A stretch of 64,000 nucleotides of DNA, from assembly GCF_000715015.1 (NCBI RefSeq), contig NZ_JMIW01000002.1, forward strand, positions 62,001 to 126,000. Reading direction: 5' to 3'. This stretch comes from Erythrobacter longus. GTDB taxonomy: Bacteria; Pseudomonadota; Alphaproteobacteria; Sphingomonadales; Sphingomonadaceae. Positions 1 to 64,000 of this stretch are shown here, in pieces; within the stretch, counting starts at the first letter, position 1, and each line of letters starts with the position of its first letter. The notes under the pieces were generated by a model. That model was not told the DNA's origin and made no database searches. It saw only the letters and a program-made list of their open reading frames with translations. Made by a program: the position numbers and the translations under genes.

Positions 1-114
1 GACGGGGTCGCAGGGGCAACAATCCTTGGCAATGGTCAGGTATCATTGATCGTCGATGTCGATCATATGGTCCGCGCCGCTGTCTCCCCCTCCTCATTAG
101 CCATTGCGGCGTGA
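1..114 (+). CDS. cheA: CheA C-terminal end (partial)
   Basis: The window opens inside a reading frame that runs from base 1 to a TGA at 112-114 and encodes 37 residues. It contains GATILGNGQVSLIVDVDHMV, the typical end of the CheW-like domain of the chemotaxis histidine kinase CheA, where 'G..IL..G.V.LI.DV' is conserved. CheA phosphorylates CheY and CheB in response to chemoreceptors. The next gene, cheR, begins immediately after, so this is the upstream part of a chemotaxis operon. The call rests on a short fragment plus context; the kinase core lies outside the window. Confidence 0.8.
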   Translation, partial: DGVAGATILGNGQVSLIVDVDHMVRAAVSPSSLAIAA

Positions 115-118
115 TGTG

Positions 119-1009
119 ATGGAACAGGCGCTCAGCAGACCAGCGGACGGATCAGTCGTGCCCGGCATCAGCCCGCAGCTCTACAAAGAAGCTGATTTTG
201 CCAGGATTGCTGCTTTGGTGAAGGCCGAGGCGGGCATCATTCTGAGCTCAAAGAAGAAGATGCTGGCTTATTCGCGGCTGGCCCCGCTGGTGCGTGAAAG
301 CGGCCTGCAGACCTTTACCGAGTACCTCAACGTGGTCGACCGCGACGTTGCGCACCGCAAACGCGTGATCGCCGCGCTCACGACCAATCACACCTATTTC
401 AACCGCGAACCGCACCATTTTGAGCACTTCTCAGATGTCGTACGCCCCGATTTGATCGCGCGCAGCCAGTCAAAGGACAAGGTGCGTATCTGGTCTGCGG
501 GATCGTCAAGTGGTGAGGAAATTCACACGCTTATGATGTTCTTGCTGGGCGAGGATAAGGCGAAGGGCAAAGCCATCGCAAGAGGCAACCTGCTTGTGCT
601 GGCCAGCGATCTGGCCCCCCATGCGGTGAACGCAGCGCAAGCGGCAACATATGATGGCGCAGCGGTCAGCAAACTGCCTGACACTCTTCGCAAGGCGTGG
701 TGCGATCCCATCCCGGGCGACCCCACCAACAGCGTCACCATTGCCAGGGAAATCACCCAATTGATCCGTTACCGCCAGCTCAACCTGCTGCGTGCATGGC
801 CCTTCGATGCACTGTTTGATGTCATCTTCTGCCGCAATGTCATGATCTATTTTGATGAGCCGACCAAGGCCGAACTGGTCTTGCGTTTTGCGCGCCAGCT
901 CAAGGTTGGGGGGTATCTCTACATCGGCCATTCCGAGCGCGTTTCCGGAGAGGGTGCGCGTCTGCTCAAGCCTGTTGGCGCAACAATTTACCAGAGGATT
1001 GAAGGATGA
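119..1009 (+). CDS. cheR: Chemotaxis protein methyltransferase CheR
   Basis: CheR transfers methyl groups from S-adenosylmethionine to glutamates of chemoreceptors, setting adaptation. The 296-residue protein has the N-terminal helical domain followed by the SAM-binding domain with RIWSAGSSSGEEIHTL, the acidic DLAPHAV strand and FDVIFCRNVMIYFD, all characteristic of CheR. ATG 119 is chosen because it follows the cheA stop by four bases; an in-frame TTG at 104 would overlap cheA. The stop overlaps the cheB start in ATGA, indicating translational coupling. Confidence 0.92.
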   Translation: MEQALSRPADGSVVPGISPQLYKEADFARIAALVKAEAGIILSSKKKMLAYSRLAPLVRESGLQTFTEYLNVVDRDVAHRKRVIAALTTNHTYFNREPHHFEHFSDVVRPDLIARSQSKDKVRIWSAGSSSGEEIHTLMMFLLGEDKAKGKAIARGNLLVLASDLAPHAVNAAQAATYDGAAVSKLPDTLRKAWCDPIPGDPTNSVTIAREITQLIRYRQLNLLRAWPFDALFDVIFCRNVMIYFDEPTKAELVLRFARQLKVGGYLYIGHSERVSGEGARLLKPVGATIYQRIEG

Positions 1010-2214
1010 CTATTCGCGTTCTTGTTGTCGATGATTCGGCCATGATGCGCGCCTTGATATCGCGCAAGCTCAATGACGAGGCCGATATCGAAGTCATCGC
1101 AGGCGCAAGCGATGCCTCAGAGGCGCGCCAGCTGATCAAGCAGCTTGATCCTGATGTTGTCACGCTCGACATCGAAATGCCGGGAATGGATGGATTATCG
1201 TTTCTTGGCAAAATCATGGCCTTACGCCCCACCCCTGTCATTATTGTATCGGGTTCAACCAGAGCCGGCACACAGGCAACCGCCCGCGCGCTGCAATTGG
1301 GAGCGGTCAATTGTTATGCCAAATCGACACGCGAACGCTCAATCCGGGACGATGATGGCGGCGAATTGGCCCGACTTGTGCGCGAGGCGGCCCGCGTCGT
1401 TATGCCAAAACCCAGAACAGGCGGGTCCAGAACAGATGAGCCTGCGCACAGCTCTGCACCCCGCATATCGCCTGCGCCAACACCGGCAGAGCAAAGGTCG
1501 ACCACACCGCCCGCATTGATCGCCATTGGATCTTCGACCGGAGGAGTTGAGGCGCTGCATTCACTGCTCGCCGACTTTCCAGCCGATTGCCCGCCAACGC
1601 TTATTGTTCAGCACGTGAACGCGACATTCGCGCCAGCGATTGCGCAAAGCCTCGACAAAATCGCTGCACCAAATGTTGCACTCGCTGAAAGCGATATGCT
1701 GCTGCGGCCTGGCAATGTTTATCTTGCGCCGGGAGATCAAAAACATCTCGAAGTGGCGCGTGCAGGATCGCAAGGATTTCGCTGTGTGCTGCGACAGGGC
1801 GATCTGGAAACGGGTCACAGGCCAAGTGTCGACAGACTATTTGAATCGGTCGCCAAAATCGCGGACGAGCAAGCACTCGGCGTAATCTTGACCGGTATGG
1901 GCGAGGACGGTGCGAGAGGGCTTTTGTCTATGGCTCGCTCAGGCGCCTATACGATCGCGCAAGATCAATCGTCCTGCGTGGTGTTCGGCATGCCGCGCGC
2001 TGCCATAGCATTGGGGGCAGCCAAGGCGGTCTTGCCTCTTGGCAAAATCACCGCCGAAATCTTCGCAAATCACCCGGCACCAGGGCGCCTTTCTGGTGCC
2101 TCCGATATGGCTTCAAAAATTGCATCCTCTGCTCAGCCCCCTACCCGCGCAAGGCCAATCGGCTTGGGGCAAGCTGAGAGACATTTGAGCGCTAGCGGAG
2201 GAATTCATTCATGA
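1006..2214 (+). CDS. cheB: Chemotaxis response regulator / methylesterase CheB
   Basis: CheB removes methyl groups from chemoreceptors and deamidates them when phosphorylated by CheA. The N-terminal receiver domain (about residues 1-125) has the acidic pair VDDS and phospho-acceptor Asp55 in LDIEMPGMDG. The C-terminal catalytic domain has IGSSTGG with the nucleophilic Ser, QHVN with the His and GMGEDGARG with the Asp. The linker (about residues 130-165) is Pro/Ser/Thr-rich. The start overlaps cheR by four bases behind GAAGG, and the stop overlaps cheD in ATGA. Confidence 0.93.
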   Translation: MTIRVLVVDDSAMMRALISRKLNDEADIEVIAGASDASEARQLIKQLDPDVVTLDIEMPGMDGLSFLGKIMALRPTPVIIVSGSTRAGTQATARALQLGAVNCYAKSTRERSIRDDDGGELARLVREAARVVMPKPRTGGSRTDEPAHSSAPRISPAPTPAEQRSTTPPALIAIGSSTGGVEALHSLLADFPADCPPTLIVQHVNATFAPAIAQSLDKIAAPNVALAESDMLLRPGNVYLAPGDQKHLEVARAGSQGFRCVLRQGDLETGHRPSVDRLFESVAKIADEQALGVILTGMGEDGARGLLSMARSGAYTIAQDQSSCVVFGMPRAAIALGAAKAVLPLGKITAEIFANHPAPGRLSGASDMASKIASSAQPPTRARPIGLGQAERHLSASGGIHS

Positions 2215-2786
2215 TAGCGACTTCCACGACATCAACCGTACGCACAGTCAGGCAGACCATCATGCAAGGCGAAGCGCGGGCTAGCGCTGATGAACGGGTG
2301 ATCATGTCGACTGTTCTGGGCAGCTGTGTTGCCACATGCCTGTACGACCCCATTGCCCGCGTGGGGGGCATGAACCACTATCTTCTGGCAAAGCCGCTCG
2401 ATCAAAGCGTTGCGTGTTCGGATGGGTCTTATGGGCTCTATCTGATGGAGCTTTTGATCAATGAAATGCTCAAACTGGGGGCTGACAAGCGGCGGATGAA
2501 AGCGCGTCTTTATGGCGGCGCAAATATGTCCGCCGGCCTTAGCCGTATCGGGTCCGAAAACGCGGCATTCGCGCGCCAGTTCTTGCGCGACGAAGCCATA
2601 CAAACTGTGTTCGAAGACCTTGAGGGCAGCAATGCAAGGCGCATCGAATTCAGCCCTGTGAACGGGCTTGTGCGCGCGCGCACCGTCGTTGGTGAAGCCG
2701 TACCAAGCATCAAACCAATCAACCTCACTAAGGATAATCCACGGGGCGGCTCGCAAGGGCAGCTTGGTGATGTCGACCTATTCTAA
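2211..2786 (+). CDS. cheD: Chemoreceptor glutamine deamidase CheD
   Basis: CheD deamidates glutamines on chemoreceptors and can couple to CheY/CheC signalling. The 191-residue protein carries the family signature LGSCVATCLYDP followed by GGMNHYLL, giving the catalytic Cys and His. KARLYGGANM and RIEFSPVNGLVRAR match the rest of the family. The gene is coupled to cheB through ATGA. Its presence beside cheB suggests adaptation uses both methylation and deamidation. Confidence 0.92.
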   Translation: MIATSTTSTVRTVRQTIMQGEARASADERVIMSTVLGSCVATCLYDPIARVGGMNHYLLAKPLDQSVACSDGSYGLYLMELLINEMLKLGADKRRMKARLYGGANMSAGLSRIGSENAAFARQFLRDEAIQTVFEDLEGSNARRIEFSPVNGLVRARTVVGEAVPSIKPINLTKDNPRGGSQGQLGDVDLF

Positions 2787-2804
2787 AGATCAAAGGAGCA
2801 CGTA

Positions 2805-3209
2805 ATGGAAACAAATCAGCCATCAGCGCAAGATGCGTCATCATCGCAAGTCAGGGTCCTGACAGTCGATGACAGCGCCAGCATGCGCGCACTGCTGCGC
2901 GCGGCGCTGACATCGAGCGGATTTGAAGTAGAGCAGGCCGAAGACGGTCAGGAAGCGCTTGAATGGCTTGCGACCAATGAAGTTGATGTGGTGCTGACCG
3001 ACATCAACATGCCGCGTCTTGATGGATTTGGCTTGATCGAGAAGCTTCGCGAAAGCGCCCTTCACGCAGAACGTCCGATCCTTGTCCTGACTACGGAAAG
3101 TTCGGACGAAAAAAAGATGCGGGCAAAGAATGCGGGTGCGACCGGGTGGATCGTCAAACCGTTTGACGCCGCCAAGCTCACGGCCGCCCTGCGCCGTGTT
3201 GCGCACTGA
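2805..3209 (+). CDS. cheY: CheY-like single-domain response regulator
   Basis: This 134-residue protein is a stand-alone receiver domain, which on phosphorylation by CheA would bind the flagellar switch. It shows VDDSASMR (acidic pocket), VVLTDINMPRLDGF with the phospho-acceptor Asp, LTTES with the conserved Thr, and GWIVKPF with the conserved Lys. A Ser/Gln-rich stretch of about 15 residues precedes the domain. The ribosome site AAAGGAG lies at a good distance from ATG 2805. It sits between cheD and cheW, so the chemotaxis role is well supported by context. Confidence 0.88.
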   Translation: METNQPSAQDASSSQVRVLTVDDSASMRALLRAALTSSGFEVEQAEDGQEALEWLATNEVDVVLTDINMPRLDGFGLIEKLRESALHAERPILVLTTESSDEKKMRAKNAGATGWIVKPFDAAKLTAALRRVAH

Positions 3210-3247
3210 ATACCTCACTCGCTTAAGTCTTTTGGAGCGACCTTGCC

Positions 3248-3688
3248 ATGTCCTATGAATTGATCACTTTTGGTATCGCCAATCAGCTGTTTGGCATCGA
3301 CATCATGACTATCCGGGAAATCCGCGCATGGTCGCCTGTAACGCGTTTGCCGCGTGTGCCAGACCATGTGGCAGGCGTCGTCAACCTGCGCGGCACGGTC
3401 CTGCCGGTTGTTGACCTTTCAATTCGCCTGGGTTGGCCTGCAACAGAGACCACTCCGCGTAACCCGATTGTCGTGGTTGAACACGAGGGTCAATCGCGCG
3501 GCCTGATCGTGCACGACGTCAATGACATCGTATCCATTGCTCAAGAAAGCATGCAGCAGCCCGATGCCGGATCGAACGATACCGTGACCCATTTCCTTGC
3601 AGGGATCGCACCGCTCGATGATCAGATGGTGATGGTGCTCGATCTCAAGAAGCTCATGGCAGCCGACGAGATAGAACTTGCCGCTTAA
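3248..3688 (+). CDS. cheW: Chemotaxis coupling protein CheW
   Basis: CheW bridges chemoreceptors and CheA in the signalling array. The 146-residue protein is a single CheW domain: FGIDIMTIREI, TRLPRVPDHVAGVVNLRGTVLPVVDL (read as two joined conserved blocks) and IVVVEHEGQSRGLIV. It lies 38 bases after cheY, behind a TGGAGCG ribosome site. Length is normal for the family. The downstream small gene follows after about 30 bases and probably shares the transcript. Confidence 0.9.
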   Translation: MSYELITFGIANQLFGIDIMTIREIRAWSPVTRLPRVPDHVAGVVNLRGTVLPVVDLSIRLGWPATETTPRNPIVVVEHEGQSRGLIVHDVNDIVSIAQESMQQPDAGSNDTVTHFLAGIAPLDDQMVMVLDLKKLMAADEIELAA

Positions 3689-3718
3689 ACATAACAAGAC
3701 AACATCGGGCCTGCCTTT

Positions 3719-3979
3719 ATGACACCTTCGACCTGTGACCTTCTCAAAGCTGCCGCTTCGTCTCTAAGGGTGATGGCAACTCAGGTCGAGAACCTGGGCG
3801 CTGAACTCGTGGTTGATCCCGAGGTTGCCCAGCGTCATCTGACCAGCCTGCAAAGCCTTGACCGGTGGAGCCAGGAACTGGTGCAGCTGGCCAATGTCAT
3901 TTCGGCCGAAGATCGATTGGCCGCAGCCGATGACGTCACTTTAAGCGAGCTGCGCGACCAATTGCGCCAGGTTGGTTGA
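3719..3979 (+). CDS. Unknown 86-residue helical protein ending the che operon
   Basis: The protein is acidic, rich in Leu, Ala and Gln, has no signal peptide or membrane segment, and is predicted by eye to be mostly alpha-helical with heptad-like Leu/Val spacing (about residues 8-45), which would fit a small helical bundle or coiled coil. It is the last gene before the intergenic terminator and directly follows cheW. I recognise no family. A chemotaxis accessory role is inferred only from position. The ribosome site is weak, so the start at ATG 3719 is not certain. Confidence 0.6.
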   Translation: MTPSTCDLLKAAASSLRVMATQVENLGAELVVDPEVAQRHLTSLQSLDRWSQELVQLANVISAEDRLAAADDVTLSELRDQLRQVG

Positions 3980-4025
3980 GGGCTCTCTTTTCAAAAAGCC
4001 GTCTTAAGATCACTTAAAAACTCGC

Positions 4026-4060
4026 AAGGGGCCAAGGTGCATTTCGCCGTGGCCCCTTTT
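4026..4060 (+). terminator. Intrinsic terminator after the che operon
   Basis: AAGGGGCCA (4026-4034) can pair with TGGCCCCTT (4050-4058), with a 15-base loop, followed by TTTT. It lies 47 bases after the last che gene and before the convergent diguanylate cyclase gene. Confidence 0.8.
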
Positions 4061-4133
4061 GTGTATGTGGCATTCAGCTAGGGTCAGGACGGGGGACTAG
4101 ATCAGGGACGCGCGGCTCTAAGGGATGCAGGCC

Positions 4134-5390
4134 TCAAGACGGGCACGATGCCTGTCTATCCGATAGGCGGACGACCTGGGCGCTGCTAGCCTTCGGGGCG
4201 GGTCCGCCGGTTTCATCACAATCAGGCTCGCCAGTAAGATGGTCGAATGTATCGCCCACCACGCGGTTCCTGCCGCCTCTTTTGGCGCGGTAAAGTGCCT
4301 CATCCGCGCGTTTGAAAGTCTGCGTGTAGTCGGATCCGGGGCGAAACTCTGCAACGCCAAAGCTGGCCGACACCTTTTCCCCATCGGGAAGGTCCGGGTG
4401 CTTGGCGCGCTCGAACCCGGTTCGCAAACGGTCCGCCAGAGCGTAGGCCCCCTCCTCTGAACAATTCCAAGCAACGACGCAAAACTCTTCGCCGCCGATC
4501 CTCCCCGCAGCGTCTCCGGGCCTGATCCGTTCGCCGATCAATTCCCCAAACCGGGTGATGACCCGGTCGCCAGCCGTGTGACCAAATGTGTCGTTGATCC
4601 GTTTGAAGTGGTCGATGTCTCCCACGATCAGGCTGACCAGGATGCGTTCAGATGCGGCGCGTGCCAGCATTTGCCTTGCCAGCAATTCAAATGCGCCGCG
4701 CGTTGGAAGCCCGGTCAAGGCATCCTGCGCCGCGACCTCTTTGGTTTGCTCCAACCGGTCGGTGATGATCGAAGCAATCAGGCACAGGGCGATAAGGGTC
4801 AACAAGGTCGCCAGGAAAAGTATGTGAAAAGCGCTTAAGACAGCCATGGCCGCATCCTGTTCCATAGGCGCAGACAGGACCAGAAAAGTGAGCGATGGTT
4901 TGACGAAGGCAAAGACACTCAGCGTTACGATCACCCACATTAAAGCAGTGTCAGCGAGGTTTCGTCTCGTTCCGTAGAACAGGCTCATCGCGATCAGCAA
5001 AAAGGCCGCCGCTGAATGGGTGTTTTGCACAAGGCGCATCGCGTCTTTCTGACCAAGCTCCATTGATAGCCAGATCAAGAAACACACCGGAACCATTGTG
5101 GCGGCGAAAAAACCAATCGGAACCTTCACCTCGGCGCGCTTTGCAATACCCCATAGCAAAGACAACATCGCTCCCATTGAAACGACATGATATGCAACAT
5201 AGCCAAGTGCAGAATTCATGGCCTGCAAAAGCCAGATATTGATCGACACGCCGATTGCCAAAAACCCAAAGCAGGCGGCAAACGCAAGCACAGGTCTTTG
5301 CCCACGATCATTCCACCAAAGTGCCAGAAACACGAAAGTGAAGATCATCGAAATGACCGGCGTGATGAATGTCAGGATCGCTGTTTGCAT
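4134..5390 (-). CDS. Membrane diguanylate cyclase (GGDEF), paralogue 1
   Basis: This enzyme would make cyclic di-GMP from two GTP. The N-terminal half (about residues 1-220) has roughly seven hydrophobic segments and no recognised sensor domain. The C-terminal GGDEF domain has the active-site GGEEF, the preceding DIDHFKRINDTFGH and an intact RxxD inhibitory site (RPGD) five residues upstream. ATG 5390 is preferred over TTG/ATG at 5405 because the two paralogues in this window begin at the equivalent point. It is convergent to the chemotaxis operon. Substrate specificity is certain by family; the signal sensed is unknown. Confidence 0.88.
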   Translation of the reverse strand: MQTAILTFITPVISMIFTFVFLALWWNDRGQRPVLAFAACFGFLAIGVSINIWLLQAMNSALGYVAYHVVSMGAMLSLLWGIAKRAEVKVPIGFFAATMVPVCFLIWLSMELGQKDAMRLVQNTHSAAAFLLIAMSLFYGTRRNLADTALMWVIVTLSVFAFVKPSLTFLVLSAPMEQDAAMAVLSAFHILFLATLLTLIALCLIASIITDRLEQTKEVAAQDALTGLPTRGAFELLARQMLARAASERILVSLIVGDIDHFKRINDTFGHTAGDRVITRFGELIGERIRPGDAAGRIGGEEFCVVAWNCSEEGAYALADRLRTGFERAKHPDLPDGEKVSASFGVAEFRPGSDYTQTFKRADEALYRAKRGGRNRVVGDTFDHLTGEPDCDETGGPAPKASSAQVVRLSDRQASCPS

Positions 5391-5596
5391 CGCACTCTTT
5401 ACCAATCGCCATACTATCGCAGGGATTGGTTAAAGGCCTCTTTGATGCAGTTACAGGCTTCGTACTTGGCGCATTTTGAGCGGAGTTTAAGACTCTTTAT
5501 CGCGGTTCGAAACAGCAGCTTTCAAAACGGCGGTATTACGATTGCCAAAACGGCTGATTTGCCAGCCTCTAACCCGTTTGCCAGCCTCCACCCCAC

Positions 5597-6805
5597 TCAA
5601 GCGCTTCGCAAACCGCGTTGATCTGGTTCTTGATCGACTGGCTTGGGTATATTGCAGGATGTGCGCTCAGCATTTTGCACCCGGTTACGCCCGCCTCCTT
5701 TGGCCTTGTAAAGAGCCCCATCAGCGCGCGCAAATATCTGTTCGTAGGTTTCGCCAAACGAAGCGGTTGCGACCCCGAAACTCGCAGTCAGGCGAATGTC
5801 AGCGCTCAGGCCCTCGTGAGAGAGCTGAGCAAAGGCCTGTCTGATGCGTTCGGCGAGGCGTTCTGCGGGTTCATTGGGGCAATTCCAAACCGCAATGCAG
5901 AACTCTTCGCCGCCAACCCTTGCTGCGGTATCACATCCGCGCACCATTTCACTGATGAGCCCGCCGAAGCTTGCGATCGCACGATCACCGGCCTGGTGCC
6001 CCCATATGTCGTTAACCTGCTTGAAGTGGTCGATATCGGCAATCACGAGACTAATCGGAACAGCTTCAGTGTGCGCCTTGGGAAGCAGGGTTTGCATGGA
6101 TTGTTCGAACGCAGCGCGGTTGCGAAGGCCGGTCAATGGGTCCTGCTCGCTGGTTTCGCGCAAGGTTTTGGTCAATTCTGCAATCGTTGCGCCGATCAAA
6201 ACCATCGCAGAGCCAACCGATTTCACACCCAGCACCAGACCGATAAGCGAATAATAGATGGAATCGCGATAAGCTGTCTCGTGTATGGACTGTTCAAACA
6301 TCAAGGTCAGGTTGGGACGAACGAGGTAATCAACCGCTTGCAAGGCAACCACGGCAATGATCGCGTAATCGGCAAGCTCGCGGCGCCTTGCCATCAACAG
6401 TATGGCCAGTCCCATAATGTTCATCGCGCCATAAGCAGTGTTCACGATGATCAGTCTTGGCCCGACCTCCGGGGTAATGCTCACAGCCAAAGCGAGGACG
6501 AAGGCGCTAATCGCATAGATTCCCACCATGGTGGGAATATGCACGCGCTGGCCAACCCGCTCGCACGCCGAAGCAATCGAAACGATCGTGCCAAGGCTGT
6601 AGAAAAACTGGGTCGTGTGAAAAAGGTAGAACGCATCGGCTGGAAGGAAATGCGCTGCAAGAAAGCCGATCGCGAACAGGAAATAGCCGATCGCAAACCC
6701 AAGCACATGGCGCCTCATTCCCCCAAGCTTCCAGAACACCGCAAAGGTCGCTGCAAAGAGCAACGCCATCATGGGGGTCAGCATTCCAAGGATTTGAGCT
6801 TGCAT
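5597..6805 (-). CDS. Membrane diguanylate cyclase (GGDEF), paralogue 2
   Basis: The 402-residue protein has the same plan as its downstream neighbour: about seven membrane segments, a short linker (ETSEQDPLTGLRNRAAFE) and a GGDEF domain with DIDHFKQVNDIWGH, an RGCD inhibitory site and GGEEF. It is therefore likely to be an active, product-inhibited cyclase. ATG 6805 aligns with the paralogues; a 41-residue extension to 6928 lacks membrane-protein character and is rejected. About 206 bases separate it from paralogue 1, enough for a separate promoter. Confidence 0.88.
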   Translation of the reverse strand: MQAQILGMLTPMMALLFAATFAVFWKLGGMRRHVLGFAIGYFLFAIGFLAAHFLPADAFYLFHTTQFFYSLGTIVSIASACERVGQRVHIPTMVGIYAISAFVLALAVSITPEVGPRLIIVNTAYGAMNIMGLAILLMARRRELADYAIIAVVALQAVDYLVRPNLTLMFEQSIHETAYRDSIYYSLIGLVLGVKSVGSAMVLIGATIAELTKTLRETSEQDPLTGLRNRAAFEQSMQTLLPKAHTEAVPISLVIADIDHFKQVNDIWGHQAGDRAIASFGGLISEMVRGCDTAARVGGEEFCIAVWNCPNEPAERLAERIRQAFAQLSHEGLSADIRLTASFGVATASFGETYEQIFARADGALYKAKGGGRNRVQNAERTSCNIPKPVDQEPDQRGLRSA

Positions 6806-7053
6806 CGGTTCGAACGTCTCCCGAACGCCTGTCGCTACGCAGATAAGGTTAATTCTCCCTTTCGAAGAACCCCTTAAACGGCGATCCATGCCGTGTTTTC
6901 TTCGCGGGATGCGCCCGGCCTTTGGCAAGCTCGCATTTTTTCCGGAGCCAGGGCTTCCTCGTTTCCAATGCCGTCTTGCCCCAAAGCGCTCTCGCGCCTA
7001 TCTGGACGGGCAAAGCGACATTTCATAAATTTTCGACCCAAAGGACCCGCCCC

Positions 7054-8727
7054 ATGGCTGCGCAATACGCTTTCGTAATGAAAGGCATGACCAAGAGTTT
7101 TCCCGGCGCGAACAAACCGGTGCTCTCGAACATCAACCTGCAATTCTACCAAGGCGCCAAAATCGGCATCGTGGGCCCTAATGGCGCGGGAAAATCGACC
7201 CTGATGAAAATCATGGCCGGGATCGACACCGATTTTTCGGGCGAAGCATGGGCTGGCGAAAACATCACCGTTGGCTATCTCCCGCAGGAGCCTGAGCTTG
7301 ATGCGACCAAAACGGTTCTTGAAAACGTCAAAGACGGCGCGCGCGAAACCGCTGATCTGGTTGAGGAATTCAACGCTGTTTCTGCCCAAATGGCAGAGCC
7401 AGACGCGGATTTTGACGCGCTTGGCGACAAGATGGCCGAGCTTCAGGCAAAGATTGATGCGGTTGATGGATGGACCCTCGACAACCAGCTTGAAATCGCG
7501 ATGGAGGCACTGCGTTGCCCACCTTCGGATGCGAGCGTCGAGAACCTTTCCGGTGGTGAAAAACGCCGTGTCGCCCTCACCCGCTTGCTGATCCAGAAGC
7601 CGTCAATCCTGCTGTTGGACGAACCCACCAACCACCTTGACGCGGAAAGCGTGGAGTGGCTCGAAAACCACCTCAAGGAATATGCAGGCGCCGTCCTGAT
7701 GATCACCCACGATCGCTACTTCCTTGATAACGTGGTGGAGTGGATCCTCGAACTCGACCGGGGCACGTACTACCCCTACGAAGGCAATTACTCGACCTAT
7801 CTCGAGAAGAAGGCCAAACGTTTGGAGCAAGAGAGCCGCGAGGAAAGCGGCAAGCAAAAGGCTCTGTCGCGCGAGCTTGAATGGATCAGGCAAACGCCTG
7901 CTGCACGCCAGACCAAATCAAAGGCACGTATCCGCAAGTTTGAAGAGCTTCAGGAAGCGCAAGCTGGCCGGGCTCCCGGTAAAGCGCAGATCGTCATTCA
8001 GGTGCCAGAGCGCCTTGGCGGCAAGGTGATCGAGGCCAAGAACATTTCCAAAGCTTACGGCGATAAGCTTCTGTTCGAAAACCTTTCTTTCATGCTGCCG
8101 CCGGGCGGCATCGTTGGCGTGATCGGCCCCAATGGTGCGGGCAAATCGACACTGTTCCGTATGATTACGGGGCAAGAAACGCCGGACAGCGGCACCATCG
8201 AAATCGGGGAGACTGTGCACCTTGGCTATGTCGACCAAAGCCGCGACGATTTGACGCCGACAAACAACGTGTGGGAGGAAATCTCCGACGGGCTCGATTA
8301 CATGCAAGTCAACGGCCACGAAACGTCAACCCGAGCTTACGTGGGCGCGTTCAACTTCAAAGGCGCAGACCAGCAAAAGAACGTCGGCAAACTGTCCGGC
8401 GGTGAGCGCAACCGTGTGCACATGGCAAAAATGCTCAAGCAAGGCGGCAACGTCCTGCTGCTCGACGAGCCTACCAACGACCTTGATGTCGAAACCCTGG
8501 GCGCGCTTGAAGACGCAATCGAAAACTTCGCCGGCTGCGCCGTGGTAATCTCGCACGACCGCTTCTTCCTGGATCGTCTGGCGACGCATATTCTGGCGTT
8601 TGAAGGCAATTCCCACGTCGAGTGGTTCGAGGGCAACTTCGAGGCTTACGAGGAAGACAAGCGCCGTCGTCTGGGCGATGCAGCGGATCGGCCTACGAGG
8701 TTGGCTTATAAGAAGCTGACTAGGTGA
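7054..8727 (+). CDS. ettA: Energy-dependent translational throttle protein EttA (ABC-F)
   Basis: EttA is a soluble ABC-F ATPase that binds the ribosomal E site and gates translation elongation by the ADP/ATP ratio. The protein is 557 residues, close to the E. coli length. Both ABC domains are complete: Walker A GPNGAGKST twice, signatures LSGGEKRRV and LSGGERNRV, and Walker B LLLDEPTNHLD and LLLDEPTNDLD. The charged linker between them (around residues 245-320) is the family's P-site interaction region. ATG 7054 follows AAAGGA and matches the family N-terminus AAQYAFVMKGMTKSFPG. A longer frame from 6922 is not used. Confidence 0.93.
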   Translation: MAAQYAFVMKGMTKSFPGANKPVLSNINLQFYQGAKIGIVGPNGAGKSTLMKIMAGIDTDFSGEAWAGENITVGYLPQEPELDATKTVLENVKDGARETADLVEEFNAVSAQMAEPDADFDALGDKMAELQAKIDAVDGWTLDNQLEIAMEALRCPPSDASVENLSGGEKRRVALTRLLIQKPSILLLDEPTNHLDAESVEWLENHLKEYAGAVLMITHDRYFLDNVVEWILELDRGTYYPYEGNYSTYLEKKAKRLEQESREESGKQKALSRELEWIRQTPAARQTKSKARIRKFEELQEAQAGRAPGKAQIVIQVPERLGGKVIEAKNISKAYGDKLLFENLSFMLPPGGIVGVIGPNGAGKSTLFRMITGQETPDSGTIEIGETVHLGYVDQSRDDLTPTNNVWEEISDGLDYMQVNGHETSTRAYVGAFNFKGADQQKNVGKLSGGERNRVHMAKMLKQGGNVLLLDEPTNDLDVETLGALEDAIENFAGCAVVISHDRFFLDRLATHILAFEGNSHVEWFEGNFEAYEEDKRRRLGDAADRPTRLAYKKLTR

Positions 8728-8776
8728 TAGTCTACTCAAAGAGTAAAATCACTTTGCATTCTCTTTCCCCTCGTGC

Positions 8777-9010
8777 ATGAGTTCGCAGATGGGGGAAGAA
8801 AATCCACGGCTCGTAGTTCGGATTGATACTAAGAACCCAATAGAGTTGCGCGATTTTGTTGGCGCATTCATTGGGATAGGGAATCAATTCGAGGTACAGT
8901 ACGCTCGCGAGCATGGGGTGTCCAAAGGAACCGCGCGGTTCTTCGTGCACGAGGTGCGCGAAGGTTCTATAATCGCGGAACTTGTTCCTTACTTTTTCCG
9001 GCGAGCCTAG
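8777..9010 (+). CDS. N-terminal fragment of a frameshifted unknown gene
   Basis: This 77-codon frame ends in a TAG at 9008-9010 directly after a run of five T (8993-8997). Its last family-like residues are EGSIIAELVPYFF; beyond the T run the other frame continues PASLAAGGVLAAIANANEL without a stop into the next ORF. A shift of minus one at the T run joins both into one protein of about 270 residues. The start may be ATG 8777 or 8789. The local base composition is less GC-rich than that of its neighbours, hinting at acquired DNA. The function is unknown. Confidence 0.6.
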   Translation: MSSQMGEENPRLVVRIDTKNPIELRDFVGAFIGIGNQFEVQYAREHGVSKGTARFFVHEVREGSIIAELVPYFFRRA

Positions 9011-9024
9011 CTGCTGGCGGGGTC

Positions 9025-9612
9025 TTGGCTGCAATAGCGAATGCGAACGAGCTGATTTCGTTCGTCAAAAACATCAAGTCGGGCATCGGATTTCTTAAAA
9101 GGCCGAGTGGACGGCTCCCTGACGCATCGAAGAGCGAATTGGGGGACTTTCTCCGGACTGTGCAACCTGTCGCTCACGACAGCAATGGCACTCTGAGCTT
9201 AGCTGTATATGAGAACGACGATTGCCGTGTCGCTTTTCAGTTCGACACCCGCGAAGCCCGTGATGTCGAGGCAAATATTTTGGCGCAGACTGCTGAAATG
9301 AATCAGACCGAAGATGCAGATCACAAGAGGGTTTTGATGGTTTTCACTCGCACGAATGTTAGTCATGCGCAGACAGGAAAACGTTCGGGAGAATTGGTCG
9401 AAATCGAAACGCTTAACTCGCGACCCCTTCCAATCGTTTATGCTTCTCGGCTTGCTGAAGAACGAATCCGCCATGAAATCGCCGATGGCGACGATAATGT
9501 CTATAAGAAGGCGTTCGACGTCGATGTGAATGTCGAAATGCGTGCGGGCAAGCCTATCGCTTACCGACTTGTCGCGGTGCACGATGTCATTGACCTGCCT
9601 GACGAAGAATAA
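9025..9612 (+). CDS. C-terminal part of the same frameshifted unknown gene
   Basis: The frame is open from upstream of 8998 and gives 195 residues if begun at TTG 9025. There is a hydrophobic stretch at its start (LAAGGVLAAIANANELISFV when read from the joined frame), then a mainly polar domain with alternating strand-like segments and an acidic end DVIDLPDEE. I recognise no catalytic motif. On its own it has no convincing ribosome site, so it is probably the continuation of the fragment at 8777-9010 rather than an independent gene. Confidence 0.6.
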   Translation: MAAIANANELISFVKNIKSGIGFLKRPSGRLPDASKSELGDFLRTVQPVAHDSNGTLSLAVYENDDCRVAFQFDTREARDVEANILAQTAEMNQTEDADHKRVLMVFTRTNVSHAQTGKRSGELVEIETLNSRPLPIVYASRLAEERIRHEIADGDDNVYKKAFDVDVNVEMRAGKPIAYRLVAVHDVIDLPDEE

Positions 9613-9671
9613 TGCTTGCAACTGCCATATTGCTTACGGCGATGTGGCATAAGCGTTTATTCCCACCACCT

Positions 9672-9764
9672 CGTCACCCCGGACTTGATCCGGGGTCCAG
9701 CTTCTTCTCTTCGCGGACAACCTCAAAAAGCAAGCTGGATCCCGGCTCGGGGGCCGGGATGACG
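9672..9764. repeat. REP-like inverted repeat element
   Basis: The arms CGTCACCCCGGACTTGATCC and the reverse complement-like end GGCCGGGATGACG, with inner AGCTT / AAGCTGG arms, form a long imperfect palindrome of 93 bases. This CGTCA-CCCCGG... type of element is widespread between genes of sphingomonads and relatives. Short in-frame translations across it (LDPGS..) are a by-product. It lies between the unknown gene and the convergent MarR-like gene. Confidence 0.75.
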
Positions 9765-9775
9765 GGAGTGGCTCC

Positions 9776-10144
9776 TCACCCCCCAAACGCGGCATCCATC
9801 GCTGCCTGCGCGCTTTCGGTTAGCTCAACATAGGTCATGCGGTGGTCGGTCTTATGCGCGATCCGGCGAACCGCGCCCTTTTTCTGGAGCGCCTCCAGAT
9901 ACCGCAAAGTCGTGGTCGGCGCGATGCCGCCTGTCAGGCCCAGAACCGAAACCGTGACCGCTCTGCCCTCTTTGCCCGCTTCGTAAAGCTCAAGCATCAA
10001 AGCCGCTTCGGGCTTTAAACACGTGGTGAGCCCAAGCGCACCAGAGAGCGCTGCGTCGCGTTTCTTGAGCGTTGAAAGAGGTGTGGTGCCCTTCTCTGAT
10101 TCAAATGAAGCACCGGGAAAACTGTTCTGTAAAAACGATTGCAT
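9776..10144 (-). CDS. MarR-like winged-helix regulator
   Basis: A 122-residue protein with a winged-helix layout: the segment AVTVSVLGLTGGIAPTTTLR resembles helix-turn-helix (residues about 61-80), followed by YLEALQKKGAVRRIAHKTDHRMTYVELT (two joined pieces), which resembles the recognition helix and wing. ATG 10144 is preferred to GTG 10216 because two inverted repeats that look like operator sites (10154-10167 and 10178-10197) lie between them. It is divergent from the third diguanylate cyclase. A DNA-binding role is well supported; the ligand and targets are unknown. Confidence 0.7.
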   Translation of the reverse strand: MQSFLQNSFPGASFESEKGTTPLSTLKKRDAALSGALGLTTCLKPEAALMLELYEAGKEGRAVTVSVLGLTGGIAPTTTLRYLEALQKKGAVRRIAHKTDHRMTYVELTESAQAAMDAAFGG

Positions 10145-10153
10145 TACCCGCAC

Positions 10154-10197
10154 CTTACTCGCGTAAGAATGTTTATCCGAAGGTAGGATCGTCCTTC
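10154..10197 (-). promoter_or_regulatory. Candidate autoregulatory operator pair
   Basis: Two inverted repeats lie just upstream of ATG 10144: CTTAC-TCGC-GTAAG (10154-10167) and CGAAGG-N8-CCTTCG (10178-10183 with 10192-10197). Such dyads in front of a MarR-like gene are plausible repressor sites. This is inference from symmetry and position. Confidence 0.35.
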
Positions 10198-10336
10198 GTT
10201 TATAACGTAGCTGCACCGTGAAAAAAGCATCATAGCCGTTCCATGAATCCGGGCAAGCCTAATGCGCTTTTCCCCTAACCCCAAATTAACCAGGCACAGC
10301 TAACACGGCCCTTCGATTTTCCGGGGGTTTCATCAT

Positions 10337-11620
10337 TTGCGCGAGTTGCTGCTCTTTTTCTCAACACCATTGTTGACGTTGATCTTTGCGACCGCGTTCC
10401 TTGTGATCTGGAGCCGGGACAGGGGGCGGATGGAAAATCTGGCCTTGAGCATTGGCTGGCTCCTGTTGACCTCGGGCTTTTCGATCTCGCTTTTGAGCCC
10501 TGACCATTGGGGCCGCGCTATTCCTGCGATTACCCACGTGCCCTACGCTCTGTCCGCGGTCGCGATGTCTTGGGGCGTGCTCACCCGCATCGGGGTAAAG
10601 CCGCCGATTGTCGCGCAATTGTGGATCGCCTTCACCGGCTTTGCGACGTTAATGCTGGTGCAAAATGTGGGCAATTCGATCGTCGCTGACATTTACATCA
10701 CCAATCTGACGTGCGGTGCGATGATGATGCTGACTGCCCAGCTGTTTGCGCAAGGTGCGGGCCGCGATCTGGTTGAGCGATTCCTGCTCGTGATGCTCGT
10801 TCTGACCGCAGCGCAATTCTTCATTCGCCCGGTCGTATCCTTCATGTTCGATGGCCCGATTGCCGCTGAAAGCTACCGCCAAAGCGTCTATTACTTCGCG
10901 TTCAACTGGGTCTTTGCCTTTGGCTCTGTATTGTTCGGGCTGGCGCAGATTTCCGGTTCGGTAAAAGATCAGGTGACCGCGCTTCAGGATAAAACCTCGC
11001 GCGATGATTTGTCTGGCCTGTTGCTCAGGGGCGAGTTTGAAGCCCGGGTCGAGGCCGCCCTTGCAAGAGCCAATGTCGAAGGCGTCAACACCGCGCTTGT
11101 GATTGGCGATATCGACCACTTCAAGCAGGTGAATGACATCTGGGGACATCTCGCAGGTGACGCAGCGATTGCGGCTTTTGGCAAGATGACCGAGGCCATG
11201 ATCCGATCAAGCGATATCGCAGGCCGGGTTGGCGGCGAAGAATTTTGCATCCTTGTGTGGAATGCGGATGAAGACATTGCCGCAGGCCTTGCAGAACGCT
11301 TGCGCATTCGCACCAGCTCGCTGGAGATCGGCAACACATCCCTCGATGTGCGGCTTACGGCCAGTTTCGGTGTCGCGCAGCAGGAAAAAGGCGAAGGGTA
11401 TCGCGGGATCTTCGCAAGAGCCGACAGCGCGCTCTATGCCGCCAAGCAGGCCGGGCGCAACTACGTCAGCCGCGACAGCGTGGTTTCTAAATCTGCATCA
11501 CAAGCAAACGCCAAGAGCGCCGTTCAGCATCAGGACCGCGTTTCTCAAAATGGCGGTAGCCCGGAAAAGATCAGCCTTAACGATGATTTAACGCCCAATA
11601 GCGAAAGATACGCAGGTTAG
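10337..11620 (+). CDS. Membrane diguanylate cyclase (GGDEF), paralogue 3
   Basis: The 427-residue protein begins with TTG (RELLLFFSTPLLTLIFATAFLV), the same start position as its two paralogues at 4134-6805. About seven membrane segments precede a GGDEF domain with DIDHFKQVNDIWGH, the RSSD inhibitory site and GGEEF. The tail after the domain (about residues 375-427) is polar and low in conservation. It should synthesise c-di-GMP, with feedback inhibition. It is divergent from the MarR-like gene. The TTG start is supported by the GGGGG stretch upstream and by paralogue alignment. Confidence 0.87.
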   Translation: MRELLLFFSTPLLTLIFATAFLVIWSRDRGRMENLALSIGWLLLTSGFSISLLSPDHWGRAIPAITHVPYALSAVAMSWGVLTRIGVKPPIVAQLWIAFTGFATLMLVQNVGNSIVADIYITNLTCGAMMMLTAQLFAQGAGRDLVERFLLVMLVLTAAQFFIRPVVSFMFDGPIAAESYRQSVYYFAFNWVFAFGSVLFGLAQISGSVKDQVTALQDKTSRDDLSGLLLRGEFEARVEAALARANVEGVNTALVIGDIDHFKQVNDIWGHLAGDAAIAAFGKMTEAMIRSSDIAGRVGGEEFCILVWNADEDIAAGLAERLRIRTSSLEIGNTSLDVRLTASFGVAQQEKGEGYRGIFARADSALYAAKQAGRNYVSRDSVVSKSASQANAKSAVQHQDRVSQNGGSPEKISLNDDLTPNSERYAG

Positions 11621-11663
11621 ATGATCGAAAGATCGAGCGTTGGAACGACCGTGGGGACGAGCG

Positions 11664-12179
11664 ATGACCGAACAGGGGGCAATTTTGGAAAGCTTAGGCG
11701 CAGTTGATCCAGTCCTTATCCTGATCATTGGAGTTGCGATTGGCGTGGCTGCGACGCTGGGGATGCGCCAATTGACGCGTGGCCCGCGAAAGACAGCGGA
11801 CCCTTTGTCCGGCCTGTTTGCAAGAGAAACGCTCGACACCCAACTCGCACAATTTGCTGACCCTGTTGCGGTGTCTGAACGCAAGGACAGAGAAGCCTCA
11901 GCCTTCAGAGCCAAGATGTTCGCCCGGCGCGTGACCCATCCATCCGAAACAGCCGACGTGCACCCTCACCGCCCCCCTCATTTGGCCGACCGCTATGACC
12001 ACGCAGCGGTGCTTGCACACGTTGCCAAGGTTATGCGCGCGGGCACGCATTTGGACGAGGAGGCGCCTTACCAAACCGCCGCAGAAGGCGATGATGACGC
12101 GGGCGATTGGGAAGAAGTGCTGCTATTGCCTGCGCCCGCTCATTCACCGCAAGAAAACGCGGCTGCCAAGGCGGCCTAA
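11664..12179 (+). CDS. Unknown single-pass membrane protein
   Basis: The 171-residue protein has one strong hydrophobic segment near the N-terminus (VDPVLILIIGVAIGVAATLG, about residues 14-33), then a long polar, His- and Asp-rich tail with no recognised domain. It starts at ATG 11664, 43 bases after the third diguanylate cyclase, and may be co-transcribed with it. The stop codon lies inside the first unit of a 15-bp tandem repeat. A role in the cyclase pathway is only a guess from proximity. Confidence 0.55.
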   Translation: MTEQGAILESLGAVDPVLILIIGVAIGVAATLGMRQLTRGPRKTADPLSGLFARETLDTQLAQFADPVAVSERKDREASAFRAKMFARRVTHPSETADVHPHRPPHLADRYDHAAVLAHVAKVMRAGTHLDEEAPYQTAAEGDDDAGDWEEVLLLPAPAHSPQENAAAKAA

Positions 12180-12214
12180 GAGATGGCGGCCTAAGAGATG
12201 GTGGCCTAAGAGAT
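12170..12214. repeat. 15-bp tandem repeat over a stop codon
   Basis: Three consecutive copies of GGCGGCCTAAGAGAT (12170-12184, 12185-12199, and 12200-12214 with one change), plus a partial fourth. The first copy contains the TAA that ends the gene at 12179, and each further copy repeats a TAA in the same phase, so copy-number change does not alter the protein. Confidence 0.9.
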
Positions 12215-12224
12215 GGTGGCGCGC

Positions 12225-12809
12225 CTAGGGCGAGACCCAGCGTCCCGTCCAATTCCCCGCCTCATCCTTTGCAAACTGGGCTCTGACATGGCCGGTATGC
12301 GCCAGATATAGCCAATCCAGCTCAGCCAGCTCGACCAATAGCACAGCGAAGTTTTCGCGCGCGGGGACCAATTGTTCATCGGTTGGCTCGTGCCCCTCAA
12401 ACTCAGCGGGAAGGCCCGATGTCGGGGTATCACTTGCCGCCCCTGGCCCCTCGCCCATGTAACACCGCCGCGCAAAATTGGTGCCGTTGTCCCATGCGGT
12501 TTGGGTAAGCGGATCATCGCGCAAGATGAGCCCTTTGCCCCTCACGCGGATCTGGATTTTTGAACCCTTGTCATAAAACAATACCGCCATGCGCGGGTCA
12601 GCCTCGACCGCTGCCACTTTGGGGGCGCGGGTGTCGGTATGAAAGCGCAAGGTCCATGCCGATGAATTAAACTCGCGCAGGACCATGCTGCGCACGTCCA
12701 CATCGCTTGTGACGACAGCCGGCACATGCATGGGTGAACGCCGATCTTTGGCCGCGCGGACAAGGCGCTGTTTGAGGTCGGTTTCGACTTGGTCAAGTGT
12801 TTCGAACAT
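12225..12809 (-). CDS. Pyridoxamine 5'-phosphate oxidase-like FMN-binding protein
   Basis: The 194-residue protein resembles the pyridoxamine-phosphate oxidase-like flavin split-barrel group: VRSMVLREFNSSAWTLRFHTD, APKVAAVEADPRMAVLFYD and QIRVRGKGLIL are the N-terminal FMN-binding blocks. The C-terminus, DWLYLAHTGHVRAQF, matches the family end. True pdxH enzymes have a different C-terminal substrate motif that I do not see, so a role in PLP synthesis is not claimed. The start is ATG 12809 (a TTG lies six bases upstream). Confidence 0.75.
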   Translation of the reverse strand: MFETLDQVETDLKQRLVRAAKDRRSPMHVPAVVTSDVDVRSMVLREFNSSAWTLRFHTDTRAPKVAAVEADPRMAVLFYDKGSKIQIRVRGKGLILRDDPLTQTAWDNGTNFARRCYMGEGPGAASDTPTSGLPAEFEGHEPTDEQLVPARENFAVLLVELAELDWLYLAHTGHVRAQFAKDEAGNWTGRWVSP

Positions 12810-13021
12810 AGACAAGGGGCCATTGAGGCTTTGACCGCTCTCGTCAAGACGGCCACATTCAGGTCGTTCATTTTGAAGGCGTCGAACATGAACGGGAGCC
12901 TAAACGAGTGGTTAAGCTTGCGCTCAGCGTTTCCGCTCTAGACAGGTTTCAACGAGGCATTCGATGGCTCGTAATCAACAAGCCGTAAGTGGTGGGGCGG
13001 CAACACTGGAAGGCATTTCTC

Positions 13022-14149
13022 ATGGATTTAACGCAGTTCTTGCGAGGAAGCGCTCTATCGGCCTTGGCCATAACGCTTGTCTTTGTTGCACCTGTTGAAG
13101 AAGCGCAAGCCGAAGTGCTGGCCGTGTCAGCATCGGCTGCGACCGAATTTCAGCCAGACAGAGCGGATCGCCGCAGTGAACGCCGGGCCAACCGTGGGGA
13201 ACGCCGGGCCAACAGGCAGGATAATCGCCAAGAGCGCCGCGCAACGCGTTCTGAACGCCGCCCTGAACAACGCTCCGAAAGGCGCGCGAACCGGGACCCG
13301 CAAACGCAGGACCGCGCAGATCGCTGGGTTAATCGCGGTGACCGCGCGCGCCAGAATGCGCAGCGTAACGCGCGTGCGGACCGCGTAGATCGTCGTAGTG
13401 AACGCCGGGCCGACCGGGTCGATCGCAGCAGTGAACGGCGCGCGGACCGGGTTGAACGGCGCGGTGACCGCACGGCGGACCGTTTGGACCGGCGTGGCAA
13501 TAACCGCGCAGCTGACCGGGTTGATCGGCGCACGGATCGCCGGGCAGACCGAGTGGAGCGCCGGGGTGACCGGCGTGCGGATCGGATCGAGCGTCAGGGT
13601 GACCGCCGCGCGGATCGGGTTCGTGATGGCCGCTTTAATGATGGCCGGGTAAACCGCCGGATAGACCGCGCTGAGCGCAGGGGCTTTCGCGATGGCGTCC
13701 GCTCTGAGCGGCGCGCTGATCGCAGGGATGATCGCCGCATCCGCAACGACCGTGGTTTTTATCGCAACGACCGTGGCTGGCGTGATCGCAGGTTCGCTTA
13801 TGGCCGGGGTTACCGCGATGGTCGCAGTGACTTCCGCCGCTGGAACAATCGTGGCTGGCGCAATGACCGTCGCTTTGGCTGGAGAAACTGGCGCGGATCA
13901 AACCGCGATATCTTCCGCCTTGGCCGCTATCATGCGCCGTTTTATGGCCACCGCTACAACCGTCTGAGCGTAGGTTTCTATCTCGATAACCTGTTCTTTG
14001 GACAGCGGTATTGGATCAACGACCCGTTCGCCTATCGCCTTCCGCCCGTCTATGGCCCCTATCGCTGGGTCCGGTATTATGACGATGTGGTTCTGGTCGA
14101 TGTTTACACCGGCGAAGTGGTCGATGTGATCCACGATTTCTTCTGGTGA
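13022..14149 (+). CDS. Arg-rich exported RcnB-like protein
   Basis: The 375-residue protein has a signal peptide with cleavage likely after AQA (about residue 31). Residues about 45-270 are an extreme low-complexity zone built on repeated RADRxxRR-type units, with well over a third Arg. The last 90 residues form an RcnB-like domain with a YRLPPVYGPYRWVRYYDD core and a terminal VVDVIHDFFW. RcnB is a periplasmic protein linked to nickel/cobalt homeostasis in E. coli; many relatives have no known function. ATG 13022 follows GGAAGG. The repeat zone is much longer than usual. Confidence 0.75.
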   Translation: MDLTQFLRGSALSALAITLVFVAPVEEAQAEVLAVSASAATEFQPDRADRRSERRANRGERRANRQDNRQERRATRSERRPEQRSERRANRDPQTQDRADRWVNRGDRARQNAQRNARADRVDRRSERRADRVDRSSERRADRVERRGDRTADRLDRRGNNRAADRVDRRTDRRADRVERRGDRRADRIERQGDRRADRVRDGRFNDGRVNRRIDRAERRGFRDGVRSERRADRRDDRRIRNDRGFYRNDRGWRDRRFAYGRGYRDGRSDFRRWNNRGWRNDRRFGWRNWRGSNRDIFRLGRYHAPFYGHRYNRLSVGFYLDNLFFGQRYWINDPFAYRLPPVYGPYRWVRYYDDVVLVDVYTGEVVDVIHDFFW

Positions 14150-14196
14150 TGACCGGAAGCCAAGACCTGAGTTAAGTCGGGTGCAAGTGGATGGAG

Positions 14197-14231
14197 AACC
14201 CCCGAAGGAGCCAATTCTTCGGGGGTTTTCT
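14197..14231 (+). terminator. Intrinsic terminator after the RcnB-like gene
   Basis: AACCCCCGAAG (14197-14207) pairs with CTTCGGGGGTT (14217-14227), an 11-bp perfect stem, followed by TTC TTT. It separates the RcnB-like gene from the oxygenase gene. Confidence 0.88.
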
Positions 14232-14264
14232 TTGCTTCATCCCCGGTGCTAATCATCCGGTGGT

Positions 14265-14933
14265 ATGGCGACGACACAAAACATTCCTGACCAGGACGCG
14301 CTGAGGCGCATGGGCAAACAAGTGCGCGAGCGATTGGCCGCTGACCCTCGGGTTTATAAGATCGAAACCGACAAGGTCGAATTGTTCGCAGTCGGCGACT
14401 TTTTGACCCCGGAAGAATGTCAGCGCCTTTGCCTGATGGTCGATGAGACCGCCCGCCCCTCATCCTTGCACGAGATCGGCTATGACAGCGGCTTTCGCAC
14501 CTCTTATTCGGGCGACCTCAACCCCCATAACAGCGTTGTGAAAGAGATCAGCCAGCGCATCGACAACCTGCTTGGGGTCAAAGCAATCGTGGGCGAGGCC
14601 ATCCAAGGCCAGCGCTATATGGAGGGGCAAGAGTTCAAGCCGCACAATGACTGGTTTTACACCAGCGAAAACTATTGGAAGGGCGAACGCAAACGCGGCG
14701 GTCAGCGCAGTTGGACAACGATGGTTTTCCTGAATGAGGTCGATAATGGCGGCGAGACGCATTTCACCGAGCTTGGCATCAAGATTGAACCCAAGACCGG
14801 CGTGCTGCTCATCTGGAACAATGCGCTACCCGATGGGCGGCCCAATGAATCCACCATTCACGCAGGCACGCCCGTGTTGAAAGGCACTAAATACATCATC
14901 ACCAAATGGTATCGCACACGCAAATGGAAGTAA
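14265..14933 (+). CDS. 2-oxoglutarate/Fe(II) oxygenase, prolyl 4-hydroxylase type
   Basis: Enzymes of this fold hydroxylate prolyl or other substrates using O2 and 2-oxoglutarate. The 222-residue protein has the iron ligands His127 and Asp129 (KPHNDWF), His199 (STIHAGTPV), and Lys209 (KGTKYIITKW) for 2-oxoglutarate. The pattern RTSYSGDLNP near residue 80 is typical of bacterial P4H-like proteins. There is no signal peptide, so it acts in the cytoplasm. The substrate is unknown. Confidence 0.85.
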   Translation: MATTQNIPDQDALRRMGKQVRERLAADPRVYKIETDKVELFAVGDFLTPEECQRLCLMVDETARPSSLHEIGYDSGFRTSYSGDLNPHNSVVKEISQRIDNLLGVKAIVGEAIQGQRYMEGQEFKPHNDWFYTSENYWKGERKRGGQRSWTTMVFLNEVDNGGETHFTELGIKIEPKTGVLLIWNNALPDGRPNESTIHAGTPVLKGTKYIITKWYRTRKWK

Positions 14934-14948
14934 CCGGGCGAAAGTCGC

Positions 14949-16568
14949 CTACGCCTTCGCCAATGCTTCCTCGATCAATTTGCGGGTCGGCTCCACACCG
15001 TACAACGCGATAAAGCTGCCCATGCGCGGCCCCTGCTCTGATCCGAGCAGCGTTTCGTAGAGCGTCTTGAACCAATCGCGCAGGTTTTCAAAGCCATAGG
15101 CCTCGTTCTTGCCGATTTCATAGACCATGGTCTGCAAGGTTTCCGCGTCCGCATCCGCTGCGGCTTCGGCCAGTTTCGCATCCAGCTCGCGCAAGGCATC
15201 CACCTCACCGCCTTGGGGAGCGCGCTTTTTCAGCGTGGGCACGATAAAGTCGCGGGTGTAGGCAACCGCTGCTGTGATCATCCGGTCGAGATCAGCGTTC
15301 TTCTCTGTCTCACCGAGATAACTCGCGACATAATTCGACAGGTTTTCCGCCGTCGCCTCCGCACCCAGCACGCTCGCCAAGTTCAACAGCAGGCCAAAGC
15401 TCACCGGAACCGTGTCCCCAGCGCCGGGTGCCTCAGCGCCCGCAAGCGAGTGGTTGGCGCGCAGCAAGTGCCAAACAGGATTGCCCAATTGCTTGTCGAG
15501 CGGTTGTTCGGCCAGACGCTCCCGGAATTGCCAGTAGTCATCAACCGCGCGCGGGATGACACCAGTGTGCAGCTGCTTTGCGCTTTTGGGATTGGGGAAG
15601 ATGTAGAAGCCAAGGCTCTCTTCGGTCCCGTACTCCAGCCATTGCTCAATCGTCAGGCCATTGCCTTTCGACTTGGAGATTTTCTCACCCTTTTCATCGA
15701 GGAACAGCTCATAGATGAGCCCCTCAGGCTTGTTCCCGCCAAGGACACGCGCAATCTTGCCAGATTGCACGCCAGTGTCGGTCAAATCCTTGCCGTACAT
15801 CTCATAATCAACGCCCAGAGCGACCCAGCGCATGGCGAAGTCGACCTTCCATTGGAGCTTGGACTGACCGCCAAGCGCGCTTTGCTCGATCACCTCGCCG
15901 TCTTCATCGGTGAAGCGGATGGTGCCAGCGTCGGCATCCACGACTTCAACCGGCACTTGCAGCACAACGCCCGACTTGGGCGAGATCGGCATGATCGGCG
16001 AATAGGTCGCCGCGCGCTCTGCCCGCAAGGTGGGGAGCATAATGTCGAGGATCGCCTGATTGTTGCGCAGGACATTTTTCAACGCATCATCGAACGCGCC
16101 TGTGTTATACCGGCTGGAGCTGGCGATAAATTCATATTCAAACCCGAACCGGTCGAGAAATTCGCGCAGCATCGCATTGTTATGCGCGGCAAAACTTTCA
16201 AACTTTTCAAACGGATCAGGAATGCGGCTAAGCGGCTTTCCAAGATGCTCGGTCAACATCGCCTGATTGGGCAGGTTTTCGGGCACTTTGCGAAGCCCGT
16301 CCATATCATCGCTGAACGCGACCAGACGCGTCGCCTCACCTGTCAGCGCCTCATAAGCGCGGCGCACGAAGGTGGTGCGAAGGACCTCTTGGAACGTGCC
16401 GATATGCGGCAGGCCTGATGGGCCGTAACCCGTCTCAAACAACACCGGCTCACCGTTTGGTTTTCCGTTACCGCCCTTCCCATGCAGGCGCTTGTGCAGG
16501 CGCTGGGCCTCCTGAAAAGGCCAGGCTTTGGAAGAACGGGCGGCTTCGATCAGTGCGGTGTCAGTCAT
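14949..16568 (-). CDS. lysK: Lysine--tRNA ligase, class I
   Basis: This enzyme charges tRNA-Lys. It is the class I (archaeal-type) form, common in alphaproteobacteria, unlike the class II LysRS of E. coli. The 539-residue protein has the nucleotide-binding signature GLPHIGT (HIGH-like) and KISKSKGNG (KMSKS loop), with the C-terminal anticodon-binding region. ATG 16568 gives the family start TDTALIEAARSSKAWPF; an extension to 16679 is rejected. The gene is convergent with the oxygenase and divergent from the helicase. Confidence 0.93.
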   Translation of the reverse strand: MTDTALIEAARSSKAWPFQEAQRLHKRLHGKGGNGKPNGEPVLFETGYGPSGLPHIGTFQEVLRTTFVRRAYEALTGEATRLVAFSDDMDGLRKVPENLPNQAMLTEHLGKPLSRIPDPFEKFESFAAHNNAMLREFLDRFGFEYEFIASSSRYNTGAFDDALKNVLRNNQAILDIMLPTLRAERAATYSPIMPISPKSGVVLQVPVEVVDADAGTIRFTDEDGEVIEQSALGGQSKLQWKVDFAMRWVALGVDYEMYGKDLTDTGVQSGKIARVLGGNKPEGLIYELFLDEKGEKISKSKGNGLTIEQWLEYGTEESLGFYIFPNPKSAKQLHTGVIPRAVDDYWQFRERLAEQPLDKQLGNPVWHLLRANHSLAGAEAPGAGDTVPVSFGLLLNLASVLGAEATAENLSNYVASYLGETEKNADLDRMITAAVAYTRDFIVPTLKKRAPQGGEVDALRELDAKLAEAAADADAETLQTMVYEIGKNEAYGFENLRDWFKTLYETLLGSEQGPRMGSFIALYGVEPTRKLIEEALAKA

Positions 16569-16864
16569 AAGGTCGGCGCATATCGGCATGGCGCGCGCGT
16601 GTGAAGCGATTTTGTGCAGGCGCGAAAGTGTAACCTTTCGGGCGGCTACGTCGAAGCTGGATTCACTGCGGGTCTCCACGATGCGTCCGTTCGCGTGATT
16701 GGGCGTTCACCCGCAGGGTCGCAAGGGAGGGGCGGCTCGGCATTCCTTTACGTGACTAAGATGCCGGGTCGTCCCTCTTTTGTGCGCGCCCTCTTGGTAA
16801 AACCACAGAAGTCTTGTCCATCGCCGTTTACATCGCCGCCAAGCATCTCCATCAAATCGGCAAG

Positions 16865-19636
16865 GTGTCAAAAGCGAACCCCCTTCCCCTTCCCGCGCTT
16901 CATGCCAGCCATTCTGGCAATTGGCTGCGTGCGTCCAATGGATCGACCGAGGCCGCGTCCAAGGGGGATGCGATTATGGCGGCGGCCGATACGCCGGTGC
17001 TTTTGCTCAATGCGCCCTTGGTGGCCAATCGGTTGGGGTATCCGGATTTATCAGGACTCGACCTGTTGGAGCTTTTTGCCTTTGTGCATCCGGCGCGTTT
17101 CTGTGTGCCGACACCGCGCGGGCTTGCCTCGGCGCTAGGGCTCGACGAACCGGCAAGCGATCAGGATGTGCCCGAATTTCTGCAAACCGCAGCGGGCGTT
17201 TTGGCAGAGGCGTGCGAGGACCCGGAGTGGTTTGAGCGGGCGGGCGCGTGGTCTTCGCTCCAGTCGTTAGAGCGGCTGCGCTGGCCATGGGCGCAGGTGC
17301 TAAAGCCGCATATCACGCGGCCCGAAAAGGCGGAAAAATGGCTGTTCTCGGCCCTGCCCGAATGGGAAGAAGCGGGAGAACGCGGCCCGCCCCGGCAGGT
17401 GGAACTGGTCCCGGCTGATGTGCTGGCAAAGCTGGATGAGCTGACCGGAGAGGGGTCAGAAAAACGCGAGGGACAGCGCAATTACGCGGGCGATGTGGCG
17501 AAGATATTTGCCCCGCGCGACAAACGCGAATTGCCGCATGTTGCGCTGGCGCAGGCGGGCACGGGGATTGGCAAGACGCTTGGCTATCTTGCGCCCTCCT
17601 CGCTGTGGGCGGCGCAGTCGGGCGGGACGGTCTGGGTGTCGACCTTTACCAAGAATTTGCAGCGGCAATTGCGCGCGGAATCGAGGCGGGCCTGGCCAGT
17701 GAAGCGACCCGATGGCACCCCGCCCGTGGTGGTGCGAAAGGGGCGCGAGAATTACCTGTGCCTGCTAAACCTCGAAGACGCTCTCCAAGGCGGTTTTGCA
17801 GGGCGTCCCGCGATCCTGGCGCAGCTTGTCGCGCGCTGGGCGAGCTTTACCCGCGACGGCGATATGATCGGTGGCGACCTGCCCGGATGGCTCGGCACGC
17901 TGTTCCGCAAACGCGGGATTGCCGCGCTTACCGACCAACGCGGTGAGTGCATTTATGCAGGCTGCCCGCATTATCGAAAGTGCTTTATCGAACGCGCGGC
18001 CAGAGACAGCGCGCAAGCCGATCTGGTGATTGCCAACCACGCTCTGGTGATGGTCAATGCAGCGCGCGGCCGCGATCATGCACAACGCCCCACCCGCGTG
18101 ATTTTCGATGAGGGACACCATGTGTTCGAGGCGGCGGACTCCACATTCGCCGCGACCATTTCGGGCCAGGAAGCGATTGAACTCAGGCGCTGGATCCTCG
18201 GGCCAGAACGCAAGAACCGCGGACGCAGGCGCGGGCTTTCGGCCCGGCTTGCCGATATCGCTTCCTATGACGAGGAAGGCGGCGAGGCGATTGATCTGGC
18301 TTGTGAAAACGCGAGCGCCCTGCCCGGTGAAGGCTGGCTCCAGCGCCTCAACGAAAACGAACCGTCCGGCCCCATCGAAACGCTTCTGTCGGCGGTGCGC
18401 ACCGTGACCTATGCCCGCGATGAAACGGGACAGGAGGCAGGATATGGTATCGAAACAGAAGCTTCGGGCTTGCCGGGCGAAGTGATCGAGGCGGTAAATT
18501 TGGCGGCAGATGCGCTTGCCAGTACTCGCACACCCCTGATGAAATTGGGCGCGCGGCTTGAGGCGATTATGGCGGACCCGCCCGATTGGCTTGATGGACA
18601 AGGCAGAGCGCGGATCGAAGGGGCGCGGTTCTCGCTTGCGTGGCGGGTTGATCTATTGGCTGCATGGGAATCGCTTCTGGTGCGCCTTGGTGGACCTGCT
18701 GACCCCGAATTTGTCGATTGGCTTGCGGTGGACCGGTCCGACGCGCGGGAATTTGATGTGGCGATCCACCGCCGCTGGCTCGACCCGATGAAGCCCTTTG
18801 CCAAGGTCGTACTGGAGCCTGCACACGGCGTGATGCTGACCAGTGCAACGCTTACTGACCGCATCGACAGCGAGGCGGGCGATCCTTGGGAAAGTGCAAT
18901 CGCAAGATCAGGCGCGGCACATATCGAAAGCCAGCCGCTGCTCACCCAGGCGAGCAGCCCGTTCGATTATGCAACCCGCGCCGAGGTCCTTATCGTTACC
19001 GACGTGAAGAAAGGCGACCTGCCGGGCTTGGCGGGCGCATACGCGCGCCTGATCGAGGCAAGCGAGGGCGGCGTCCTTGGCCTGTTCACGGCCATCCGCC
19101 GGATGCGCGCGGTCCATGGCCGGATTGCCGACCGTCTGGCGCGCGAAGGTCTGCCGATATACGCGCAGCACGTGGACCCCATCGATACGGGCACTTTGGT
19201 GGATATTTTCCGCGATGATCCAAAAGCCAGCCTGCTTGGCACCGATGCGCTGCGCGACGGGGTGGATGTGCCCGGACGAAGCTTGCGCTGCGTGGTGCTG
19301 GAAGCGGTTCCATGGCCCCGCCCCGATATCCTCCACAAGGCACGCCGCGCGGCGGGCGGCGGCAGCAAGCATGACGATCGCATCATCCGCGCAAAGCTTG
19401 CCCAAGCCTTTGGCCGCCTGATCCGTAATAAGGATGACGCAGGCCATTTCGTTGTGCTCTCCTCCGCTTTCCCCTCCCGCCTGCTCTCCGCTTTCCCCGA
19501 AGGGACCATGGTGCGCCGGGTGACATTGGACGAAGCGCTAGAGCGGGTCAAAAGCGGCTTCATCGGCGAAGACCCACCAAAAGCCGATCAAACTGCTGGT
19601 ATGTTGGACGATCAATTGCCAGATACATTCGCATGA
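16865..19636 (+). CDS. DinG/XPD-type ATP-dependent DNA helicase
   Basis: A superfamily 2 helicase with an iron-sulfur cluster, likely unwinding DNA during repair or resolving R-loops. The protein is about 923 residues. It has Walker A AQAGTGIGKT, the DEGHH box in RVIFDEGHH, and four Cys for the 4Fe-4S cluster (NYLCLL, and RGECIYAGCPHYRKC in order). The C-terminal helicase motif VDVPGRSLRCVVLEAVPWPRP follows. Residues VSKANPLPLPALHASHSGNW occur at the start, so GTG 16865 is chosen; TTG 16814 and ATG 16976 are alternatives. It is longer than E. coli DinG by a large N-terminal region. Confidence 0.85.
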   Translation: MSKANPLPLPALHASHSGNWLRASNGSTEAASKGDAIMAAADTPVLLLNAPLVANRLGYPDLSGLDLLELFAFVHPARFCVPTPRGLASALGLDEPASDQDVPEFLQTAAGVLAEACEDPEWFERAGAWSSLQSLERLRWPWAQVLKPHITRPEKAEKWLFSALPEWEEAGERGPPRQVELVPADVLAKLDELTGEGSEKREGQRNYAGDVAKIFAPRDKRELPHVALAQAGTGIGKTLGYLAPSSLWAAQSGGTVWVSTFTKNLQRQLRAESRRAWPVKRPDGTPPVVVRKGRENYLCLLNLEDALQGGFAGRPAILAQLVARWASFTRDGDMIGGDLPGWLGTLFRKRGIAALTDQRGECIYAGCPHYRKCFIERAARDSAQADLVIANHALVMVNAARGRDHAQRPTRVIFDEGHHVFEAADSTFAATISGQEAIELRRWILGPERKNRGRRRGLSARLADIASYDEEGGEAIDLACENASALPGEGWLQRLNENEPSGPIETLLSAVRTVTYARDETGQEAGYGIETEASGLPGEVIEAVNLAADALASTRTPLMKLGARLEAIMADPPDWLDGQGRARIEGARFSLAWRVDLLAAWESLLVRLGGPADPEFVDWLAVDRSDAREFDVAIHRRWLDPMKPFAKVVLEPAHGVMLTSATLTDRIDSEAGDPWESAIARSGAAHIESQPLLTQASSPFDYATRAEVLIVTDVKKGDLPGLAGAYARLIEASEGGVLGLFTAIRRMRAVHGRIADRLAREGLPIYAQHVDPIDTGTLVDIFRDDPKASLLGTDALRDGVDVPGRSLRCVVLEAVPWPRPDILHKARRAAGGGSKHDDRIIRAKLAQAFGRLIRNKDDAGHFVVLSSAFPSRLLSAFPEGTMVRRVTLDEALERVKSGFIGEDPPKADQTAGMLDDQLPDTFA

Positions 19637-19649
19637 CGAGGCGGGGCAA

Positions 19650-20738
19650 ATGATCGAACAGTGGGACTACCTCATCCGGCTGATTTCTATCGGCAGCGGT
19701 TTGACGCTGATTGCGATGGTGGTTGCCAGCGAAGTGCGCCTTGCGATCCGTGTGCCATTGATCGGGATGCTTGTGGGGTCGGTTGGCTATATGCTTAACA
19801 GTTCGCTTATGACCACTCGCGGACCCATGAGCCCATGGGTTGATTTTATCGCGCTTTCCACGCCGTTCTGGATTTGGCTGTTTGGCCGCCGACTGTTTGA
19901 GCGCGAACCTGAGCGTCGGATCATCCTGGTTGCAGCCGCCTTGATGGTGCTTGGGTGGTTCTTGTCAAATTTCGTCCCCATCGCAGGTGTCACAGGCTTT
20001 CTCGTCCTGCACACGGTCGCCCTGTTGCTTGTCGCGGACCTTGTGCGGGTCGGCATATTCGAGCGCGATGACGACCTGATTGAGGAACGCCGCATGGTGC
20101 GCCTCTGGTTGCCTTTGCTGGTGGCCTTGCAGGCAGGGCAGATCTTGATGATCGAGATGCTTGAGCTGATATCTATCGTCGACAGCCGACAGCCGGTTGT
20201 TTCGGTCGTAAACTCCTTTGTAATTCTCGTTATAATGCTGTTTGCAAGCATCACCTTGTTCCGCACCAACCGCGATCTCTTGCCGGCACAAGGAGAAGAA
20301 GAGCCCGCCAATCCGGACAAGGAGCTGATCCCTGATCTGGATTTGTCGCCTTCTGAAAAAGTGCTCCATGACAAGTTGACCACTGCGATGGAGGACGGCG
20401 CTTACACAGCCCCCGGCCTGACGATTGCGGCACTCGCCGATCAACTTGACACCCCCGCCCATCGCCTGCGCGCGCTCATCAACAGCCGCCTTGGGCACCG
20501 CAATTTTAGCGCATTTCTGAACCGTTACAGGATTGCAGAGGCGCAGCGGATGCTGTCCTCAAGCGAGCATGTCGATTTGCCAGTCCTCACTATCGCGATG
20601 GATTTGGGTTACAATTCGCTGCCCCCCTTCAACCGCGCCTTTCGCGAGCTAACCGGTTCAACGCCAAGCGAATATCGCAGGCGAGCCTTTGTTGAAGAGC
20701 CGCTTGAGCCAGAAGCGATTGCAGCTGATCAAAACTGA
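19650..20738 (+). CDS. Membrane-anchored AraC-family regulator
   Basis: The first ~215 residues hold about six or seven membrane segments (for example LIAMVVASEVRL, IILVAAALMVLGWFLS and SVVNSFVILVIMLFASITLF). The C-terminal ~100 residues are an AraC-type double helix-turn-helix with LTIAALADQLDTPAHRLRALIN and the signature LTIAMDLGYNSLPPFNRAFRELTGSTPSEYRRR (split). A membrane-bound AraC protein would sense an envelope or lipid signal directly. It sits 13 bases after the helicase and about 107 bases before the desaturase gene, a plausible target. Confidence 0.8.
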   Translation: MIEQWDYLIRLISIGSGLTLIAMVVASEVRLAIRVPLIGMLVGSVGYMLNSSLMTTRGPMSPWVDFIALSTPFWIWLFGRRLFEREPERRIILVAAALMVLGWFLSNFVPIAGVTGFLVLHTVALLLVADLVRVGIFERDDDLIEERRMVRLWLPLLVALQAGQILMIEMLELISIVDSRQPVVSVVNSFVILVIMLFASITLFRTNRDLLPAQGEEEPANPDKELIPDLDLSPSEKVLHDKLTTAMEDGAYTAPGLTIAALADQLDTPAHRLRALINSRLGHRNFSAFLNRYRIAEAQRMLSSSEHVDLPVLTIAMDLGYNSLPPFNRAFRELTGSTPSEYRRRAFVEEPLEPEAIAADQN

Positions 20739-20845
20739 AAAGAGCGGCTCAATTTTGAAAATGAACGGCATTTTGCAAAGTTGCTAAGACGCTGGCGACA
20801 AACCGGTCCACACCAAGGGCACACCAATTTGATGGAGCCCACGAC

Positions 20846-21817
20846 ATGACGCCTGCCGATGCCATTCAAGACACCGCCTCGCTTGACACCGCCTCGCTTG
20901 ACACCGGCTCGCTCGACTATGCGATCGCGCAGGTAGGGCAGCATTTTGCAAATGTGCTGTATTTTGATCTTGGGCGCTATCTGATCGCGGCAGGGGCGCT
21001 CACAGTGTTCCTGCTGGTCTTTCGAAGCTGGTCGGACGCGCGGCGAATTCAAACAAAGCGCAAGGCATCTCGCCGCGATTACATCCGCGAAGTGCTCTCA
21101 TCGTTTCGCACGGTTATCGTGTTTGCCTTTGTCACATTGGCGACGCTTGTTGGCCGCGAAATCGGCGTGATTGAGGTAAAGCTCGACAGCGCCCCGGTGC
21201 TTACCGTGGCGTGGCAATTTGCCTTGATCGTCTTGGTTCACGATGCCTATTTCTATTGGATTCACCGCGCCATGCACACCAAGGCGCTGTTCAAGATTGC
21301 CCACCTTCACCACCACAAATCGCGCACGCCCACGCCGTGGACGGCTTATAGTTTCGCGACAGTAGAAGCCGTGGTGGAGGCCGCATTCATGCCGGTCTTC
21401 CTCGTCATCACCAGCCTTCTGGGGCTGCAATATGCAGGGTTGGCGCTGCTGTTTTTCCTGTGGCACATGATTATCCGCAATGTGATGGCCCATGCTGGCA
21501 GCGAGCTGTTCCCGGCTGGCTGGGTGGACAACCGCTGGACCAGCTGGATCAGCACCACCACGCACCATGATCTGCACCATTCGTCGGGCCATAATTACGG
21601 GTTCTACTTCACATTCTGGGACCGGATGATGGGCACAGAGCACCCGCGCTACGCCGAGGAATTTCGCAGACACGCAAAGCCCCTTTTTGGCGGCAAGCGT
21701 TTCCCACAATTCTCGCGGGCCAAGGCTGAAAATATCAGCATTATCCTCGCGGCGATGCTTGCCGCGGCGACCACGGTGCACGGCTGGCTGATCGCGGTCG
21801 ATCCCGGCTTTATCTGA
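20846..21817 (+). CDS. Sterol desaturase / fatty acid hydroxylase family protein
   Basis: A membrane di-iron enzyme of the fatty acid hydroxylase superfamily. The histidine boxes are visible: HDAYFYWIHRAMH, HLHHHKS and HHDLHHSSGHNYGFYF then GTEH. About four membrane segments flank them. The substrate cannot be told from sequence; relatives modify sterols, carotenoids or fatty acyl chains. The N-terminus contains a 15-bp tandem repeat giving DTASL DTASL DTGSL. ATG 20846 follows GGAG. Confidence 0.8.
   Translation: MTPADAIQDTASLDTASLDTGSLDYAIAQVGQHFANVLYFDLGRYLIAAGALTVFLLVFRSWSDARRIQTKRKASRRDYIREVLSSFRTVIVFAFVTLATLVGREIGVIEVKLDSAPVLTVAWQFALIVLVHDAYFYWIHRAMHTKALFKIAHLHHHKSRTPTPWTAYSFATVEAVVEAAFMPVFLVITSLLGLQYAGLALLFFLWHMIIRNVMAHAGSELFPAGWVDNRWTSWISTTTHHDLHHSSGHNYGFYFTFWDRMMGTEHPRYAEEFRRHAKPLFGGKRFPQFSRAKAENISIILAAMLAAATTVHGWLIAVDPGFI
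20870..20914. repeat. 15-bp tandem repeat in the desaturase N-terminus
   Basis: Three copies of GACACCGCCTCGCTT (20870-20884, 20885-20899, 20900-20914), the third with two changes. They encode three DTASL-like pentapeptides directly before the first membrane segment, in a region that should tolerate length change. Confidence 0.88.
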
Positions 21818-22024
21818 CCGCCACCCACTTACTTTGAAATTGGCTTTGCAGGTTCGGGGTACTCCTCGTGCCCGGACCTTGCACGCGGCAGTCTCCACGA
21901 CAACGCCCTTCCCCAGCGGCCAAACACCGATGGGCGCAAAGTGTGAGACTGCCGCATTCCATTTGCTTTCAAGTCATGGCATGGGAGCACAATCACTTCG
22001 CCGACATGCTTTGGGGACTGCCAC

Positions 22025-22555
22025 TTGGCCAAATTATTGGGAATCCTGCGCCACGCAAAATCCGATTGGAGCGACGGGGCCAGCCGCGATTTTGACCGCG
22101 GTTTGAACGAGCGCGGGCAAAAAGGCGCGGTCGTGATGGGCGACCATATCCGCGAAGACGGGCAAGTCTGGGACAAAGTCATCGCCAGCCCCGCACAGCG
22201 CGTAAAAGCCACCTTCGAAGTCGGCCTTCCTGAAATGGGAGTAACCTTTGATGACCGGCTGTATCTGGCCAGTCCCGATACGATCTTTGAGGTTGTGCAC
22301 GAGCATGGGGGCGACGCAGACGCGGTCCTGATTTCGGGTCACAATCCGGGGCTTTATGAAACGATCCTTGAGCTGGTTTCGCCGGCGCAGGAAAACGATT
22401 TGTTCAAAGAGCTTATCATCAAATTTCCGACCGGGTCATTTGCCATTCTTGAATGCAATATCGACAGCTGGGCTGATCTTAGAAAGTTCACCGGCAAGCT
22501 GGTTCATTTCAAACGGCCACGCGACCTTGATCCGGCGCTTGGTCCTGGCGCGTAA
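22025..22555 (+). CDS. SixA-like histidine phosphatase
   Basis: The 176-residue protein has the RHG-type active site LRHAKSDW and the second His in SGHNPGLYE, matching the SixA branch, which dephosphorylates phosphohistidine or small phosphate esters. The physiological substrate is not shown. The start is TTG 22025 with GGGGA upstream; no in-frame ATG is nearer. It is convergent with soxR, with only two bases between the stops. Confidence 0.85.
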   Translation: MAKLLGILRHAKSDWSDGASRDFDRGLNERGQKGAVVMGDHIREDGQVWDKVIASPAQRVKATFEVGLPEMGVTFDDRLYLASPDTIFEVVHEHGGDADAVLISGHNPGLYETILELVSPAQENDLFKELIIKFPTGSFAILECNIDSWADLRKFTGKLVHFKRPRDLDPALGPGA

Positions 22556-22557
22556 GG

Positions 22558-23082
22558 CTATTCGCTCACTGCCAGCCCCGCTTCTAAAGCCTCTGAAAGA
22601 ACTTGCCTTGGCCCCGGCCCGTCTGCGCCAAGCTTATCCTCCGGATTATAAATCGCGCATTTTTCCAGGCTAAGGCAGCCGCAGCCGATACATCCATCAA
22701 GCCTGTCGCGGGTGCGTTCAAGCGCGGCGATACGCGCATCGATTGAAGCACGAACGGCTTTGCTGATCCGGCGCCAATCCTTGGCTGTGGGCGTACGGCC
22801 ATGGGGCAGATCGCGCATGACCCACTGTATCTGGGCAAGGCTCAACCCCAGTTTTTGCGCAATCAGAATAAAGCTCACCCGGCGTATATCGGACCGCAAA
22901 AAACGCCGCTGATTGCCGCCTGTGCGGATCGGCTCAAGCAGCCCTTTATCCTCGTAAAAGCGGATCGCAGAGACGCTTTGCCCTGTGCGGCGAGAGATTT
23001 CTCCGATGGGGATGAGGTCCTTATGAGACAGCGGGCGATGCGAAGGCGAGCGTGTCGGGGGTGTCGGGGGTGTTTTGGCCAT
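22558..23082 (-). CDS. soxR: Redox-sensitive transcriptional activator SoxR
   Basis: SoxR is a MerR-family regulator whose 2Fe-2S cluster is oxidised by redox-cycling compounds. The 174-residue protein has the MerR DNA-binding N-terminus IGEISRRTGQSVSAIRFYEDKGLL (two blocks) and the cluster motif CIGCGCLSLEKC (Cys-x2-Cys-x-Cys-x5-Cys). Residues about 1-25 are a Pro/Thr/Ser-rich extension not needed for the fold. The start ATG 23082 is chosen over TTG 23103. A SoxR box lies upstream, shared with the divergent VOC gene. Confidence 0.93.
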   Translation of the reverse strand: MAKTPPTPPTRSPSHRPLSHKDLIPIGEISRRTGQSVSAIRFYEDKGLLEPIRTGGNQRRFLRSDIRRVSFILIAQKLGLSLAQIQWVMRDLPHGRTPTAKDWRRISKAVRASIDARIAALERTRDRLDGCIGCGCLSLEKCAIYNPEDKLGADGPGPRQVLSEALEAGLAVSE

Positions 23083-23106
23083 AACCCTCGATAGCGCATT
23101 CAAAGC

Positions 23107-23137
23107 TTGACCTCAACTTAGGTTGAGCTTGCACAGT
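23107..23137 (+). promoter_or_regulatory. SoxR box in the soxR-VOC intergenic region
   Basis: TTGACC (23107-23112), the -35 element of a SoxR promoter, overlaps a 16-bp palindrome CTCAACTTAGGTTGAG at 23112-23127. This is the arrangement of the E. coli soxS operator (TTGACCTCAA..TTGAGG). A -10 hexamer 19 bases after the -35, near 23132-23137, is poor. The site lies 25-45 bases upstream of soxR and about 68 bases upstream of the VOC gene. Confidence 0.8.
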
Positions 23138-23194
23138 AGTCCTACTTAGTGATTCGAACACGGGTCACTGTGCCTGAATAAAGGAGTAAAACCA

Positions 23195-23599
23195 ATGGCT
23201 TTAGGACGAATTGAGCACGCAAACCTGACAGTCACCAACCCGGAGCGAAGCGCGAAACTTTTCCAGGAAATGCTGGGTTGGGAGGAACGCTGGCGCGGAA
23301 AATCGCAATTGGGCGGCGACACGATCCATGTGGGAGAGCCGCGAAATGGAGCGACCTATCTGGCGCTCTATACCAATGAAGAGGTGCGGGCGGATGAGGG
23401 GAGACGCTATTCAAAAGGGCAGCCGCTGAACCATGTGGGTCTGCTGGTCGATGATCTGGATGCAGCCGAAAAGGTGGTCACAAGCGCGGGGCTCAAGCCA
23501 TTTGGTCATGACGATTATGAGCCGGGTAAGCGGTTCTATTTCTTCGACTGGGACGGGATCGAATTTGAAGTCGTCAGCTATGCGGGAGACGCGTCATGA
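23195..23599 (+). CDS. VOC-family protein (glyoxalase/dioxygenase fold)
   Basis: A 134-residue single VOC domain with IEHANLTVTNPERS, GWEERW, LNHVGLLVDDLDAAE and FYFFDWDGIEFEVV, the repeated beta-alpha-beta-beta-beta pattern and metal-binding His/Glu positions. The reaction cannot be fixed; candidates are a glyoxalase, a dioxygenase or resistance to redox-active compounds. It has a good ribosome site AAAGGAG. It is divergent from soxR and shares the SoxR box, so oxidant-inducible expression is likely. Confidence 0.85.
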   Translation: MALGRIEHANLTVTNPERSAKLFQEMLGWEERWRGKSQLGGDTIHVGEPRNGATYLALYTNEEVRADEGRRYSKGQPLNHVGLLVDDLDAAEKVVTSAGLKPFGHDDYEPGKRFYFFDWDGIEFEVVSYAGDAS

Positions 23600-23657
23600 A
23601 CGAGATTATGCCGCGCGAGCCTCTATTCCCTGACCAACCAAAAAAGCGCGCTAAACC

Positions 23658-24290
23658 TCAGCGACGCGTCCCCCCGCCAACCCAGGGCTGGTCGGTCGCA
23701 TCAATCGTGATGGCCGCGTCCCATGGCTTGCAAAGGCTCTTCGCCTCGTCAGGTGCGCCCGACATCCACAGGCCATAATCATCGGGCGCAAGGATGACGG
23801 GCATGCGGCGGTGGACGCTCTCAACATCTGAGCCAGCGCTGTCGGTCATGACCATGGAGTAGCAGGTGCCGAACTCCTCGCTTTTGCGCCAAACACCAGC
23901 AGCGGCAAAGGTTTCGGCATCGGGCAGTGACAGCCAGGTGCGGGTCTTTGCCCCCTTTGCCCCTTGCGCCTCTGCCCATGCGGTAAGCGGGATCAGGCAC
24001 CGCCGCCGCTCAAACGAGGCGCGCCAGAAGAAGCCATCGAGCTTGTCTTGCCTCGCATTGTTGACGGGTTTGGGCTTCAAAGGCTGGCCGTTCTTGCCTT
24101 TCATCACGAGGGGGAAGCCCCAGCTCATGGTGCCCACCTGATATGCCCCTTCGGCATTCGCCGCGACGACCAATCCGGGATAGCCGGGGTAAACCTCTTC
24201 GCCAAAGTTCGCGCCTTTGACGGCATCTACTGCATCGAAGAGCCCTGCGATTTCATCGACGGTTTTGGTCATACGGTAGAGGTTGCACAT
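23658..24290 (-). CDS. SRAP-domain (YedK/HMCES-like) abasic-site protein
   Basis: SRAP proteins crosslink to abasic sites in single-stranded DNA through Cys2 and shield them. The 210-residue protein starts MCNLYRMTKT, giving the catalytic Cys after Met removal, has PVNNARQDK with conserved Asn and ESVHRRMPVIL with the conserved His, and RRRCLIPLTAWAEAQ with Glu. It starts 15 bases after ubiA and is probably in the same transcript. No LexA-type box is seen. Confidence 0.88.
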   Translation of the reverse strand: MCNLYRMTKTVDEIAGLFDAVDAVKGANFGEEVYPGYPGLVVAANAEGAYQVGTMSWGFPLVMKGKNGQPLKPKPVNNARQDKLDGFFWRASFERRRCLIPLTAWAEAQGAKGAKTRTWLSLPDAETFAAAGVWRKSEEFGTCYSMVMTDSAGSDVESVHRRMPVILAPDDYGLWMSGAPDEAKSLCKPWDAAITIDATDQPWVGGGTRR

Positions 24291-24305
24291 CGCTTACGCC
24301 CCCCT

Positions 24306-25226
24306 TCAAGCGCCCGCGTTGCCAACCACAAAGCACGCGGCCGCCATCAATGCGCCTGCCATGCGGTTGGAGCGGAACCGTGCAAGCGGGTTGTCTGGAT
24401 CATTTGGATCAAGCGTAGAGACTTGCCACAGGAGGTGCCCCGCGACCGGCAACAGCGCCAAGAGGGCGAAAACATCAGGGCGATAAAGCCAGATGCCCAG
24501 CCCCCAAAAGCTAATGGTCGCAGCATAAAACGCAGCCACTCCGGCGTGCACATTCTTACCCATGCGAAGGGCGCTGGACCTGATCCCGACAAGCGCATCA
24601 TCCTCGCGGTCTTGCAGGGCGTAGATGGTGTCGTAACCGATGACCCAGCAAATGCAGCCCGCATAAAGCGCAGCCAGCGCGTCCCAATTGTCAAAGCGCA
24701 GCTCAGTCCAACCGACCAGCAGCCCCCAATTGAACACCATGCCAAGCCAGGCTTGCGGCCACCAGGTGATGCGCTTCATAAAGGGATAGGCAGCGACCAG
24801 AGCAAGGCTGGCCAGTGCAACCACTTGCGCGGTCAGGCGCAGTTGGAGCAGCACCACAAGCCCGATGAGGCACAGGAATACCAGCCAGCCCCAAGCGAGC
24901 TTTTTGGACACACGCCCGCTTGCAACAGGACGCAGAGCCGTTCGCGCAACACTCGCATCAAGCTTCGCATCGACGATATCGTTGTAAACGCACCCCGCCC
25001 CGCGCATCGCAATCGCGCCCAGCAAGAGCCAGCCGAGCAGCGCAAATTGCGGACCGGCCCCGGCGAGCCACACGCCAAAAACGCAGGGCCAGAACAATAG
25101 CCACCACCCGATCGGGCGATCAAACCGGGCAAGCTGCGCCAGGTCACGCGGCAATTGCGGGAGCCGCGCGATCAGGCCGCGATGCTCGCTGTCTGGAACA
25201 ATGTCGGGAGAGTTCGTGTCGTTCAC
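24306..25226 (-). CDS. ubiA: 4-hydroxybenzoate polyprenyltransferase UbiA
   Basis: UbiA prenylates 4-hydroxybenzoate in ubiquinone synthesis. The 306-residue membrane protein has the two Asp-rich motifs NDIVDAKLDASVARTALRP and DTIYALQDREDD that bind polyprenyl diphosphate through Mg2+, and about eight or nine membrane segments. The start is GTG 25226; a 41-codon upstream ORF ends in TGA overlapping this GTG, so translation may be coupled. Confidence 0.92.
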   Translation of the reverse strand: MNDTNSPDIVPDSEHRGLIARLPQLPRDLAQLARFDRPIGWWLLFWPCVFGVWLAGAGPQFALLGWLLLGAIAMRGAGCVYNDIVDAKLDASVARTALRPVASGRVSKKLAWGWLVFLCLIGLVVLLQLRLTAQVVALASLALVAAYPFMKRITWWPQAWLGMVFNWGLLVGWTELRFDNWDALAALYAGCICWVIGYDTIYALQDREDDALVGIRSSALRMGKNVHAGVAAFYAATISFWGLGIWLYRPDVFALLALLPVAGHLLWQVSTLDPNDPDNPLARFRSNRMAGALMAAACFVVGNAGA

Positions 25227-25348
25227 GGACGTACGATGCCCCCTGAACTCTTGTTATTCTTGCCCTTGCTGCCCCCGCTTCTGGTCTGTTTTCCAAACCG
25301 GCGCAGAAGCCCAACAACAATCCAAATCTTGCGAATGCGCGCTATCAT
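25223..25348 (-). CDS. Small 41-residue basic protein upstream of ubiA
   Basis: ATG 25348 opens a 41-codon frame (MIARIRKIWIVVGLLRRFGK, then QTRSGGSKGKNNKSSGGIVRP) with a GGGGGAAG ribosome-site-like stretch upstream. The stop TGA overlaps the ubiA start in GTGA. The N-terminus is a short hydrophobic helix flanked by Arg/Lys, followed by a Gly/Lys/Ser-rich tail. Its tight coupling suggests a real gene or a leader controlling ubiA. I recognise no family. It is below usual gene-calling length. Confidence 0.5.
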   Translation of the reverse strand: MIARIRKIWIVVGLLRRFGKQTRSGGSKGKNNKSSGGIVRP

Positions 25349-25386
25349 CTCTTCCCCCTAGCCGCTCAAACGCTTAGGGAAAAGCC

Positions 25387-26157
25387 ATGCCTGCAACACC
25401 CGCCTGGCCGCCCAAGAGCGCACCACGTTTGTTCGTCGAATTTACGCTCGGCGCAGGCCGGACTTTTGCGCTCGATGGGCCTCAGGCGCACTACCTTGGC
25501 AAAGTCATGCGGGTGAAGACAGGCGACACCGTGATCCTATGCGATGACCAGACCGGCGAATGGGCCGCCCGCGTCGGGCAGGTCGAAAAACGCCGCGTCG
25601 ATGTGACCATTGTAGAGCGCCTGCGCCCGCGCGAAGAAGTGCCGGACTTGTGGCTTTGTCCTGCGCTTCTCAAGAAAGACCGTTTCGACCTTGTGCTTGA
25701 AAAGGCAACAGAATTGGGGGTCGCACGCATTCAGCCGGTCATCACCCACAGATGCGTTGCGGACAAACTCAACGAAACCCGCGCTCGCACCGTCGCAACA
25801 GAGGCCGCCGAGCAATGCGCGCGCACCGCGCTTCCCGAATTGGCGGAGCCGATGAAGCTGGAGGCGCTGCTTAAAGACTGGCCCGAGGACAGAGTGCTGT
25901 TCTTCGCCGATGAGGAAGGCGGAGAGCCTGCCGCTGAAACCTTCGCCGCGCATGACGGCCCCGCTGCGATCCTGATCGGACCCGAGGGCGGGTTTGACGA
26001 TGCAGAGCGCGCCAGTATCCGCAGCCACCCCCAAGCCCGCGCCATCACCCTTGGGCCGCGTATCCTTCGCGCAGAAACCGCAGCCATTGCGGCGCTGTCG
26101 GTCTGGATGGCATCGTCTGGCGATTGGGGCACGGGTGTTTCGCCTCGCAAAGAATGA
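25387..26157 (+). CDS. rsmE: 16S rRNA (uracil1498-N3)-methyltransferase RsmE
   Basis: RsmE methylates U1498 of 16S rRNA in the 30S subunit. The 256-residue protein has the N-terminal PUA-like domain (FALDGPQAHYLGKVMRVKTGD) and the SPOUT/trefoil-knot end ILIGPEGGFDDAE with LGPRILRAETAA. Length is normal. It is divergent from the ubiA cluster and lies 80 bases before gshA. Confidence 0.92.
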   Translation: MPATPAWPPKSAPRLFVEFTLGAGRTFALDGPQAHYLGKVMRVKTGDTVILCDDQTGEWAARVGQVEKRRVDVTIVERLRPREEVPDLWLCPALLKKDRFDLVLEKATELGVARIQPVITHRCVADKLNETRARTVATEAAEQCARTALPELAEPMKLEALLKDWPEDRVLFFADEEGGEPAAETFAAHDGPAAILIGPEGGFDDAERASIRSHPQARAITLGPRILRAETAAIAALSVWMASSGDWGTGVSPRKE

Positions 26158-26237
26158 CTTGGCGCGGCAATAGCGAGTTTACCCTTCCCCATGTCACTTT
26201 CGTTTTCTAAAGCGACGCTCCAACAAAGGAGCTCTCA

Positions 26238-27635
26238 ATGAGCACACGCGAAGCTTCCAGCCAAGACGAACCCGTCATCGAAGGCATGGATGACCTAACC
26301 GCCCCCATGCGCGGCGGCGAAAAGCCCAAAGCAGACTGGCGCATTGGGACAGAGCACGAAAAGCTCGTTTACAAGCGGCTTGATGCAGGGGGCGACAGGC
26401 GTGCGCCGTCCTATGACGAGCCATGCGGCATTCGCGATCTTTTGATGGGACTGCGCAAATTTGGCTGGGAACCGATTGAGGAAATCGGACCGGATGGAAA
26501 AGCAAATGTCATAGCCCTCAAAGGCGAAGACGGCGCGGTCAGCCTTGAGCCTGCGGGGCAATTGGAACTTTCCGGCGCGCCGCTGGAGACGTTGCACGAG
26601 ACCTGCAACGAAACCGGGCGCCACTTGGCACAGGTCAAGGAAGTGGGCGAGAAATGCGGCGTGGGATATCTTGGCCTTGGCATGTGGCCCGACAAGACCC
26701 GCGAAGAGCTGCCCGTGATGCCAAAGGGCCGCTACAAGATCATGATGAACCATATGCCCAAGGTCGGCAATCTGGGCCTCGACATGATGCTGAGAACCTG
26801 CACCATTCAGGTCAATCTCGACTATTCGTCCGAGACTGACATGGTGAAAAAATTCCGTGTAGGCCTCGCGCTCCAACCGCTTGCCACCGCGCTGTTCGCC
26901 AATTCGCCTTTCACCGAAGGCAAGCCCAACGGCTACCTCTCTTACCGCAGCCACATCTGGTCAGACACCGATCCGCACCGCACCGGCATGCTCCCCTTCG
27001 TCTTCGAAGACGGTTTCGGGTATGAACGCTGGGCTGAATATATGCTCGATGTGCCGATGTATTTCGTTTTCCGCGACGGGAAATACATCGATGCGGCCGG
27101 CCTATCGTTCCGCGACTTTATGGACGGCAAACTGTCCGTCCTGCCCGGTGAACGTCCAACGGCGAGCGATTGGTGGGATCACCTCTCGACCGCTTTTCCC
27201 GAAGTGCGCCTCAAAAGCTTTCTTGAAATGCGCGGCGCTGATGGCGGGCCTTGGGGCCGGATCTGCGCGCTACCTGCGTTCTGGGTGGGCCTGCTCTACG
27301 ACCAAGGGGCATTGGATGCCGCTTGGGACCGGGTCAAAGGCTGGTCGATGGAAGAGCGCGAGAAATTGCGCAACGATGCGCCCAAACTGGGCTTGCAAGC
27401 GCCCTTACCCGGAGGCGGCACAATGCAGGATCTGGGCCGCGAAGTGCTCGAAATTGCGCGCAAGGGCCTCTCTGCCCGCGCCCGTCTTAACGTCAGCGGC
27501 GACAATGAAACCGGCTTTCTCGAAGAGCTCGATGAAATTGTCTCCAGCGGCAAAGTCCCCGCACAACGCCTTCTCGATGCCTATTACGGCGAATGGGACG
27601 AGGACGTGAGCCAGGTTTACAGATATTCGTTTTAG
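26238..27635 (+). CDS. gshA: Glutamate--cysteine ligase (plant/alphaproteobacterial type)
   Basis: This enzyme makes gamma-glutamylcysteine, the first step of glutathione synthesis. The 465-residue protein belongs to the class found in plants and alphaproteobacteria: IGTEHEKLVYK, SLEPAGQLELSGAPLET, LGLGMWPDKTREELPVMPKGRY and MLRTCTIQVNLDYSSE are its landmarks. The ribosome site AAAGGAGCTC is strong. The E. coli-type GshA fold is different, so the family is clear. Confidence 0.92.
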   Translation: MSTREASSQDEPVIEGMDDLTAPMRGGEKPKADWRIGTEHEKLVYKRLDAGGDRRAPSYDEPCGIRDLLMGLRKFGWEPIEEIGPDGKANVIALKGEDGAVSLEPAGQLELSGAPLETLHETCNETGRHLAQVKEVGEKCGVGYLGLGMWPDKTREELPVMPKGRYKIMMNHMPKVGNLGLDMMLRTCTIQVNLDYSSETDMVKKFRVGLALQPLATALFANSPFTEGKPNGYLSYRSHIWSDTDPHRTGMLPFVFEDGFGYERWAEYMLDVPMYFVFRDGKYIDAAGLSFRDFMDGKLSVLPGERPTASDWWDHLSTAFPEVRLKSFLEMRGADGGPWGRICALPAFWVGLLYDQGALDAAWDRVKGWSMEEREKLRNDAPKLGLQAPLPGGGTMQDLGREVLEIARKGLSARARLNVSGDNETGFLEELDEIVSSGKVPAQRLLDAYYGEWDEDVSQVYRYSF

Positions 27636-27764
27636 AACAGGTCAATTACACCTCAGTTTCACCCCCAACCGATGAATTCTGTTCACGGTGTGTTGGCCAG
27701 CACATCGATTGTTCCAAGAACTGTTCAGACGCTCTCTCAGTCATATCAATGAATGGGGGAAACC

Positions 27765-29069
27765 ATGTCAAACCACAGAATCAAACTCATCCGCCAGGCG
27801 GACGCACATATTGATGTCGGCAATCCAGTTGCCGTCGTAGAAGAGGCAATCTGTACCTGCCGCGAAATGTGCGTCAGCGCGAGCAAGGAAATCAGCGATA
27901 TCCGCCTTGCAGGCGGGGCAGTCGGCGAAGGAATGGATAAGGTCAAGGAAGCCTATTTCAACAGCGAAGGGCGCAGCTTTCCAATCTGGTTCGGCTGGTA
28001 TGAAAAAGACCCGGACCGCGCGCTGCGACGCATCGAATTGCGTTTCAACGAGATCATTCAACGCATCGACAAAGGGCTTAATGTGCGTTGCCGCCCGGCC
28101 ACAGGACGGCGGGCGCGGCGGTGCGACGAGGGTATCACCGCCTTTCAAAGTGGAGGTATCTCAAGACCGCGCAAATTTCACCTGTGTCCCGAATGGTTCA
28201 ATAAGAAATATCAGGACGATGCTCATCGGCTGAAGCTGGACAAGAAATATTACCAGGCATCGGTCATCGCGCACGAATTGTGCCATGCAATCGGTGCGTT
28301 TGGTGCTCCCGACTTCAAAGATGCTTCTGGCAACAAAGTTTACGGCGAGGTTCGTTCGCTTGCATTTGCGGCGGCCGATCCATTGAACGCGGTACGAAGC
28401 CCGGAGAATGTGGAGAATTTCCTGACTTATCGCGAGCGCATCAGACAAAAACCCACAGATTTCATCCGTATGCCCAAGGCAGGCACAACGCCTGCGCTTC
28501 AATGGACGGGCGTACCCGCCAATGTCGATGCGGCGATTAATCATCCCAATGGCAAGGACTACTTTTTCAAAGGAGACCGGTATTGGCGCTATGATCATTC
28601 AATCCACCAGGTCGACAAGGCAAATGCCAAGATCGGACAGGACGGTTGGGCAGGAGTTCCAAGCAATCTGGACGCAGCCATCCTCCACCCCAAGAACGGG
28701 AAAGCCTATTTCTTCAAGGGCAATCAATATTGGCGCTACAAATTCGGCGAAGGCGTCGATATCGACCGGCCCCGCACAATCGGCAAGGACGGCTGGGCCG
28801 GAATGGACGGCAATATAGACGCTGCGATCGTCTCCAAAGACAAAAGCCATGCGCTCTTCTTCTATGGCCCATACTACCGGGTGTTCAATTTTCAGACCGA
28901 CACGGCAGGTGCGCTGATGAACCTTCGCACTACGACGCGCTGGGGGCAGTTTGACTACCTTTATGGTAACTTCAATGCTGCGCTTATGAATGAGCACACC
29001 GGACACGAGACATTTTTCACCAGCGACTTTTACCAAATGGATGATATGGCTGGATATAGTATCGCGTGA
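27765..29069 (+). CDS. Aspzincin-like metallopeptidase fused to hemopexin repeats
   Basis: The 434-residue protein has two parts. Residues about 20-228 hold an M35 (aspzincin)-like zinc site: HELCH at 170-174, then GAPDFKDASGN with candidate third-ligand Asp, VYGEVRSLA and PENVENFLTY, which match the layout of lysine-specific metallo-endopeptidases. Residues about 250-430 are four hemopexin repeats, with DAAINHP..KDYFFKGDRYWRY, DAAILHP..KAYFFKGNQYWRY, DAAIVSKDK..ALFFYGPYYRV and NAALMNEHT..ETFFTSDFYQ. No signal peptide is visible. ATG 27765 follows GGGGGA. Two ABM genes follow. Confidence 0.72.
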   Translation: MSNHRIKLIRQADAHIDVGNPVAVVEEAICTCREMCVSASKEISDIRLAGGAVGEGMDKVKEAYFNSEGRSFPIWFGWYEKDPDRALRRIELRFNEIIQRIDKGLNVRCRPATGRRARRCDEGITAFQSGGISRPRKFHLCPEWFNKKYQDDAHRLKLDKKYYQASVIAHELCHAIGAFGAPDFKDASGNKVYGEVRSLAFAAADPLNAVRSPENVENFLTYRERIRQKPTDFIRMPKAGTTPALQWTGVPANVDAAINHPNGKDYFFKGDRYWRYDHSIHQVDKANAKIGQDGWAGVPSNLDAAILHPKNGKAYFFKGNQYWRYKFGEGVDIDRPRTIGKDGWAGMDGNIDAAIVSKDKSHALFFYGPYYRVFNFQTDTAGALMNLRTTTRWGQFDYLYGNFNAALMNEHTGHETFFTSDFYQMDDMAGYSIA

Positions 29070-29118
29070 GGCAACGCATAAGCAGTTTGGCCTCAGCACT
29101 TCGAGGGGGGACAATTTC

Positions 29119-29421
29119 ATGCTAATCGTGTTGGCACAGGCCACATTGGGTGATGGCGCGCTCGACAAAGGGCGCGCCGCATTCACCGCCATGATCGAGG
29201 CGTCGCGCAAGGAAGAGGGCTGTATCGCCTATTCCTATGGCGTCGATGTGCTTGACGCAGCCAAGCTTGTCATCGTTGAAAAGTGGGTCGATGATGCCGC
29301 CCTCGCCTATCATTTTGGCACGCCGCATATGGCTGCGTTTCAAAACGCTCTTGCCGGGCTCGATATAACCATAACCGAGCTCAAGAAATTTCAAGCCGAT
29401 GGCGGCTCTCCCCTTTCGTAA
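29119..29421 (+). CDS. ABM-domain protein 1 (antibiotic biosynthesis monooxygenase-like)
   Basis: The 100-residue protein is a single dimeric ferredoxin-like ABM domain: MLIVLAQATLG, AFTAMIEASRKEEGCIAYSYGVD, KLVIVEKWVDDAAL and HFGTPHMAAFQNAL. This fold covers monooxygenases, heme-degrading enzymes and many unknowns. ATG 29119 follows GAGGGGGG. It lies 49 bases after the metallopeptidase-hemopexin gene, so co-transcription is likely. The reaction is unknown. Confidence 0.75.
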   Translation: MLIVLAQATLGDGALDKGRAAFTAMIEASRKEEGCIAYSYGVDVLDAAKLVIVEKWVDDAALAYHFGTPHMAAFQNALAGLDITITELKKFQADGGSPLS

Positions 29422-29439
29422 GGCCATAGGAGCGATATT

Positions 29440-29742
29440 ATGATCGTTGTGATCGGAAGCTTTCGTATCCCGCCCAGCATGGTCGATGTCATGCGCCCGG
29501 TGATGGAGGCGATGATGAACGGAAGCCGCGCAGAGGAAGGGTGCATCGAATACACCTATGCGCTTGATGCGTTTGACCCCGGCCTTGTTCGAGTGATCGA
29601 AAAATGGCGCGACAAGCAGGCTTTGGAGGCACATTTGCGCACTGTTCACATCGCAGAATGGCGCGCGCAATGTTCAGCGCTTGCGGTAAGTGACAGAGAG
29701 CTCACAGGCTATGAAACCAAGGACGATGGGTTCCACTTTTAG
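29440..29742 (+). CDS. ABM-domain protein 2 (antibiotic biosynthesis monooxygenase-like)
   Basis: Also 100 residues and related to its neighbour: MIVVIGSFRIPPSM, SRAEEGCIEYTYALD, RVIEKWRDKQALEAHLRTVHIAEWRAQ (split). The shared EEGCI-Y-Y and EKW-D-AL motifs show a tandem duplication or an obligate pair. The ribosome site AGGAGCG precedes ATG 29440. The stop TAG at 29740-29742 begins the TAGGGTCAGGAC motif described separately. Confidence 0.75.
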   Translation: MIVVIGSFRIPPSMVDVMRPVMEAMMNGSRAEEGCIEYTYALDAFDPGLVRVIEKWRDKQALEAHLRTVHIAEWRAQCSALAVSDRELTGYETKDDGFHF

Positions 29743-29791
29743 GGTCAGGACCTAATAATCCCACCTTCGAGGTTTGAAGCAAAATGGCCGC

Positions 29792-31246
29792 TTATTCCGC
29801 CGGTTCCTGAGCGCCTTCAAGGGGGGCTTGAGGCTGGCTGGGCTTTGCCCCCCTGCCCAGCACCACACCCATCAGCCAACGCTTTAACGCAGCGAGCCTT
29901 GAGGTGATGACGCCGTTTTCTTCCATCCACTCATAATACTGGCGGTATTTGGGGTCCTCGGCGAGCAAATGCGCCTCTTCCGTGCGCGCGCGCCAGTAAT
30001 ATATGGCGTTCACAATCGCGAGGAAGAAACAATTGCGGATCATATCGGTGGCAGAGCCATTGGTCACCAAAAACGGCATGACCGAACACCACCAGAACAG
30101 GTTCTTTGACAGATACGCCGGGTGTCGGGTGTAGCGGTACGGCCCATTGGTCAGAACACCGCGATAGGTGAGGTTGGAAAAGCGAATGCCAAACACTACC
30201 GTTGCCCAGGCATAAATCGCGGTCAGGAATACCAGCCACACTGCCCAAATCCACAAAAGCCCCGGTTGTCCCGCTAACCAATGGCCCCAACCGGCCGTTG
30301 CGCCCTCATAGCTCAAAATCTGGCTGTTATTGCCGATAATGCCCCACACAAATGGCGGGTAGCAAAGGAGCGCTGCCAGCCAGCCGCTTACAAACGGATT
30401 GCCAGAACGGATGTGAGCATCAAGCGGGCGCAGTGTAAAAAGGTAACCCACGGTCCCGATTTGCACATCGACCACGAACAGAAATGTGATCAGGAACATT
30501 CCGATTTCAAACGGATTGGCGAAGATGGCCTGTGGGTCGGCCTCAACAATGATCGCAAACCCGCCGGGCAGGATCGAAATCATAAAGGCACCAAAGAAGC
30601 CTTTGATAATCCACGCACGCCAGTGTTTCTTGACCGCTTCGATGTCGATCTGGGCACGGTCGTCACTCGCAGGATTGGTCGCGATCAGCGCGCCAAAATG
30701 CCAGGTCGCGTCCTTGGGTTCGACCATATATCGGTCAAGCCAGATGACATAGGGAACGCAAAGCACGATCAGCGGCAAGATGGCAGCGCCCAGCACCTCC
30801 ATCGCAAACAGGTAATCCCCGCCCCAATACCACCGGCACAGCATATACAGCCCCGCCAGAACGGCCCATGTCGCCCACAGACCGATGATCTTGATCGATG
30901 AGACACCGATGGTTTCCTCAATCGGGCGCTTAAGGCTCCAATCAAGGCCGGTTGAGCTGCGCTTGTGAACTTTGTCGACCAAAAGCGACCACACAGCCAT
31001 CGGCCCTGCGGTAAACGCCATTGCGGTGAGCGAGGCATAAGGCCCTGAAAGGACGCCATATTCGCCCTCAATCCCTAAAGACTCAGCGATTAGCGGGAAG
31101 CTTCGGCAAAACAATATCCACACGAGCAGGCCAAGCAGGCCAGCAAAGCCCACGCCCGAGGACACGTCGCTCTTAGGCAAGGTCTTCGGGGCATCCGTGA
31201 CCGCATTCGCGGCGTTGGTCGCATTAGCTGTGGTGGCCGTAGTCAT
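29792..31246 (-). CDS. Isoprenylcysteine methyltransferase-like membrane protein
   Basis: The 484-residue protein has about ten membrane segments. The C-terminal region holds NGPYRYTRHPAYLSKNLFWW and EEAHLLAEDPKYRQYYEWM, the SAM-binding motif of the isoprenylcysteine carboxyl methyltransferase / phospholipid methyltransferase fold. Residues 1-30 are a Thr/Asn/Ala-rich disordered tail. Substrates of these bacterial proteins are mostly unknown; methylation of a lipid or small hydrophobic molecule is a fair inference. Confidence 0.75.
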   Translation of the reverse strand: MTTATTANATNAANAVTDAPKTLPKSDVSSGVGFAGLLGLLVWILFCRSFPLIAESLGIEGEYGVLSGPYASLTAMAFTAGPMAVWSLLVDKVHKRSSTGLDWSLKRPIEETIGVSSIKIIGLWATWAVLAGLYMLCRWYWGGDYLFAMEVLGAAILPLIVLCVPYVIWLDRYMVEPKDATWHFGALIATNPASDDRAQIDIEAVKKHWRAWIIKGFFGAFMISILPGGFAIIVEADPQAIFANPFEIGMFLITFLFVVDVQIGTVGYLFTLRPLDAHIRSGNPFVSGWLAALLCYPPFVWGIIGNNSQILSYEGATAGWGHWLAGQPGLLWIWAVWLVFLTAIYAWATVVFGIRFSNLTYRGVLTNGPYRYTRHPAYLSKNLFWWCSVMPFLVTNGSATDMIRNCFFLAIVNAIYYWRARTEEAHLLAEDPKYRQYYEWMEENGVITSRLAALKRWLMGVVLGRGAKPSQPQAPLEGAQEPAE

Positions 31247-31369
31247 GACCCTCCTGCGCTTAAGGCAAAAGGGTTAATATGCTGCGCACACGATCATTTT
31301 CGGCCATTCTGGGTCGTTCTGGGTCGCTCTGGCTGCCCGCCGCAGAGGCGCGGCTGGCATCCGGTCCGG

Positions 31370-32701
31370 CTACTGCCAAGCGTGCACCGTGCCCGAATCG
31401 TCCAGGATATAAAGCATGTTGTCAGACACCACAGGGGCAAGGCTTACCGATGAATCAAGCTCGGTAAAAAGCTGCGCCGAGCCCTCGCCAGCACTGACCT
31501 TCCAAACTTCGCCGCGCGAGCTTGCCACCCAAAGGTGACCGCCTGCGAGAACCGGCCCCGTCCAGAAGATCGGGTCTTTCTTTTTCTCAACATTGCGGTG
31601 GGTTTGCAGCTGGGTAATCCAGCGCACCCGGCCGGTTGAACGCGCAATCGCAAGAAGGCGCGCGTCATCGGTGAGGGTGAAAATCCACTCGCCCGCAATC
31701 GCAGGGGTGGAAATACCCGCAAGGTTAAGCTCCCAGATCCGTTGACCTGTGACCAGTTCATAAGCGGCCATCCGGCCCCCTTGGCCAAGGGCATAAACAC
31801 GGCCTGAATCGATGATCGGATCGGCGTCAATATCCGTGACAGAGCTCACCTTGGTTGAGATGTTGGTCCGCGCCAAAGCATCGGCCCAAAGCGTGCGGCC
31901 ATTTTCATACCGGTATGCGGAAAGCTCGCCAGAGGAATATCCTGCGATAATCGTGCCCTGCCCTGCGGCAGGTGCCGCAACGCCAAAGACGCCCGATTGG
32001 GTTGTTGAACCGGACTCGTTCCACAACAATTCACCATCAGCAGCGTTGAGAGCGATGACCTGATTGTCCTGTGTCATCACATAAATCTGGCCAAAGGCAA
32101 TCGTTGGCGAACCGCGAAGTGGCCCTGCCGGGTGAACCTTCCAGATCAATTCGCCGTTTTCCGCGTTCAGCGCCTTCACATCGCCCGCGCCATTGGTGGC
32201 ATAGACGATGCCGCTTTCAAAGCTCACCCCACCGCCGAACGCAGATGGACGCATATCGTCGCTCATCTCATCGTCATCCAGCCGCCAGACTTGGGCACCT
32301 GTCTTCTTGTCGAAAGCGTACACTGCCCCATCGGTATCGATCGTGAAAAGCTTGCCTGCGCCCGTCACCGGGGCTGCGGCCAAACGCTGTGCGTTGCTTG
32401 AACCGGCGATAGAACGGCTCCACACCTTGGACGGGTTTGCAGCAAGCGCAAGGTGGCCATAACTCTTGCTGGCCGAGCCACCGACTTGCGCCCATTCGGT
32501 GTTCACTTGTGCAGGCGGAAGCACGACAGAAACACCGGCAAGCGCCGGGTCAACCGCAGCACCGCTTTCGATCCGCGACAGGATCGGTGTGCGGTTGCCA
32601 ACCGTGGGGGTCGTGCGGTCTTTACCGCCGCATCCGGTCAAAACCATGGCCAAAGCCCCGGCGATGACAACGCCCTTCAATCCGGTTTTTGCGTATTTCA
32701 T
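31370..32701 (-). CDS. bamB: Outer membrane assembly lipoprotein BamB
   Basis: BamB is a lipoprotein of the BAM complex that inserts beta-barrels into the outer membrane. The protein has a lipobox LTGC near residue 24, then a PQQ-type beta-propeller with repeated blades: GAVYAFDKKTGAQVWRL, GDVKALNAENGELIWKV, NQVIALNAADGELLW and GRMAAYELVTGQRIWEL. It is 443 residues from ATG 32701; ATG 32707 is equally possible. It follows the TPR gene by about 78 bases, the usual partner. Confidence 0.88.
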   Translation of the reverse strand: MKYAKTGLKGVVIAGALAMVLTGCGGKDRTTPTVGNRTPILSRIESGAAVDPALAGVSVVLPPAQVNTEWAQVGGSASKSYGHLALAANPSKVWSRSIAGSSNAQRLAAAPVTGAGKLFTIDTDGAVYAFDKKTGAQVWRLDDDEMSDDMRPSAFGGGVSFESGIVYATNGAGDVKALNAENGELIWKVHPAGPLRGSPTIAFGQIYVMTQDNQVIALNAADGELLWNESGSTTQSGVFGVAAPAAGQGTIIAGYSSGELSAYRYENGRTLWADALARTNISTKVSSVTDIDADPIIDSGRVYALGQGGRMAAYELVTGQRIWELNLAGISTPAIAGEWIFTLTDDARLLAIARSTGRVRWITQLQTHRNVEKKKDPIFWTGPVLAGGHLWVASSRGEVWKVSAGEGSAQLFTELDSSVSLAPVVSDNMLYILDDSGTVHAWQ

Positions 32702-32779
32702 CTTCATTCCCGTCCAAAATCCCAATTCTCTTTACCCAAGCGGGGGATGCTCCCCAAACCCCGCCCGGTTTTACCCTGC

Positions 32780-33553
32780 TTAATTCGGCGCAGGGCCGCC
32801 TTGCTGTTCGAGCAATTCTTCAACATCATCAATCGCGTCCACGCCCAAAAGGCCTGCCATCTGGCGCGAACGATTGCGCAGCGTGTCTGGAATGGTCTCA
32901 TCCTGAGCAATTGCGGAAAAGAGCGCGCCCGCTTCCTTGCGGTTGCCCGCCTCAAGGTGAGCAATCGCGACCAATTCTCCAGCGCTCCCGAAATAGGCGT
33001 TGCCCGGCACAGCAAGGCCTTTGAGCTTCGCGATCACGTCGGCTGGATCGCGGTCATCGAAATTGGTCGAAATTTCGCGGATAAGCGCCAGGTCGCGCAG
33101 GGCCTGAGGCGCCTCGGCATCGGCCACGACGGCGGCGTACAGTTCGACCGCGCGCGCGTCTTCGCCTTGTTCAAGGGCTGCGCCTGCCTGAAGGAAGCGG
33201 GCAACGGTGCGCGCCCCGCTTGAGCCATCTTCGACAAGCCCTGCGACTTTCTCTTCAGCGCCGGCGAAATCGCCCGCTTCGACGGAGTCGAGCGCGCTGA
33301 CGATGGTTTCCGACTGCGTTTCAAGCCCGGCCTCGCTGGTGCTGTCCCACCACCAATATCCAAACATGCCCACAATGATGAGCGCAACCGCGCCGCCAAG
33401 GGCAACGCCGTATTGCTGGAAGAACTGGACCGTATCGTCCTGACGCACAGCCTCATCAATTTCGCGCATAAGGATTTCGTCCTCGCGCGATGCGCCGTTT
33501 TCAGGTGAGCCGGGCTTTTCGGTATTATCGGATTTTGTCGGAGTACGCGCCAC
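32780..33553 (-). CDS. YfgM-like TPR membrane protein
   Basis: The 257-residue protein has a charged cytoplasmic N-terminus (about 45 residues), one membrane segment (VALGGAVALIIVGMFGYWWW, about residues 49-68), and a periplasmic Ala/Glu-rich helical region like tetratricopeptide repeats. YfgM-type proteins associate with the SecYEG translocon and periplasmic chaperones. The start is GTG 33553 behind GAGGAA. Position immediately upstream of bamB is conserved in proteobacteria and supports the call. Confidence 0.75.
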   Translation of the reverse strand: MARTPTKSDNTEKPGSPENGASREDEILMREIDEAVRQDDTVQFFQQYGVALGGAVALIIVGMFGYWWWDSTSEAGLETQSETIVSALDSVEAGDFAGAEEKVAGLVEDGSSGARTVARFLQAGAALEQGEDARAVELYAAVVADAEAPQALRDLALIREISTNFDDRDPADVIAKLKGLAVPGNAYFGSAGELVAIAHLEAGNRKEAGALFSAIAQDETIPDTLRNRSRQMAGLLGVDAIDDVEELLEQQGGPAPN

Positions 33554-33705
33554 GGGGCGGATGTTCCTCGTTACAGTTGTTTTTCTCTAGCGCGGCTCTT
33601 TAAGGCGCACGCGGCTAACGCGCAATGGTGGGCACGCGCTTCGCCGGATTCTTTGCCAATCTGTGTGAATCATATTGAACGACAGGTGAAGGACGTGCGG
33701 GCCAA

Positions 33706-34902
33706 TCACTTCCCTTCCATCGCCCCCCAGTAGAGCGCGCGGTATGCCTGGGTCATGGTTTGCGCGTCGAAATGGGTGCGCGCCTTGTCCCGGTTTTGTT
33801 TACCCAGCTCACGGCGCAGGCCATCGTCACTGGCAAAATCGGACAATATCTGCCCCAAGGGTTCAGCCCCGCCAGCGGGCACAATGAACGGGCGGTTTGC
33901 GTCTGACACCATTGCCTTCACATCGCCCACATCAGGCGCAGCGACCGGCAGGCCTGCCGCCATGGCTTCGACAACGCTAAGCGGGAATTGTTCGCTCTTC
34001 GAAGAAAGGGCGAAGACATCGAACAGGCCGATGACCTGCGCAGGGTTCGGGTGTGCGCCGGGTAAATGCACGCGGGTGCTGATCGAAAACCGCTGTGCCG
34101 CCGCCTCAATGGCACCCCGCTCCGGCCCTTCGCCAAGGATCACAAGGTGCCAGTTTTCGGGAAGGCCCGCAAAAGCCTCCACCAACATCGGCAACCCCTT
34201 GACCGCGCGAAGGCCCGCAAGCGTGCCGACCCAGCGCTCCCCTTCCCGCTTTTGCAAGGGCAAGGACGAGGGCAAGGACGAGGGCAAGGACGAGGGCAAG
34301 GACGAGGGCAAGGACGAGGGCAAGGACGAGGGATCGGGCGCATTGGCAAAGGCTTGGGTGTCGATCCCATTGGCAATGCGGTGCACTTTGGCTGCGGGCT
34401 GTTTCCACACGCGAAGGGCAATCTGTTCCAGAACGCTGCTGGGCACGACAAGGCTGCGCGCAGTTCGCAGCGCAATCCGGCGCATCCAATTGCGGCTGGA
34501 TTTAAGACCATGCGCCTCGTCTTCGTTAAAGCCATCCTCATGATGGATAAGCGGGGGCAGCCCCATGGCTTTGGCAAATATCCGGTGCGCCAGAACGCCG
34601 TCCATTGCGCCCCAATTGTAGGTGAGCACGAGATCAAACGGCTTCATCGCTTTAGCCAGAGCGGCGAGCCTTCCCGGAGCCAGCCGCCCGGTAAGCGATG
34701 GAAAATCAACGGGAAAATCCACTTTGAGCGATGGATCAATCGCCCCGCGCGCCGCCATCTGCTGGGGCATCCCAGATACAACAGTATGATGGAGCGCATC
34801 GCCAAACGCGTTCATCAAGCTTACCGCGCGTAGCTCCTTTCCACCGGCGGCAAAGGTCGAATGCAGGTGCAGGACTTTGGGCGGGCGGGTCGATTGCGTC
34901 AT
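33706..34902 (-). CDS. Glycosyltransferase (GT4 type) with minisatellite loop
   Basis: A family 4-type (GT-B fold) glycosyltransferase of 398 residues. The N-terminal part has FAAGGKELRAVSLMNAF and the C-terminal half has HRIANGID, LVILGEGPERGAIEAAAQRF, VHLPGAHPNPAQVIGLFDVFALSSKSEQFPLSVVEAMAAGLPVAAPDVGD (split), including the EQFPLSVVEAMA donor-sugar motif. In the middle (about residues 192-215) there are six copies of the tetrapeptide Leu-Pro-Ser-Ser coded by a 12-bp repeat at 34261-34332. Acceptor unknown. It follows the hydrolase gene by 13 bases. Confidence 0.82.
   Translation of the reverse strand: MTQSTRPPKVLHLHSTFAAGGKELRAVSLMNAFGDALHHTVVSGMPQQMAARGAIDPSLKVDFPVDFPSLTGRLAPGRLAALAKAMKPFDLVLTYNWGAMDGVLAHRIFAKAMGLPPLIHHEDGFNEDEAHGLKSSRNWMRRIALRTARSLVVPSSVLEQIALRVWKQPAAKVHRIANGIDTQAFANAPDPSSLPSSLPSSLPSSLPSSLPSSLPLQKREGERWVGTLAGLRAVKGLPMLVEAFAGLPENWHLVILGEGPERGAIEAAAQRFSISTRVHLPGAHPNPAQVIGLFDVFALSSKSEQFPLSVVEAMAAGLPVAAPDVGDVKAMVSDANRPFIVPAGGAEPLGQILSDFASDDGLRRELGKQNRDKARTHFDAQTMTQAYRALYWGAMEGK
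34261..34332. repeat. 12-bp minisatellite in a glycosyltransferase
   Basis: Six perfect copies of CAAGGACGAGGG, plus half a copy upstream at 34255-34260. Being 12 bp it keeps the frame, adding four residues per unit on the minus strand. It lies in the loop between the two Rossmann domains. A related 12-bp unit is seen in moaE at 48361-48408. Confidence 0.95.
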
Positions 34903-34915
34903 CGAGGAAGGCGCG

Positions 34916-35779
34916 TCACACCGTCGCCAAAAGCGCCTCGATAGCGCTCAAAGCTTCTGGCTCATTGAGCATCGGGGCATGGCCGACATTTGGCACAGTC
35001 ACTTGCGTCATGGCGGGGTTGCGCTTGCCCATTTCGGCGACGGTTTGGGGCGACAAAAGGTCGGACAAGGCCCCGCGCACCAGCACCATGGGCACGCCTT
35101 TCAGCGCATCGAACGCGGGCCACAGATCGGCGGGCGCTGCGTTACCGGGCTGTTTGAACGGTTCGGCGATGGCCATGTCATAGTCATAGCTGACCCGCCC
35201 GTTTTGGCTGACCACCATGGTGCGCTTGGCCATTTCGATCCATGCTTCAAGGTCGTATCCGGGAAACGCCTCCCCATGCACAGACGCCATTGAGCGCGCG
35301 GCGTGGATCCATGTGGGATAGCTGCGCCCCTGGCCGACATATCCGCCGATCCGATCAAGGCCCGCGGTTTCGATCTGGGGACCGATATCGTTCATCACCA
35401 CCGCGACAAGCCGCCCCGGTTTTGCAGCGGCCAACATCATCGTCATCAACCCGCCCATCGATGTCCCGATGGAGATAAACCGATCAATCCCCTCTTGTTT
35501 CAGAAGAAGTTCGACATCGGCGACATATTGCGCAGGGTTATAGGTAGAGCTGTCGGGTGCATAATCGCTTTGCCCCCGGCCGCGCATTTCGGGCACGATC
35601 ACCCGCCGCGTTTTGGCGATATGCTGTGCCAATTCGGCAAAATCACGCGAATTGCGGGTAAGGCCGTGCATACACAGCACCGGAGGACCATCATAGCCTT
35701 GAGGCCCCGCATAATCGCGAAAGTATAGGGTCAGCCCGTCCGCGCTGGTCCAGCTTTTGTCTTGATAAGGTGTGGCCAT
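34916..35779 (-). CDS. Alpha/beta-hydrolase
   Basis: The 287-residue protein has an oxyanion-hole motif LCMHGLTRNSRDF, the nucleophile elbow GTSMGG, Asp in the ALSDLLSP region and the catalytic His in VPNVGHAPML. It belongs to the broad alpha/beta-hydrolase group of esterases and dehalogenases; the substrate is not clear. It has no signal peptide. It is followed by the glycosyltransferase after 13 bases and may share its promoter. Confidence 0.82.
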   Translation of the reverse strand: MATPYQDKSWTSADGLTLYFRDYAGPQGYDGPPVLCMHGLTRNSRDFAELAQHIAKTRRVIVPEMRGRGQSDYAPDSSTYNPAQYVADVELLLKQEGIDRFISIGTSMGGLMTMMLAAAKPGRLVAVVMNDIGPQIETAGLDRIGGYVGQGRSYPTWIHAARSMASVHGEAFPGYDLEAWIEMAKRTMVVSQNGRVSYDYDMAIAEPFKQPGNAAPADLWPAFDALKGVPMVLVRGALSDLLSPQTVAEMGKRNPAMTQVTVPNVGHAPMLNEPEALSAIEALLATV

Positions 35780-35849
35780 GGAGGCTTTGCAAATTCCTGT
35801 GGTTTAAGCAGCGCTTGCGCCGCGCCTTGTTCGCCCCCACTATCACCCC

Positions 35850-37289
35850 ATGAGCGACGAACCGCAAGCAGCGATCTATCACCCGGACCCCAAAATCAAT
35901 GCCCTTGCCGATTGGCTGGGAGCCAAGGTCGAGGCGGCAGATTTCCCTGAGGCGAAAATCCGGTTCCGCAATGACCGGGCAGCGGCCAGCGTGGGGCTGG
36001 ACACGTTAAGCGATGAGGAATGGGCGCAGCATTTTGGCCGGTTTGCCCCGCTTAAAGGCAATCTGCCCTCCCCACTCGCGCTCAAATATCACGGCCACCA
36101 GTTTCGCGTTTACAACCCGGAAATCGGTGATGGGCGCGGGTTTTTGTTTGCACAAATGCGCGGGGGCGATGGCCGCCTGTTGGACCTTGGCACCAAGGGG
36201 TCTGGCACGACGCCATTTTCAAGAGCGGGCGATGGGCGACTGACATTGAAAGGCGGCGTGCGCGAGATATTGGCAACCGAAATGCTCGAAGCCCTTGGCG
36301 TCAACACATCGAAGACTTTCTCGATCATCGAAACGGGCGAGAATCTGTGGCGCGATGACGAGCCTTCGCCCACGCGCTCAGCGGTCATGGTGCGATTGTC
36401 GCATTCGCACATCCGCATCGGCACGTTTCAACGCCTGATGGCGCATGAGGAAGCCGACCATATGGAGGCGCTTGTGGCCTATTGCCTTGAGCATTTTCCC
36501 GGTCCCCCACCACCAGAAGATGCGCCCGATCGCGACAATCCGGCGGTCATATTGCTCCACAATGTGGTCGAACGCCTCGCGGACCTCGCCGCAAGCTATA
36601 TGGTCGCAGGGTTCGTCCACGGCGTGCTCAACACCGACAATATGAATGTAACGGGCGAGAGTTTTGACTATGGCCCGTGGCGCTGGCTGCCGGAATGGGA
36701 ACCGGGCTTTACCGCTGCCTATTTCGACCATTCCGGCCTATACGCCTTTGGCCGGCAGCCTGAGGCGCTGCACTGGAATTGCGGGCAATTGGCGATCGCC
36801 TTGCGCCTTATGTCCGAAAGCGCGCCCCTGATCGCGGCGATGGAACGGTTTGGCCCGCTCTACATGGAAGCGGTCGCGCGGCGATGGTGCTGGCGGCTTG
36901 GTATTGAACCGCGCGGGGCAGAACACGATGCGCAGATGGTTTCGCTATGCGAGAAAACCATGCGCGACAATAAAGCACAGCCCGATGCGTTTTTCTTCGA
37001 AGCGCGCAAAATCCTCAATGGGATCAAAAGCGATCAGCAAAGCCCGCTTACCGGTGAACTTGCGCAATTGCTAAAATCCTATTCGCTTACCGACAGCTCG
37101 CACGATTATTGGAGCGATGATGCCCCCCAAACCATGCTGATCGAAGAAGTTGAGGATATCTGGGCCGCGATTGACCGTGATGATGATTGGGCACCGCTCC
37201 ACAACAAAGTCACAGCGCTTCGCCGGATGGGAGAGGCGCACGGCAACCCTCCACTCGCGCAAGGTCATATTTTACAACAGGTGAGTTAA
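35850..37289 (+). CDS. selO: Protein adenylyltransferase SelO (YdiU)
   Basis: SelO is a pseudokinase-fold enzyme that transfers AMP from ATP to Ser, Thr or Tyr of target proteins, linked to redox homeostasis. The 479-residue protein shows HGHQFRVYNPEIGDGRGFLFAQM, TKGSGTTPFSRAGDGRLTLKGGVREILATEML and GFVHGVLNTDNMNVTGESFDYGPW (the last with Asn and Asp that bind Mg). Length and order match the family. It is divergent from the hydrolase, and astD follows about 110 bases downstream. Confidence 0.9.
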   Translation: MSDEPQAAIYHPDPKINALADWLGAKVEAADFPEAKIRFRNDRAAASVGLDTLSDEEWAQHFGRFAPLKGNLPSPLALKYHGHQFRVYNPEIGDGRGFLFAQMRGGDGRLLDLGTKGSGTTPFSRAGDGRLTLKGGVREILATEMLEALGVNTSKTFSIIETGENLWRDDEPSPTRSAVMVRLSHSHIRIGTFQRLMAHEEADHMEALVAYCLEHFPGPPPPEDAPDRDNPAVILLHNVVERLADLAASYMVAGFVHGVLNTDNMNVTGESFDYGPWRWLPEWEPGFTAAYFDHSGLYAFGRQPEALHWNCGQLAIALRLMSESAPLIAAMERFGPLYMEAVARRWCWRLGIEPRGAEHDAQMVSLCEKTMRDNKAQPDAFFFEARKILNGIKSDQQSPLTGELAQLLKSYSLTDSSHDYWSDDAPQTMLIEEVEDIWAAIDRDDDWAPLHNKVTALRRMGEAHGNPPLAQGHILQQVS

Positions 37290-37397
37290 CCTTACCGCCA
37301 AATTCATACTACTTGCACAATGTTGGCGTTACCGACATGATTCGAAAAACTTTTCCCGAAACATTTGTGCTCACAGATACGAAGACAAAGAAGAGCG

Positions 37398-38816
37398 ATG
37401 GCTAAAGCAGACACAGAGCTGGTATCCTACGCTCCGGCAACGGGTGAGGAAATCTGGCGTGGTGAAATCGATGATGTGGACGACGCCGTCAGCCGCTCGC
37501 GCCGCGCCTGGCCTGCGTGGGCGGCCAAAGCGCAAGGTCAGCGGATCGAGCTTGCCCGCCGCTTTGCCAATGAAGTGCGCACAGACGCAGAAAAAATCGC
37601 AACCCTTATCGCCAATGAAACCGGCAAACCCATGTGGGAGGCCCGCACCGAAGTCGAAGCGGTGGTCGCAAAAGTCGATATCTCGGTTCAAGCCTATGCC
37701 GAACGCACCGGGCGCAGCAGGCACGACAGCGCGCTGCAGGGCACTTCGGCGTTAAGGCACAAACCGCACGGCGTTATGTCAGTGCTTGGCCCTTACAATT
37801 TCCCAGCCCACCTGCCTAACGGCCACATGGTTCCAGCGCTTATCGCGGGCAATACGGTGATCTTCAAACCGTCCGAAAAAACCCCGGCGGTCGCCATGGC
37901 CCTGCTTGAATGCTGGAAGCGCTGCGGGATGCCAGAAGACGTGGTGCAGGTCGTGATCGGCGGACCTGACGAGGGTAAGGCGCTCGTTGCGCACCCCGGC
38001 GTTGATGGCGTGCTTTTCACAGGCTCTGCTCAGGCAGGGATTGCGATCAATCGCAAGCTTGCGGCCAATCCGGGCAAAATCGTCGCGCTGGAAATGGGCG
38101 GCAACAACCCGCTTGTTGTGACCAATACACCGCTGATCAAGGACGCCTGCGCTCTCATCCTGCAAAGCGCGTTTACCACCTCTGGCCAACGCTGCACCGC
38201 TGCGCGCCGGTTGATTGTCGTCGAAAGCATGTATGACAAGCTGATGGCCGAACTTTTGCCGCTTGCGCGCAAGCTTTTGGTGGACGAACCGTTTGCTGAT
38301 CCTCAACCCTTTATGGGTCCAGTGATCGACAATGCCGCAGCCGACGGCATCACCGACAGCTTCGTTGCATTGATGACGGAAGGGGGTAAGCCATTGCTGC
38401 CAATGCGTCGCATAAAACCGGACGAACCCTTTGTAACACCCGGCATAATCGACACGACCAATGTTCCGGACCGGCCTGATATTGAACTGTTTGGTCCTTT
38501 GCTTCAGGTCATCCGCGTGCCCGATCTGGACGCTGGTATCGCAGAGGCGAACAACACGCGCTTTGGCCTTTCGGCGTCGCTTATCGGGGGGTCGCCTGAT
38601 GACTATGGCCGGTTCTGGGCGAACACGCGCGCTGGCATCATCAATTGGAACCGGCCCACCAATGGCGCGTCATCATCGGCACCCTTTGGCGGAATTGGCC
38701 TTTCTGGAAACCACCGGCCTTCCGCCTTTTATGCCGCCGATTATTGCGCATATCCTGTTGCCAGCACCGAGATGGAGCAACCACGCGCCAGCATCGCGAT
38801 TGGCGTCAAGGAATAG
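37398..38816 (+). CDS. astD: Succinylglutamate-semialdehyde dehydrogenase-like (AstD)
   Basis: AstD oxidises N-succinylglutamate semialdehyde with NAD in arginine catabolism. The 472-residue aldehyde dehydrogenase has the cofactor motif VLGPYNFPAHLPNGH, the Glu in ALEMGGNN and the catalytic Cys in TSGQRCTAARR. The VLGPYNFPAH-LPNGH and GIINWNRPTNGASS signatures fit the AstD branch. Start ATG 37398 follows AAAGAAGAG. No other ast gene is in the window, so the physiological role is a family inference. Confidence 0.85.
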   Translation: MAKADTELVSYAPATGEEIWRGEIDDVDDAVSRSRRAWPAWAAKAQGQRIELARRFANEVRTDAEKIATLIANETGKPMWEARTEVEAVVAKVDISVQAYAERTGRSRHDSALQGTSALRHKPHGVMSVLGPYNFPAHLPNGHMVPALIAGNTVIFKPSEKTPAVAMALLECWKRCGMPEDVVQVVIGGPDEGKALVAHPGVDGVLFTGSAQAGIAINRKLAANPGKIVALEMGGNNPLVVTNTPLIKDACALILQSAFTTSGQRCTAARRLIVVESMYDKLMAELLPLARKLLVDEPFADPQPFMGPVIDNAAADGITDSFVALMTEGGKPLLPMRRIKPDEPFVTPGIIDTTNVPDRPDIELFGPLLQVIRVPDLDAGIAEANNTRFGLSASLIGGSPDDYGRFWANTRAGIINWNRPTNGASSSAPFGGIGLSGNHRPSAFYAADYCAYPVASTEMEQPRASIAIGVKE

Positions 38817-38859
38817 AGGTTTGGGTTTTGAGGCTCTCGCACCTCGGCACTGAAATGGC

Positions 38860-39642
38860 TTAGCGGATCCAGTGGATCACATCCACTTCGGTCAAACCGC
38901 GCGGCCCTTCGCGCCCATGCACCTCCAGCCTTTCGTCACGCCATTCGCCGCGAAGCTGGGCTTCTGGCGATTTGATGTGTTCAACGATAAAGCCTTCGCG
39001 CGATGCTTTGGTAAAGTGATATTCAAGCGCGTCCTGAACCCCCACAGGGGTGTGATACCGCACCACTCGCACAACGCAGCGATTGGTGTCAGCGCCCGCC
39101 GCCTGTTGCACCATTCCATGCGGCATTACGGCAGAAGTTTCAGGCATTTGCGTCGACCATAGCAGACTTGCATCCATGCTCTTGATACAATCCGTGCGGC
39201 CTCCCACCGCCTTGATGATGTCGCCTGCATTGGACAATGCGCCCAGCGATACGGCGTTCTCGCTTTCAACCGGCAAAGGCAGATTTTCGACCTGCCCACC
39301 GCTCAGCAACTGGAGACGCGCCGCCTCACGGGCCCGCGATGCTGCCTCTTCATTTTTCCCGATCGGAGGCAACGGGTGGCTGTCGTGAAACGCGATCACC
39401 GCATTGGCCTGATTGCGCGAGGCAAGGTCAGGGTCAGTCATAAGCGGATCGTTCAGCGCCCGCGCCAGAATGGGGTCTTGCGCCAAAACCGCGTTCGAAT
39501 ACGCCTGTTCGCCCGCGATCCCGTTCTGCGTTTCTCCGCAAGCTGTCAGAGCGCCAAGCGCCAGAAACGGTGCGGCGCAGAAAAATGGCCCGTTCAAAAG
39601 GGAGCCACTAAAGAATGTGGTGGGAATTGGGCGGTTCGTCAT
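38860..39642 (-). CDS. Unknown lipoprotein
   Basis: The 260-residue protein has a signal peptide ending in the lipobox LTAC near residue 34 (FLALGALTACGETQ), so it is an outer- or inner-membrane lipoprotein. The mature part is polar, with Cys pairs (GRTDCIKS and NRCVVRV) that could form a disulfide. I recognise no family. ATG 39642 is preferred over a longer frame to 39738 because it places the signal peptide at the N-terminus. Confidence 0.7.
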   Translation of the reverse strand: MTNRPIPTTFFSGSLLNGPFFCAAPFLALGALTACGETQNGIAGEQAYSNAVLAQDPILARALNDPLMTDPDLASRNQANAVIAFHDSHPLPPIGKNEEAASRAREAARLQLLSGGQVENLPLPVESENAVSLGALSNAGDIIKAVGGRTDCIKSMDASLLWSTQMPETSAVMPHGMVQQAAGADTNRCVVRVVRYHTPVGVQDALEYHFTKASREGFIVEHIKSPEAQLRGEWRDERLEVHGREGPRGLTEVDVIHWIR

Positions 39643-39756
39643 GCCTGCCCTTTTGCCAGCCAAATGGTTAATTTTGGCTAAGTATAATCCTGAAGATCTG
39701 TCCTGAGTGCGCAGTTTACCCTGTTTTGTGCACGGCATGTTTCCGGCCTGAACGTG

Positions 39757-39791
39757 AAAACGCCCTCATACCCCGAAAGGATATGAAGGCG
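39757..39791 (-). terminator. Orphan intrinsic terminator on the minus strand
   Basis: On the minus strand CGCCTTCATA (39791-39782) pairs with TATGAGGGCG (39770-39761), 10 pairs including one G-U, followed by TTTT (39760-39757). No minus-strand gene ends upstream of it: the next gene to the right is on the plus strand. It therefore ends an unannotated transcript or attenuates the lipoprotein mRNA. Confidence 0.75.
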
Positions 39792-39885
39792 CCTTCCACG
39801 GCTGGTGGTTGCCGCGCCCGGGCCGGTGGTGGAATTGGCCCAAGAATGGGAGGAGCGCGGGGGAATATTCAAGGCGCGCGCCTCA
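39757..39885 (-). ncRNA. Candidate small RNA with anti-Shine-Dalgarno loop
   Basis: The terminator at 39757-39791 closes a region of about 120 bases with GC-rich complementary arms (CCGCGC with GCGCGG, and GGGCC with GGCCC on the minus strand) and an unpaired CTCCTCCC. Alphaproteobacterial RNAs with CUCCUCCC loops are known to pair with ribosome sites. The 5' end is not known; a weak -10 (CATATT) lies near 39885-39890. This is a structural inference only. Confidence 0.35.
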
Positions 39886-40041
39886 ATATGCGTTCATCTT
39901 TAAGGTGGCGAAGCTGAATGAAGTGCGAGCACATGGTTAGCTCGCATTCATCTTGGCGAGCGCCAGCGGCAGCTTTCGCGAGTTTGGGCGCAAACACTGT
40001 CGCTTGCGCGTGGTCCTTTGCACGCTTAGGGGGCAGCTCTC

Positions 40042-40953
40042 ATGTCCGACAACACACCCCCTCAGCAACAGCCATCCGGCCTGCCCGCAGCGCTTGGCGC
40101 TTATACGATCTGGGGTATCTTACCGGTCTACATCATGCTTTTTTCCAGCGTGCCGCCGGTCGAGTTTGTAGGCTGGCGGATCATCTGGACGCTGCCCTTG
40201 TGCCTTATCATCGTCGCGTTCCGCCGCCAGTTTGGCGAAATTGCCCGCGCATTCGCCGCCCCGCGCATGATGCTTGCCCTTTTGGCGAGCGCGATCCTTA
40301 TTGCGATCAATTGGTTCGTCTACACCTGGGCGATCATGCAAAATCAGGTCTATGCCGCCAGCCTTGGCTATTATCTGAACCCGCTTCTGAACGTGCTTTT
40401 GGGCACGCTTTTGTTGGGAGAGCGCCTCAGCAAACTGCAGTGGCTAGCCGTCGCGATTGCCGCATTGGCCGTGGCGATCTTGTCAGCAGGCGCGATCACC
40501 ACGCTATGGATCAGCCTTACTCTTGCGATGAGCTTTGGCCTTTATGGCGTTGTGCGCAAACAGTTGGATGTAGGCGCCTTGCCGGGCCTCACGATTGAAA
40601 CGATGATACTTGTTCCCGTCGCTGTTGGCATTGTCCTTTGGTACGGCTTTACGCCTGAAGGCTCCGCTTTTGGCCGCGATTTGCAAGTCAGCGGGCTGCT
40701 CGTCATCTCTGGCGTGGTGACGGCTGTCCCGCTTCTGCTGTTTGCGATTGCGGCGCGGCGTATGCCCTATTCGACGCTTGGCTTTATCCAGTTTCTCGCG
40801 CCTACACTGGTGTTCTTGCAAGGGCTCTTCATCTTCGGTCAGCAATTGCGCACCGTTCAGCTTGGCAGCTTCCTGCTCATCTGGACAGCGATTGCGATCT
40901 TTGTCGCGGACCTCTTGTGGCGGACCCGCAAGGCAAGGCTGGCGCGAGCTTAG
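40042..40953 (+). CDS. rarD: RarD-type EamA-family permease
   Basis: The 303-residue protein has ten hydrophobic segments in two EamA halves, with the RarD landmarks GAYTIWGILPVYIMLF, NWFVYTWAI, SLGYYLNPLLNVLLG and GERLSKLQWLAV. RarD is named for chloramphenicol resistance, but the substrate is unknown. The stop overlaps the pyrC stop by four bases on the other strand (convergent). Confidence 0.88.
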   Translation: MSDNTPPQQQPSGLPAALGAYTIWGILPVYIMLFSSVPPVEFVGWRIIWTLPLCLIIVAFRRQFGEIARAFAAPRMMLALLASAILIAINWFVYTWAIMQNQVYAASLGYYLNPLLNVLLGTLLLGERLSKLQWLAVAIAALAVAILSAGAITTLWISLTLAMSFGLYGVVRKQLDVGALPGLTIETMILVPVAVGIVLWYGFTPEGSAFGRDLQVSGLLVISGVVTAVPLLLFAIAARRMPYSTLGFIQFLAPTLVFLQGLFIFGQQLRTVQLGSFLLIWTAIAIFVADLLWRTRKARLARA

Positions 40954-41987
40954 CCCACAAATTTCCAGCCAATGGTCTGGCCGCCGTGCCACGGGACGAT
41001 TGAAGAGCCAGCCAGAGCCAATTCTTCGGGTACGTCCACTTGCGTGCGTTCGAGGGTTACGGTCTCTTCATGCACCGGCAGGCCGTAAAAGGCCGGACCG
41101 TGAAGCGAGGCGAAGCCTTCAAACTTGTCGAGTGCGCCCTCTTCATCGAACACGGTGAGATAGCTTTCGAGCGCATAAGGCGCGCCGAAAATCCCTGCAC
41201 AGCCGCATGAGCTTTCCTTGTCGTGTTTGAAATGCGGCGCTGAATCGGTGCCAAGGAAGAACTTAGGGCTCCCCGATGTCGCCGCCTTGCGAAGCGCCAA
41301 TCGGTGCGTCTCGCGCTTGGCCACAGGCAGGCAGTAATTATGCGGCTGAATACCGCCCACCAGCATCGCATTGCGATTGATATGGAGATGCTGCGGGGTG
41401 ATTGTCGCGCCCACATTGGGTCCGGACTCGAGCACAAAGTCGACCGCATCGCTGGTGGTGATGTGTTCAAACACAATCTTGAGATCGGGGAAATTGGCGA
41501 CGATATCGCGCAAATACCGCTCGATAAATTCGGCCTCGCGGTCGAAGACATCAATGTCGGGGCTGGTCACTTCGCCGTGGATGCAAAAGACGATGCCCTC
41601 ATCGCTCATCCGCTGGAGCACCGGGTAAATCTTGCGCACATCGGTGACGCCATGGGCTGAATTGGTGGTGGCATTGGCGGGGTAGAGTTTGGCGGCGGTG
41701 AAAACGCCCTCCTTGGCTCCGCGCACCAGATCGTCTGCGTCGGTGTCATCGGTGAGATAACAAACCATCAATGGTTCAAAATCCACGCCCTTGGGCACAG
41801 CTGCCACAATCCGGTCGCGGTAATCGGCTGCCATTTGCGCGGTTGTCACAGGCGGGGTGAGGTTAGGCATCACAATCGCCCGGCCAAATTGGCGAGCGGT
41901 GTAAGGTACAACGCCGCGCATCACGTCTCCATCGCGGAAATGGAGGTGCCAATCATCGGGGCGGCGGATCGTGATAGTGTCAGTCAT
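40950..41987 (-). CDS. pyrC: Dihydroorotase, class II
   Basis: PyrC closes carbamoyl-aspartate to dihydroorotate in pyrimidine synthesis. The 345-residue protein has the metal-site His pair WHLHFRDG, the carboxylated Lys in AAKLYPANATTNSAHG, His in EHITTSD and HLHINRN, and Asp in LGTDSAPH. These match the class II E. coli enzyme. Length is normal. Confidence 0.93.
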   Translation of the reverse strand: MTDTITIRRPDDWHLHFRDGDVMRGVVPYTARQFGRAIVMPNLTPPVTTAQMAADYRDRIVAAVPKGVDFEPLMVCYLTDDTDADDLVRGAKEGVFTAAKLYPANATTNSAHGVTDVRKIYPVLQRMSDEGIVFCIHGEVTSPDIDVFDREAEFIERYLRDIVANFPDLKIVFEHITTSDAVDFVLESGPNVGATITPQHLHINRNAMLVGGIQPHNYCLPVAKRETHRLALRKAATSGSPKFFLGTDSAPHFKHDKESSCGCAGIFGAPYALESYLTVFDEEGALDKFEGFASLHGPAFYGLPVHEETVTLERTQVDVPEELALAGSSIVPWHGGQTIGWKFVG

Positions 41988-42055
41988 AGGTCAAGCGCAT
42001 AACGGGGTGCGCGGGGGCTTTCCACCTTTCATTCACGCGCTTAAAGCGCTCATCC

Positions 42056-42943
42056 ATGACCACTATCGGATTCCTCGCCTGCGAGACCACCCTTCCCGGC
42101 TCCCAAAACCGGCGCGAAGACGCGTTTGAACACGACCTTATGGTCGAAGCGATTACGCCCGCTTTTGCCAGACGAGGTTGGACATTCAAGGTCATCGACT
42201 GGGAAGCGCCGATGGAGGCGTTTGCAGACGTGGACCTCGTGATGATCGGTTCTTCATGGAATTACTGGGACAAGGTTGATGCGTTTCTGACAAAGCTTGA
42301 GGCGCTTGCGAAGACCGGCATCACGGTTTGCAATTCACCCGAAGTCGCGCGTTGGAACATCCGCAAGACCTATCTTGGCGAGTTGGAGCAAAGGGGCGCC
42401 CGCACGATCCCGACGCTTTGGCTTGATGCGCTGACCGCTGATGATGCAGCGGCGGCGATGGATCAATTTGGCTGCGATAAACTGGTGGTCAAACGCCAGA
42501 TTGGCGCAGGCGCGGAAGGGCAGGAAATGCTGGAGCGGGGCCAAGTCTCTGATGATTGGCGCTACACCCACAAAGCCATGGTGCAACCCTTCCTTCCCGC
42601 CATTGCGCAGTCGGGCGAACTCAGCTTCCTGTTCTTTGGCGGCGTGTTCAGCCACTGCGTGCAAAAGCTGCCCAAGGACGGCGATTATCGCATCCAATCG
42701 CTTTATGGCGGCCGCGAGGTCACCCATGAACCAAGCGCGCAAGAAATCGCTCAAGCCGCTGCGATCATCGAGGCTCTGCCCTTTGCGCCTCCGCTTTATG
42801 CGCGCATTGATATGCTCGAAGGGGAGGATGCAAAGCTGATGGTCATGGAAGCCGAGCTTATCGAACCCTATCTCTATCCTGAGCAAGGGCCCAATATGGG
42901 TGAAAGCCTTGCCCAAGCGATTGCGAAGGAACTGGATTTATGA
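42056..42943 (+). CDS. ATP-grasp domain protein
   Basis: The 295-residue protein has an ATP-grasp fold like RimK or glutathione synthetase: VIDWEAP, VMIGSSWNYWDK, KLVVKRQIGAGAEGQ and a C-terminal metal-binding end LMVMEAELIEPYLYPEQG. It would ligate a carboxylate to an amine or similar nucleophile. The substrate cannot be identified. It overlaps the next gene in ATGA, so the two are translationally coupled. Confidence 0.78.
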   Translation: MTTIGFLACETTLPGSQNRREDAFEHDLMVEAITPAFARRGWTFKVIDWEAPMEAFADVDLVMIGSSWNYWDKVDAFLTKLEALAKTGITVCNSPEVARWNIRKTYLGELEQRGARTIPTLWLDALTADDAAAAMDQFGCDKLVVKRQIGAGAEGQEMLERGQVSDDWRYTHKAMVQPFLPAIAQSGELSFLFFGGVFSHCVQKLPKDGDYRIQSLYGGREVTHEPSAQEIAQAAAIIEALPFAPPLYARIDMLEGEDAKLMVMEAELIEPYLYPEQGPNMGESLAQAIAKELDL

Positions 42944-43668
42944 GCGCCACCTGGCTGAAATCACGCAAGCTTATTCGGATGCACGCCGAAGAAGCGGGCG
43001 AGGATGTGCGCGCCTTCCTGCAGGGGCTCGTCACCAATGATGTGAGCGGCGATCTGCCCGTCTACGCCGCGCTGTTGTCGGCGCAAGGCAAGGCCATGTT
43101 CGACTTTTTCGTGTGGGCTGATGGTGATGATGTCCTCATCGATTGCGAGGCCGCAGTGGCCGATGACTTGGCAAAACGCCTCTCGCTTTATCGCCTGCGC
43201 CGCAAGATCGCGATTGAGCGCGACGAGAGCCGCTTTGTCCATTGGTCGCCAGAACCCGCCGCTGGTGCAGCCCCTGACCCGCGCCTCGCCGCATTGGGGT
43301 ACCGCTGGATTTCACCTGTTGCCGATGCCGATACGGCCGACGAGCTTTACCTTGCCCACCGCCTCTCGCTGGGCGTGCCCGAAGGTAGCGCGGAGCTTGG
43401 CGACATTCTGTGGCTCGAAACCAATGCGGTCGAGCTATCGGGCGTAAGCTTCGAAAAAGGCTGTTATATTGGTCAGGAAAACACCGCGCGCATGAACTGG
43501 CGGCAGAAGGTCAACCGGCGGCTTGTGGTGGTGCCGTTGGAGCATTCACAAGAGAAACGTCGCAAGGCCGCGTATCCAGAGCTTGGCCTGGCGATTGACC
43601 ATTTGCGCGTTGCCGACCTTGACCCCTCCACCCTACCCGAATGGCAAGCCGCCGGGATTAGCGAGTAG
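42940..43668 (+). CDS. ygfZ: YgfZ/GcvT-type folate-binding protein
   Basis: YgfZ uses tetrahydrofolate to support iron-sulfur cluster assembly or repair. The 242-residue protein has LQGLVTNDVSG, ALLSAQGKAMFDFF and the signature EKGCYIGQENTARM with the conserved Cys. The start overlaps the ATP-grasp gene by four bases. The stop overlaps the convergent TetR gene by 11 bases. Confidence 0.88.
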   Translation: MSATWLKSRKLIRMHAEEAGEDVRAFLQGLVTNDVSGDLPVYAALLSAQGKAMFDFFVWADGDDVLIDCEAAVADDLAKRLSLYRLRRKIAIERDESRFVHWSPEPAAGAAPDPRLAALGYRWISPVADADTADELYLAHRLSLGVPEGSAELGDILWLETNAVELSGVSFEKGCYIGQENTARMNWRQKVNRRLVVVPLEHSQEKRRKAAYPELGLAIDHLRVADLDPSTLPEWQAAGISE

Positions 43669-44269
43669 CTTTCTCACCGTAATGGACAGCCATTGACGCC
43701 TCCAGATTGGCCGACGCCCGGTCGCGGGCCGCATCGCGCGGCAGGCCCAGAGACTTTGCCAAAGCCGCCCCGATCAACGCATCTCCCAGCGCCAGCAGCA
43801 CGAGGCTGAGCGTGTCCTTGTGAACATGCAACGGGTCGTCCGCATGATGCTGAGCTTCTTCGGGCGCGATCTCGTCGACCAACTCGTGGATTGTGCTGAT
43901 AATCGGATTGAGCGCATCCTCATTGCCCGTCAGCAGCATCCATGATGTGAGCGCGCCCGCCCCTTCGCGGTCGAAGGCATCAAAGGCGAGGTCCACCACC
44001 TCGCGCGCCGATCCGAGGCCTGCGCGGCTTGCCCGGACAGCCTCAATGATCGTCTCGCACACTGTCTTGGCCAAATGCTCGGCCAGCGCCTTTTGCAGAC
44101 CGGATGCCGAACCGAAATGGTGGAGCAAATTGGCGTGTGTGCGCCCGATGCGCGAGGCCACAGCCTTTAGCGTCACCGATTGCGGTCCGGTTTCGATCAA
44201 CAAAGCGCGCGCCGCCTCTAGGGCAGATTTGCGGGATTCTTCAGGGCTTAATCGTTTGCGACCAGTCAT
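43658..44269 (-). CDS. TetR-family transcriptional regulator
   Basis: The 203-residue protein has a TetR N-terminus with ALEAARALLIETGPQSVTLKAVASRIGRTHANLLHHFGS (split), the helix-turn-helix being VTLKAVASRIGRTHANLLHHFG (two pieces). The C-terminal ligand domain is unrecognised. ATG 44269 is chosen over TTG 44275. A 14-bp perfect palindrome lies 14 bases upstream. Convergent with ygfZ, whose stop it overlaps. Confidence 0.83.
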   Translation of the reverse strand: MTGRKRLSPEESRKSALEAARALLIETGPQSVTLKAVASRIGRTHANLLHHFGSASGLQKALAEHLAKTVCETIIEAVRASRAGLGSAREVVDLAFDAFDREGAGALTSWMLLTGNEDALNPIISTIHELVDEIAPEEAQHHADDPLHVHKDTLSLVLLALGDALIGAALAKSLGLPRDAARDRASANLEASMAVHYGEKATR

Positions 44270-44282
44270 CGTCAAACGATCT

Positions 44283-44296
44283 AGGGGAATTCCCCT
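44283..44296. promoter_or_regulatory. Candidate TetR operator palindrome
   Basis: AGGGGAATTCCCCT is a perfect 14-bp palindrome starting 14 bases upstream of the TetR gene start. Its position fits autoregulation. It could also be chance, as it contains an EcoRI-like core. Confidence 0.4.
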
Positions 44297-44357
44297 GCAC
44301 GCTCAAGGCGCAGCGTGGCGCGTTGAGCATACAGGGGAGCATACAGGGGAGCTCTAA

Positions 44358-44921
44358 TCAGGCGGCCTTACTGTCCGAATTGCCAGATGCAGTTGCAAGC
44401 TCAAGCGCATATTCCGCTGTCATCGCGGCCTCGCCCCGGCCACACGAATGGCGCTCAATCACGCGGCCAGTGGGCTCGAAACCAAGCTTTCGAAGCACCG
44501 TGCCCGACGCCGGATTGTCGAGAAAGTGCGAGCCGTAAACGCGCGGATAGCCAAGTGCTTCAGCGATAGAGAGCACAGCCCTGCCCGCCTCTGTGGCAAA
44601 GCCTTTGCCCCAATGCTGGCGCGCGATCCAATAGCCGATCTCGACCGCGCCGGGATATTCACGGCCAGAAGAATCAGAGACATGAGCATCAAGGCCAATA
44701 CAGCCCACAACATGTCCATTGCACGCCGTCGTGATCAGAAAACGCGGTTCGTTGGGCGCAGGTACGCGCGAGGCAAAATCGCGCGCGTCTTGCTTTGAAT
44801 ATGGCCAGGGCGCGCGGGCAAGATTGCGTACGACACCTTCATCCGCAATGCCGCCATAGACGGCTTGCCAATCTTCGGGCCAAATCGGTCTCAGCAATAA
44901 ACGTTCGCTGCGATGGAACAC
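44358..44921 (-). CDS. GNAT-family N-acetyltransferase
   Basis: The 187-residue protein has the RimJ/RimL-like layout: SERLLLRPIWPEDWQAVYG, EIGYWIARQHWGKGFATEAGRAVLSIAEALG (acetyl-CoA loop QHWGKGFATEA) and NPASGTVLRKLGFEPTGR. It would acetylate an N-terminus or small molecule. GTG 44921 follows GAGAGGAAAC and gives the family start; the frame upstream to 44999 is not used. The gene follows a complex inverted-repeat region downstream of rpmA. Confidence 0.82.
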   Translation of the reverse strand: MFHRSERLLLRPIWPEDWQAVYGGIADEGVVRNLARAPWPYSKQDARDFASRVPAPNEPRFLITTACNGHVVGCIGLDAHVSDSSGREYPGAVEIGYWIARQHWGKGFATEAGRAVLSIAEALGYPRVYGSHFLDNPASGTVLRKLGFEPTGRVIERHSCGRGEAAMTAEYALELATASGNSDSKAA

Positions 44922-45021
44922 GGGTTCGTTTCCTCTCTTGCCAGACAAGGTCGCCCCTAAGCGACCTAGATGACAGATTGTTTGCACCTGACCAGCCAAA
45001 TCCGGTGAAGTGCGCCAAAAA

Positions 45022-45090
45022 CTCGAGAGGGAGAAACGACAAGAGGGAGTTGGGCTCCCCGTAATCGGGGTGGCCCTTCTCCCTCTAGAG
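45022..45090. repeat. Nested inverted repeats downstream of rpmA
   Basis: A strong hairpin joins GAGGGAG (45043-45049) with CTCCCTC (45079-45085), with inner pairs GGGC/GCCC and CCCCG/CGGGG around a TAAT loop. An earlier arm (45022-45035) can instead pair with 45077-45090, so two exclusive structures are possible. T-tracts are weak on both strands. It lies between rpmA and the GNAT gene and may end rpmA transcription. Confidence 0.6.
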
Positions 45091-45163
45091 TGCCGAATGT
45101 TTCATCGGCCAGGACCGCCCCAGTTCCCTTTCGGGTGGACGATCCTTTTTTTGAACCGTCCGC

Positions 45164-45433
45164 TTATTCAGCCGCTTCCGCAATGGCGTCGACAGACACG
45201 TATTTGCGAGCTTGCTTACCGGTGTGGAATCGGACCACGCCATGCTCGAGCGCAAATAGGGTGTGGTCTTTGCCCATACCCACGTTCTCGCCCGGATAGA
45301 ATTTGGTGCCGCGCTGACGCACGAGGATATTGCCGGCGACGACAGCCTCGCTACCGAACTTTTTCACACCAAGGCGGCGACCAACTGAGTCGCGACCGTT
45401 ACGTGATGAACCACCTGCTTTTTTATGTGCCAT
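45164..45433 (-). CDS. rpmA: 50S ribosomal protein bL27
   Basis: bL27 lies near the peptidyl-transferase centre of the 50S subunit. The 89-residue protein begins [15 protein letters not shown] and has [16 protein letters not shown]-like and [14 protein letters not shown] motifs, with the family length. It follows rplU by 12 bases, the normal pair. Confidence 0.95.
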
Positions 45434-45445
45434 CGGTCCTGATCC

Positions 45446-45943
45446 TTACTTCTTGTCGGCCTTAGGAGCCGCTGTTTTTGCCGGTGCCTTTTTGGCGGGC
45501 GCTTTCTTCGCAGCTGGCTTTTTCTCAGCTGCTGCCTTTGGAGCTGCTTTCTTTGCCGGAGCCTTCTTGGCTGGCGCTGCTTTTGCTTCGGTGTCTGCGT
45601 CCTTCTTAGGAGCAGCCGCTTTCTTGGCAGGAGCCTTCTTAGCGCCAGCGCCAACATCAGTGATGCGCAGAAGCGTCATTTGCTGACGGTGACCAGCCTT
45701 GCGGCGGTAGTTGTGACGGCGACGCTTTTTGAAAACGACAACCTTTTCGCTCTTGGCTTGAGCAATGATCTCTGCCGAAACGGTCACTTTGCTTGCGTCA
45801 GCAACAGTGTCGCCTTCGCCAGCGAGCAGAACGTCGCCCAAAGTGATGGTGTCACCGGCTTCTCCGGCGAGCTTTTCAACGGCAATTTTGTCTCCAGCGG
45901 CAACCCGATATTGCTTGCCGCCAGTGCGCACTATCGCGAACAT
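45446..45943 (-). CDS. rplU: 50S ribosomal protein bL21 with Lys/Ala-rich tail
   Basis: bL21 binds 23S rRNA. The first ~100 residues are the standard domain: [20 protein letters not shown] and [17 protein letters not shown]. The last ~65 residues are an added KKAPAKKAA-type low-complexity tail, seen in some sphingomonads but absent from E. coli. It might make extra rRNA contacts. A promoter-like TTGACT-17-TACCGG lies about 130-150 bases upstream. Confidence 0.93.
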
Positions 45944-46065
45944 GGCTAAATACTCTCGTTTCTTTAAACTGTCCGATCAGGAGCGAAACTTTCACGCCCA
46001 CCGGACCACCCAAACACAGCGTTTGGAAAAGCGCAGCCGGAAAAGCCGCGCCAGAAGGAAGCGTG

Positions 46066-46094
46066 CCGGTAAGGGAACGGGGCGTTTGAGTCAA
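46066..46094 (-). promoter_or_regulatory. Candidate promoter of rplU-rpmA
   Basis: On the minus strand TTGACT (46094-46089) and TACCGG (46071-46066) are separated by 17 bases. It is about 125 bases upstream of rplU, leaving a long leader. The -10 is imperfect. Confidence 0.45.
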
Positions 46095-46181
46095 CGCTCC
46101 TTTTCATCGAAAATACTACAAATTGCAGGTTTGCAGCGTATTTGCGCAGCGCTTTGTGCGTGGTAGAGCACGGGCAGGATC

Positions 46182-46703
46182 ATGAAACACACTCTCGCAA
46201 TTCTTTGCCGTCCCCATTTTTGTATGGCCACCCTCATAGGGTTCTCGCTTGCAGGATGCGCTTCGGCTGATGGGCGTTACCCTTCGCTTGCCGTGCGCGA
46301 TGCGGAGCGGGTGCAGGGCAGTTTCGAGCCCGCACCAACGGACCAGAACGCCGCCACAGGGACAATTAACCCCGAAACACTCGACGCGCCGTTCAAACGC
46401 GCAAGCGATGCCCATGCACGCTTTACAGCGATGCAACCCGAGGTTCGCGCTCTTGTCTCTGCATCGCGGGGCCTTAGCCGGGAAAACGACAGGCGCGCGC
46501 GCGCGCTTGTTGGCTTTGCGACGCTAACCTCGCTGCGATCACAGACCGCGCTTGCGCTCTCGGACCTCGACCTGTTGGAAGTGAACGCGGCCACCGGGTT
46601 TGAACGCACACGGGAAATTCGCGATTTCCAGAACGCAGTCCTGAGAATGATCACGCAGCAAGACGCCGCTCTCGATTCGCTTAATGAGGCCATGAAACAA
46701 TGA
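46182..46703 (+). CDS. Unknown lipoprotein upstream of fnrL
   Basis: The 173-residue protein has a signal peptide with lipobox LAGC (SLAGCASADG, Cys at about residue 26), then a helical, Ala/Arg/Glu-rich mature region with no recognised domain. The stop overlaps the fnrL start in ATGA, so the two are co-translated. The link between a lipoprotein and an oxygen sensor is unusual but only positional. Confidence 0.7.
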   Translation: MKHTLAILCRPHFCMATLIGFSLAGCASADGRYPSLAVRDAERVQGSFEPAPTDQNAATGTINPETLDAPFKRASDAHARFTAMQPEVRALVSASRGLSRENDRRARALVGFATLTSLRSQTALALSDLDLLEVNAATGFERTREIRDFQNAVLRMITQQDAALDSLNEAMKQ

Positions 46704-47389
46704 ACCAGATGTGCGCCACTTGCCCGGTAAAAGAATCCGCAGCCTGCGCCGTTTTGAGCGAGGAAGAACGCGACGCTTTGGCAGCAGCGGGCCGGACGCG
46801 GGTCCTCAAACGCGGTGAGATGCTGTTTGCAGCGGGCGATGATGAAGCGGCGTGCGCTACGCTTGTTTCAGGCGCGCTCAAGATCAGTGCCTTCGATGCA
46901 GAAGGCAATGAGCAGATTTTGAGCCTGGTGCACCCGGCCGGGTTTATCGGTGAATTGTTCAGCCCCTTTGCCCATCACGATGTGGTCGCTTTGACAGAAA
47001 GCCAGCTGTGCACTTTTGCGCGCAAGGATATCGAGCGTGCAATCGACGATTACCCTGCTCTCGCGCGCGCCCTGCTGAAACGCTCTCAAGAAGACTTACT
47101 TGCGACCCGCAACCTGTTGGAACTGACCGCGCACGCCACAGCCGAAGCCCGGCTTGCCGCCCTGCTCCACGATTTTGCGAGCGCCGCAAGCGATGCCTCA
47201 TGCCACATCGCGAGCCATTTTGAACTTCCTCTCACCCGTGGGGAAATCGCCAATATGCTGGGTCTGACGATTGAAACCGTCAGCCGCAAGCTGGGCGAGC
47301 TTGAAGAAATGGGAGCGATTGCGCGCAAAGGAAAGCGCGGGATCGACATTGCCGACCCCGCGCTGTTGAGGGATATTTCAGGCCGATAG
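46700..47389 (+). CDS. fnrL: FNR-type oxygen-sensing transcription regulator (FnrL-like)
   Basis: This Crp/Fnr-family protein would bind a 4Fe-4S cluster and act under low oxygen. Cys5, Cys8 and Cys16 (C-x2-C-x7-C) plus Cys104 (ESQLCTF) match the FnrL pattern of Rhodobacter. The C-terminal helix-turn-helix PLTRGEIANMLGLTIETVSRKLGELEEMGAI (split) carries ETVSR, the FNR-specific recognition residues. An FNR box lies upstream of the next gene, on the minus strand. Confidence 0.88.
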   Translation: MNQMCATCPVKESAACAVLSEEERDALAAAGRTRVLKRGEMLFAAGDDEAACATLVSGALKISAFDAEGNEQILSLVHPAGFIGELFSPFAHHDVVALTESQLCTFARKDIERAIDDYPALARALLKRSQEDLLATRNLLELTAHATAEARLAALLHDFASAASDASCHIASHFELPLTRGEIANMLGLTIETVSRKLGELEEMGAIARKGKRGIDIADPALLRDISGR

Positions 47390-47499
47390 GATCCCGCCGA
47401 CGCCCTTGGGGCAAAACGATCCCGCTTGGCTTGCACCATCAGTTTCGCCCCCAATTTCGCCTCCAAATTCTGCCACTTAGACTTTCGCCAAAGGTGTGC

Positions 47500-47928
47500 T
47501 CACGACACGATGGCGGCAATAGTCACTGCGGCAATCCCCCAGAACACTAGCAAAATTGGCAAAACCAGCACTTGAATCGCAGCTTCTGCCGGTGCGAGTG
47601 GGCCGGTGTTGGTCATGATCCCTTTGTTTTCAAATTCGCCCCAGGTCATGGCCTTGCTGTCATTGCCTTTGAGCTGTGTGAAGATGGCCGGCACGCCGAA
47701 CGCTGCGATGATAAAGCCTGCAAAGATCACCATCGGGATAACCAGAACCGGGTTGATGAAGGCAATCGCCATAATCGCGATAAAGCCAAGGTAAGCGCCA
47801 ACAGTGACGAGATAGAGCCTGTTGGGAAGGCCAAAGCTGCGATCTACGACAGGCGCATTTTTAGCGGCGGGCGCTGCAACGATGCGGGCCTTGCCTTGCT
47901 CGATTTGCGTTTGGATTTGCTTGCTCAC
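47500..47928 (-). CDS. Unknown three-segment membrane protein, FNR-controlled
   Basis: The 142-residue protein has three hydrophobic segments: LYLVTVGAYLGFIAIMAIAF, VLVIPMVIFAGFIIAAFGV and IQVLVLPILLVFWGIAAVTI. The start is GTG 47928 behind AGGAG. I recognise no named family. An excellent FNR box lies 53-66 bases upstream, so the protein is probably made under low oxygen. It is convergent with fnrL. Confidence 0.75.
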   Translation of the reverse strand: MSKQIQTQIEQGKARIVAAPAAKNAPVVDRSFGLPNRLYLVTVGAYLGFIAIMAIAFINPVLVIPMVIFAGFIIAAFGVPAIFTQLKGNDSKAMTWGEFENKGIMTNTGPLAPAEAAIQVLVLPILLVFWGIAAVTIAAIVS

Positions 47929-47980
47929 TGCTGATCTCCTTTGTTGAAAGGAGAATTAGCGGGGCGCGAAAAGGCGTACC

Positions 47981-47994
47981 TTGACCCAGATCAA
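47981..47994 (-). promoter_or_regulatory. FNR box upstream of the membrane-protein gene
   Basis: TTGACCCAGATCAA matches TTGAT-N4-ATCAA at nine of ten positions. Its centre is 59.5 bases upstream of GTG 47928; placed at -41.5 it would put the transcript start near 47946. An FNR-type gene lies 600 bases away. Confidence 0.82.
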
Positions 47995-48014
47995 ACTAGC
48001 CCGGTTTTTTAGGG

Positions 48015-48530
48015 TCAGGGCCCCTTATCCCAACGCGCCAGATCGGCATAGTCATCCTCGCGCGGCTCAATCCAGTGCCAGCCATCGGCGCGTTTCTCGC
48101 GTTTCCAGAACCATGCAGCGGCTTTCAAATGGTCCATGCAAAAATCGACCGCATCAATTGCGCCTCGGCGGTGACGGGCAGCAGCCGATACAAGCACAAT
48201 GGGCTCGCCCACGCGCAGCTTGCCCACCCGGTGGACCATGAGAAGGCCCATAAGGTCAAACCGTGCGATAGCCTCATCAGCGAGGGCCTCCATTCCCGGC
48301 AGAGTTAGCGGTTCGTAGTGGGAGAGTTCGAGCGCCTCAACGCCCCAATCATCTTTGGTGCCTTGGCCCTCGCCTTGGCCCTCGCCTTGTCCCTCGCCTT
48401 GCCCGTCTTTATTGGGCCGTACCTCGCCAACGAATGTGCAGACCCCGCCAAGACCGGGGTTTGCCTGTGTGAACGGGCCGACAAACGCGCCGGGGATGAA
48501 TGGCTCGGTGAGGAGGCGGACGTCCTTCAC
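48015..48530 (-). CDS. moaE: Molybdopterin synthase catalytic subunit MoaE with minisatellite loop
   Basis: MoaE, with MoaD, inserts two sulfurs into precursor Z to make molybdopterin. The core is clear: GGVCTFVGEVRPN, and ARHRRGAIDAVDFCMDHLKAAAWFWKREKRADG (split). Between them, residues about 43-57 are four Gly-Gln-Gly-Glu repeats from a 12-bp unit at 48361-48408, in a loop that is normally variable. It follows moaD by six bases. Confidence 0.9.
   Translation of the reverse strand: MKDVRLLTEPFIPGAFVGPFTQANPGLGGVCTFVGEVRPNKDGQGEGQGEGQGEGQGTKDDWGVEALELSHYEPLTLPGMEALADEAIARFDLMGLLMVHRVGKLRVGEPIVLVSAAARHRRGAIDAVDFCMDHLKAAAWFWKREKRADGWHWIEPREDDYADLARWDKGP
48361..48408. repeat. 12-bp minisatellite in moaE
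   Basis: Four units related to CCTTGGCCCTCG (two perfect, then two diverging), encoding GQGE repeats on the minus strand. The unit resembles the reverse of that in the glycosyltransferase at 34261-34332. Frame is kept. Confidence 0.9.
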
Positions 48531-48536
48531 ACCTGC

Positions 48537-48779
48537 CTAGCCCCCGCTCACAGGCGGAAGTAGGGCGACCTCATCGCCGTCCTTGGCGTTGAGCGCGGTC
48601 TTGTCGGCAAGCACGCGGCCATCGCAGGCGATGTTAACGCGCTCTTGGGTGAGTTGGTCAGCTACGTCTGAGCCGACCACCTCCAGCAGCCCCGCCCAAT
48701 CAAGCGGCGCTTCGACGTCTTTACTCTCGGCTCCGGCCATATCGGCAAGCGGCCCCAGAAACAGGATTGTGACTGCCAT
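48537..48779 (-). CDS. moaD: Molybdopterin synthase sulfur-carrier subunit MoaD
   Basis: MoaD carries sulfur as a C-terminal thiocarboxylate to MoaE. The 80-residue ubiquitin-like protein ends in VALLPPVSGG with the essential terminal Gly-Gly. It lies between moaA (six bases) and moaE (six bases), a compact cluster. MoaB and MoaC are not in the window. Confidence 0.9.
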   Translation of the reverse strand: MAVTILFLGPLADMAGAESKDVEAPLDWAGLLEVVGSDVADQLTQERVNIACDGRVLADKTALNAKDGDEVALLPPVSGG

Positions 48780-48785
48780 TTTCGC

Positions 48786-49835
48786 TTAGCCCCCCGTCAT
48801 CGACATATGGCGCGGCAAATGGGGAGCTGCGCCGCGCTCATCCATGCGGAAATGGTGGCGTTCGGGCTTGATAAGCATGGTCTTATCCAGTGCCGCCGCC
48901 AATTGCCCTTGCGGATCATCGGAACGAAGCGCGGCGCGCAGGTCCACGCGCTCTCCTCCGCCAAGGCAGGGGTAAAGCTGACCCGTCGCCGTCACCCGCA
49001 ACCGGTTGCAACCATCGCAGAAATTGTTGGTGTGCGGCGTGATCAGACCAAGGCGACCGCCCGTCTCTGCCACATCGACATAGCGCGCGGGGCCACCGGT
49101 ATTGGCGCCGTTGTCGGTGAGCGTCCACCGCTCCTCCAAGCGTGCCCGTACATCGCTGAGCGGGAGATATTGGTCGAGGCGTTCCTCCTCCACATCGCCC
49201 AGCGGCATGACTTCGATCAGCGTCACCTCGCAAGCCTCCCCATGAGCCCAAGCGATAAGGTCGGGAAGCTCGTCCTCGTTCACGCCTTTGAGCGCCACTG
49301 CGTTCAGTTTAACGCGCAGCCCTGCGTCCTTCGCCGCCCTGATCCCATCAAGCACTTGAGGCAAAGCATCGCGCCGGGTGAGCTCTGCAAACCGCGCCCG
49401 GTCGAGCGTATCCAATGAGATATTCACCCGCCGCACGCCCGCTTTGTATAGGCCTTGGGCATGGCCTGCCAATTGCGTCGCATTGGTGGTAAGCGTCAAC
49501 TCTTTCAGCCCGCCCCCCTCAAGATGCCGCCCAAGGGCCGTGAACAAGTCAATAATATCGCGCCGCACCAAGGGCTCGCCCCCGGTGATACGCAACTTGG
49601 TTACTCCGCGCGCGATAAAGCCGGTCGCAAGGTCATACAGTTCCTCAAGCGAGAGCACTTCGCGCTTGGGCAGGAAGGTCATGCGTTCTGGCATGCAATA
49701 GGTGCAGCGAAGGTCGCAGCGGTCCGTCACAGACAGCCGCAGATAGGTGATCGCGCGGCCAAAAGTATCGATCAGAGGCGCGCCTTCATTGGCGAGCTTC
49801 AGAATGTCGCGCTGCCTGGTGCCTACCTCAGTCAT
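48786..49835 (-). CDS. moaA: GTP 3',8-cyclase MoaA
   Basis: MoaA is a radical-SAM enzyme that converts GTP to 3',8-cyclo-GTP in molybdenum cofactor synthesis. The 349-residue protein has the radical-SAM motif CDLRCTYC, the second cluster Cys set CDGCNRLRVTATGQLYPC and the terminal GG. ATG 49835 is preferred to a longer frame. It overlaps the preceding small gene's stop by eight bases. Confidence 0.92.
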   Translation of the reverse strand: MTEVGTRQRDILKLANEGAPLIDTFGRAITYLRLSVTDRCDLRCTYCMPERMTFLPKREVLSLEELYDLATGFIARGVTKLRITGGEPLVRRDIIDLFTALGRHLEGGGLKELTLTTNATQLAGHAQGLYKAGVRRVNISLDTLDRARFAELTRRDALPQVLDGIRAAKDAGLRVKLNAVALKGVNEDELPDLIAWAHGEACEVTLIEVMPLGDVEEERLDQYLPLSDVRARLEERWTLTDNGANTGGPARYVDVAETGGRLGLITPHTNNFCDGCNRLRVTATGQLYPCLGGGERVDLRAALRSDDPQGQLAAALDKTMLIKPERHHFRMDERGAAPHLPRHMSMTGG

Positions 49836-50139
49836 GGGTCTGAGCGTAATGCCCCGTGACGCCTTTTGCACCTGCCAAATAGCCGATCAGCGCGCGGCAT
49901 TGCGTCTCATCCCCTGCCCCGATCACATTGACGCGGGTGGGCGCTGCATCACGGGCCAAATCGCGCGCCAGAGATTGGCGCCAATCTGTGTGGTCGGGGC
50001 CAGCGGGCGGAAGAACAATCACAAGGTCGCCTTTGCCCATAGCTTCTCTCACCGCGTCCAAATGCCCGGCGAAAAACACGGCGCTCGCCTGAAGCGGTCC
50101 CTCGGGCAAATCAGAGACGTGATATTGCGCCAGTGTCAT
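49828..50139 (-). CDS. Unknown Rossmann-like protein between folB and moaA
   Basis: The 103-residue protein has a strand-turn-helix pattern (DLVIVLPPAGPDHTDWRQS and RVNVIGAGDETQCRALIGY), like part of a short-chain dehydrogenase-type fold, but lacks the full active site. It follows folB by three bases and overlaps moaA. A partner role in pterin metabolism is suggested by position only. Confidence 0.65.
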   Translation of the reverse strand: MTLAQYHVSDLPEGPLQASAVFFAGHLDAVREAMGKGDLVIVLPPAGPDHTDWRQSLARDLARDAAPTRVNVIGAGDETQCRALIGYLAGAKGVTGHYAQTHD

Positions 50140-50142
50140 CGT

Positions 50143-50520
50143 TTATTGAGCGGGCCGTTCGCGGTGGAGGGTGATGCCGATCTTCTCACCCGCTTCGGCA
50201 ATGGCGAGCTTCACGATCTTCACCGTCACCGCCTGAACGCGCGCATCCTGCACAAACAGCGTTTCGCAAATGTGGTCGCCCACTGCCTCGATCAGCTTGA
50301 AATGAACACCCTTGGGCAGGCCTTCGGACGCGGCGTGCTTCAAATCCATGTAATTTTTGGACGCATCCAGCGGCGTATCGGGATCATAGCGGTCCGCAAT
50401 GTCGTAACGCGCCTGCACCGTAATGCGAAGCGGTTGGGGCTTGCCGGTTTCCTCGGAATAAATGCCGGTGAGGACATTCACTTCGAGGTCGGCAACTTCG
50501 AGGATGAGCGAATCGTTCAT
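50143..50520 (-). CDS. folB: Dihydroneopterin aldolase FolB
   Basis: FolB cleaves dihydroneopterin to hydroxymethyl-dihydropterin in folate synthesis. The 125-residue protein has LEVNVLTGIYSEETGKPQPL, NYMDLKHAASEGLPKGVHFKLIEAVGDHICETLF (split) and VTVKIVKLAIAEAGEKIGITLHRERP (split), the family landmarks. It overlaps the preceding gene in ATGA. Confidence 0.88.
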   Translation of the reverse strand: MNDSLILEVADLEVNVLTGIYSEETGKPQPLRITVQARYDIADRYDPDTPLDASKNYMDLKHAASEGLPKGVHFKLIEAVGDHICETLFVQDARVQAVTVKIVKLAIAEAGEKIGITLHRERPAQ

Positions 50521-50945
50521 TCGGTTTCGTCTTTCGCAGGTGGACAGCGGCCAAGCAGCGCTTGCCGCAATTGCTCAGCGTGTTCAATCGTCTCAAGGCC
50601 GCTTATTTCAAAACTACCCGCCAGAAGAGGCTCATTGATAATTGGGCTGACGATAACGTCATCGCCTTGCACAACCTCGGCCTTTTTTCCGGCATTCGCT
50701 ATCGTCGCCTCGGCAAGCTCCTTGGCTCCGACGTCATTCAAAACGATTGTCATGCTCAGATTGCCATAGCCATACAAGGTGCCGATCTGGACCCTTTCAA
50801 CCTTATCAAAGCAGATTTCGAAGCTCGAAAGTGGAGGTCCGGGTTCTTCGGACGGGATACGAAAAACAATCGGCTGCGCATCGCTTTGCGCCATGAACGG
50901 CGTCTCGAACATCAGAAAAGGCGCAAGCGGTAACACCAACATCAT
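50517..50945 (-). CDS. SecD P1-head-like exported protein
   Basis: The 142-residue protein has an N-terminal signal-like hydrophobic stretch (MMLVLPLAPFLMFETPFMAQS, split) and a C-terminal VQGDDVIVSPIINEPLLAGSFEISG, which resembles the periplasmic P1-head region of SecD (the 'P.i.epI.gG...IsG' motif), but no membrane domain. It would be a periplasmic orphan. ATG 50945 follows GGAG. It overlaps folB and the methyltransferase gene. Confidence 0.65.
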   Translation of the reverse strand: MMLVLPLAPFLMFETPFMAQSDAQPIVFRIPSEEPGPPLSSFEICFDKVERVQIGTLYGYGNLSMTIVLNDVGAKELAEATIANAGKKAEVVQGDDVIVSPIINEPLLAGSFEISGLETIEHAEQLRQALLGRCPPAKDETE

Positions 50946-51850
50946 CCCGGATTGCTCCACCGTGCAAAGATCGCTGTTGGCAAAAGCCGTCCGTTCCGAT
51001 CATCCTGAGCCTGTCGAAGGGCCTCTTCGCGCACAGCCAGATCGCCGTGCTCGATTTTGCCGGGAAGATGCGCGAGCGCTTCTTCGAGCAGACCCGCAAT
51101 CGCAAGGCTGCTCATACGCACTGCGTAAACGGTGAGGAAGAGAAAGGCGCTTTTGTCATCGAGCAGCTTTGCGCAATCGCCGATAAGGCCGGGAAGCCCC
51201 TCTTCAATGCGCCATGTTTCCTGCTTTGGACCGCGCCCGAATTTTGGGGGGTCAAGGATGATGCCATCATAGCGGCGCTCTCTGCGGACCTCGCGGGCGG
51301 TGAATTTCGCCGCATCATCGACCAGCCAACGGATCGGGCGATCCTCCATCCCGGAAAGCGCGGCGTTCTCGCGGGCCTGTGCGACGGATTTCTTGGACGC
51401 ATCCACATGGGTGACGCGGCCGTGGTCGGAAAGCGCCAAGGTACCAAGCCCGGTGTATCCGAACATATTGAGCGTTTCTGCGTCTTTGCGAGCGCCCAGT
51501 TGGTCGCGCATCCAATCCCACACGGGCGCCATATCAGGAAAGAATTGGAGGTGGCGAAACGGCGTCGGCTGCGCGGTAAAGCGCACGTCATTCCATTGGA
51601 GCTCCCATCCGTCGGGAACTTCGGGCGACAAATTCCAGCGCCCCCCGCCATCCTCGTCCGAGCCCGGCACAAATTCGCCCGCCGCATCCCAGTTGGGAAG
51701 GCGTGGTTGCCACATGGCCTGGGGTTCGGGGCGGATAAAGGCGTATGGGCCAAACGCCTCAAACTTGCGCCCTGCCCCGCTGTCGAGGAGCCTGTAGGCG
51801 TCCCAGCCAGTGCATTCCATCACCAGCGGTTGCTGGATGAGGGTAGCCAT
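50942..51850 (-). CDS. RlmI-like class I SAM-dependent methyltransferase
   Basis: The 302-residue protein has a SAM-binding fold with LNMFGYTGLGTLALSDHG, THVDASKKSVAQARENAALSG and the catalytic DPPKFGRGPKQETW, as in the 23S rRNA cytosine-5 methyltransferase RlmI branch. Near the C-terminus a repeat element at 50998-51030 adds residues of the type EALRQAQDDRNG before LLPTAIFARW. It overlaps its neighbours closely (thrC stop/TGATG). Confidence 0.8.
   Translation of the reverse strand: MATLIQQPLVMECTGWDAYRLLDSGAGRKFEAFGPYAFIRPEPQAMWQPRLPNWDAAGEFVPGSDEDGGGRWNLSPEVPDGWELQWNDVRFTAQPTPFRHLQFFPDMAPVWDWMRDQLGARKDAETLNMFGYTGLGTLALSDHGRVTHVDASKKSVAQARENAALSGMEDRPIRWLVDDAAKFTAREVRRERRYDGIILDPPKFGRGPKQETWRIEEGLPGLIGDCAKLLDDKSAFLFLTVYAVRMSSLAIAGLLEEALAHLPGKIEHGDLAVREEALRQAQDDRNGRLLPTAIFARWSNPG
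50998..51030. repeat. Intergenic-type repeat inside the methyltransferase gene
   Basis: GATCATCCTGAGCCTGTCGA and the following AGGG match the common sphingomonad repeat 'TCATCCTGAGCCTGTCGAAG'. Here it lies in frame in a coding region. On the minus strand it reads LRQAQDDR. Confidence 0.7.
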
Positions 51851-53265
51851 CAGGCAGACGCGCTGGCGTTGGAGAGGACGAAGTCGCGGGCCGCTTCATA
51901 GTCGCCGCCGATTTCGACCATCGCTTCCTCGCGGCCAAAGAGGTCTCCGACACGGGCTGGCAATGCCGGGCGAACGCCGGTCGCACGCTCAACCGCGTCA
52001 GGGAATTTCGCCGGGTGTGCGGTCGCAAGCGTGACGATAGGAACATCGGCTCCAATATCAGCGTTTTGCGCTGCGTGAAGGCCAACGCCTGTGTGCGGGT
52101 CGATCACTTGCCCGCAATTGCGATAAGCCCATTGCAGAGCGCGGGTTGTCTCTTCCTGATCGGCGCGGCCGCTGGTGAACAGGGCAGACGCTCCTTCGCG
52201 CTGGCTATTGGTGAGCTGCATCGCCCTGGATTTTTCAAAGGCGCGCATTTGCTCTGCCATCGCGTGACCGTCGCGCCCGCCCACATCGAACAGGAGCCGC
52301 TCGAAATTGGAGCTGACCTGAATGTCCATCGACGGGGTGATTGTCGGCGTGGTGGTGCCGGTGGAGTAATCGCCATCTTTCAGGGCGCGGTGGAGGATGT
52401 CGTTGACGTTCGTCGCGACGATCAATTGCTCAATGGGAAGGCCCATTTTGCTTGCGACATAGCCTGCGAAGATATCGCCGAAATTGCCCGTCGGTACGCT
52501 GTAGGCGGCTGCACGGTCCGGTGCGCCCAGCTGGAGCCCGGCGTAGAAATAGTACACAACCTGCGCCATCAACCGCGCCCAGTTGATCGAATTGACCGCG
52601 CCAAGGTTGAGCGTTTTGGTGACGCTTGCATCAGCAAACATCGCCTTCACATGGGCCTGTGCATCGTCGAAGCTGCCCTCAATCGCGAGATTGTGCACAT
52701 TGGGCGCGCGCACGGTGGTCATCTGGCGGCGCTGTACGTCGGAGACTTTGCCGCGCGGGTGGAGCATGAAAATCTCAACTCGCTCAAGCCCTGCGACCGC
52801 GCGGATTGCGGCAGAGCCTGTGTCACCACTGGTCGCGCCAACGATGGTGAGGTGCTCGCCGCGCCGTTCAAGAAACGTCTCAAACAAGCGGCCCAGCATT
52901 TGCAGCGCCACATCTTTGAATGCCAGCGTGGGCCCATGGAAGAGTTCAAGCAGCCAGTGCTGTTCATTCAATTGCACCAGAGGCGTGACCGCCGCATGAC
53001 CAAAATCGCCGTAAACCTCTTGGCACAGCTGACCCAGCTCATCATCGGTCAGCGAGCCTGCGACAAAGGGCGCCATAATCCGCGCGGCGAGCTCCGGATA
53101 GGGAAGCCCTCGCATGGCGCGAATGTCGTCTTCGCTGAAACGCGGCCACTGCGCAGGGAGGTACAAGCCGCCATCGCTGGCGAGCCCTGCGAGCGTTGCG
53201 CCTTCAAAATCGAGCGCCATGTTTTTGTCTTGGGGCGCGGAGCCTCTGGTGGATATGTATTGCAT
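51850..53265 (-). CDS. thrC: Threonine synthase
   Basis: ThrC converts O-phosphohomoserine to threonine using PLP. The 471-residue protein has the MQYISTRGSAP N-terminus of the long form, the PLP Lys in FHGPTLAFKDVALQ, GATSGDTGSAA and PTGNFGDIFAGY. ATG 53265 gives this start; a 21-residue extension is rejected. It follows surf1 after about 143 bases, which include a hairpin repeat. Confidence 0.93.
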   Translation of the reverse strand: MQYISTRGSAPQDKNMALDFEGATLAGLASDGGLYLPAQWPRFSEDDIRAMRGLPYPELAARIMAPFVAGSLTDDELGQLCQEVYGDFGHAAVTPLVQLNEQHWLLELFHGPTLAFKDVALQMLGRLFETFLERRGEHLTIVGATSGDTGSAAIRAVAGLERVEIFMLHPRGKVSDVQRRQMTTVRAPNVHNLAIEGSFDDAQAHVKAMFADASVTKTLNLGAVNSINWARLMAQVVYYFYAGLQLGAPDRAAAYSVPTGNFGDIFAGYVASKMGLPIEQLIVATNVNDILHRALKDGDYSTGTTTPTITPSMDIQVSSNFERLLFDVGGRDGHAMAEQMRAFEKSRAMQLTNSQREGASALFTSGRADQEETTRALQWAYRNCGQVIDPHTGVGLHAAQNADIGADVPIVTLATAHPAKFPDAVERATGVRPALPARVGDLFGREEAMVEIGGDYEAARDFVLSNASASA

Positions 53266-53372
53266 ATTGCAGGTGCGGTTAGCGCTGGCAGCGCCTTGGG
53301 GCAAGCGCCTAGCGACCACCTTGCCCACCTCGGCTAGCGACTAAGCCTCACCTATCGGTTCGGCAAGTCTCG

Positions 53373-53396
53373 CTCCCCTCCCGCTTGCGGGAGGGG
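53373..53396. repeat. GC-rich hairpin repeat between surf1 and thrC
   Basis: CCCCTCCCGC-TTGC-GGGAGGGG forms a strong hairpin in the spacer after surf1, followed by GGGGTGGG. This element type is widespread between genes. It could act as a stabiliser or partial terminator between surf1 and thrC. Confidence 0.65.
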
Positions 53397-53408
53397 TTGG
53401 GGGTGGGC

Positions 53409-53981
53409 CTAATCCCGCCGCTTCAGCTTCGAACGCACCGCAAAGAAATAGATCACCAGCGCCGTCAGCGCGAAGAAGAACCATTGGCCAGCATAAGCGA
53501 GGTGGTTGTTGGGCAGATCACCCGGATTGGGCTTTGCAAGCGGGTAAAGGTCAGCAACCGGCGGATCGGCCACAAGGCGTGGCCCCGGAGCGATAACGCC
53601 TTCGACCATTCCGCCTTCCCATTCAAACGCGTTCAGGTCGCGGGTGAAGCCCAAATCAACCATGACGCCCGCATCATCGCCCTCGCTCTTGGCCTTGCAC
53701 ACAACGCGCATGGCCCAGCCCTTTGCCCCGTTTGCGGCGGTTCCAGACACCGGATCGCGGCTGACTATCTCGGTGCAATCAACCGAGCTGCGGCGAAACC
53801 ACACGTCCTCACCCGTCCCGGCATCGGGAAATTCAGCCGACTGGGTGCCTGCTTGGGAGTACCGCTCAATCAGCTCTGCCTTCTCCTCGGCCCTACCCAA
53901 CTGCCAGAACCCCAGCCACACCATCACACCGGCTGCTGCGACCACAAGGATCGTTGGAATAACGGGCAATTGGCGGATCAT
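53409..53981 (-). CDS. SURF1-family cytochrome oxidase assembly protein
   Basis: SURF1 helps insert heme a into cytochrome c oxidase. The 190-residue protein has membrane segments at each end (LVVAAAGVMVWLGFWQLGRAEEK and QWFFFALTALVIYFFAVRSK) with a periplasmic middle. It overlaps the DUF983 gene in ATGA, continuing the oxidase operon. Confidence 0.87.
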   Translation of the reverse strand: MIRQLPVIPTILVVAAAGVMVWLGFWQLGRAEEKAELIERYSQAGTQSAEFPDAGTGEDVWFRRSSVDCTEIVSRDPVSGTAANGAKGWAMRVVCKAKSEGDDAGVMVDLGFTRDLNAFEWEGGMVEGVIAPGPRLVADPPVADLYPLAKPNPGDLPNNHLAYAGQWFFFALTALVIYFFAVRSKLKRRD

Positions 53982-54358
53982 TCGGATGTGTCCTTGGCAT
54001 TTTCAAAAGCGGCATAAAGCAGCACGGTCTTAAACAGACGAAGGCTGTAAATCACCGCGCCCACCGTCACCGGAGCCCAAAAGGCAGCCTGCAACCACAG
54101 GGGCGGGCGAAAAGCGCTCTCAATCGCGACGGCGATCATGATAAGTATGATTGCGATCACCACAGTGAACAATCCGCTCACCCGTCCGCCGCGCTCATAC
54201 TTGCCGAAAGCGAGCCCGCATCCCGAACACTCTATCGCCACGCGAGCGGGCGCTTCGAACAAGGTTGGCTCGCTGCATTTGGGGCATAAACCCAAAAGGG
54301 CAGCCCGGAAGAGACCGGACTGCCCTTTGGTGTTTTCAGGGCCGGTGGGCCCACTCAT
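53978..54358 (-). CDS. DUF983 zinc-ribbon membrane protein
   Basis: The 126-residue protein has a CPKC...CSGC zinc ribbon (LLGLCPKCSEPTLFE and ARVAIECSGCGLAFGKY) and two hydrophobic segments (SGLFTVVIAIILIMIAVAI and LWLQAAFWAPVTVGAVIYSL). DUF983 genes sit between ctaE and surf1 in many alphaproteobacteria; the function is not known. The start overlaps the ctaE stop in TGATG. Confidence 0.82.
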   Translation of the reverse strand: MSGPTGPENTKGQSGLFRAALLGLCPKCSEPTLFEAPARVAIECSGCGLAFGKYERGGRVSGLFTVVIAIILIMIAVAIESAFRPPLWLQAAFWAPVTVGAVIYSLRLFKTVLLYAAFENAKDTSE

Positions 54359-55239
54359 CAGTGGTATTGGGCGCCCCAACCGCCCCATACATAGACGGCG
54401 ATAAAGAGGAACAGCCACACCACGTCGACGAAGTGCCAATACCATGCAGCGGCTTCAAAGCCGAAGTGCTGGCGCGAAGTAAAGTGGCCGATGTAGGCGC
54501 GGTACAAGCACACTGCGAGGAAGATCGTCCCGATCAAAACGTGGAAACCGTGGAAGCCGGTCGCCATGTAGAAGGCGCTGGAATAGGTGTTTCCGCCAAA
54601 GCCAAATGGGGCAACGCCGTACTCATACGCCTGGACGCCGCTGAACAGGGCGCCAAGGGCGATCGTCGCCCAAAGACCTTGCTTCAGACCTTCGCGGTCA
54701 CCGTGGATCAGCGAGTGGTGCGCCCATGTCACCGTGGTGCCAGAGCATAGCAGGATAAGCGTGTTGAGAAGCGGGAGGCTGAACGGATCGAGCACTTCCA
54801 TGCCTTGCGGGATGAATTCACCCTTTGGCATCTCAGTGCCGCCAACCAGCGTATTGAGCGCGGTGGTCGTCCCTGCCGCTGCGTCATATGCGAGCGGATC
54901 GGGGAACAGCGCAAAGTCGAAGAAGCTCCAGAACCACCCAACAAAGAACATCACCTCAGAGGCGATAAACAGGATCATGCCGTAGCGCATATGCAGTTGA
55001 ACCACTGGTGTGTGGTCGCCTGCTTGCGCTTCCATGGTGACATTGCGGAACCAGAAGAAGAACGTTGCGATAAGACCGGCAAGACCTGCCCAGATCACAA
55101 TGTTGGAGGCCGCACCAAATTGCTCAGGGTAGAAGCTGAGCACCATGCCGCTGGTGAAAGTCAACGCCGAAAACGAGCCGACGAGCGGCCAGATATCGGG
55201 CTCCAGAATGTGATAGTCGTGGTTTACATTGCCAGCCAT
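54358..55239 (-). CDS. ctaE: Cytochrome c oxidase subunit III
   Basis: Subunit III of the aa3 terminal oxidase, stabilising proton pumping. The 293-residue protein has seven membrane segments, with NHDYHILEPDIWPLVGSF, WAHHSLIHGDREGL and GFHGFHVLIGTIFL, as in coxC. The order ctaC-ctaD-ctaB-ctaG-ctaE is standard for the group. Confidence 0.93.
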   Translation of the reverse strand: MAGNVNHDYHILEPDIWPLVGSFSALTFTSGMVLSFYPEQFGAASNIVIWAGLAGLIATFFFWFRNVTMEAQAGDHTPVVQLHMRYGMILFIASEVMFFVGWFWSFFDFALFPDPLAYDAAAGTTTALNTLVGGTEMPKGEFIPQGMEVLDPFSLPLLNTLILLCSGTTVTWAHHSLIHGDREGLKQGLWATIALGALFSGVQAYEYGVAPFGFGGNTYSSAFYMATGFHGFHVLIGTIFLAVCLYRAYIGHFTSRQHFGFEAAAWYWHFVDVVWLFLFIAVYVWGGWGAQYH

Positions 55240-55269
55240 GGTATTGTCCCTGTCCTCTTGGCCCGTCCC

Positions 55270-55893
55270 TTAGGATGCTTGGTCTGATGATGATTTTTGG
55301 CGATCTGGAGCTGTTTCTACAGGCTCCTTCGCGCGGTGAAAAGTGTAGGAAAGCGTGATTTGCTCAACATCGGCGATGGTGTCGTCTTCGAGGATCGCCG
55401 GGTCGATAAAATAGAGCACCGGCATGGTCACTTCCTCGCCGGGCTGCAAGGTCTGCTCGGTAAAGCAAAAGCATTGGATTTTGTTGAAGTACGCGCCTGC
55501 CTGCCACGGCTCGACGTTGAAAGTCGCAGTGCCGGTGATCGGCTTGTCCGTGTTGTTCTTAGCCACATAGGTCGCGATGTCGCGCTGCCCGATGCGCACT
55601 ATGTCCGTGCTTTGGGTCGGGCGAAAGTCCCACGGCATATCGCGCGCCAATGAGGCGTCGAACCGGATCGAGATGTCGCGCGTTGTGCCAATAGCGGTTG
55701 CCGCTGCATTCGCCTCAGCCTCGGTTGCAACCTGCGTGGTGCCCGCAAAACCCGTAACCCGGCAAAACAGATCGTAAAGCGGAACGGCGGCATACCCCAA
55801 ACCCAGCATCGCAAGCGCGCCCAGAATGGCGATCATGCCGGTCTGAGCGTTCCTGCGCGCGGTTTCCTGGTCGAGGATCGTGGTCGCACTCAC
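55270..55893 (-). CDS. ctaG: Cytochrome c oxidase assembly protein CtaG (Cox11)
   Basis: CtaG/Cox11 delivers copper to CuB of subunit I. The 207-residue protein has one membrane segment (MIAILGALAMLGLGYAAVPL), PLYDLFCRVTGFAGTTQ with the copper-binding Cys, and IQCFCFTEQTLQPGE with the Cys-Phe-Cys motif. GTG 55893 follows the small gene's stop by four bases. It ends in a polar tail. Confidence 0.9.
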   Translation of the reverse strand: MSATTILDQETARRNAQTGMIAILGALAMLGLGYAAVPLYDLFCRVTGFAGTTQVATEAEANAAATAIGTTRDISIRFDASLARDMPWDFRPTQSTDIVRIGQRDIATYVAKNNTDKPITGTATFNVEPWQAGAYFNKIQCFCFTEQTLQPGEEVTMPVLYFIDPAILEDDTIADVEQITLSYTFHRAKEPVETAPDRQKSSSDQAS

Positions 55894-55897
55894 CGGG

Positions 55898-56023
55898 TCA
55901 GTCTCCGATCCGGACGATGGTGATGGCGTAGAACAACACCGCAAAGAACAGGAGCGTACCGCCCACTACCCAATTGCGCGCATTCTGACGGCGCTTGAAT
56001 TCGTCTTTATCATCAGGTGTCAT
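55898..56023 (-). CDS. Small 41-residue membrane protein between ctaB and ctaG
   Basis: ATG 56023 opens a 41-codon frame ([17 protein letters not shown], then [23 protein letters not shown]): a charged N-terminus and one membrane helix. The start overlaps the ctaB stop in ATGA and the stop lies four bases before ctaG, so it is clearly part of the oxidase operon. Small single-span proteins in this place are seen in other alphaproteobacteria; its role in assembly is inferred. Confidence 0.75.
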
Positions 56024-56973
56024 GCAAAAATGCCTCCACCAAACAAACCGGTCCCGATGATCCCTTGGGCATAAAGCACGCGGTCAGCGACCAATGCGGC
56101 AAACAGGACAAAGAGGTAGGCGATGCTGAATTTGAACAGGAGAATTTCCTGTTTCATCGGATCGCTTTCGGCGCGGGTGCGAAGACCAACGGGCCATGCA
56201 AGCGCAAAGAAAAGCACCGACAACGCAACGGAAACCGAGCCATAAACCCAGCTAGTCCCACCGATCAGCCACGGTGCAACCGCCACAGGTGCGAGAAGCA
56301 CAGTGTAGGCAAGGATTTGGTGGCGGGTCGATTTCTCACCGCGCACAACCGGCATCATCGGAATGCCGACATTGGCGTAATCGGTCTTCACAAACAGAGC
56401 CAGCGCCCAGAAATGCGGCGGCGTCCACATGAAGATGATCGCGAAAAGCAAGATCGGCATCGCGGTCAGTTCACCGGTGACAGCGACCCAGCCAATCAGC
56501 GGAGGAAACGCGCCAGCACCGCCACCAATGACAATGTTCTGAGGCGTGCGCGGCTTTAGCCACATGGTGTAGATGACGGCGTAATAAATGATCGCTGCAA
56601 ACAGCAGGCCTGCTGCGAGCCAGCCAATCGCAACCCCCATCAACATGACCGATACGCCCGAGAGGAACATTCCGAAATCGCGCGCATCCTCGCGGCGCAT
56701 ACGGCCACCGGGAAGGGGGCGATCCTTGGTCCGCTTCATCCCGGCATCAAGGTCCGCTTCCCACCACTGGTTGATAACGGCAGAACCCCCTGCCCCCATC
56801 GCAATCGCGAGCACAGCAGTAAAGCCGAGGACCGGGTGAATAGAGCCAGGCGCCGCCAGAAGACCACAGATCGCGGTAAACACCACAAGCGTCATAACGC
56901 GCGGCTTCGTAAGCGCGAAGAAATCGCGCCACTCTGTCGGCATCATCGCAGTTGGAGTTGTCGTTGCGGTCAT
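56020..56973 (-). CDS. ctaB: Protoheme IX farnesyltransferase (CtaB/CyoE)
   Basis: This UbiA-superfamily enzyme converts heme b to heme o for the terminal oxidase. The 317-residue protein has nine hydrophobic segments and [25 protein letters not shown] (split), the N-x3-D-x2-D prenyl-diphosphate site, plus [14 protein letters not shown] 56973 is chosen; GTG 56985 is an alternative. Confidence 0.93.
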
Positions 56974-57104
56974 GTCTTGTTGCACGCGGCCAATCGGCCC
57001 TTTCTCTTGTGTGCGAAGAGGGCGCTCCGCATTGGTGCGCCCTCCCCCTTGTCTGGTTTTGCCGCTCCGGCTCTCACCAAAGCGCCCTTATCAGGCCCCT
57101 GATC

Positions 57105-58820
57105 TTAGGCCGTTGCCGGACGGTGATCGTGGTAATCGTGATGATCTTCGATCACTGGCAGCGTTTCGAACTGGTGGAACGGCGGAGGCGAGGTCAAAGT
57201 CCACTCAAGCGTCGTTGCACCTTCGCCCCATGGGTTGTTCGCCGCCTTCTTCCCAGCGAGGAACGCATAGGCAATGTTGACGAAGAAGATCAGCATGGAG
57301 GCCGCCATAATCATGTAGCCGATAGAGCTGATGTAGTTCCAGAATGCGAAGGCCTCTGGATAATCAGGATAGCGGCGCGGCATGCCGTTCATGCCGAGGA
57401 AGTGCTGCGGGAAGAAGATCACGTTCACTCCGATGAAGAACACCCAGAAGTGCAGGTGCGAAAGGAGTTCGGAGTGCATCTTGCCGCTCATCTTTGGGAA
57501 CCAGTAATAGAACCCGGCGAACAGCGAGAACACAGCGCCCATCGACAACACATAGTGGAAGTGAGCAACCACATAGTATGTGTCGTGGAGGTTATCGTCG
57601 ATCCCGCCGTTTGCGAGGACCACACCGGTCACACCGCCCACGGTGAAGAGGAAGATAAAGCCAAGCGCCCAAACCATCGGTGACTTAAGCTCCATCGAGC
57701 CGCCCCACATGGTCGCGATCCAGCTAAAGATTTTGACACCCGTAGGAACTGCGATGACCATGGTCGCCGCCGTGAAGTACATCTTCGTGTTCACGTCGAG
57801 GCCGACCGTATACATGTGGTGAGCCCACACGATGAAGCCGACAACACCGATCGCAACCATCGCATACGCCATGCCGAGGTAGCCAAACACTGGCTTGCGG
57901 CTGAAGGTTGCGATGATTTGAGAGATCATGCCGAAGCCCGGCAGGATCATGATGTAAACTTCCGGGTGACCAAAGAACCAGAACAAGTGCTGGTACAAAA
58001 CCGGGTCACCGCCGCCCGCTGGGTCGAAGAAGGTGGTGCCAAAGTTACGGTCGGTCAAAAGCATGGTGATAGCCGCTGCAAGCACTGGAAGCGCGAGCAG
58101 AAGCAGGAACGCTGTGACAAGCACCGACCATACAAACAGCGGCATTTTGTGCAGGGTCATGCCCGGTGCACGCATGTTGAAAATAGTGGTGATGAAGTTG
58201 GTCGCACCAAGAATCGAGCCTGCGCCCGCCAAGTGCAATGAGAAGATCGCAAAGTCGACCGCTGGCCCCGGCGCGCCCGTCGTTGAAAGCGGCGCATAGA
58301 CCGTCCAGCCAACGCCTGCGCCATTGCCGATCGAGTTACCCGGCACAAACAGCGAGAACAGGAGCGAGAGGAAACCCACAACCGTCAGCCAGAAGCTGAT
58401 GTTGTTCATGCGGGGGAACGCCATATCCGGCGCACCGATCATAAGCGGTACGAACCAGTTCCCAAAGCCACCAATCATCGCCGGCATCACCATGAAGAAG
58501 ACCATGATAAGACCGTGGCCCGTGATGAACACGTTCCACATATGGCCAGCGGCCGAAATGTCTTCAGGCGAGGACCCGGCGAACCACCAAAGGTATTGGA
58601 TACCCGGCTCCATCAGCTCCATGCGCATAACGCCGGACATCGCGCCGCCAATGATACCCGCAACGATTGCGAACATCAGGTAAAGCGAACCGATATCCTT
58701 GTGGTTGGTCGACATGAACCAACGGGCAAAGAAGCTCGGCTTGTGATCGTGATGATCGTCAACAGGTCCCCCTGTTTGAGCCGCTGGTGCTGGTACGAAG
58801 TTGTCTGCGGTGGTTGCCAT
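57105..58820 (-). CDS. ctaD: Cytochrome c oxidase subunit I
   Basis: The catalytic subunit of the aa3 oxidase, holding heme a, heme a3 and CuB. The 571-residue protein has twelve membrane segments, the CuB His-Tyr motif [24 protein letters not shown] and HFHYVLSMG with the heme ligands. Full length. Confidence 0.96.
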
Positions 58821-58871
58821 AGTTTTTAGCTCTCTCGCGTGTATTCTATTCTTATCGGGCTCTACTGCGAG

Positions 58872-59912
58872 TTACGCAGCGGCCGCCTCTTCGGTTGCTT
58901 CTGCTTCGGTGTCCGCTGCGACTTCTGCGCCGGGGATCGTGCCGCCTTGCTCGACAACCCATGCCTCAAACTCTTCCATCGGAAGCGCTTCGACAGTGAT
59001 TGGCATAAAGCCATGCAGCGCGCCGCAAAGCTCTGAACACTGGCCGTAATATACGCCCGGCTCATCAATAACGAGCATACGCTCGTTCAGACGGCCAGGG
59101 ACCGCATCCTGTTTGAACCATAGCGACGGGATAGCAAATGCGTGGATCACGTCCGCTGCCGTGGTCTGCAAACGGATGGGAACGCCGGCAGGAACAACCA
59201 TGCGGTTATCGACAGCCATCTGATACTGATCACCCTCACCCGAAGCGATAGCCTGCTCTTTGGTGAGCATGTTGGAGATGATTTCAACATCGTGGTCGGG
59301 ATATTCATAGCCCCAATACCACTGATAACCCACAGCTTTGACCGTGATCGCATCTTCTGGCGGCTCTTCATATTGGCGCGCAAGCAGAGTGATCGACGGA
59401 ACAGCGATAATCACGAGGATAATCACCGGAACAACCGTCCACACAACTTCGATCATGGTGTTGTGCGTGGTGCGCGATGGGTTGGGGTTCGACCGCCGGT
59501 TGAACTTGAATATCACATAGAAAAGCAGGCCAAGAACGAACAGGCTGATCGCGGTGATCACAGGAAGCAGAATGTAATCGTGCATCCAAAGCGCATAAAG
59601 GCCGTCTTGCGAATACTGATCCTGGAAGGTCATGCTTGCAAGCGCATCGTCCTCATATGAGGTCGGCATGCCTTTGCCCGGCGTTGGCGCCATTGGCACA
59701 TAACCGCCGGTTGCTTCCGTTGCGCCTGCAGCCGCATTGGCCCCTTCTGCGGGCGTACCAGGGGTAAGCGCCTCAATCTCTTGGGCGGCCTCAGTCAGAA
59801 CTTCATCACGGGACAGCTCTTGCGCTGCAACCACTTGCGGTAGAGCAAGCGTAAACAGCACAGCGACGAGTGCCAGAAATCCCAGGTGAAAGCGGTCAAT
59901 TGCAAGACGCAT
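58872..59912 (-). CDS. ctaC: Cytochrome c oxidase subunit II
   Basis: Subunit II accepts electrons from cytochrome c through CuA. The 346-residue protein has a signal peptide, two membrane segments, and the CuA site YYGQCSELCGALHGFMP. The N-terminal ~100 residues and the C-terminal ~20 are Ala/Glu-rich extensions. It is the first gene of the oxidase operon. Confidence 0.95.
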   Translation of the reverse strand: MRLAIDRFHLGFLALVAVLFTLALPQVVAAQELSRDEVLTEAAQEIEALTPGTPAEGANAAAGATEATGGYVPMAPTPGKGMPTSYEDDALASMTFQDQYSQDGLYALWMHDYILLPVITAISLFVLGLLFYVIFKFNRRSNPNPSRTTHNTMIEVVWTVVPVIILVIIAVPSITLLARQYEEPPEDAITVKAVGYQWYWGYEYPDHDVEIISNMLTKEQAIASGEGDQYQMAVDNRMVVPAGVPIRLQTTAADVIHAFAIPSLWFKQDAVPGRLNERMLVIDEPGVYYGQCSELCGALHGFMPITVEALPMEEFEAWVVEQGGTIPGAEVAADTEAEATEEAAAA

Positions 59913-60170
59913 AGCTTTAAAGCCTAATCAGTTTTTAAATTTTATCCCATCGTTCGAGCTACGAAGCGGCCCGCGAAAGGGCTGCATCTCACTCGATCTC
60001 TTGCGACATTGCTGCCACAATCTCAGACCCCTTAGCCGCGCTTGCTCACTGCCTCAAGCGCTTCTAGGGAGAAAAATATGCAAGTGGCCATGTTACCGGC
60101 GCAATTCACGAGCAACTGGCCTATTAGAATTCATATTTCTGCTCCTGATTACAACGGATTATTACCTAAA

Positions 60171-60776
60171 ATGACCTCACCTACATCCATCCCCAAGACC
60201 GTTGATGATGTCCTCGCCGAGTTTCGCGACAGCGGCGCGCTGCTAGAAGGGCATTTCAAGCTTTCCTCGGGGAAACACTCGGGCCATTACCTTCAGTGCG
60301 CGCGGGTTTTGATGTCGCCTGCACGGGCAAACCGGCTTGCCCAAGGGGTTGTAAACGGCATTCCGGACGAGATTCTCTCCAGAGTGGATGTGGTTGTGTC
60401 CCCTGCGATGGGGGGAATCATTATCGGACAGGAAGTTGCGCGAGTTTTGAACAAGGATGCGATGTTCCTTGAACGCCCCGATGGCGTCTTTCACCTGCGC
60501 CGCGGATTCGCATTGGAGCCCGGTGCCAAAGTGTTGATGGTCGAAGATGTGGTCACGACCGGCCTTTCCAGCAGAGAGGCAATTGCAGCGGTGGCAAAAG
60601 AAGGCGGCGAGGTGATTGCGGAATGCTCGCTCATCGACCGTTCTATGGGGACGGTCGATCTGGGCGTGCCTTTCTTCCCTTTGGCGGCTTTTGATTTCCC
60701 GACCTATGATGAAGATAACATCCCGCCCGAGCTTGCAGCCGTAGCTGTGACCAAGCCCGGAAGCCGCAAAGAGTAA
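60171..60776 (+). CDS. pyrE: Orotate phosphoribosyltransferase
   Basis: PyrE makes orotidine 5'-phosphate. The 201-residue protein has GHFKLSSGKHSGHYLQCARVL (split) and the PRPP motif KVLMVEDVVTTGLSSREA. ATG 60171 gives the family start but has no clear ribosome site. ATG 60078, 31 codons upstream in frame, has a strong AGGGAG but adds an unusual AT-rich N-terminus. Either may be true. Confidence 0.88.
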   Translation: MTSPTSIPKTVDDVLAEFRDSGALLEGHFKLSSGKHSGHYLQCARVLMSPARANRLAQGVVNGIPDEILSRVDVVVSPAMGGIIIGQEVARVLNKDAMFLERPDGVFHLRRGFALEPGAKVLMVEDVVTTGLSSREAIAAVAKEGGEVIAECSLIDRSMGTVDLGVPFFPLAAFDFPTYDEDNIPPELAAVAVTKPGSRKE

Positions 60777-60784
60777 GCTTTTCA

Positions 60785-61546
60785 ATGACACCTGATAAAT
60801 TTCGACCAGATAGATTGCGATTGGGCGTCAACATCGATCACGTTGCCACTATCCGCAACGCTCGCGGCGGGGACCATCCCGATCCGGTGCGCGCGGCGCA
60901 AATTGTGGCGGCTGTTGGCGGGGACGGGATCACCGCTCACCTTCGCGAAGATCGCCGTCATATCCGCGATGAGGACTTGCAACGCATTCAGGATGCGACC
61001 GATTTGCCGCTCAACCTTGAAATGGCCGCGACGCAGGAAATGCTCGACATCGCGCTGCGCCATAAGCCCCACGCCGCCTGTATCGTGCCGGAAAAGCGCG
61101 AGGAGCGCACAACCGAAGGCGGATTGGATGCAACGGGCTTGCACAACACTTTGGTGCCGATTGTCGATCAATTGCACGAGGCTGGCATCCGCGTCTCGCT
61201 CTTTATCGAGGCAAATGAGGCGCAATTGGACGCAGCCCTTCGACTTGGCGCGCCGGTGGTTGAGTTTCACACCGGTGAATACGCGCACGCGATCCTTGAT
61301 GGGGATAGCGAGCGAGTGGCGAGCGAGCTTAAACGCATCTCTGATATGTGCGCGCTTGCCGCCAAAAACGGGATTGAACCGCACGCTGGCCATGGGCTGA
61401 CCTTTGACAATGTCCAACCCATCGCCGCGATACCGCAGGTCGCCGAGCTTAACATCGGGCACTATCTTATCGGTGAGGCGATCTTCTCCGGCCTGGAGCC
61501 CGCGATCCGCCGGATGCGCGATCTGATGGATGAGGCACGGGGTTAA
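60785..61546 (+). CDS. pdxJ: Pyridoxine 5'-phosphate synthase
   Basis: PdxJ condenses 3-amino-2-oxopropyl phosphate and deoxyxylulose phosphate into pyridoxine phosphate. The 253-residue protein has LGVNIDHVATIRNARGGDHPDPVRAAQ (split), ITAHLREDRRHI, VEFHTGEYAH and NIGHYLIGEAIF. Eight bases after pyrE. Confidence 0.94.
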   Translation: MTPDKFRPDRLRLGVNIDHVATIRNARGGDHPDPVRAAQIVAAVGGDGITAHLREDRRHIRDEDLQRIQDATDLPLNLEMAATQEMLDIALRHKPHAACIVPEKREERTTEGGLDATGLHNTLVPIVDQLHEAGIRVSLFIEANEAQLDAALRLGAPVVEFHTGEYAHAILDGDSERVASELKRISDMCALAAKNGIEPHAGHGLTFDNVQPIAAIPQVAELNIGHYLIGEAIFSGLEPAIRRMRDLMDEARG

Positions 61547-61549
61547 GCC

Positions 61550-61834
61550 GTGGCGTCCAAAGACCTGCCAGCATTGGAGCCTGCCCAGAAACGCTGGGCA
61601 TTGGCGGCCGCTTGCTTGTTCCTTGTGGGCATAGGTTTCCTCGGCTTTTCGCTCAACACCGGCATCATGCGGCCCTTTGCCATCGGCTGGGTGGCGTTGC
61701 AGATTTTCGGCTATGTCGGCGCAATCCGCATGGCCAAGGGCGATTTTGCACACCAGCTGTTTAAATCGCAGATCATGCTGCACGTAATGGCGGTTCTGCT
61801 GTTGGTGGTGGTTATGGTGAGGGCGTTTCAGTGA
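61550..61834 (+). CDS. Unknown small membrane protein 1
   Basis: The 94-residue protein has three hydrophobic segments (RWALAAACLFLVGIGFLGFS, PFAIGWVALQIFGYVGAIRM and IMLHVMAVLLLVVVMVRAF). The start is GTG 61550, three bases after pdxJ. It is coupled to the next gene in GTGA. No function is recognised. Confidence 0.7.
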   Translation: MASKDLPALEPAQKRWALAAACLFLVGIGFLGFSLNTGIMRPFAIGWVALQIFGYVGAIRMAKGDFAHQLFKSQIMLHVMAVLLLVVVMVRAFQ

Positions 61835-62100
61835 GGATCGGCGGCAGTCTCGACAGATTCCGCAGATTTCTCGATTGGTCTTGGAAGGCTGAGAAGGTAT
61901 TCATTCTTGCGATCTTTCCGGCCGCACTCCTGTTTATTACTTTCACCAACATCCAGAGCGGCCAGGACCCGTGGGAAGTTGCCACACACGCCGCGATTAT
62001 GTTCGGATTATCTATCGTTTGTCTTGGAATCTTTAGGCTGTTTCATTTTTTCCTGCACGGGGTTTTGGATTTCATTGAGGTGATAGGACGCAAGCAATGA
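61831..62100 (+). CDS. Unknown small membrane protein 2
   Basis: The 89-residue protein has two hydrophobic segments ([17 protein letters not shown] and [21 protein letters not shown]) and a positively charged N-terminus. It starts at GTG 61831 overlapping the previous stop, and overlaps acpS in ATGA. No function is recognised. Confidence 0.65.
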
Positions 62101-62519
62101 TCATCGGCACCGGTTCTGACCTTTGCAATATCGAGCGCATTCAAAACTCGCTCGATCGTTTCGGGGAACGCTTTGAAAACCGCGTGTTCACCGAAACCGA
62201 GCGCGCAAAGGCGCGGCGGCGGCCCTTCACTATCGCAGGAACCTACGCCAAACGTTTTGCCGCGAAAGAGGCGTTTAGCAAGGCTGTGGGCACCGGATTT
62301 CGGCGCGGCGTTTTTATGAAAGACATCGGGGTTTCGAACAAACCCTCGGGCGCGCCGACCCTTGTGCTCACAGGCGGAGCGGCGAAGCGGCTTGAAGAAA
62401 TGATCCCGGCGGGCCATGAGGCCCATATTCATCTAACACTCACCGACGATCACCCATGGGCGCAAGCCTTTGTCATTATCGAAGCGATACCCAATATGGG
62501 CCCTGCTGAGTTGATCTGA
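62097..62519 (+). CDS. acpS: Holo-[acyl-carrier-protein] synthase
   Basis: AcpS attaches the phosphopantetheine arm of CoA to acyl carrier protein. The 140-residue protein has [13 protein letters not shown] with the metal Asp and [16 protein letters not shown] with the conserved Glu, as in all AcpS. Coupled to the preceding gene by ATGA. Confidence 0.93.
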
Positions 62520-62549
62520 CCCGAACCGACCAAGAAACGAACACAAACA

Positions 62550-63497
62550 TTGAGCCAGACAAATACGCCTCGTCCCGTAATGGACCCTAACGAGCCGCAC
62601 CCGCACGATGAACTGCGCAAGCAGCTCAAGAAAGATGAGGGCGAGGAAGAGAAGATCAATTGGTTCGCGGAAATTCGCGGCCTTGCTTTGATGCTGCTTG
62701 CGGTTCTTGTGTTCCATAGCCTGGTGGCAAAGCCGTTCTACATCCCCTCCACCTCGATGATGCCGGGCCTTCATGTCGGCGATCGCCTTGTGGTGAGCAA
62801 ATATCCATACGGCTGGTCGTGGGCCTCGGCGAGCTTCCACCTTCTGCCGCGCGGCGAATGGCGCGTTTTTGGCTCGACGCCGGAATATGGCGACGTGGTG
62901 ATCCCGGTCCACCCAACGCGCGATGAAGATTATATCAAGCGCGTCGTGGGCCTGCCCGGTGACACCATCGAAGTGGATCAGGGCCGCCTTATCCTGAACG
63001 GCACGCCGGTAAAACGCGAAGTCGTGCCCCCTGTGCGCATTCCGTTTGAACCAGAGCTTTTGTGCAATGGCAGCCCCTGTCTTTCCAGCTTTGACCCTTA
63101 CCGCGTGCGCGAGGCCGATGGCTCGGTCTTTTTCGAACCGCCCACGTTCCGCGAAACACTGCCCAATGGCGCAAGCTATCTGATTATCGACCACCGCACA
63201 CAGCGGTCGGACAATTTTGGCCCTTACATCGTCAAAGAAGGTCATGTCTTCGTCATGGGCGACAACCGCGATGAAAGCGCTGACAGCCGGGCACCTGCCG
63301 AGGCAAGCGGTCTTGGTGGCGGCATTCCGCTTGAAAATATCGGTGGGCGCGCCGAATTCATCACCTTCAGCCTTGATGGTTCGGCGACATGGAACCCGCT
63401 GTCATGGTTTTCTGCGATGCGCGGCGACCGGGCGTGGACCACTCTGCGCCCTGCCCTGTCAGAAGACGAAACAGCGTCAGAAGAAGCGGCTGAATAA
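62550..63497 (+). CDS. lepB: Signal peptidase I
   Basis: LepB cleaves signal peptides of exported proteins. The 315-residue protein has one clear membrane segment (LALMLLAVLVFHSLVA), the catalytic Ser in FYIPSTSMMPGL and Lys in DYIKRVVGLPGD, then VFVMGDNRDESADSR. The start is TTG 62550 or ATG 62580. Family length. Confidence 0.92.
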   Translation: MSQTNTPRPVMDPNEPHPHDELRKQLKKDEGEEEKINWFAEIRGLALMLLAVLVFHSLVAKPFYIPSTSMMPGLHVGDRLVVSKYPYGWSWASASFHLLPRGEWRVFGSTPEYGDVVIPVHPTRDEDYIKRVVGLPGDTIEVDQGRLILNGTPVKREVVPPVRIPFEPELLCNGSPCLSSFDPYRVREADGSVFFEPPTFRETLPNGASYLIIDHRTQRSDNFGPYIVKEGHVFVMGDNRDESADSRAPAEASGLGGGIPLENIGGRAEFITFSLDGSATWNPLSWFSAMRGDRAWTTLRPALSEDETASEEAAE

Positions 63498-63521
63498 TCG
63501 CTCACAGGAAGACATCTTAGA

Positions 63522-64000
63522 TGGCTCGTAAATTTCTCTATCTCATAGCGATTTCGATCGTTCTGGTGTTTGCAGCATTGATTGTCCTGCGGGTCTGGTC
63601 AAAAGAGCTGACCGCGTTTGCGTTTGTGCCCGATGTCGAATTTGTCGAGCAGGAGCCATTGGCGGCAAGCGCGTATCAAGACCCGGCCATGTGGTATTCG
63701 CGCCCCGGTATTGGGGTCAAAGACCCCGCCCGCTGGCAACCTGCCTATGCCGCTGACACCGCCAGGCCGCAGGGCACAGCGACCGGCGATGTGCCGGACT
63801 ACGCCGTCTTTTTCATCCACCCGACAAGCCACCGCGACACCGACAGCTGGAACGCGCCGATCGGGCATGAAGAGGCAGAACGGATCGCGCGCATTTACAT
63901 TCGCGGCATGGCCAGCCCGTTTAACACTGCGCAGGAAATCTGGGCTCCGCGTTATCGTCAGGCGACATTGGGCGCATTTCTGACCGATGCGCAAGAAGCA
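63522..64000 (+). CDS. DUF3089 protein (partial, runs off the window)
   Basis: The frame opens at ATG 63522 behind CAGGAAG and runs to the end (159 codons seen). It begins with a signal anchor (FLYLIAISIVLVFAALIVL), then YQDPAMWYSRPG and AVFFIHPTSHRDTDSWNAPI, like the DUF3089 alpha/beta-hydrolase-like family. The C-terminus is outside the window. Confidence 0.8.

Follow-up and report, generated by a model that had tools for sequence, protein, structure and literature searches.

In animal matrix metalloproteinases, an HExxH zinc peptidase is followed by a hemopexin propeller, and the catalytic part is a metzincin, with the motif HExxHxxGxxH. The fungalysin-type enzymes of Cryptococcus, which belong to peptidase family M36, are likewise described as combining a microbial zinc peptidase with hemopexin, and differ from the protein described here in being fungal, in having a large pro-domain and in belonging to another peptidase family. 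Their C-terminal hemopexin domain is given in the excerpted text of a review (PMC8533249), and bacterial hemopexin modules in that of a paper on the Photorhabdus photopexins (PMC2422844). The partner of hemopexin in the photopexins is a PA-IIL lectin-type domain rather than a peptidase. For the M35 peptidases (aspzincins), the excerpted text of PMC7215534 gives the motifs HEXXH plus GTXDXXYG, with the Asp as third zinc ligand, and that of PMC11985622 places the proton-donor Tyr three residues past this Asp. In the excerpts of open-licence literature on hemopexin with M35, deuterolysin or Streptomyces, no M35-hemopexin fusion was found.

The window, a stretch of 64,000 nucleotides from an Erythrobacter longus contig, contained a gene combining an M35-like catalytic half with a hemopexin half. 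Its product is probably (at about 0.72) a zinc endopeptidase of divergent aspzincin (M35) fold with the hemopexin propeller as substrate exosite. The features of the locus were as follows:

27765..29069, + strand: M35-like / hemopexin coding sequence, 434 aa plus stop; open frame with a start common to three orthologues.
27963..28427, + strand: aspzincin-like catalytic core, residues 67-221 (PF14521, hhalign, fold match).
28272..28286, + strand: HELCH, residues 170-174, with putative zinc ligands H170 and H174 and putative general base E171; in 4/4 orthologues.
28311..28313, + strand: D183, putative third zinc ligand (within GAPD here, the other orthologues having GTRD or GTKD); in 4/4 orthologues.
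28341..28343, + strand: Y193, putative counterpart of the M35 proton-donor Tyr; in 4/4 orthologues, in the M35 Tyr column.
28404..28415, + strand: E214-N-V-E217, where M35 peptidases have the NAD(N/S)..E motif; E214 and E217 in 4/4 orthologues.
28509..29054, + strand: hemopexin-type propeller of four units, the last one degenerate, residues 249-430 (PF00045, vitronectin match, Foldseek).

With the M35 peptidases (Grifola frondosa Lys-N, deuterolysin, AsaP1), the protein shared the predicted fold, the HExxH, an Asp at H+9, a downstream Tyr, a WFG and cysteine columns 120 and 141. It differed from them by a sub-cut-off Pfam score, a 7-residue insertion in GTxDxxYG, S(P/A)E in place of NAD, the hemopexin tail, the absence of a hydrophobic leader and the lack of room for a pro-domain. 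The order of HExxH zinc peptidase and propeller is that of the animal matrix metalloproteinases, but the catalytic part is aspzincin-like and not metzincin; HELCHAIGAFG carries no third His at the metzincin place.

The frame 27765-29069 (+) translated without internal stop across 434 residues, and no reverse-strand frame spanned it, the longest overlapping one having 203 codons. The ATG at 27765 was preferred over that at 27753 because two of the three other orthologues had a stop four codons 5' of the same MSNHR start; the orthologues began with either MSNHR or MSDHN. The gene is beyond chance, since full-length orthologues were found at 71%, 71% and 60% identity to the window protein and dN/dS was 0.12 over the full length of the L017/L018 pair, the one pair far from synonymous saturation (catalytic half 0.14, propeller 0.09). 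Between the window and L016, dN/dS was 0.14 with synonymous change near saturation, and four of the six full-length pairs were discarded as saturated at synonymous sites. The gene is real, conserved and uncommon, and is kept by selection in a few species.

Orthologues were present in 4/114 genomes of the genus, a fifth, weak match (G132, E 0.009, three stops) having been dropped because it lay opposite a long unrelated frame. Among 385 sampled genomes of the class, the sole match besides the window's own was to the hemopexin part, and the contig scan of genomes returned four loci, two of them full-length relatives and two matching over the hemopexin part. Phage records gave no match at E 1e-5, and viral contigs contained no relative of the whole protein; they yielded M35-like loci only (L081, L082 and L084, the other locus of the L084 search being on the contig of L081), a second pattern yielding none. 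Hemopexin matches within the genus extended to 5/114 genomes, G130 being the one besides the four carriers. The G130 locus (L046, - strand, 1041 aa read) combined a glycine-rich first part with a hemopexin stretch, and G130 also had a VipB match.

In the window, the gene was flanked by a GCS2-type glutamate-cysteine ligase gene upstream and by two ABM monooxygenase-like genes downstream. All four orthologues lay between GCS2 and a methyltransferase-like gene (labelled by eye), together with two ABM genes; in G021 the two ABM genes enclosed the gene, and in the other three carriers it was placed between GCS2 and the first of them. Among 30 GCS2 loci read, from 61 genomes searched, the gene was present in three (window, G021 and G135) and absent from 27, some of them with a single ABM gene at this place or none. 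In other genomes of the genus, the same interval next to GCS2 carried a CHAT-domain gene (L064:2899-4206, +) or a MauG-type peroxidase gene (L018:11879-13138, +), and so looks like a minor insertion spot for single genes. In its longest frame (28990-29421), the first ABM gene overlapped the 3' end of the peptidase gene; translation may really start from the ATG at 29119, since the ABM domain does not begin until residue 44 of this frame. Elsewhere in the window, a perfect 12-base tandem array of 6.3 copies (34257-34332) was found in a glycosyltransferase gene (33706-34902, -), where it encodes a Ser-Ser-Leu-Pro repeat between the two Pfam domains of the gene.

The hemopexin assignment is secure. 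PF00045 matched the window protein in three stretches (E 1.1e-19; 70.6 bits against a cut-off of 21.3), in agreement with the hemopexin half of the first-pass annotation, and phmmer against the PDB matched this half to vitronectin (E 2.2e-28) and gelatinase A (E 3.1e-18). The annotation had counted four repeats; four units were indeed seen by eye, starting near residues 255, 303, 352 and 404, but Pfam marked three stretches, and the fourth unit, seen by eye only, was degenerate and mostly modelled at pLDDT <50. The full-length AlphaFold model (three alignment rows) had a pLDDT of 44.6 overall and block means of 70-86 over residues 251-380, and was unusable for the catalytic domain and usable for the propeller alone. 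Foldseek on the propeller taken from it returned the hemopexin domains of MMP-14 (top match) and vitronectin. Other bacterial hemopexin fusions were seen, namely with a type I phosphodiesterase domain on a Pseudoalteromonas piscicida plasmid (L088:2894-4636, +; record with two annotated features) and with DUF4114 in a Nostoc protein, which suggests that hemopexin may be a portable tail in bacteria.

For the catalytic half, the single-sequence evidence for M35 was thin, and the strong evidence came from profile comparison and the predicted fold. Searched against Pfam with a limit of E 1, the whole window protein matched hemopexin alone and not M35. The PF14521 (Aspzincin_M35) profile, run against the N-terminal 245 residues, matched residues 67-219 (E 0.009, 16.9 bits), and scored 21.9, 22.9-23.0 and 24.6 bits in three orthologues (E 2.6e-4, 1.2e-4 and 3.8e-5). 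The matches in the four orthologues each covered most of the profile, and none reached the cut-off of 30 bits. In the genome that the window comes from, PF14521 matched nothing at E up to 10. When the catalytic halves of the four orthologues were combined into a profile and run against the PDB, no M35 chain came back, the best match being unrelated (E 0.23).

M35 domains were then sampled from 398 Pseudomonadota genomes, of which 21 gave 23 matches with E at most 0.001. A motif search gave frames for 18 of these 23 loci and none for L033, L034, L037, L038 and L041; after removal of L039, which belonged to a 1760-codon frame, and of L040, whose frame was that of L026, 16 domains remained. Compared with these by hhalign, the four orthologues matched over residues 66-221 with a probability of 97.4 and an E of 1.1e-11. 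The match to M35 that had been expected over residues 100-228 was thus below the cut-off by Pfam, in the window protein as in its orthologues, but significant by profile-profile comparison. A further M35 protein (L030:382-1932, +; G224) also contained an eCIS core domain (PF13699) and a peptidoglycan-binding domain, suggesting that its M35 part may serve as the payload of a contractile injection system.

The four orthologues, two Streptomyces proteins and 11 of the 16 M35 domains were then aligned together in 17 rows. H170, E171, H174, D183 and Y193 were present in all 17 rows, an invariance that is partly by construction, because 11 rows had been picked by an HE..H...D..Y search for the same residues. 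The four orthologues and the two Streptomyces rows had not been so picked, and the alignment of the orthologues to these columns is what carries weight. C120 and C141 fell in cysteine columns common to 8 of the 13 other M35 rows.

Concerning location, the absence of a signal peptide noted in the first-pass annotation was borne out by hydropathy, a crude measure for a leader: no 12-residue stretch of the first 60 residues exceeded 1.37, whereas four M35 frames taken for comparison reached 1.9-2.9 within their first 70, and none of the four orthologues had a hydrophobic leader. This would suit a cytoplasmic protease or regulator that is not exported and whose propeller binds an internal partner, as would the distribution of contractile machinery, with the T6SS protein VipB found at E 1e-5 in 8/114 genomes of the genus and the phage-type PF04984 sheath at the same threshold in 16/114, each in 0/4 carriers. 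Such a protein would differ from the preferred zinc endopeptidase in location only, so that the odds of the two overlap, and we consider it possible at somewhat less than even odds. The conservation of C120 and C141 weakly favours an oxidising place; among the M35 rows sharing these columns are L022, L025 and L027, which have hydrophobic leaders, and also L007 and L008, without strong leader. As the two cysteines are kept, a place outside the cytoplasm is more likely than one inside, although location forms no part of the preferred reading. Export and the targeting of matrix, which had also been proposed, are speculation.

At the active site, HE(L/I)CH was conserved in 4/4 orthologues and aligned with the HExxH of the 13 other M35 rows, and D183, nine residues past H174, fell in the M35 Asp column, where metal binding is predicted. 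The HELCH and the downstream Asp-containing segment of the first-pass annotation were therefore confirmed, the Asp being D183 in 4/4 orthologues. The strict GTXDXXYG motif was absent: the Asp kept its place after HExxH, a 7-residue insertion parted D183 from Y193, and the orthologues read G(A/T)xDx9Y(G/N), with GAPD-x9-YG in the window, GTRD-x9-YN in two orthologues and GTKD-x9-YG in one. Where M35 has NAD, the four orthologues read S(P/A)E; column 214 was Glu in these and Asp in the other 13 rows, and column 217 was Glu in the orthologues.

These changes (the insertion between D183 and Y193, the T of GTxD replaced by A in the window copy, the loss of NAD in 4/4 orthologues and YN for YG in two) could also mark a degenerate or pseudo-peptidase, in which the M35 fold is kept, the zinc site is altered and the protein binds through its propeller. 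Such a protein is quite unlikely, given that HExxH, Asp and Tyr are kept in 4/4 orthologues and that the dN/dS of the catalytic half is low in the L017/L018 pair, though above that of the propeller. The product is better described as a predicted peptidase of aspzincin fold that should work like M35, called divergent because the motif is altered and both the strict motif and the Pfam cut-off are missed. In the preferred zinc endopeptidase, zinc would be held by H170, H174 and D183, E171 would activate water with the assistance of Y193, and the C-terminal propeller would act as an exosite keeping the substrate, a protein or glycoprotein, near the active site. The gene is carried singly in its conserved chromosomal neighbourhood. 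In the Grifola enzyme, an acidic pair among the specificity residues favours Lys. A basic (Lys-like) P1' preference is accordingly conceivable for the acidic pair E214/E217 at the M35 NAD..E place. Glu157 of the Grifola enzyme was named in no paper found in the excerpted open-licence literature, nor in the excerpted text of PMC11985622.

The fold of the catalytic half was predicted for residues 1-240 (AlphaFold, six alignment rows; pLDDT 75.2, pTM 0.80). Half of these rows were themselves distant M35 sequences, taken from viral contigs, so the fold confirms M35 and does not independently prove it. The sole PDB match of this model below 0.001 in Foldseek was the Grifola zinc peptidase 1g12 (E 4.4e-4). 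With VIA-align, the model matched AsaP1 (Z 17.7; 2.4 A over 163 residues), deuterolysin (Z 16.2; 2.6 A over 164 residues), the Grifola enzyme (Z 15.9; 2.7 A over 162 residues) and Candida Pra1 (Z 13.6; 3.4 A over 190 residues); these four accounted for the best seven matches (Z 13.6-17.7), the eighth having Z 5.3. The fold match started at residue 3-12, which therefore leaves no room for a pro-domain.

That the protein is another HExxH zincin fused to hemopexin is very improbable, as profile and fold comparison single out M35 while neprilysin and MMP catalytic domains gave Z 3.7-4.3, despite the sub-cut-off Pfam scores and weak matches to the Astacin profile in two orthologues (E 0.22-0.23). 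The M35-like catalytic half proposed in the first-pass annotation is upheld by the profile-profile E of 1.1e-11 and the predicted fold, and the M35-type reading is right in fold and not in strict membership. The parallel it drew with matrix metalloproteinases also fits, the MMP catalytic domains, karilysin included, scoring Z 3.7-4.0 against 15.9-17.7 for AsaP1, deuterolysin and the Grifola enzyme (with the model built, as noted, in part from M35 sequences), but the convergence itself is what we infer.

The combination of M35 and hemopexin is not unique, since two Streptomyces plasmid proteins, among four plasmid relatives scanned and five found, carried both domains, in the same order: WP_329583243.1 (M35 E 2.2e-37; hemopexin 1.2e-25) and WP_327740436.1 (M35 E 8.8e-31; hemopexin 6e-84). 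One is recorded as 'M35 family metallo-endopeptidase' and the other as 'hemopexin repeat-containing protein'. Like the window protein, they lacked a strong hydrophobic leader, as judged from their annotated starts (hydropathy 1.47 and 0.5); they differed from it in being canonical M35, with about 200 extra N-terminal residues and four and eight hemopexin stretches, and were 26% identical to it. A local hemopexin profile, which detected three hemopexin proteins not used in building it, found hemopexin at none of the 23 sampled Pseudomonadota M35 loci (~1.5 kb each side) and none of the three viral ones.

In both catalytic-domain trees, the rows from Erythrobacter grouped with the two from Streptomyces (supports 99/99 and 100/99). 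Long-branch attraction is likely here, as the internal branches measured 5.6-6.4 changes per column and the tips had zero length, and the Streptomyces pair formed one group in 6% of bootstrap trees (tree with 100/99). By hhalign, the E of the orthologues was 1.9e-8 against Streptomyces, 1.5e-7 against Alphaproteobacterial and 4.1e-6 against canonical M35, values that lie close together. Erythrobacter and Streptomyces may share one fusion or represent two, trees and hhalign favouring neither firmly. A broader and rather unlikely proposal is that the leaderless aspzincin-hemopexin proteins of both genera form an undescribed group of MMP-like enzymes with an unknown exit route, whose propeller would seize glycoproteins of animals, algae or rival microbes, the architecture having been reached more than once from different zinc proteases.

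This branch of the aspzincin fold was scored below the cut-off by the current Pfam model in 4/4 orthologues, and NCBIfam offered no family for the window protein; annotations of such genes will therefore probably mention only the hemopexin repeats. If the preferred reading is true, bacteria, starting from another protease family, would also have arrived at the plan of animal matrix metalloproteinases, a zinc endopeptidase plus a hemopexin exosite, and there would be a second natural system in which to ask what the hemopexin exosite contributes.
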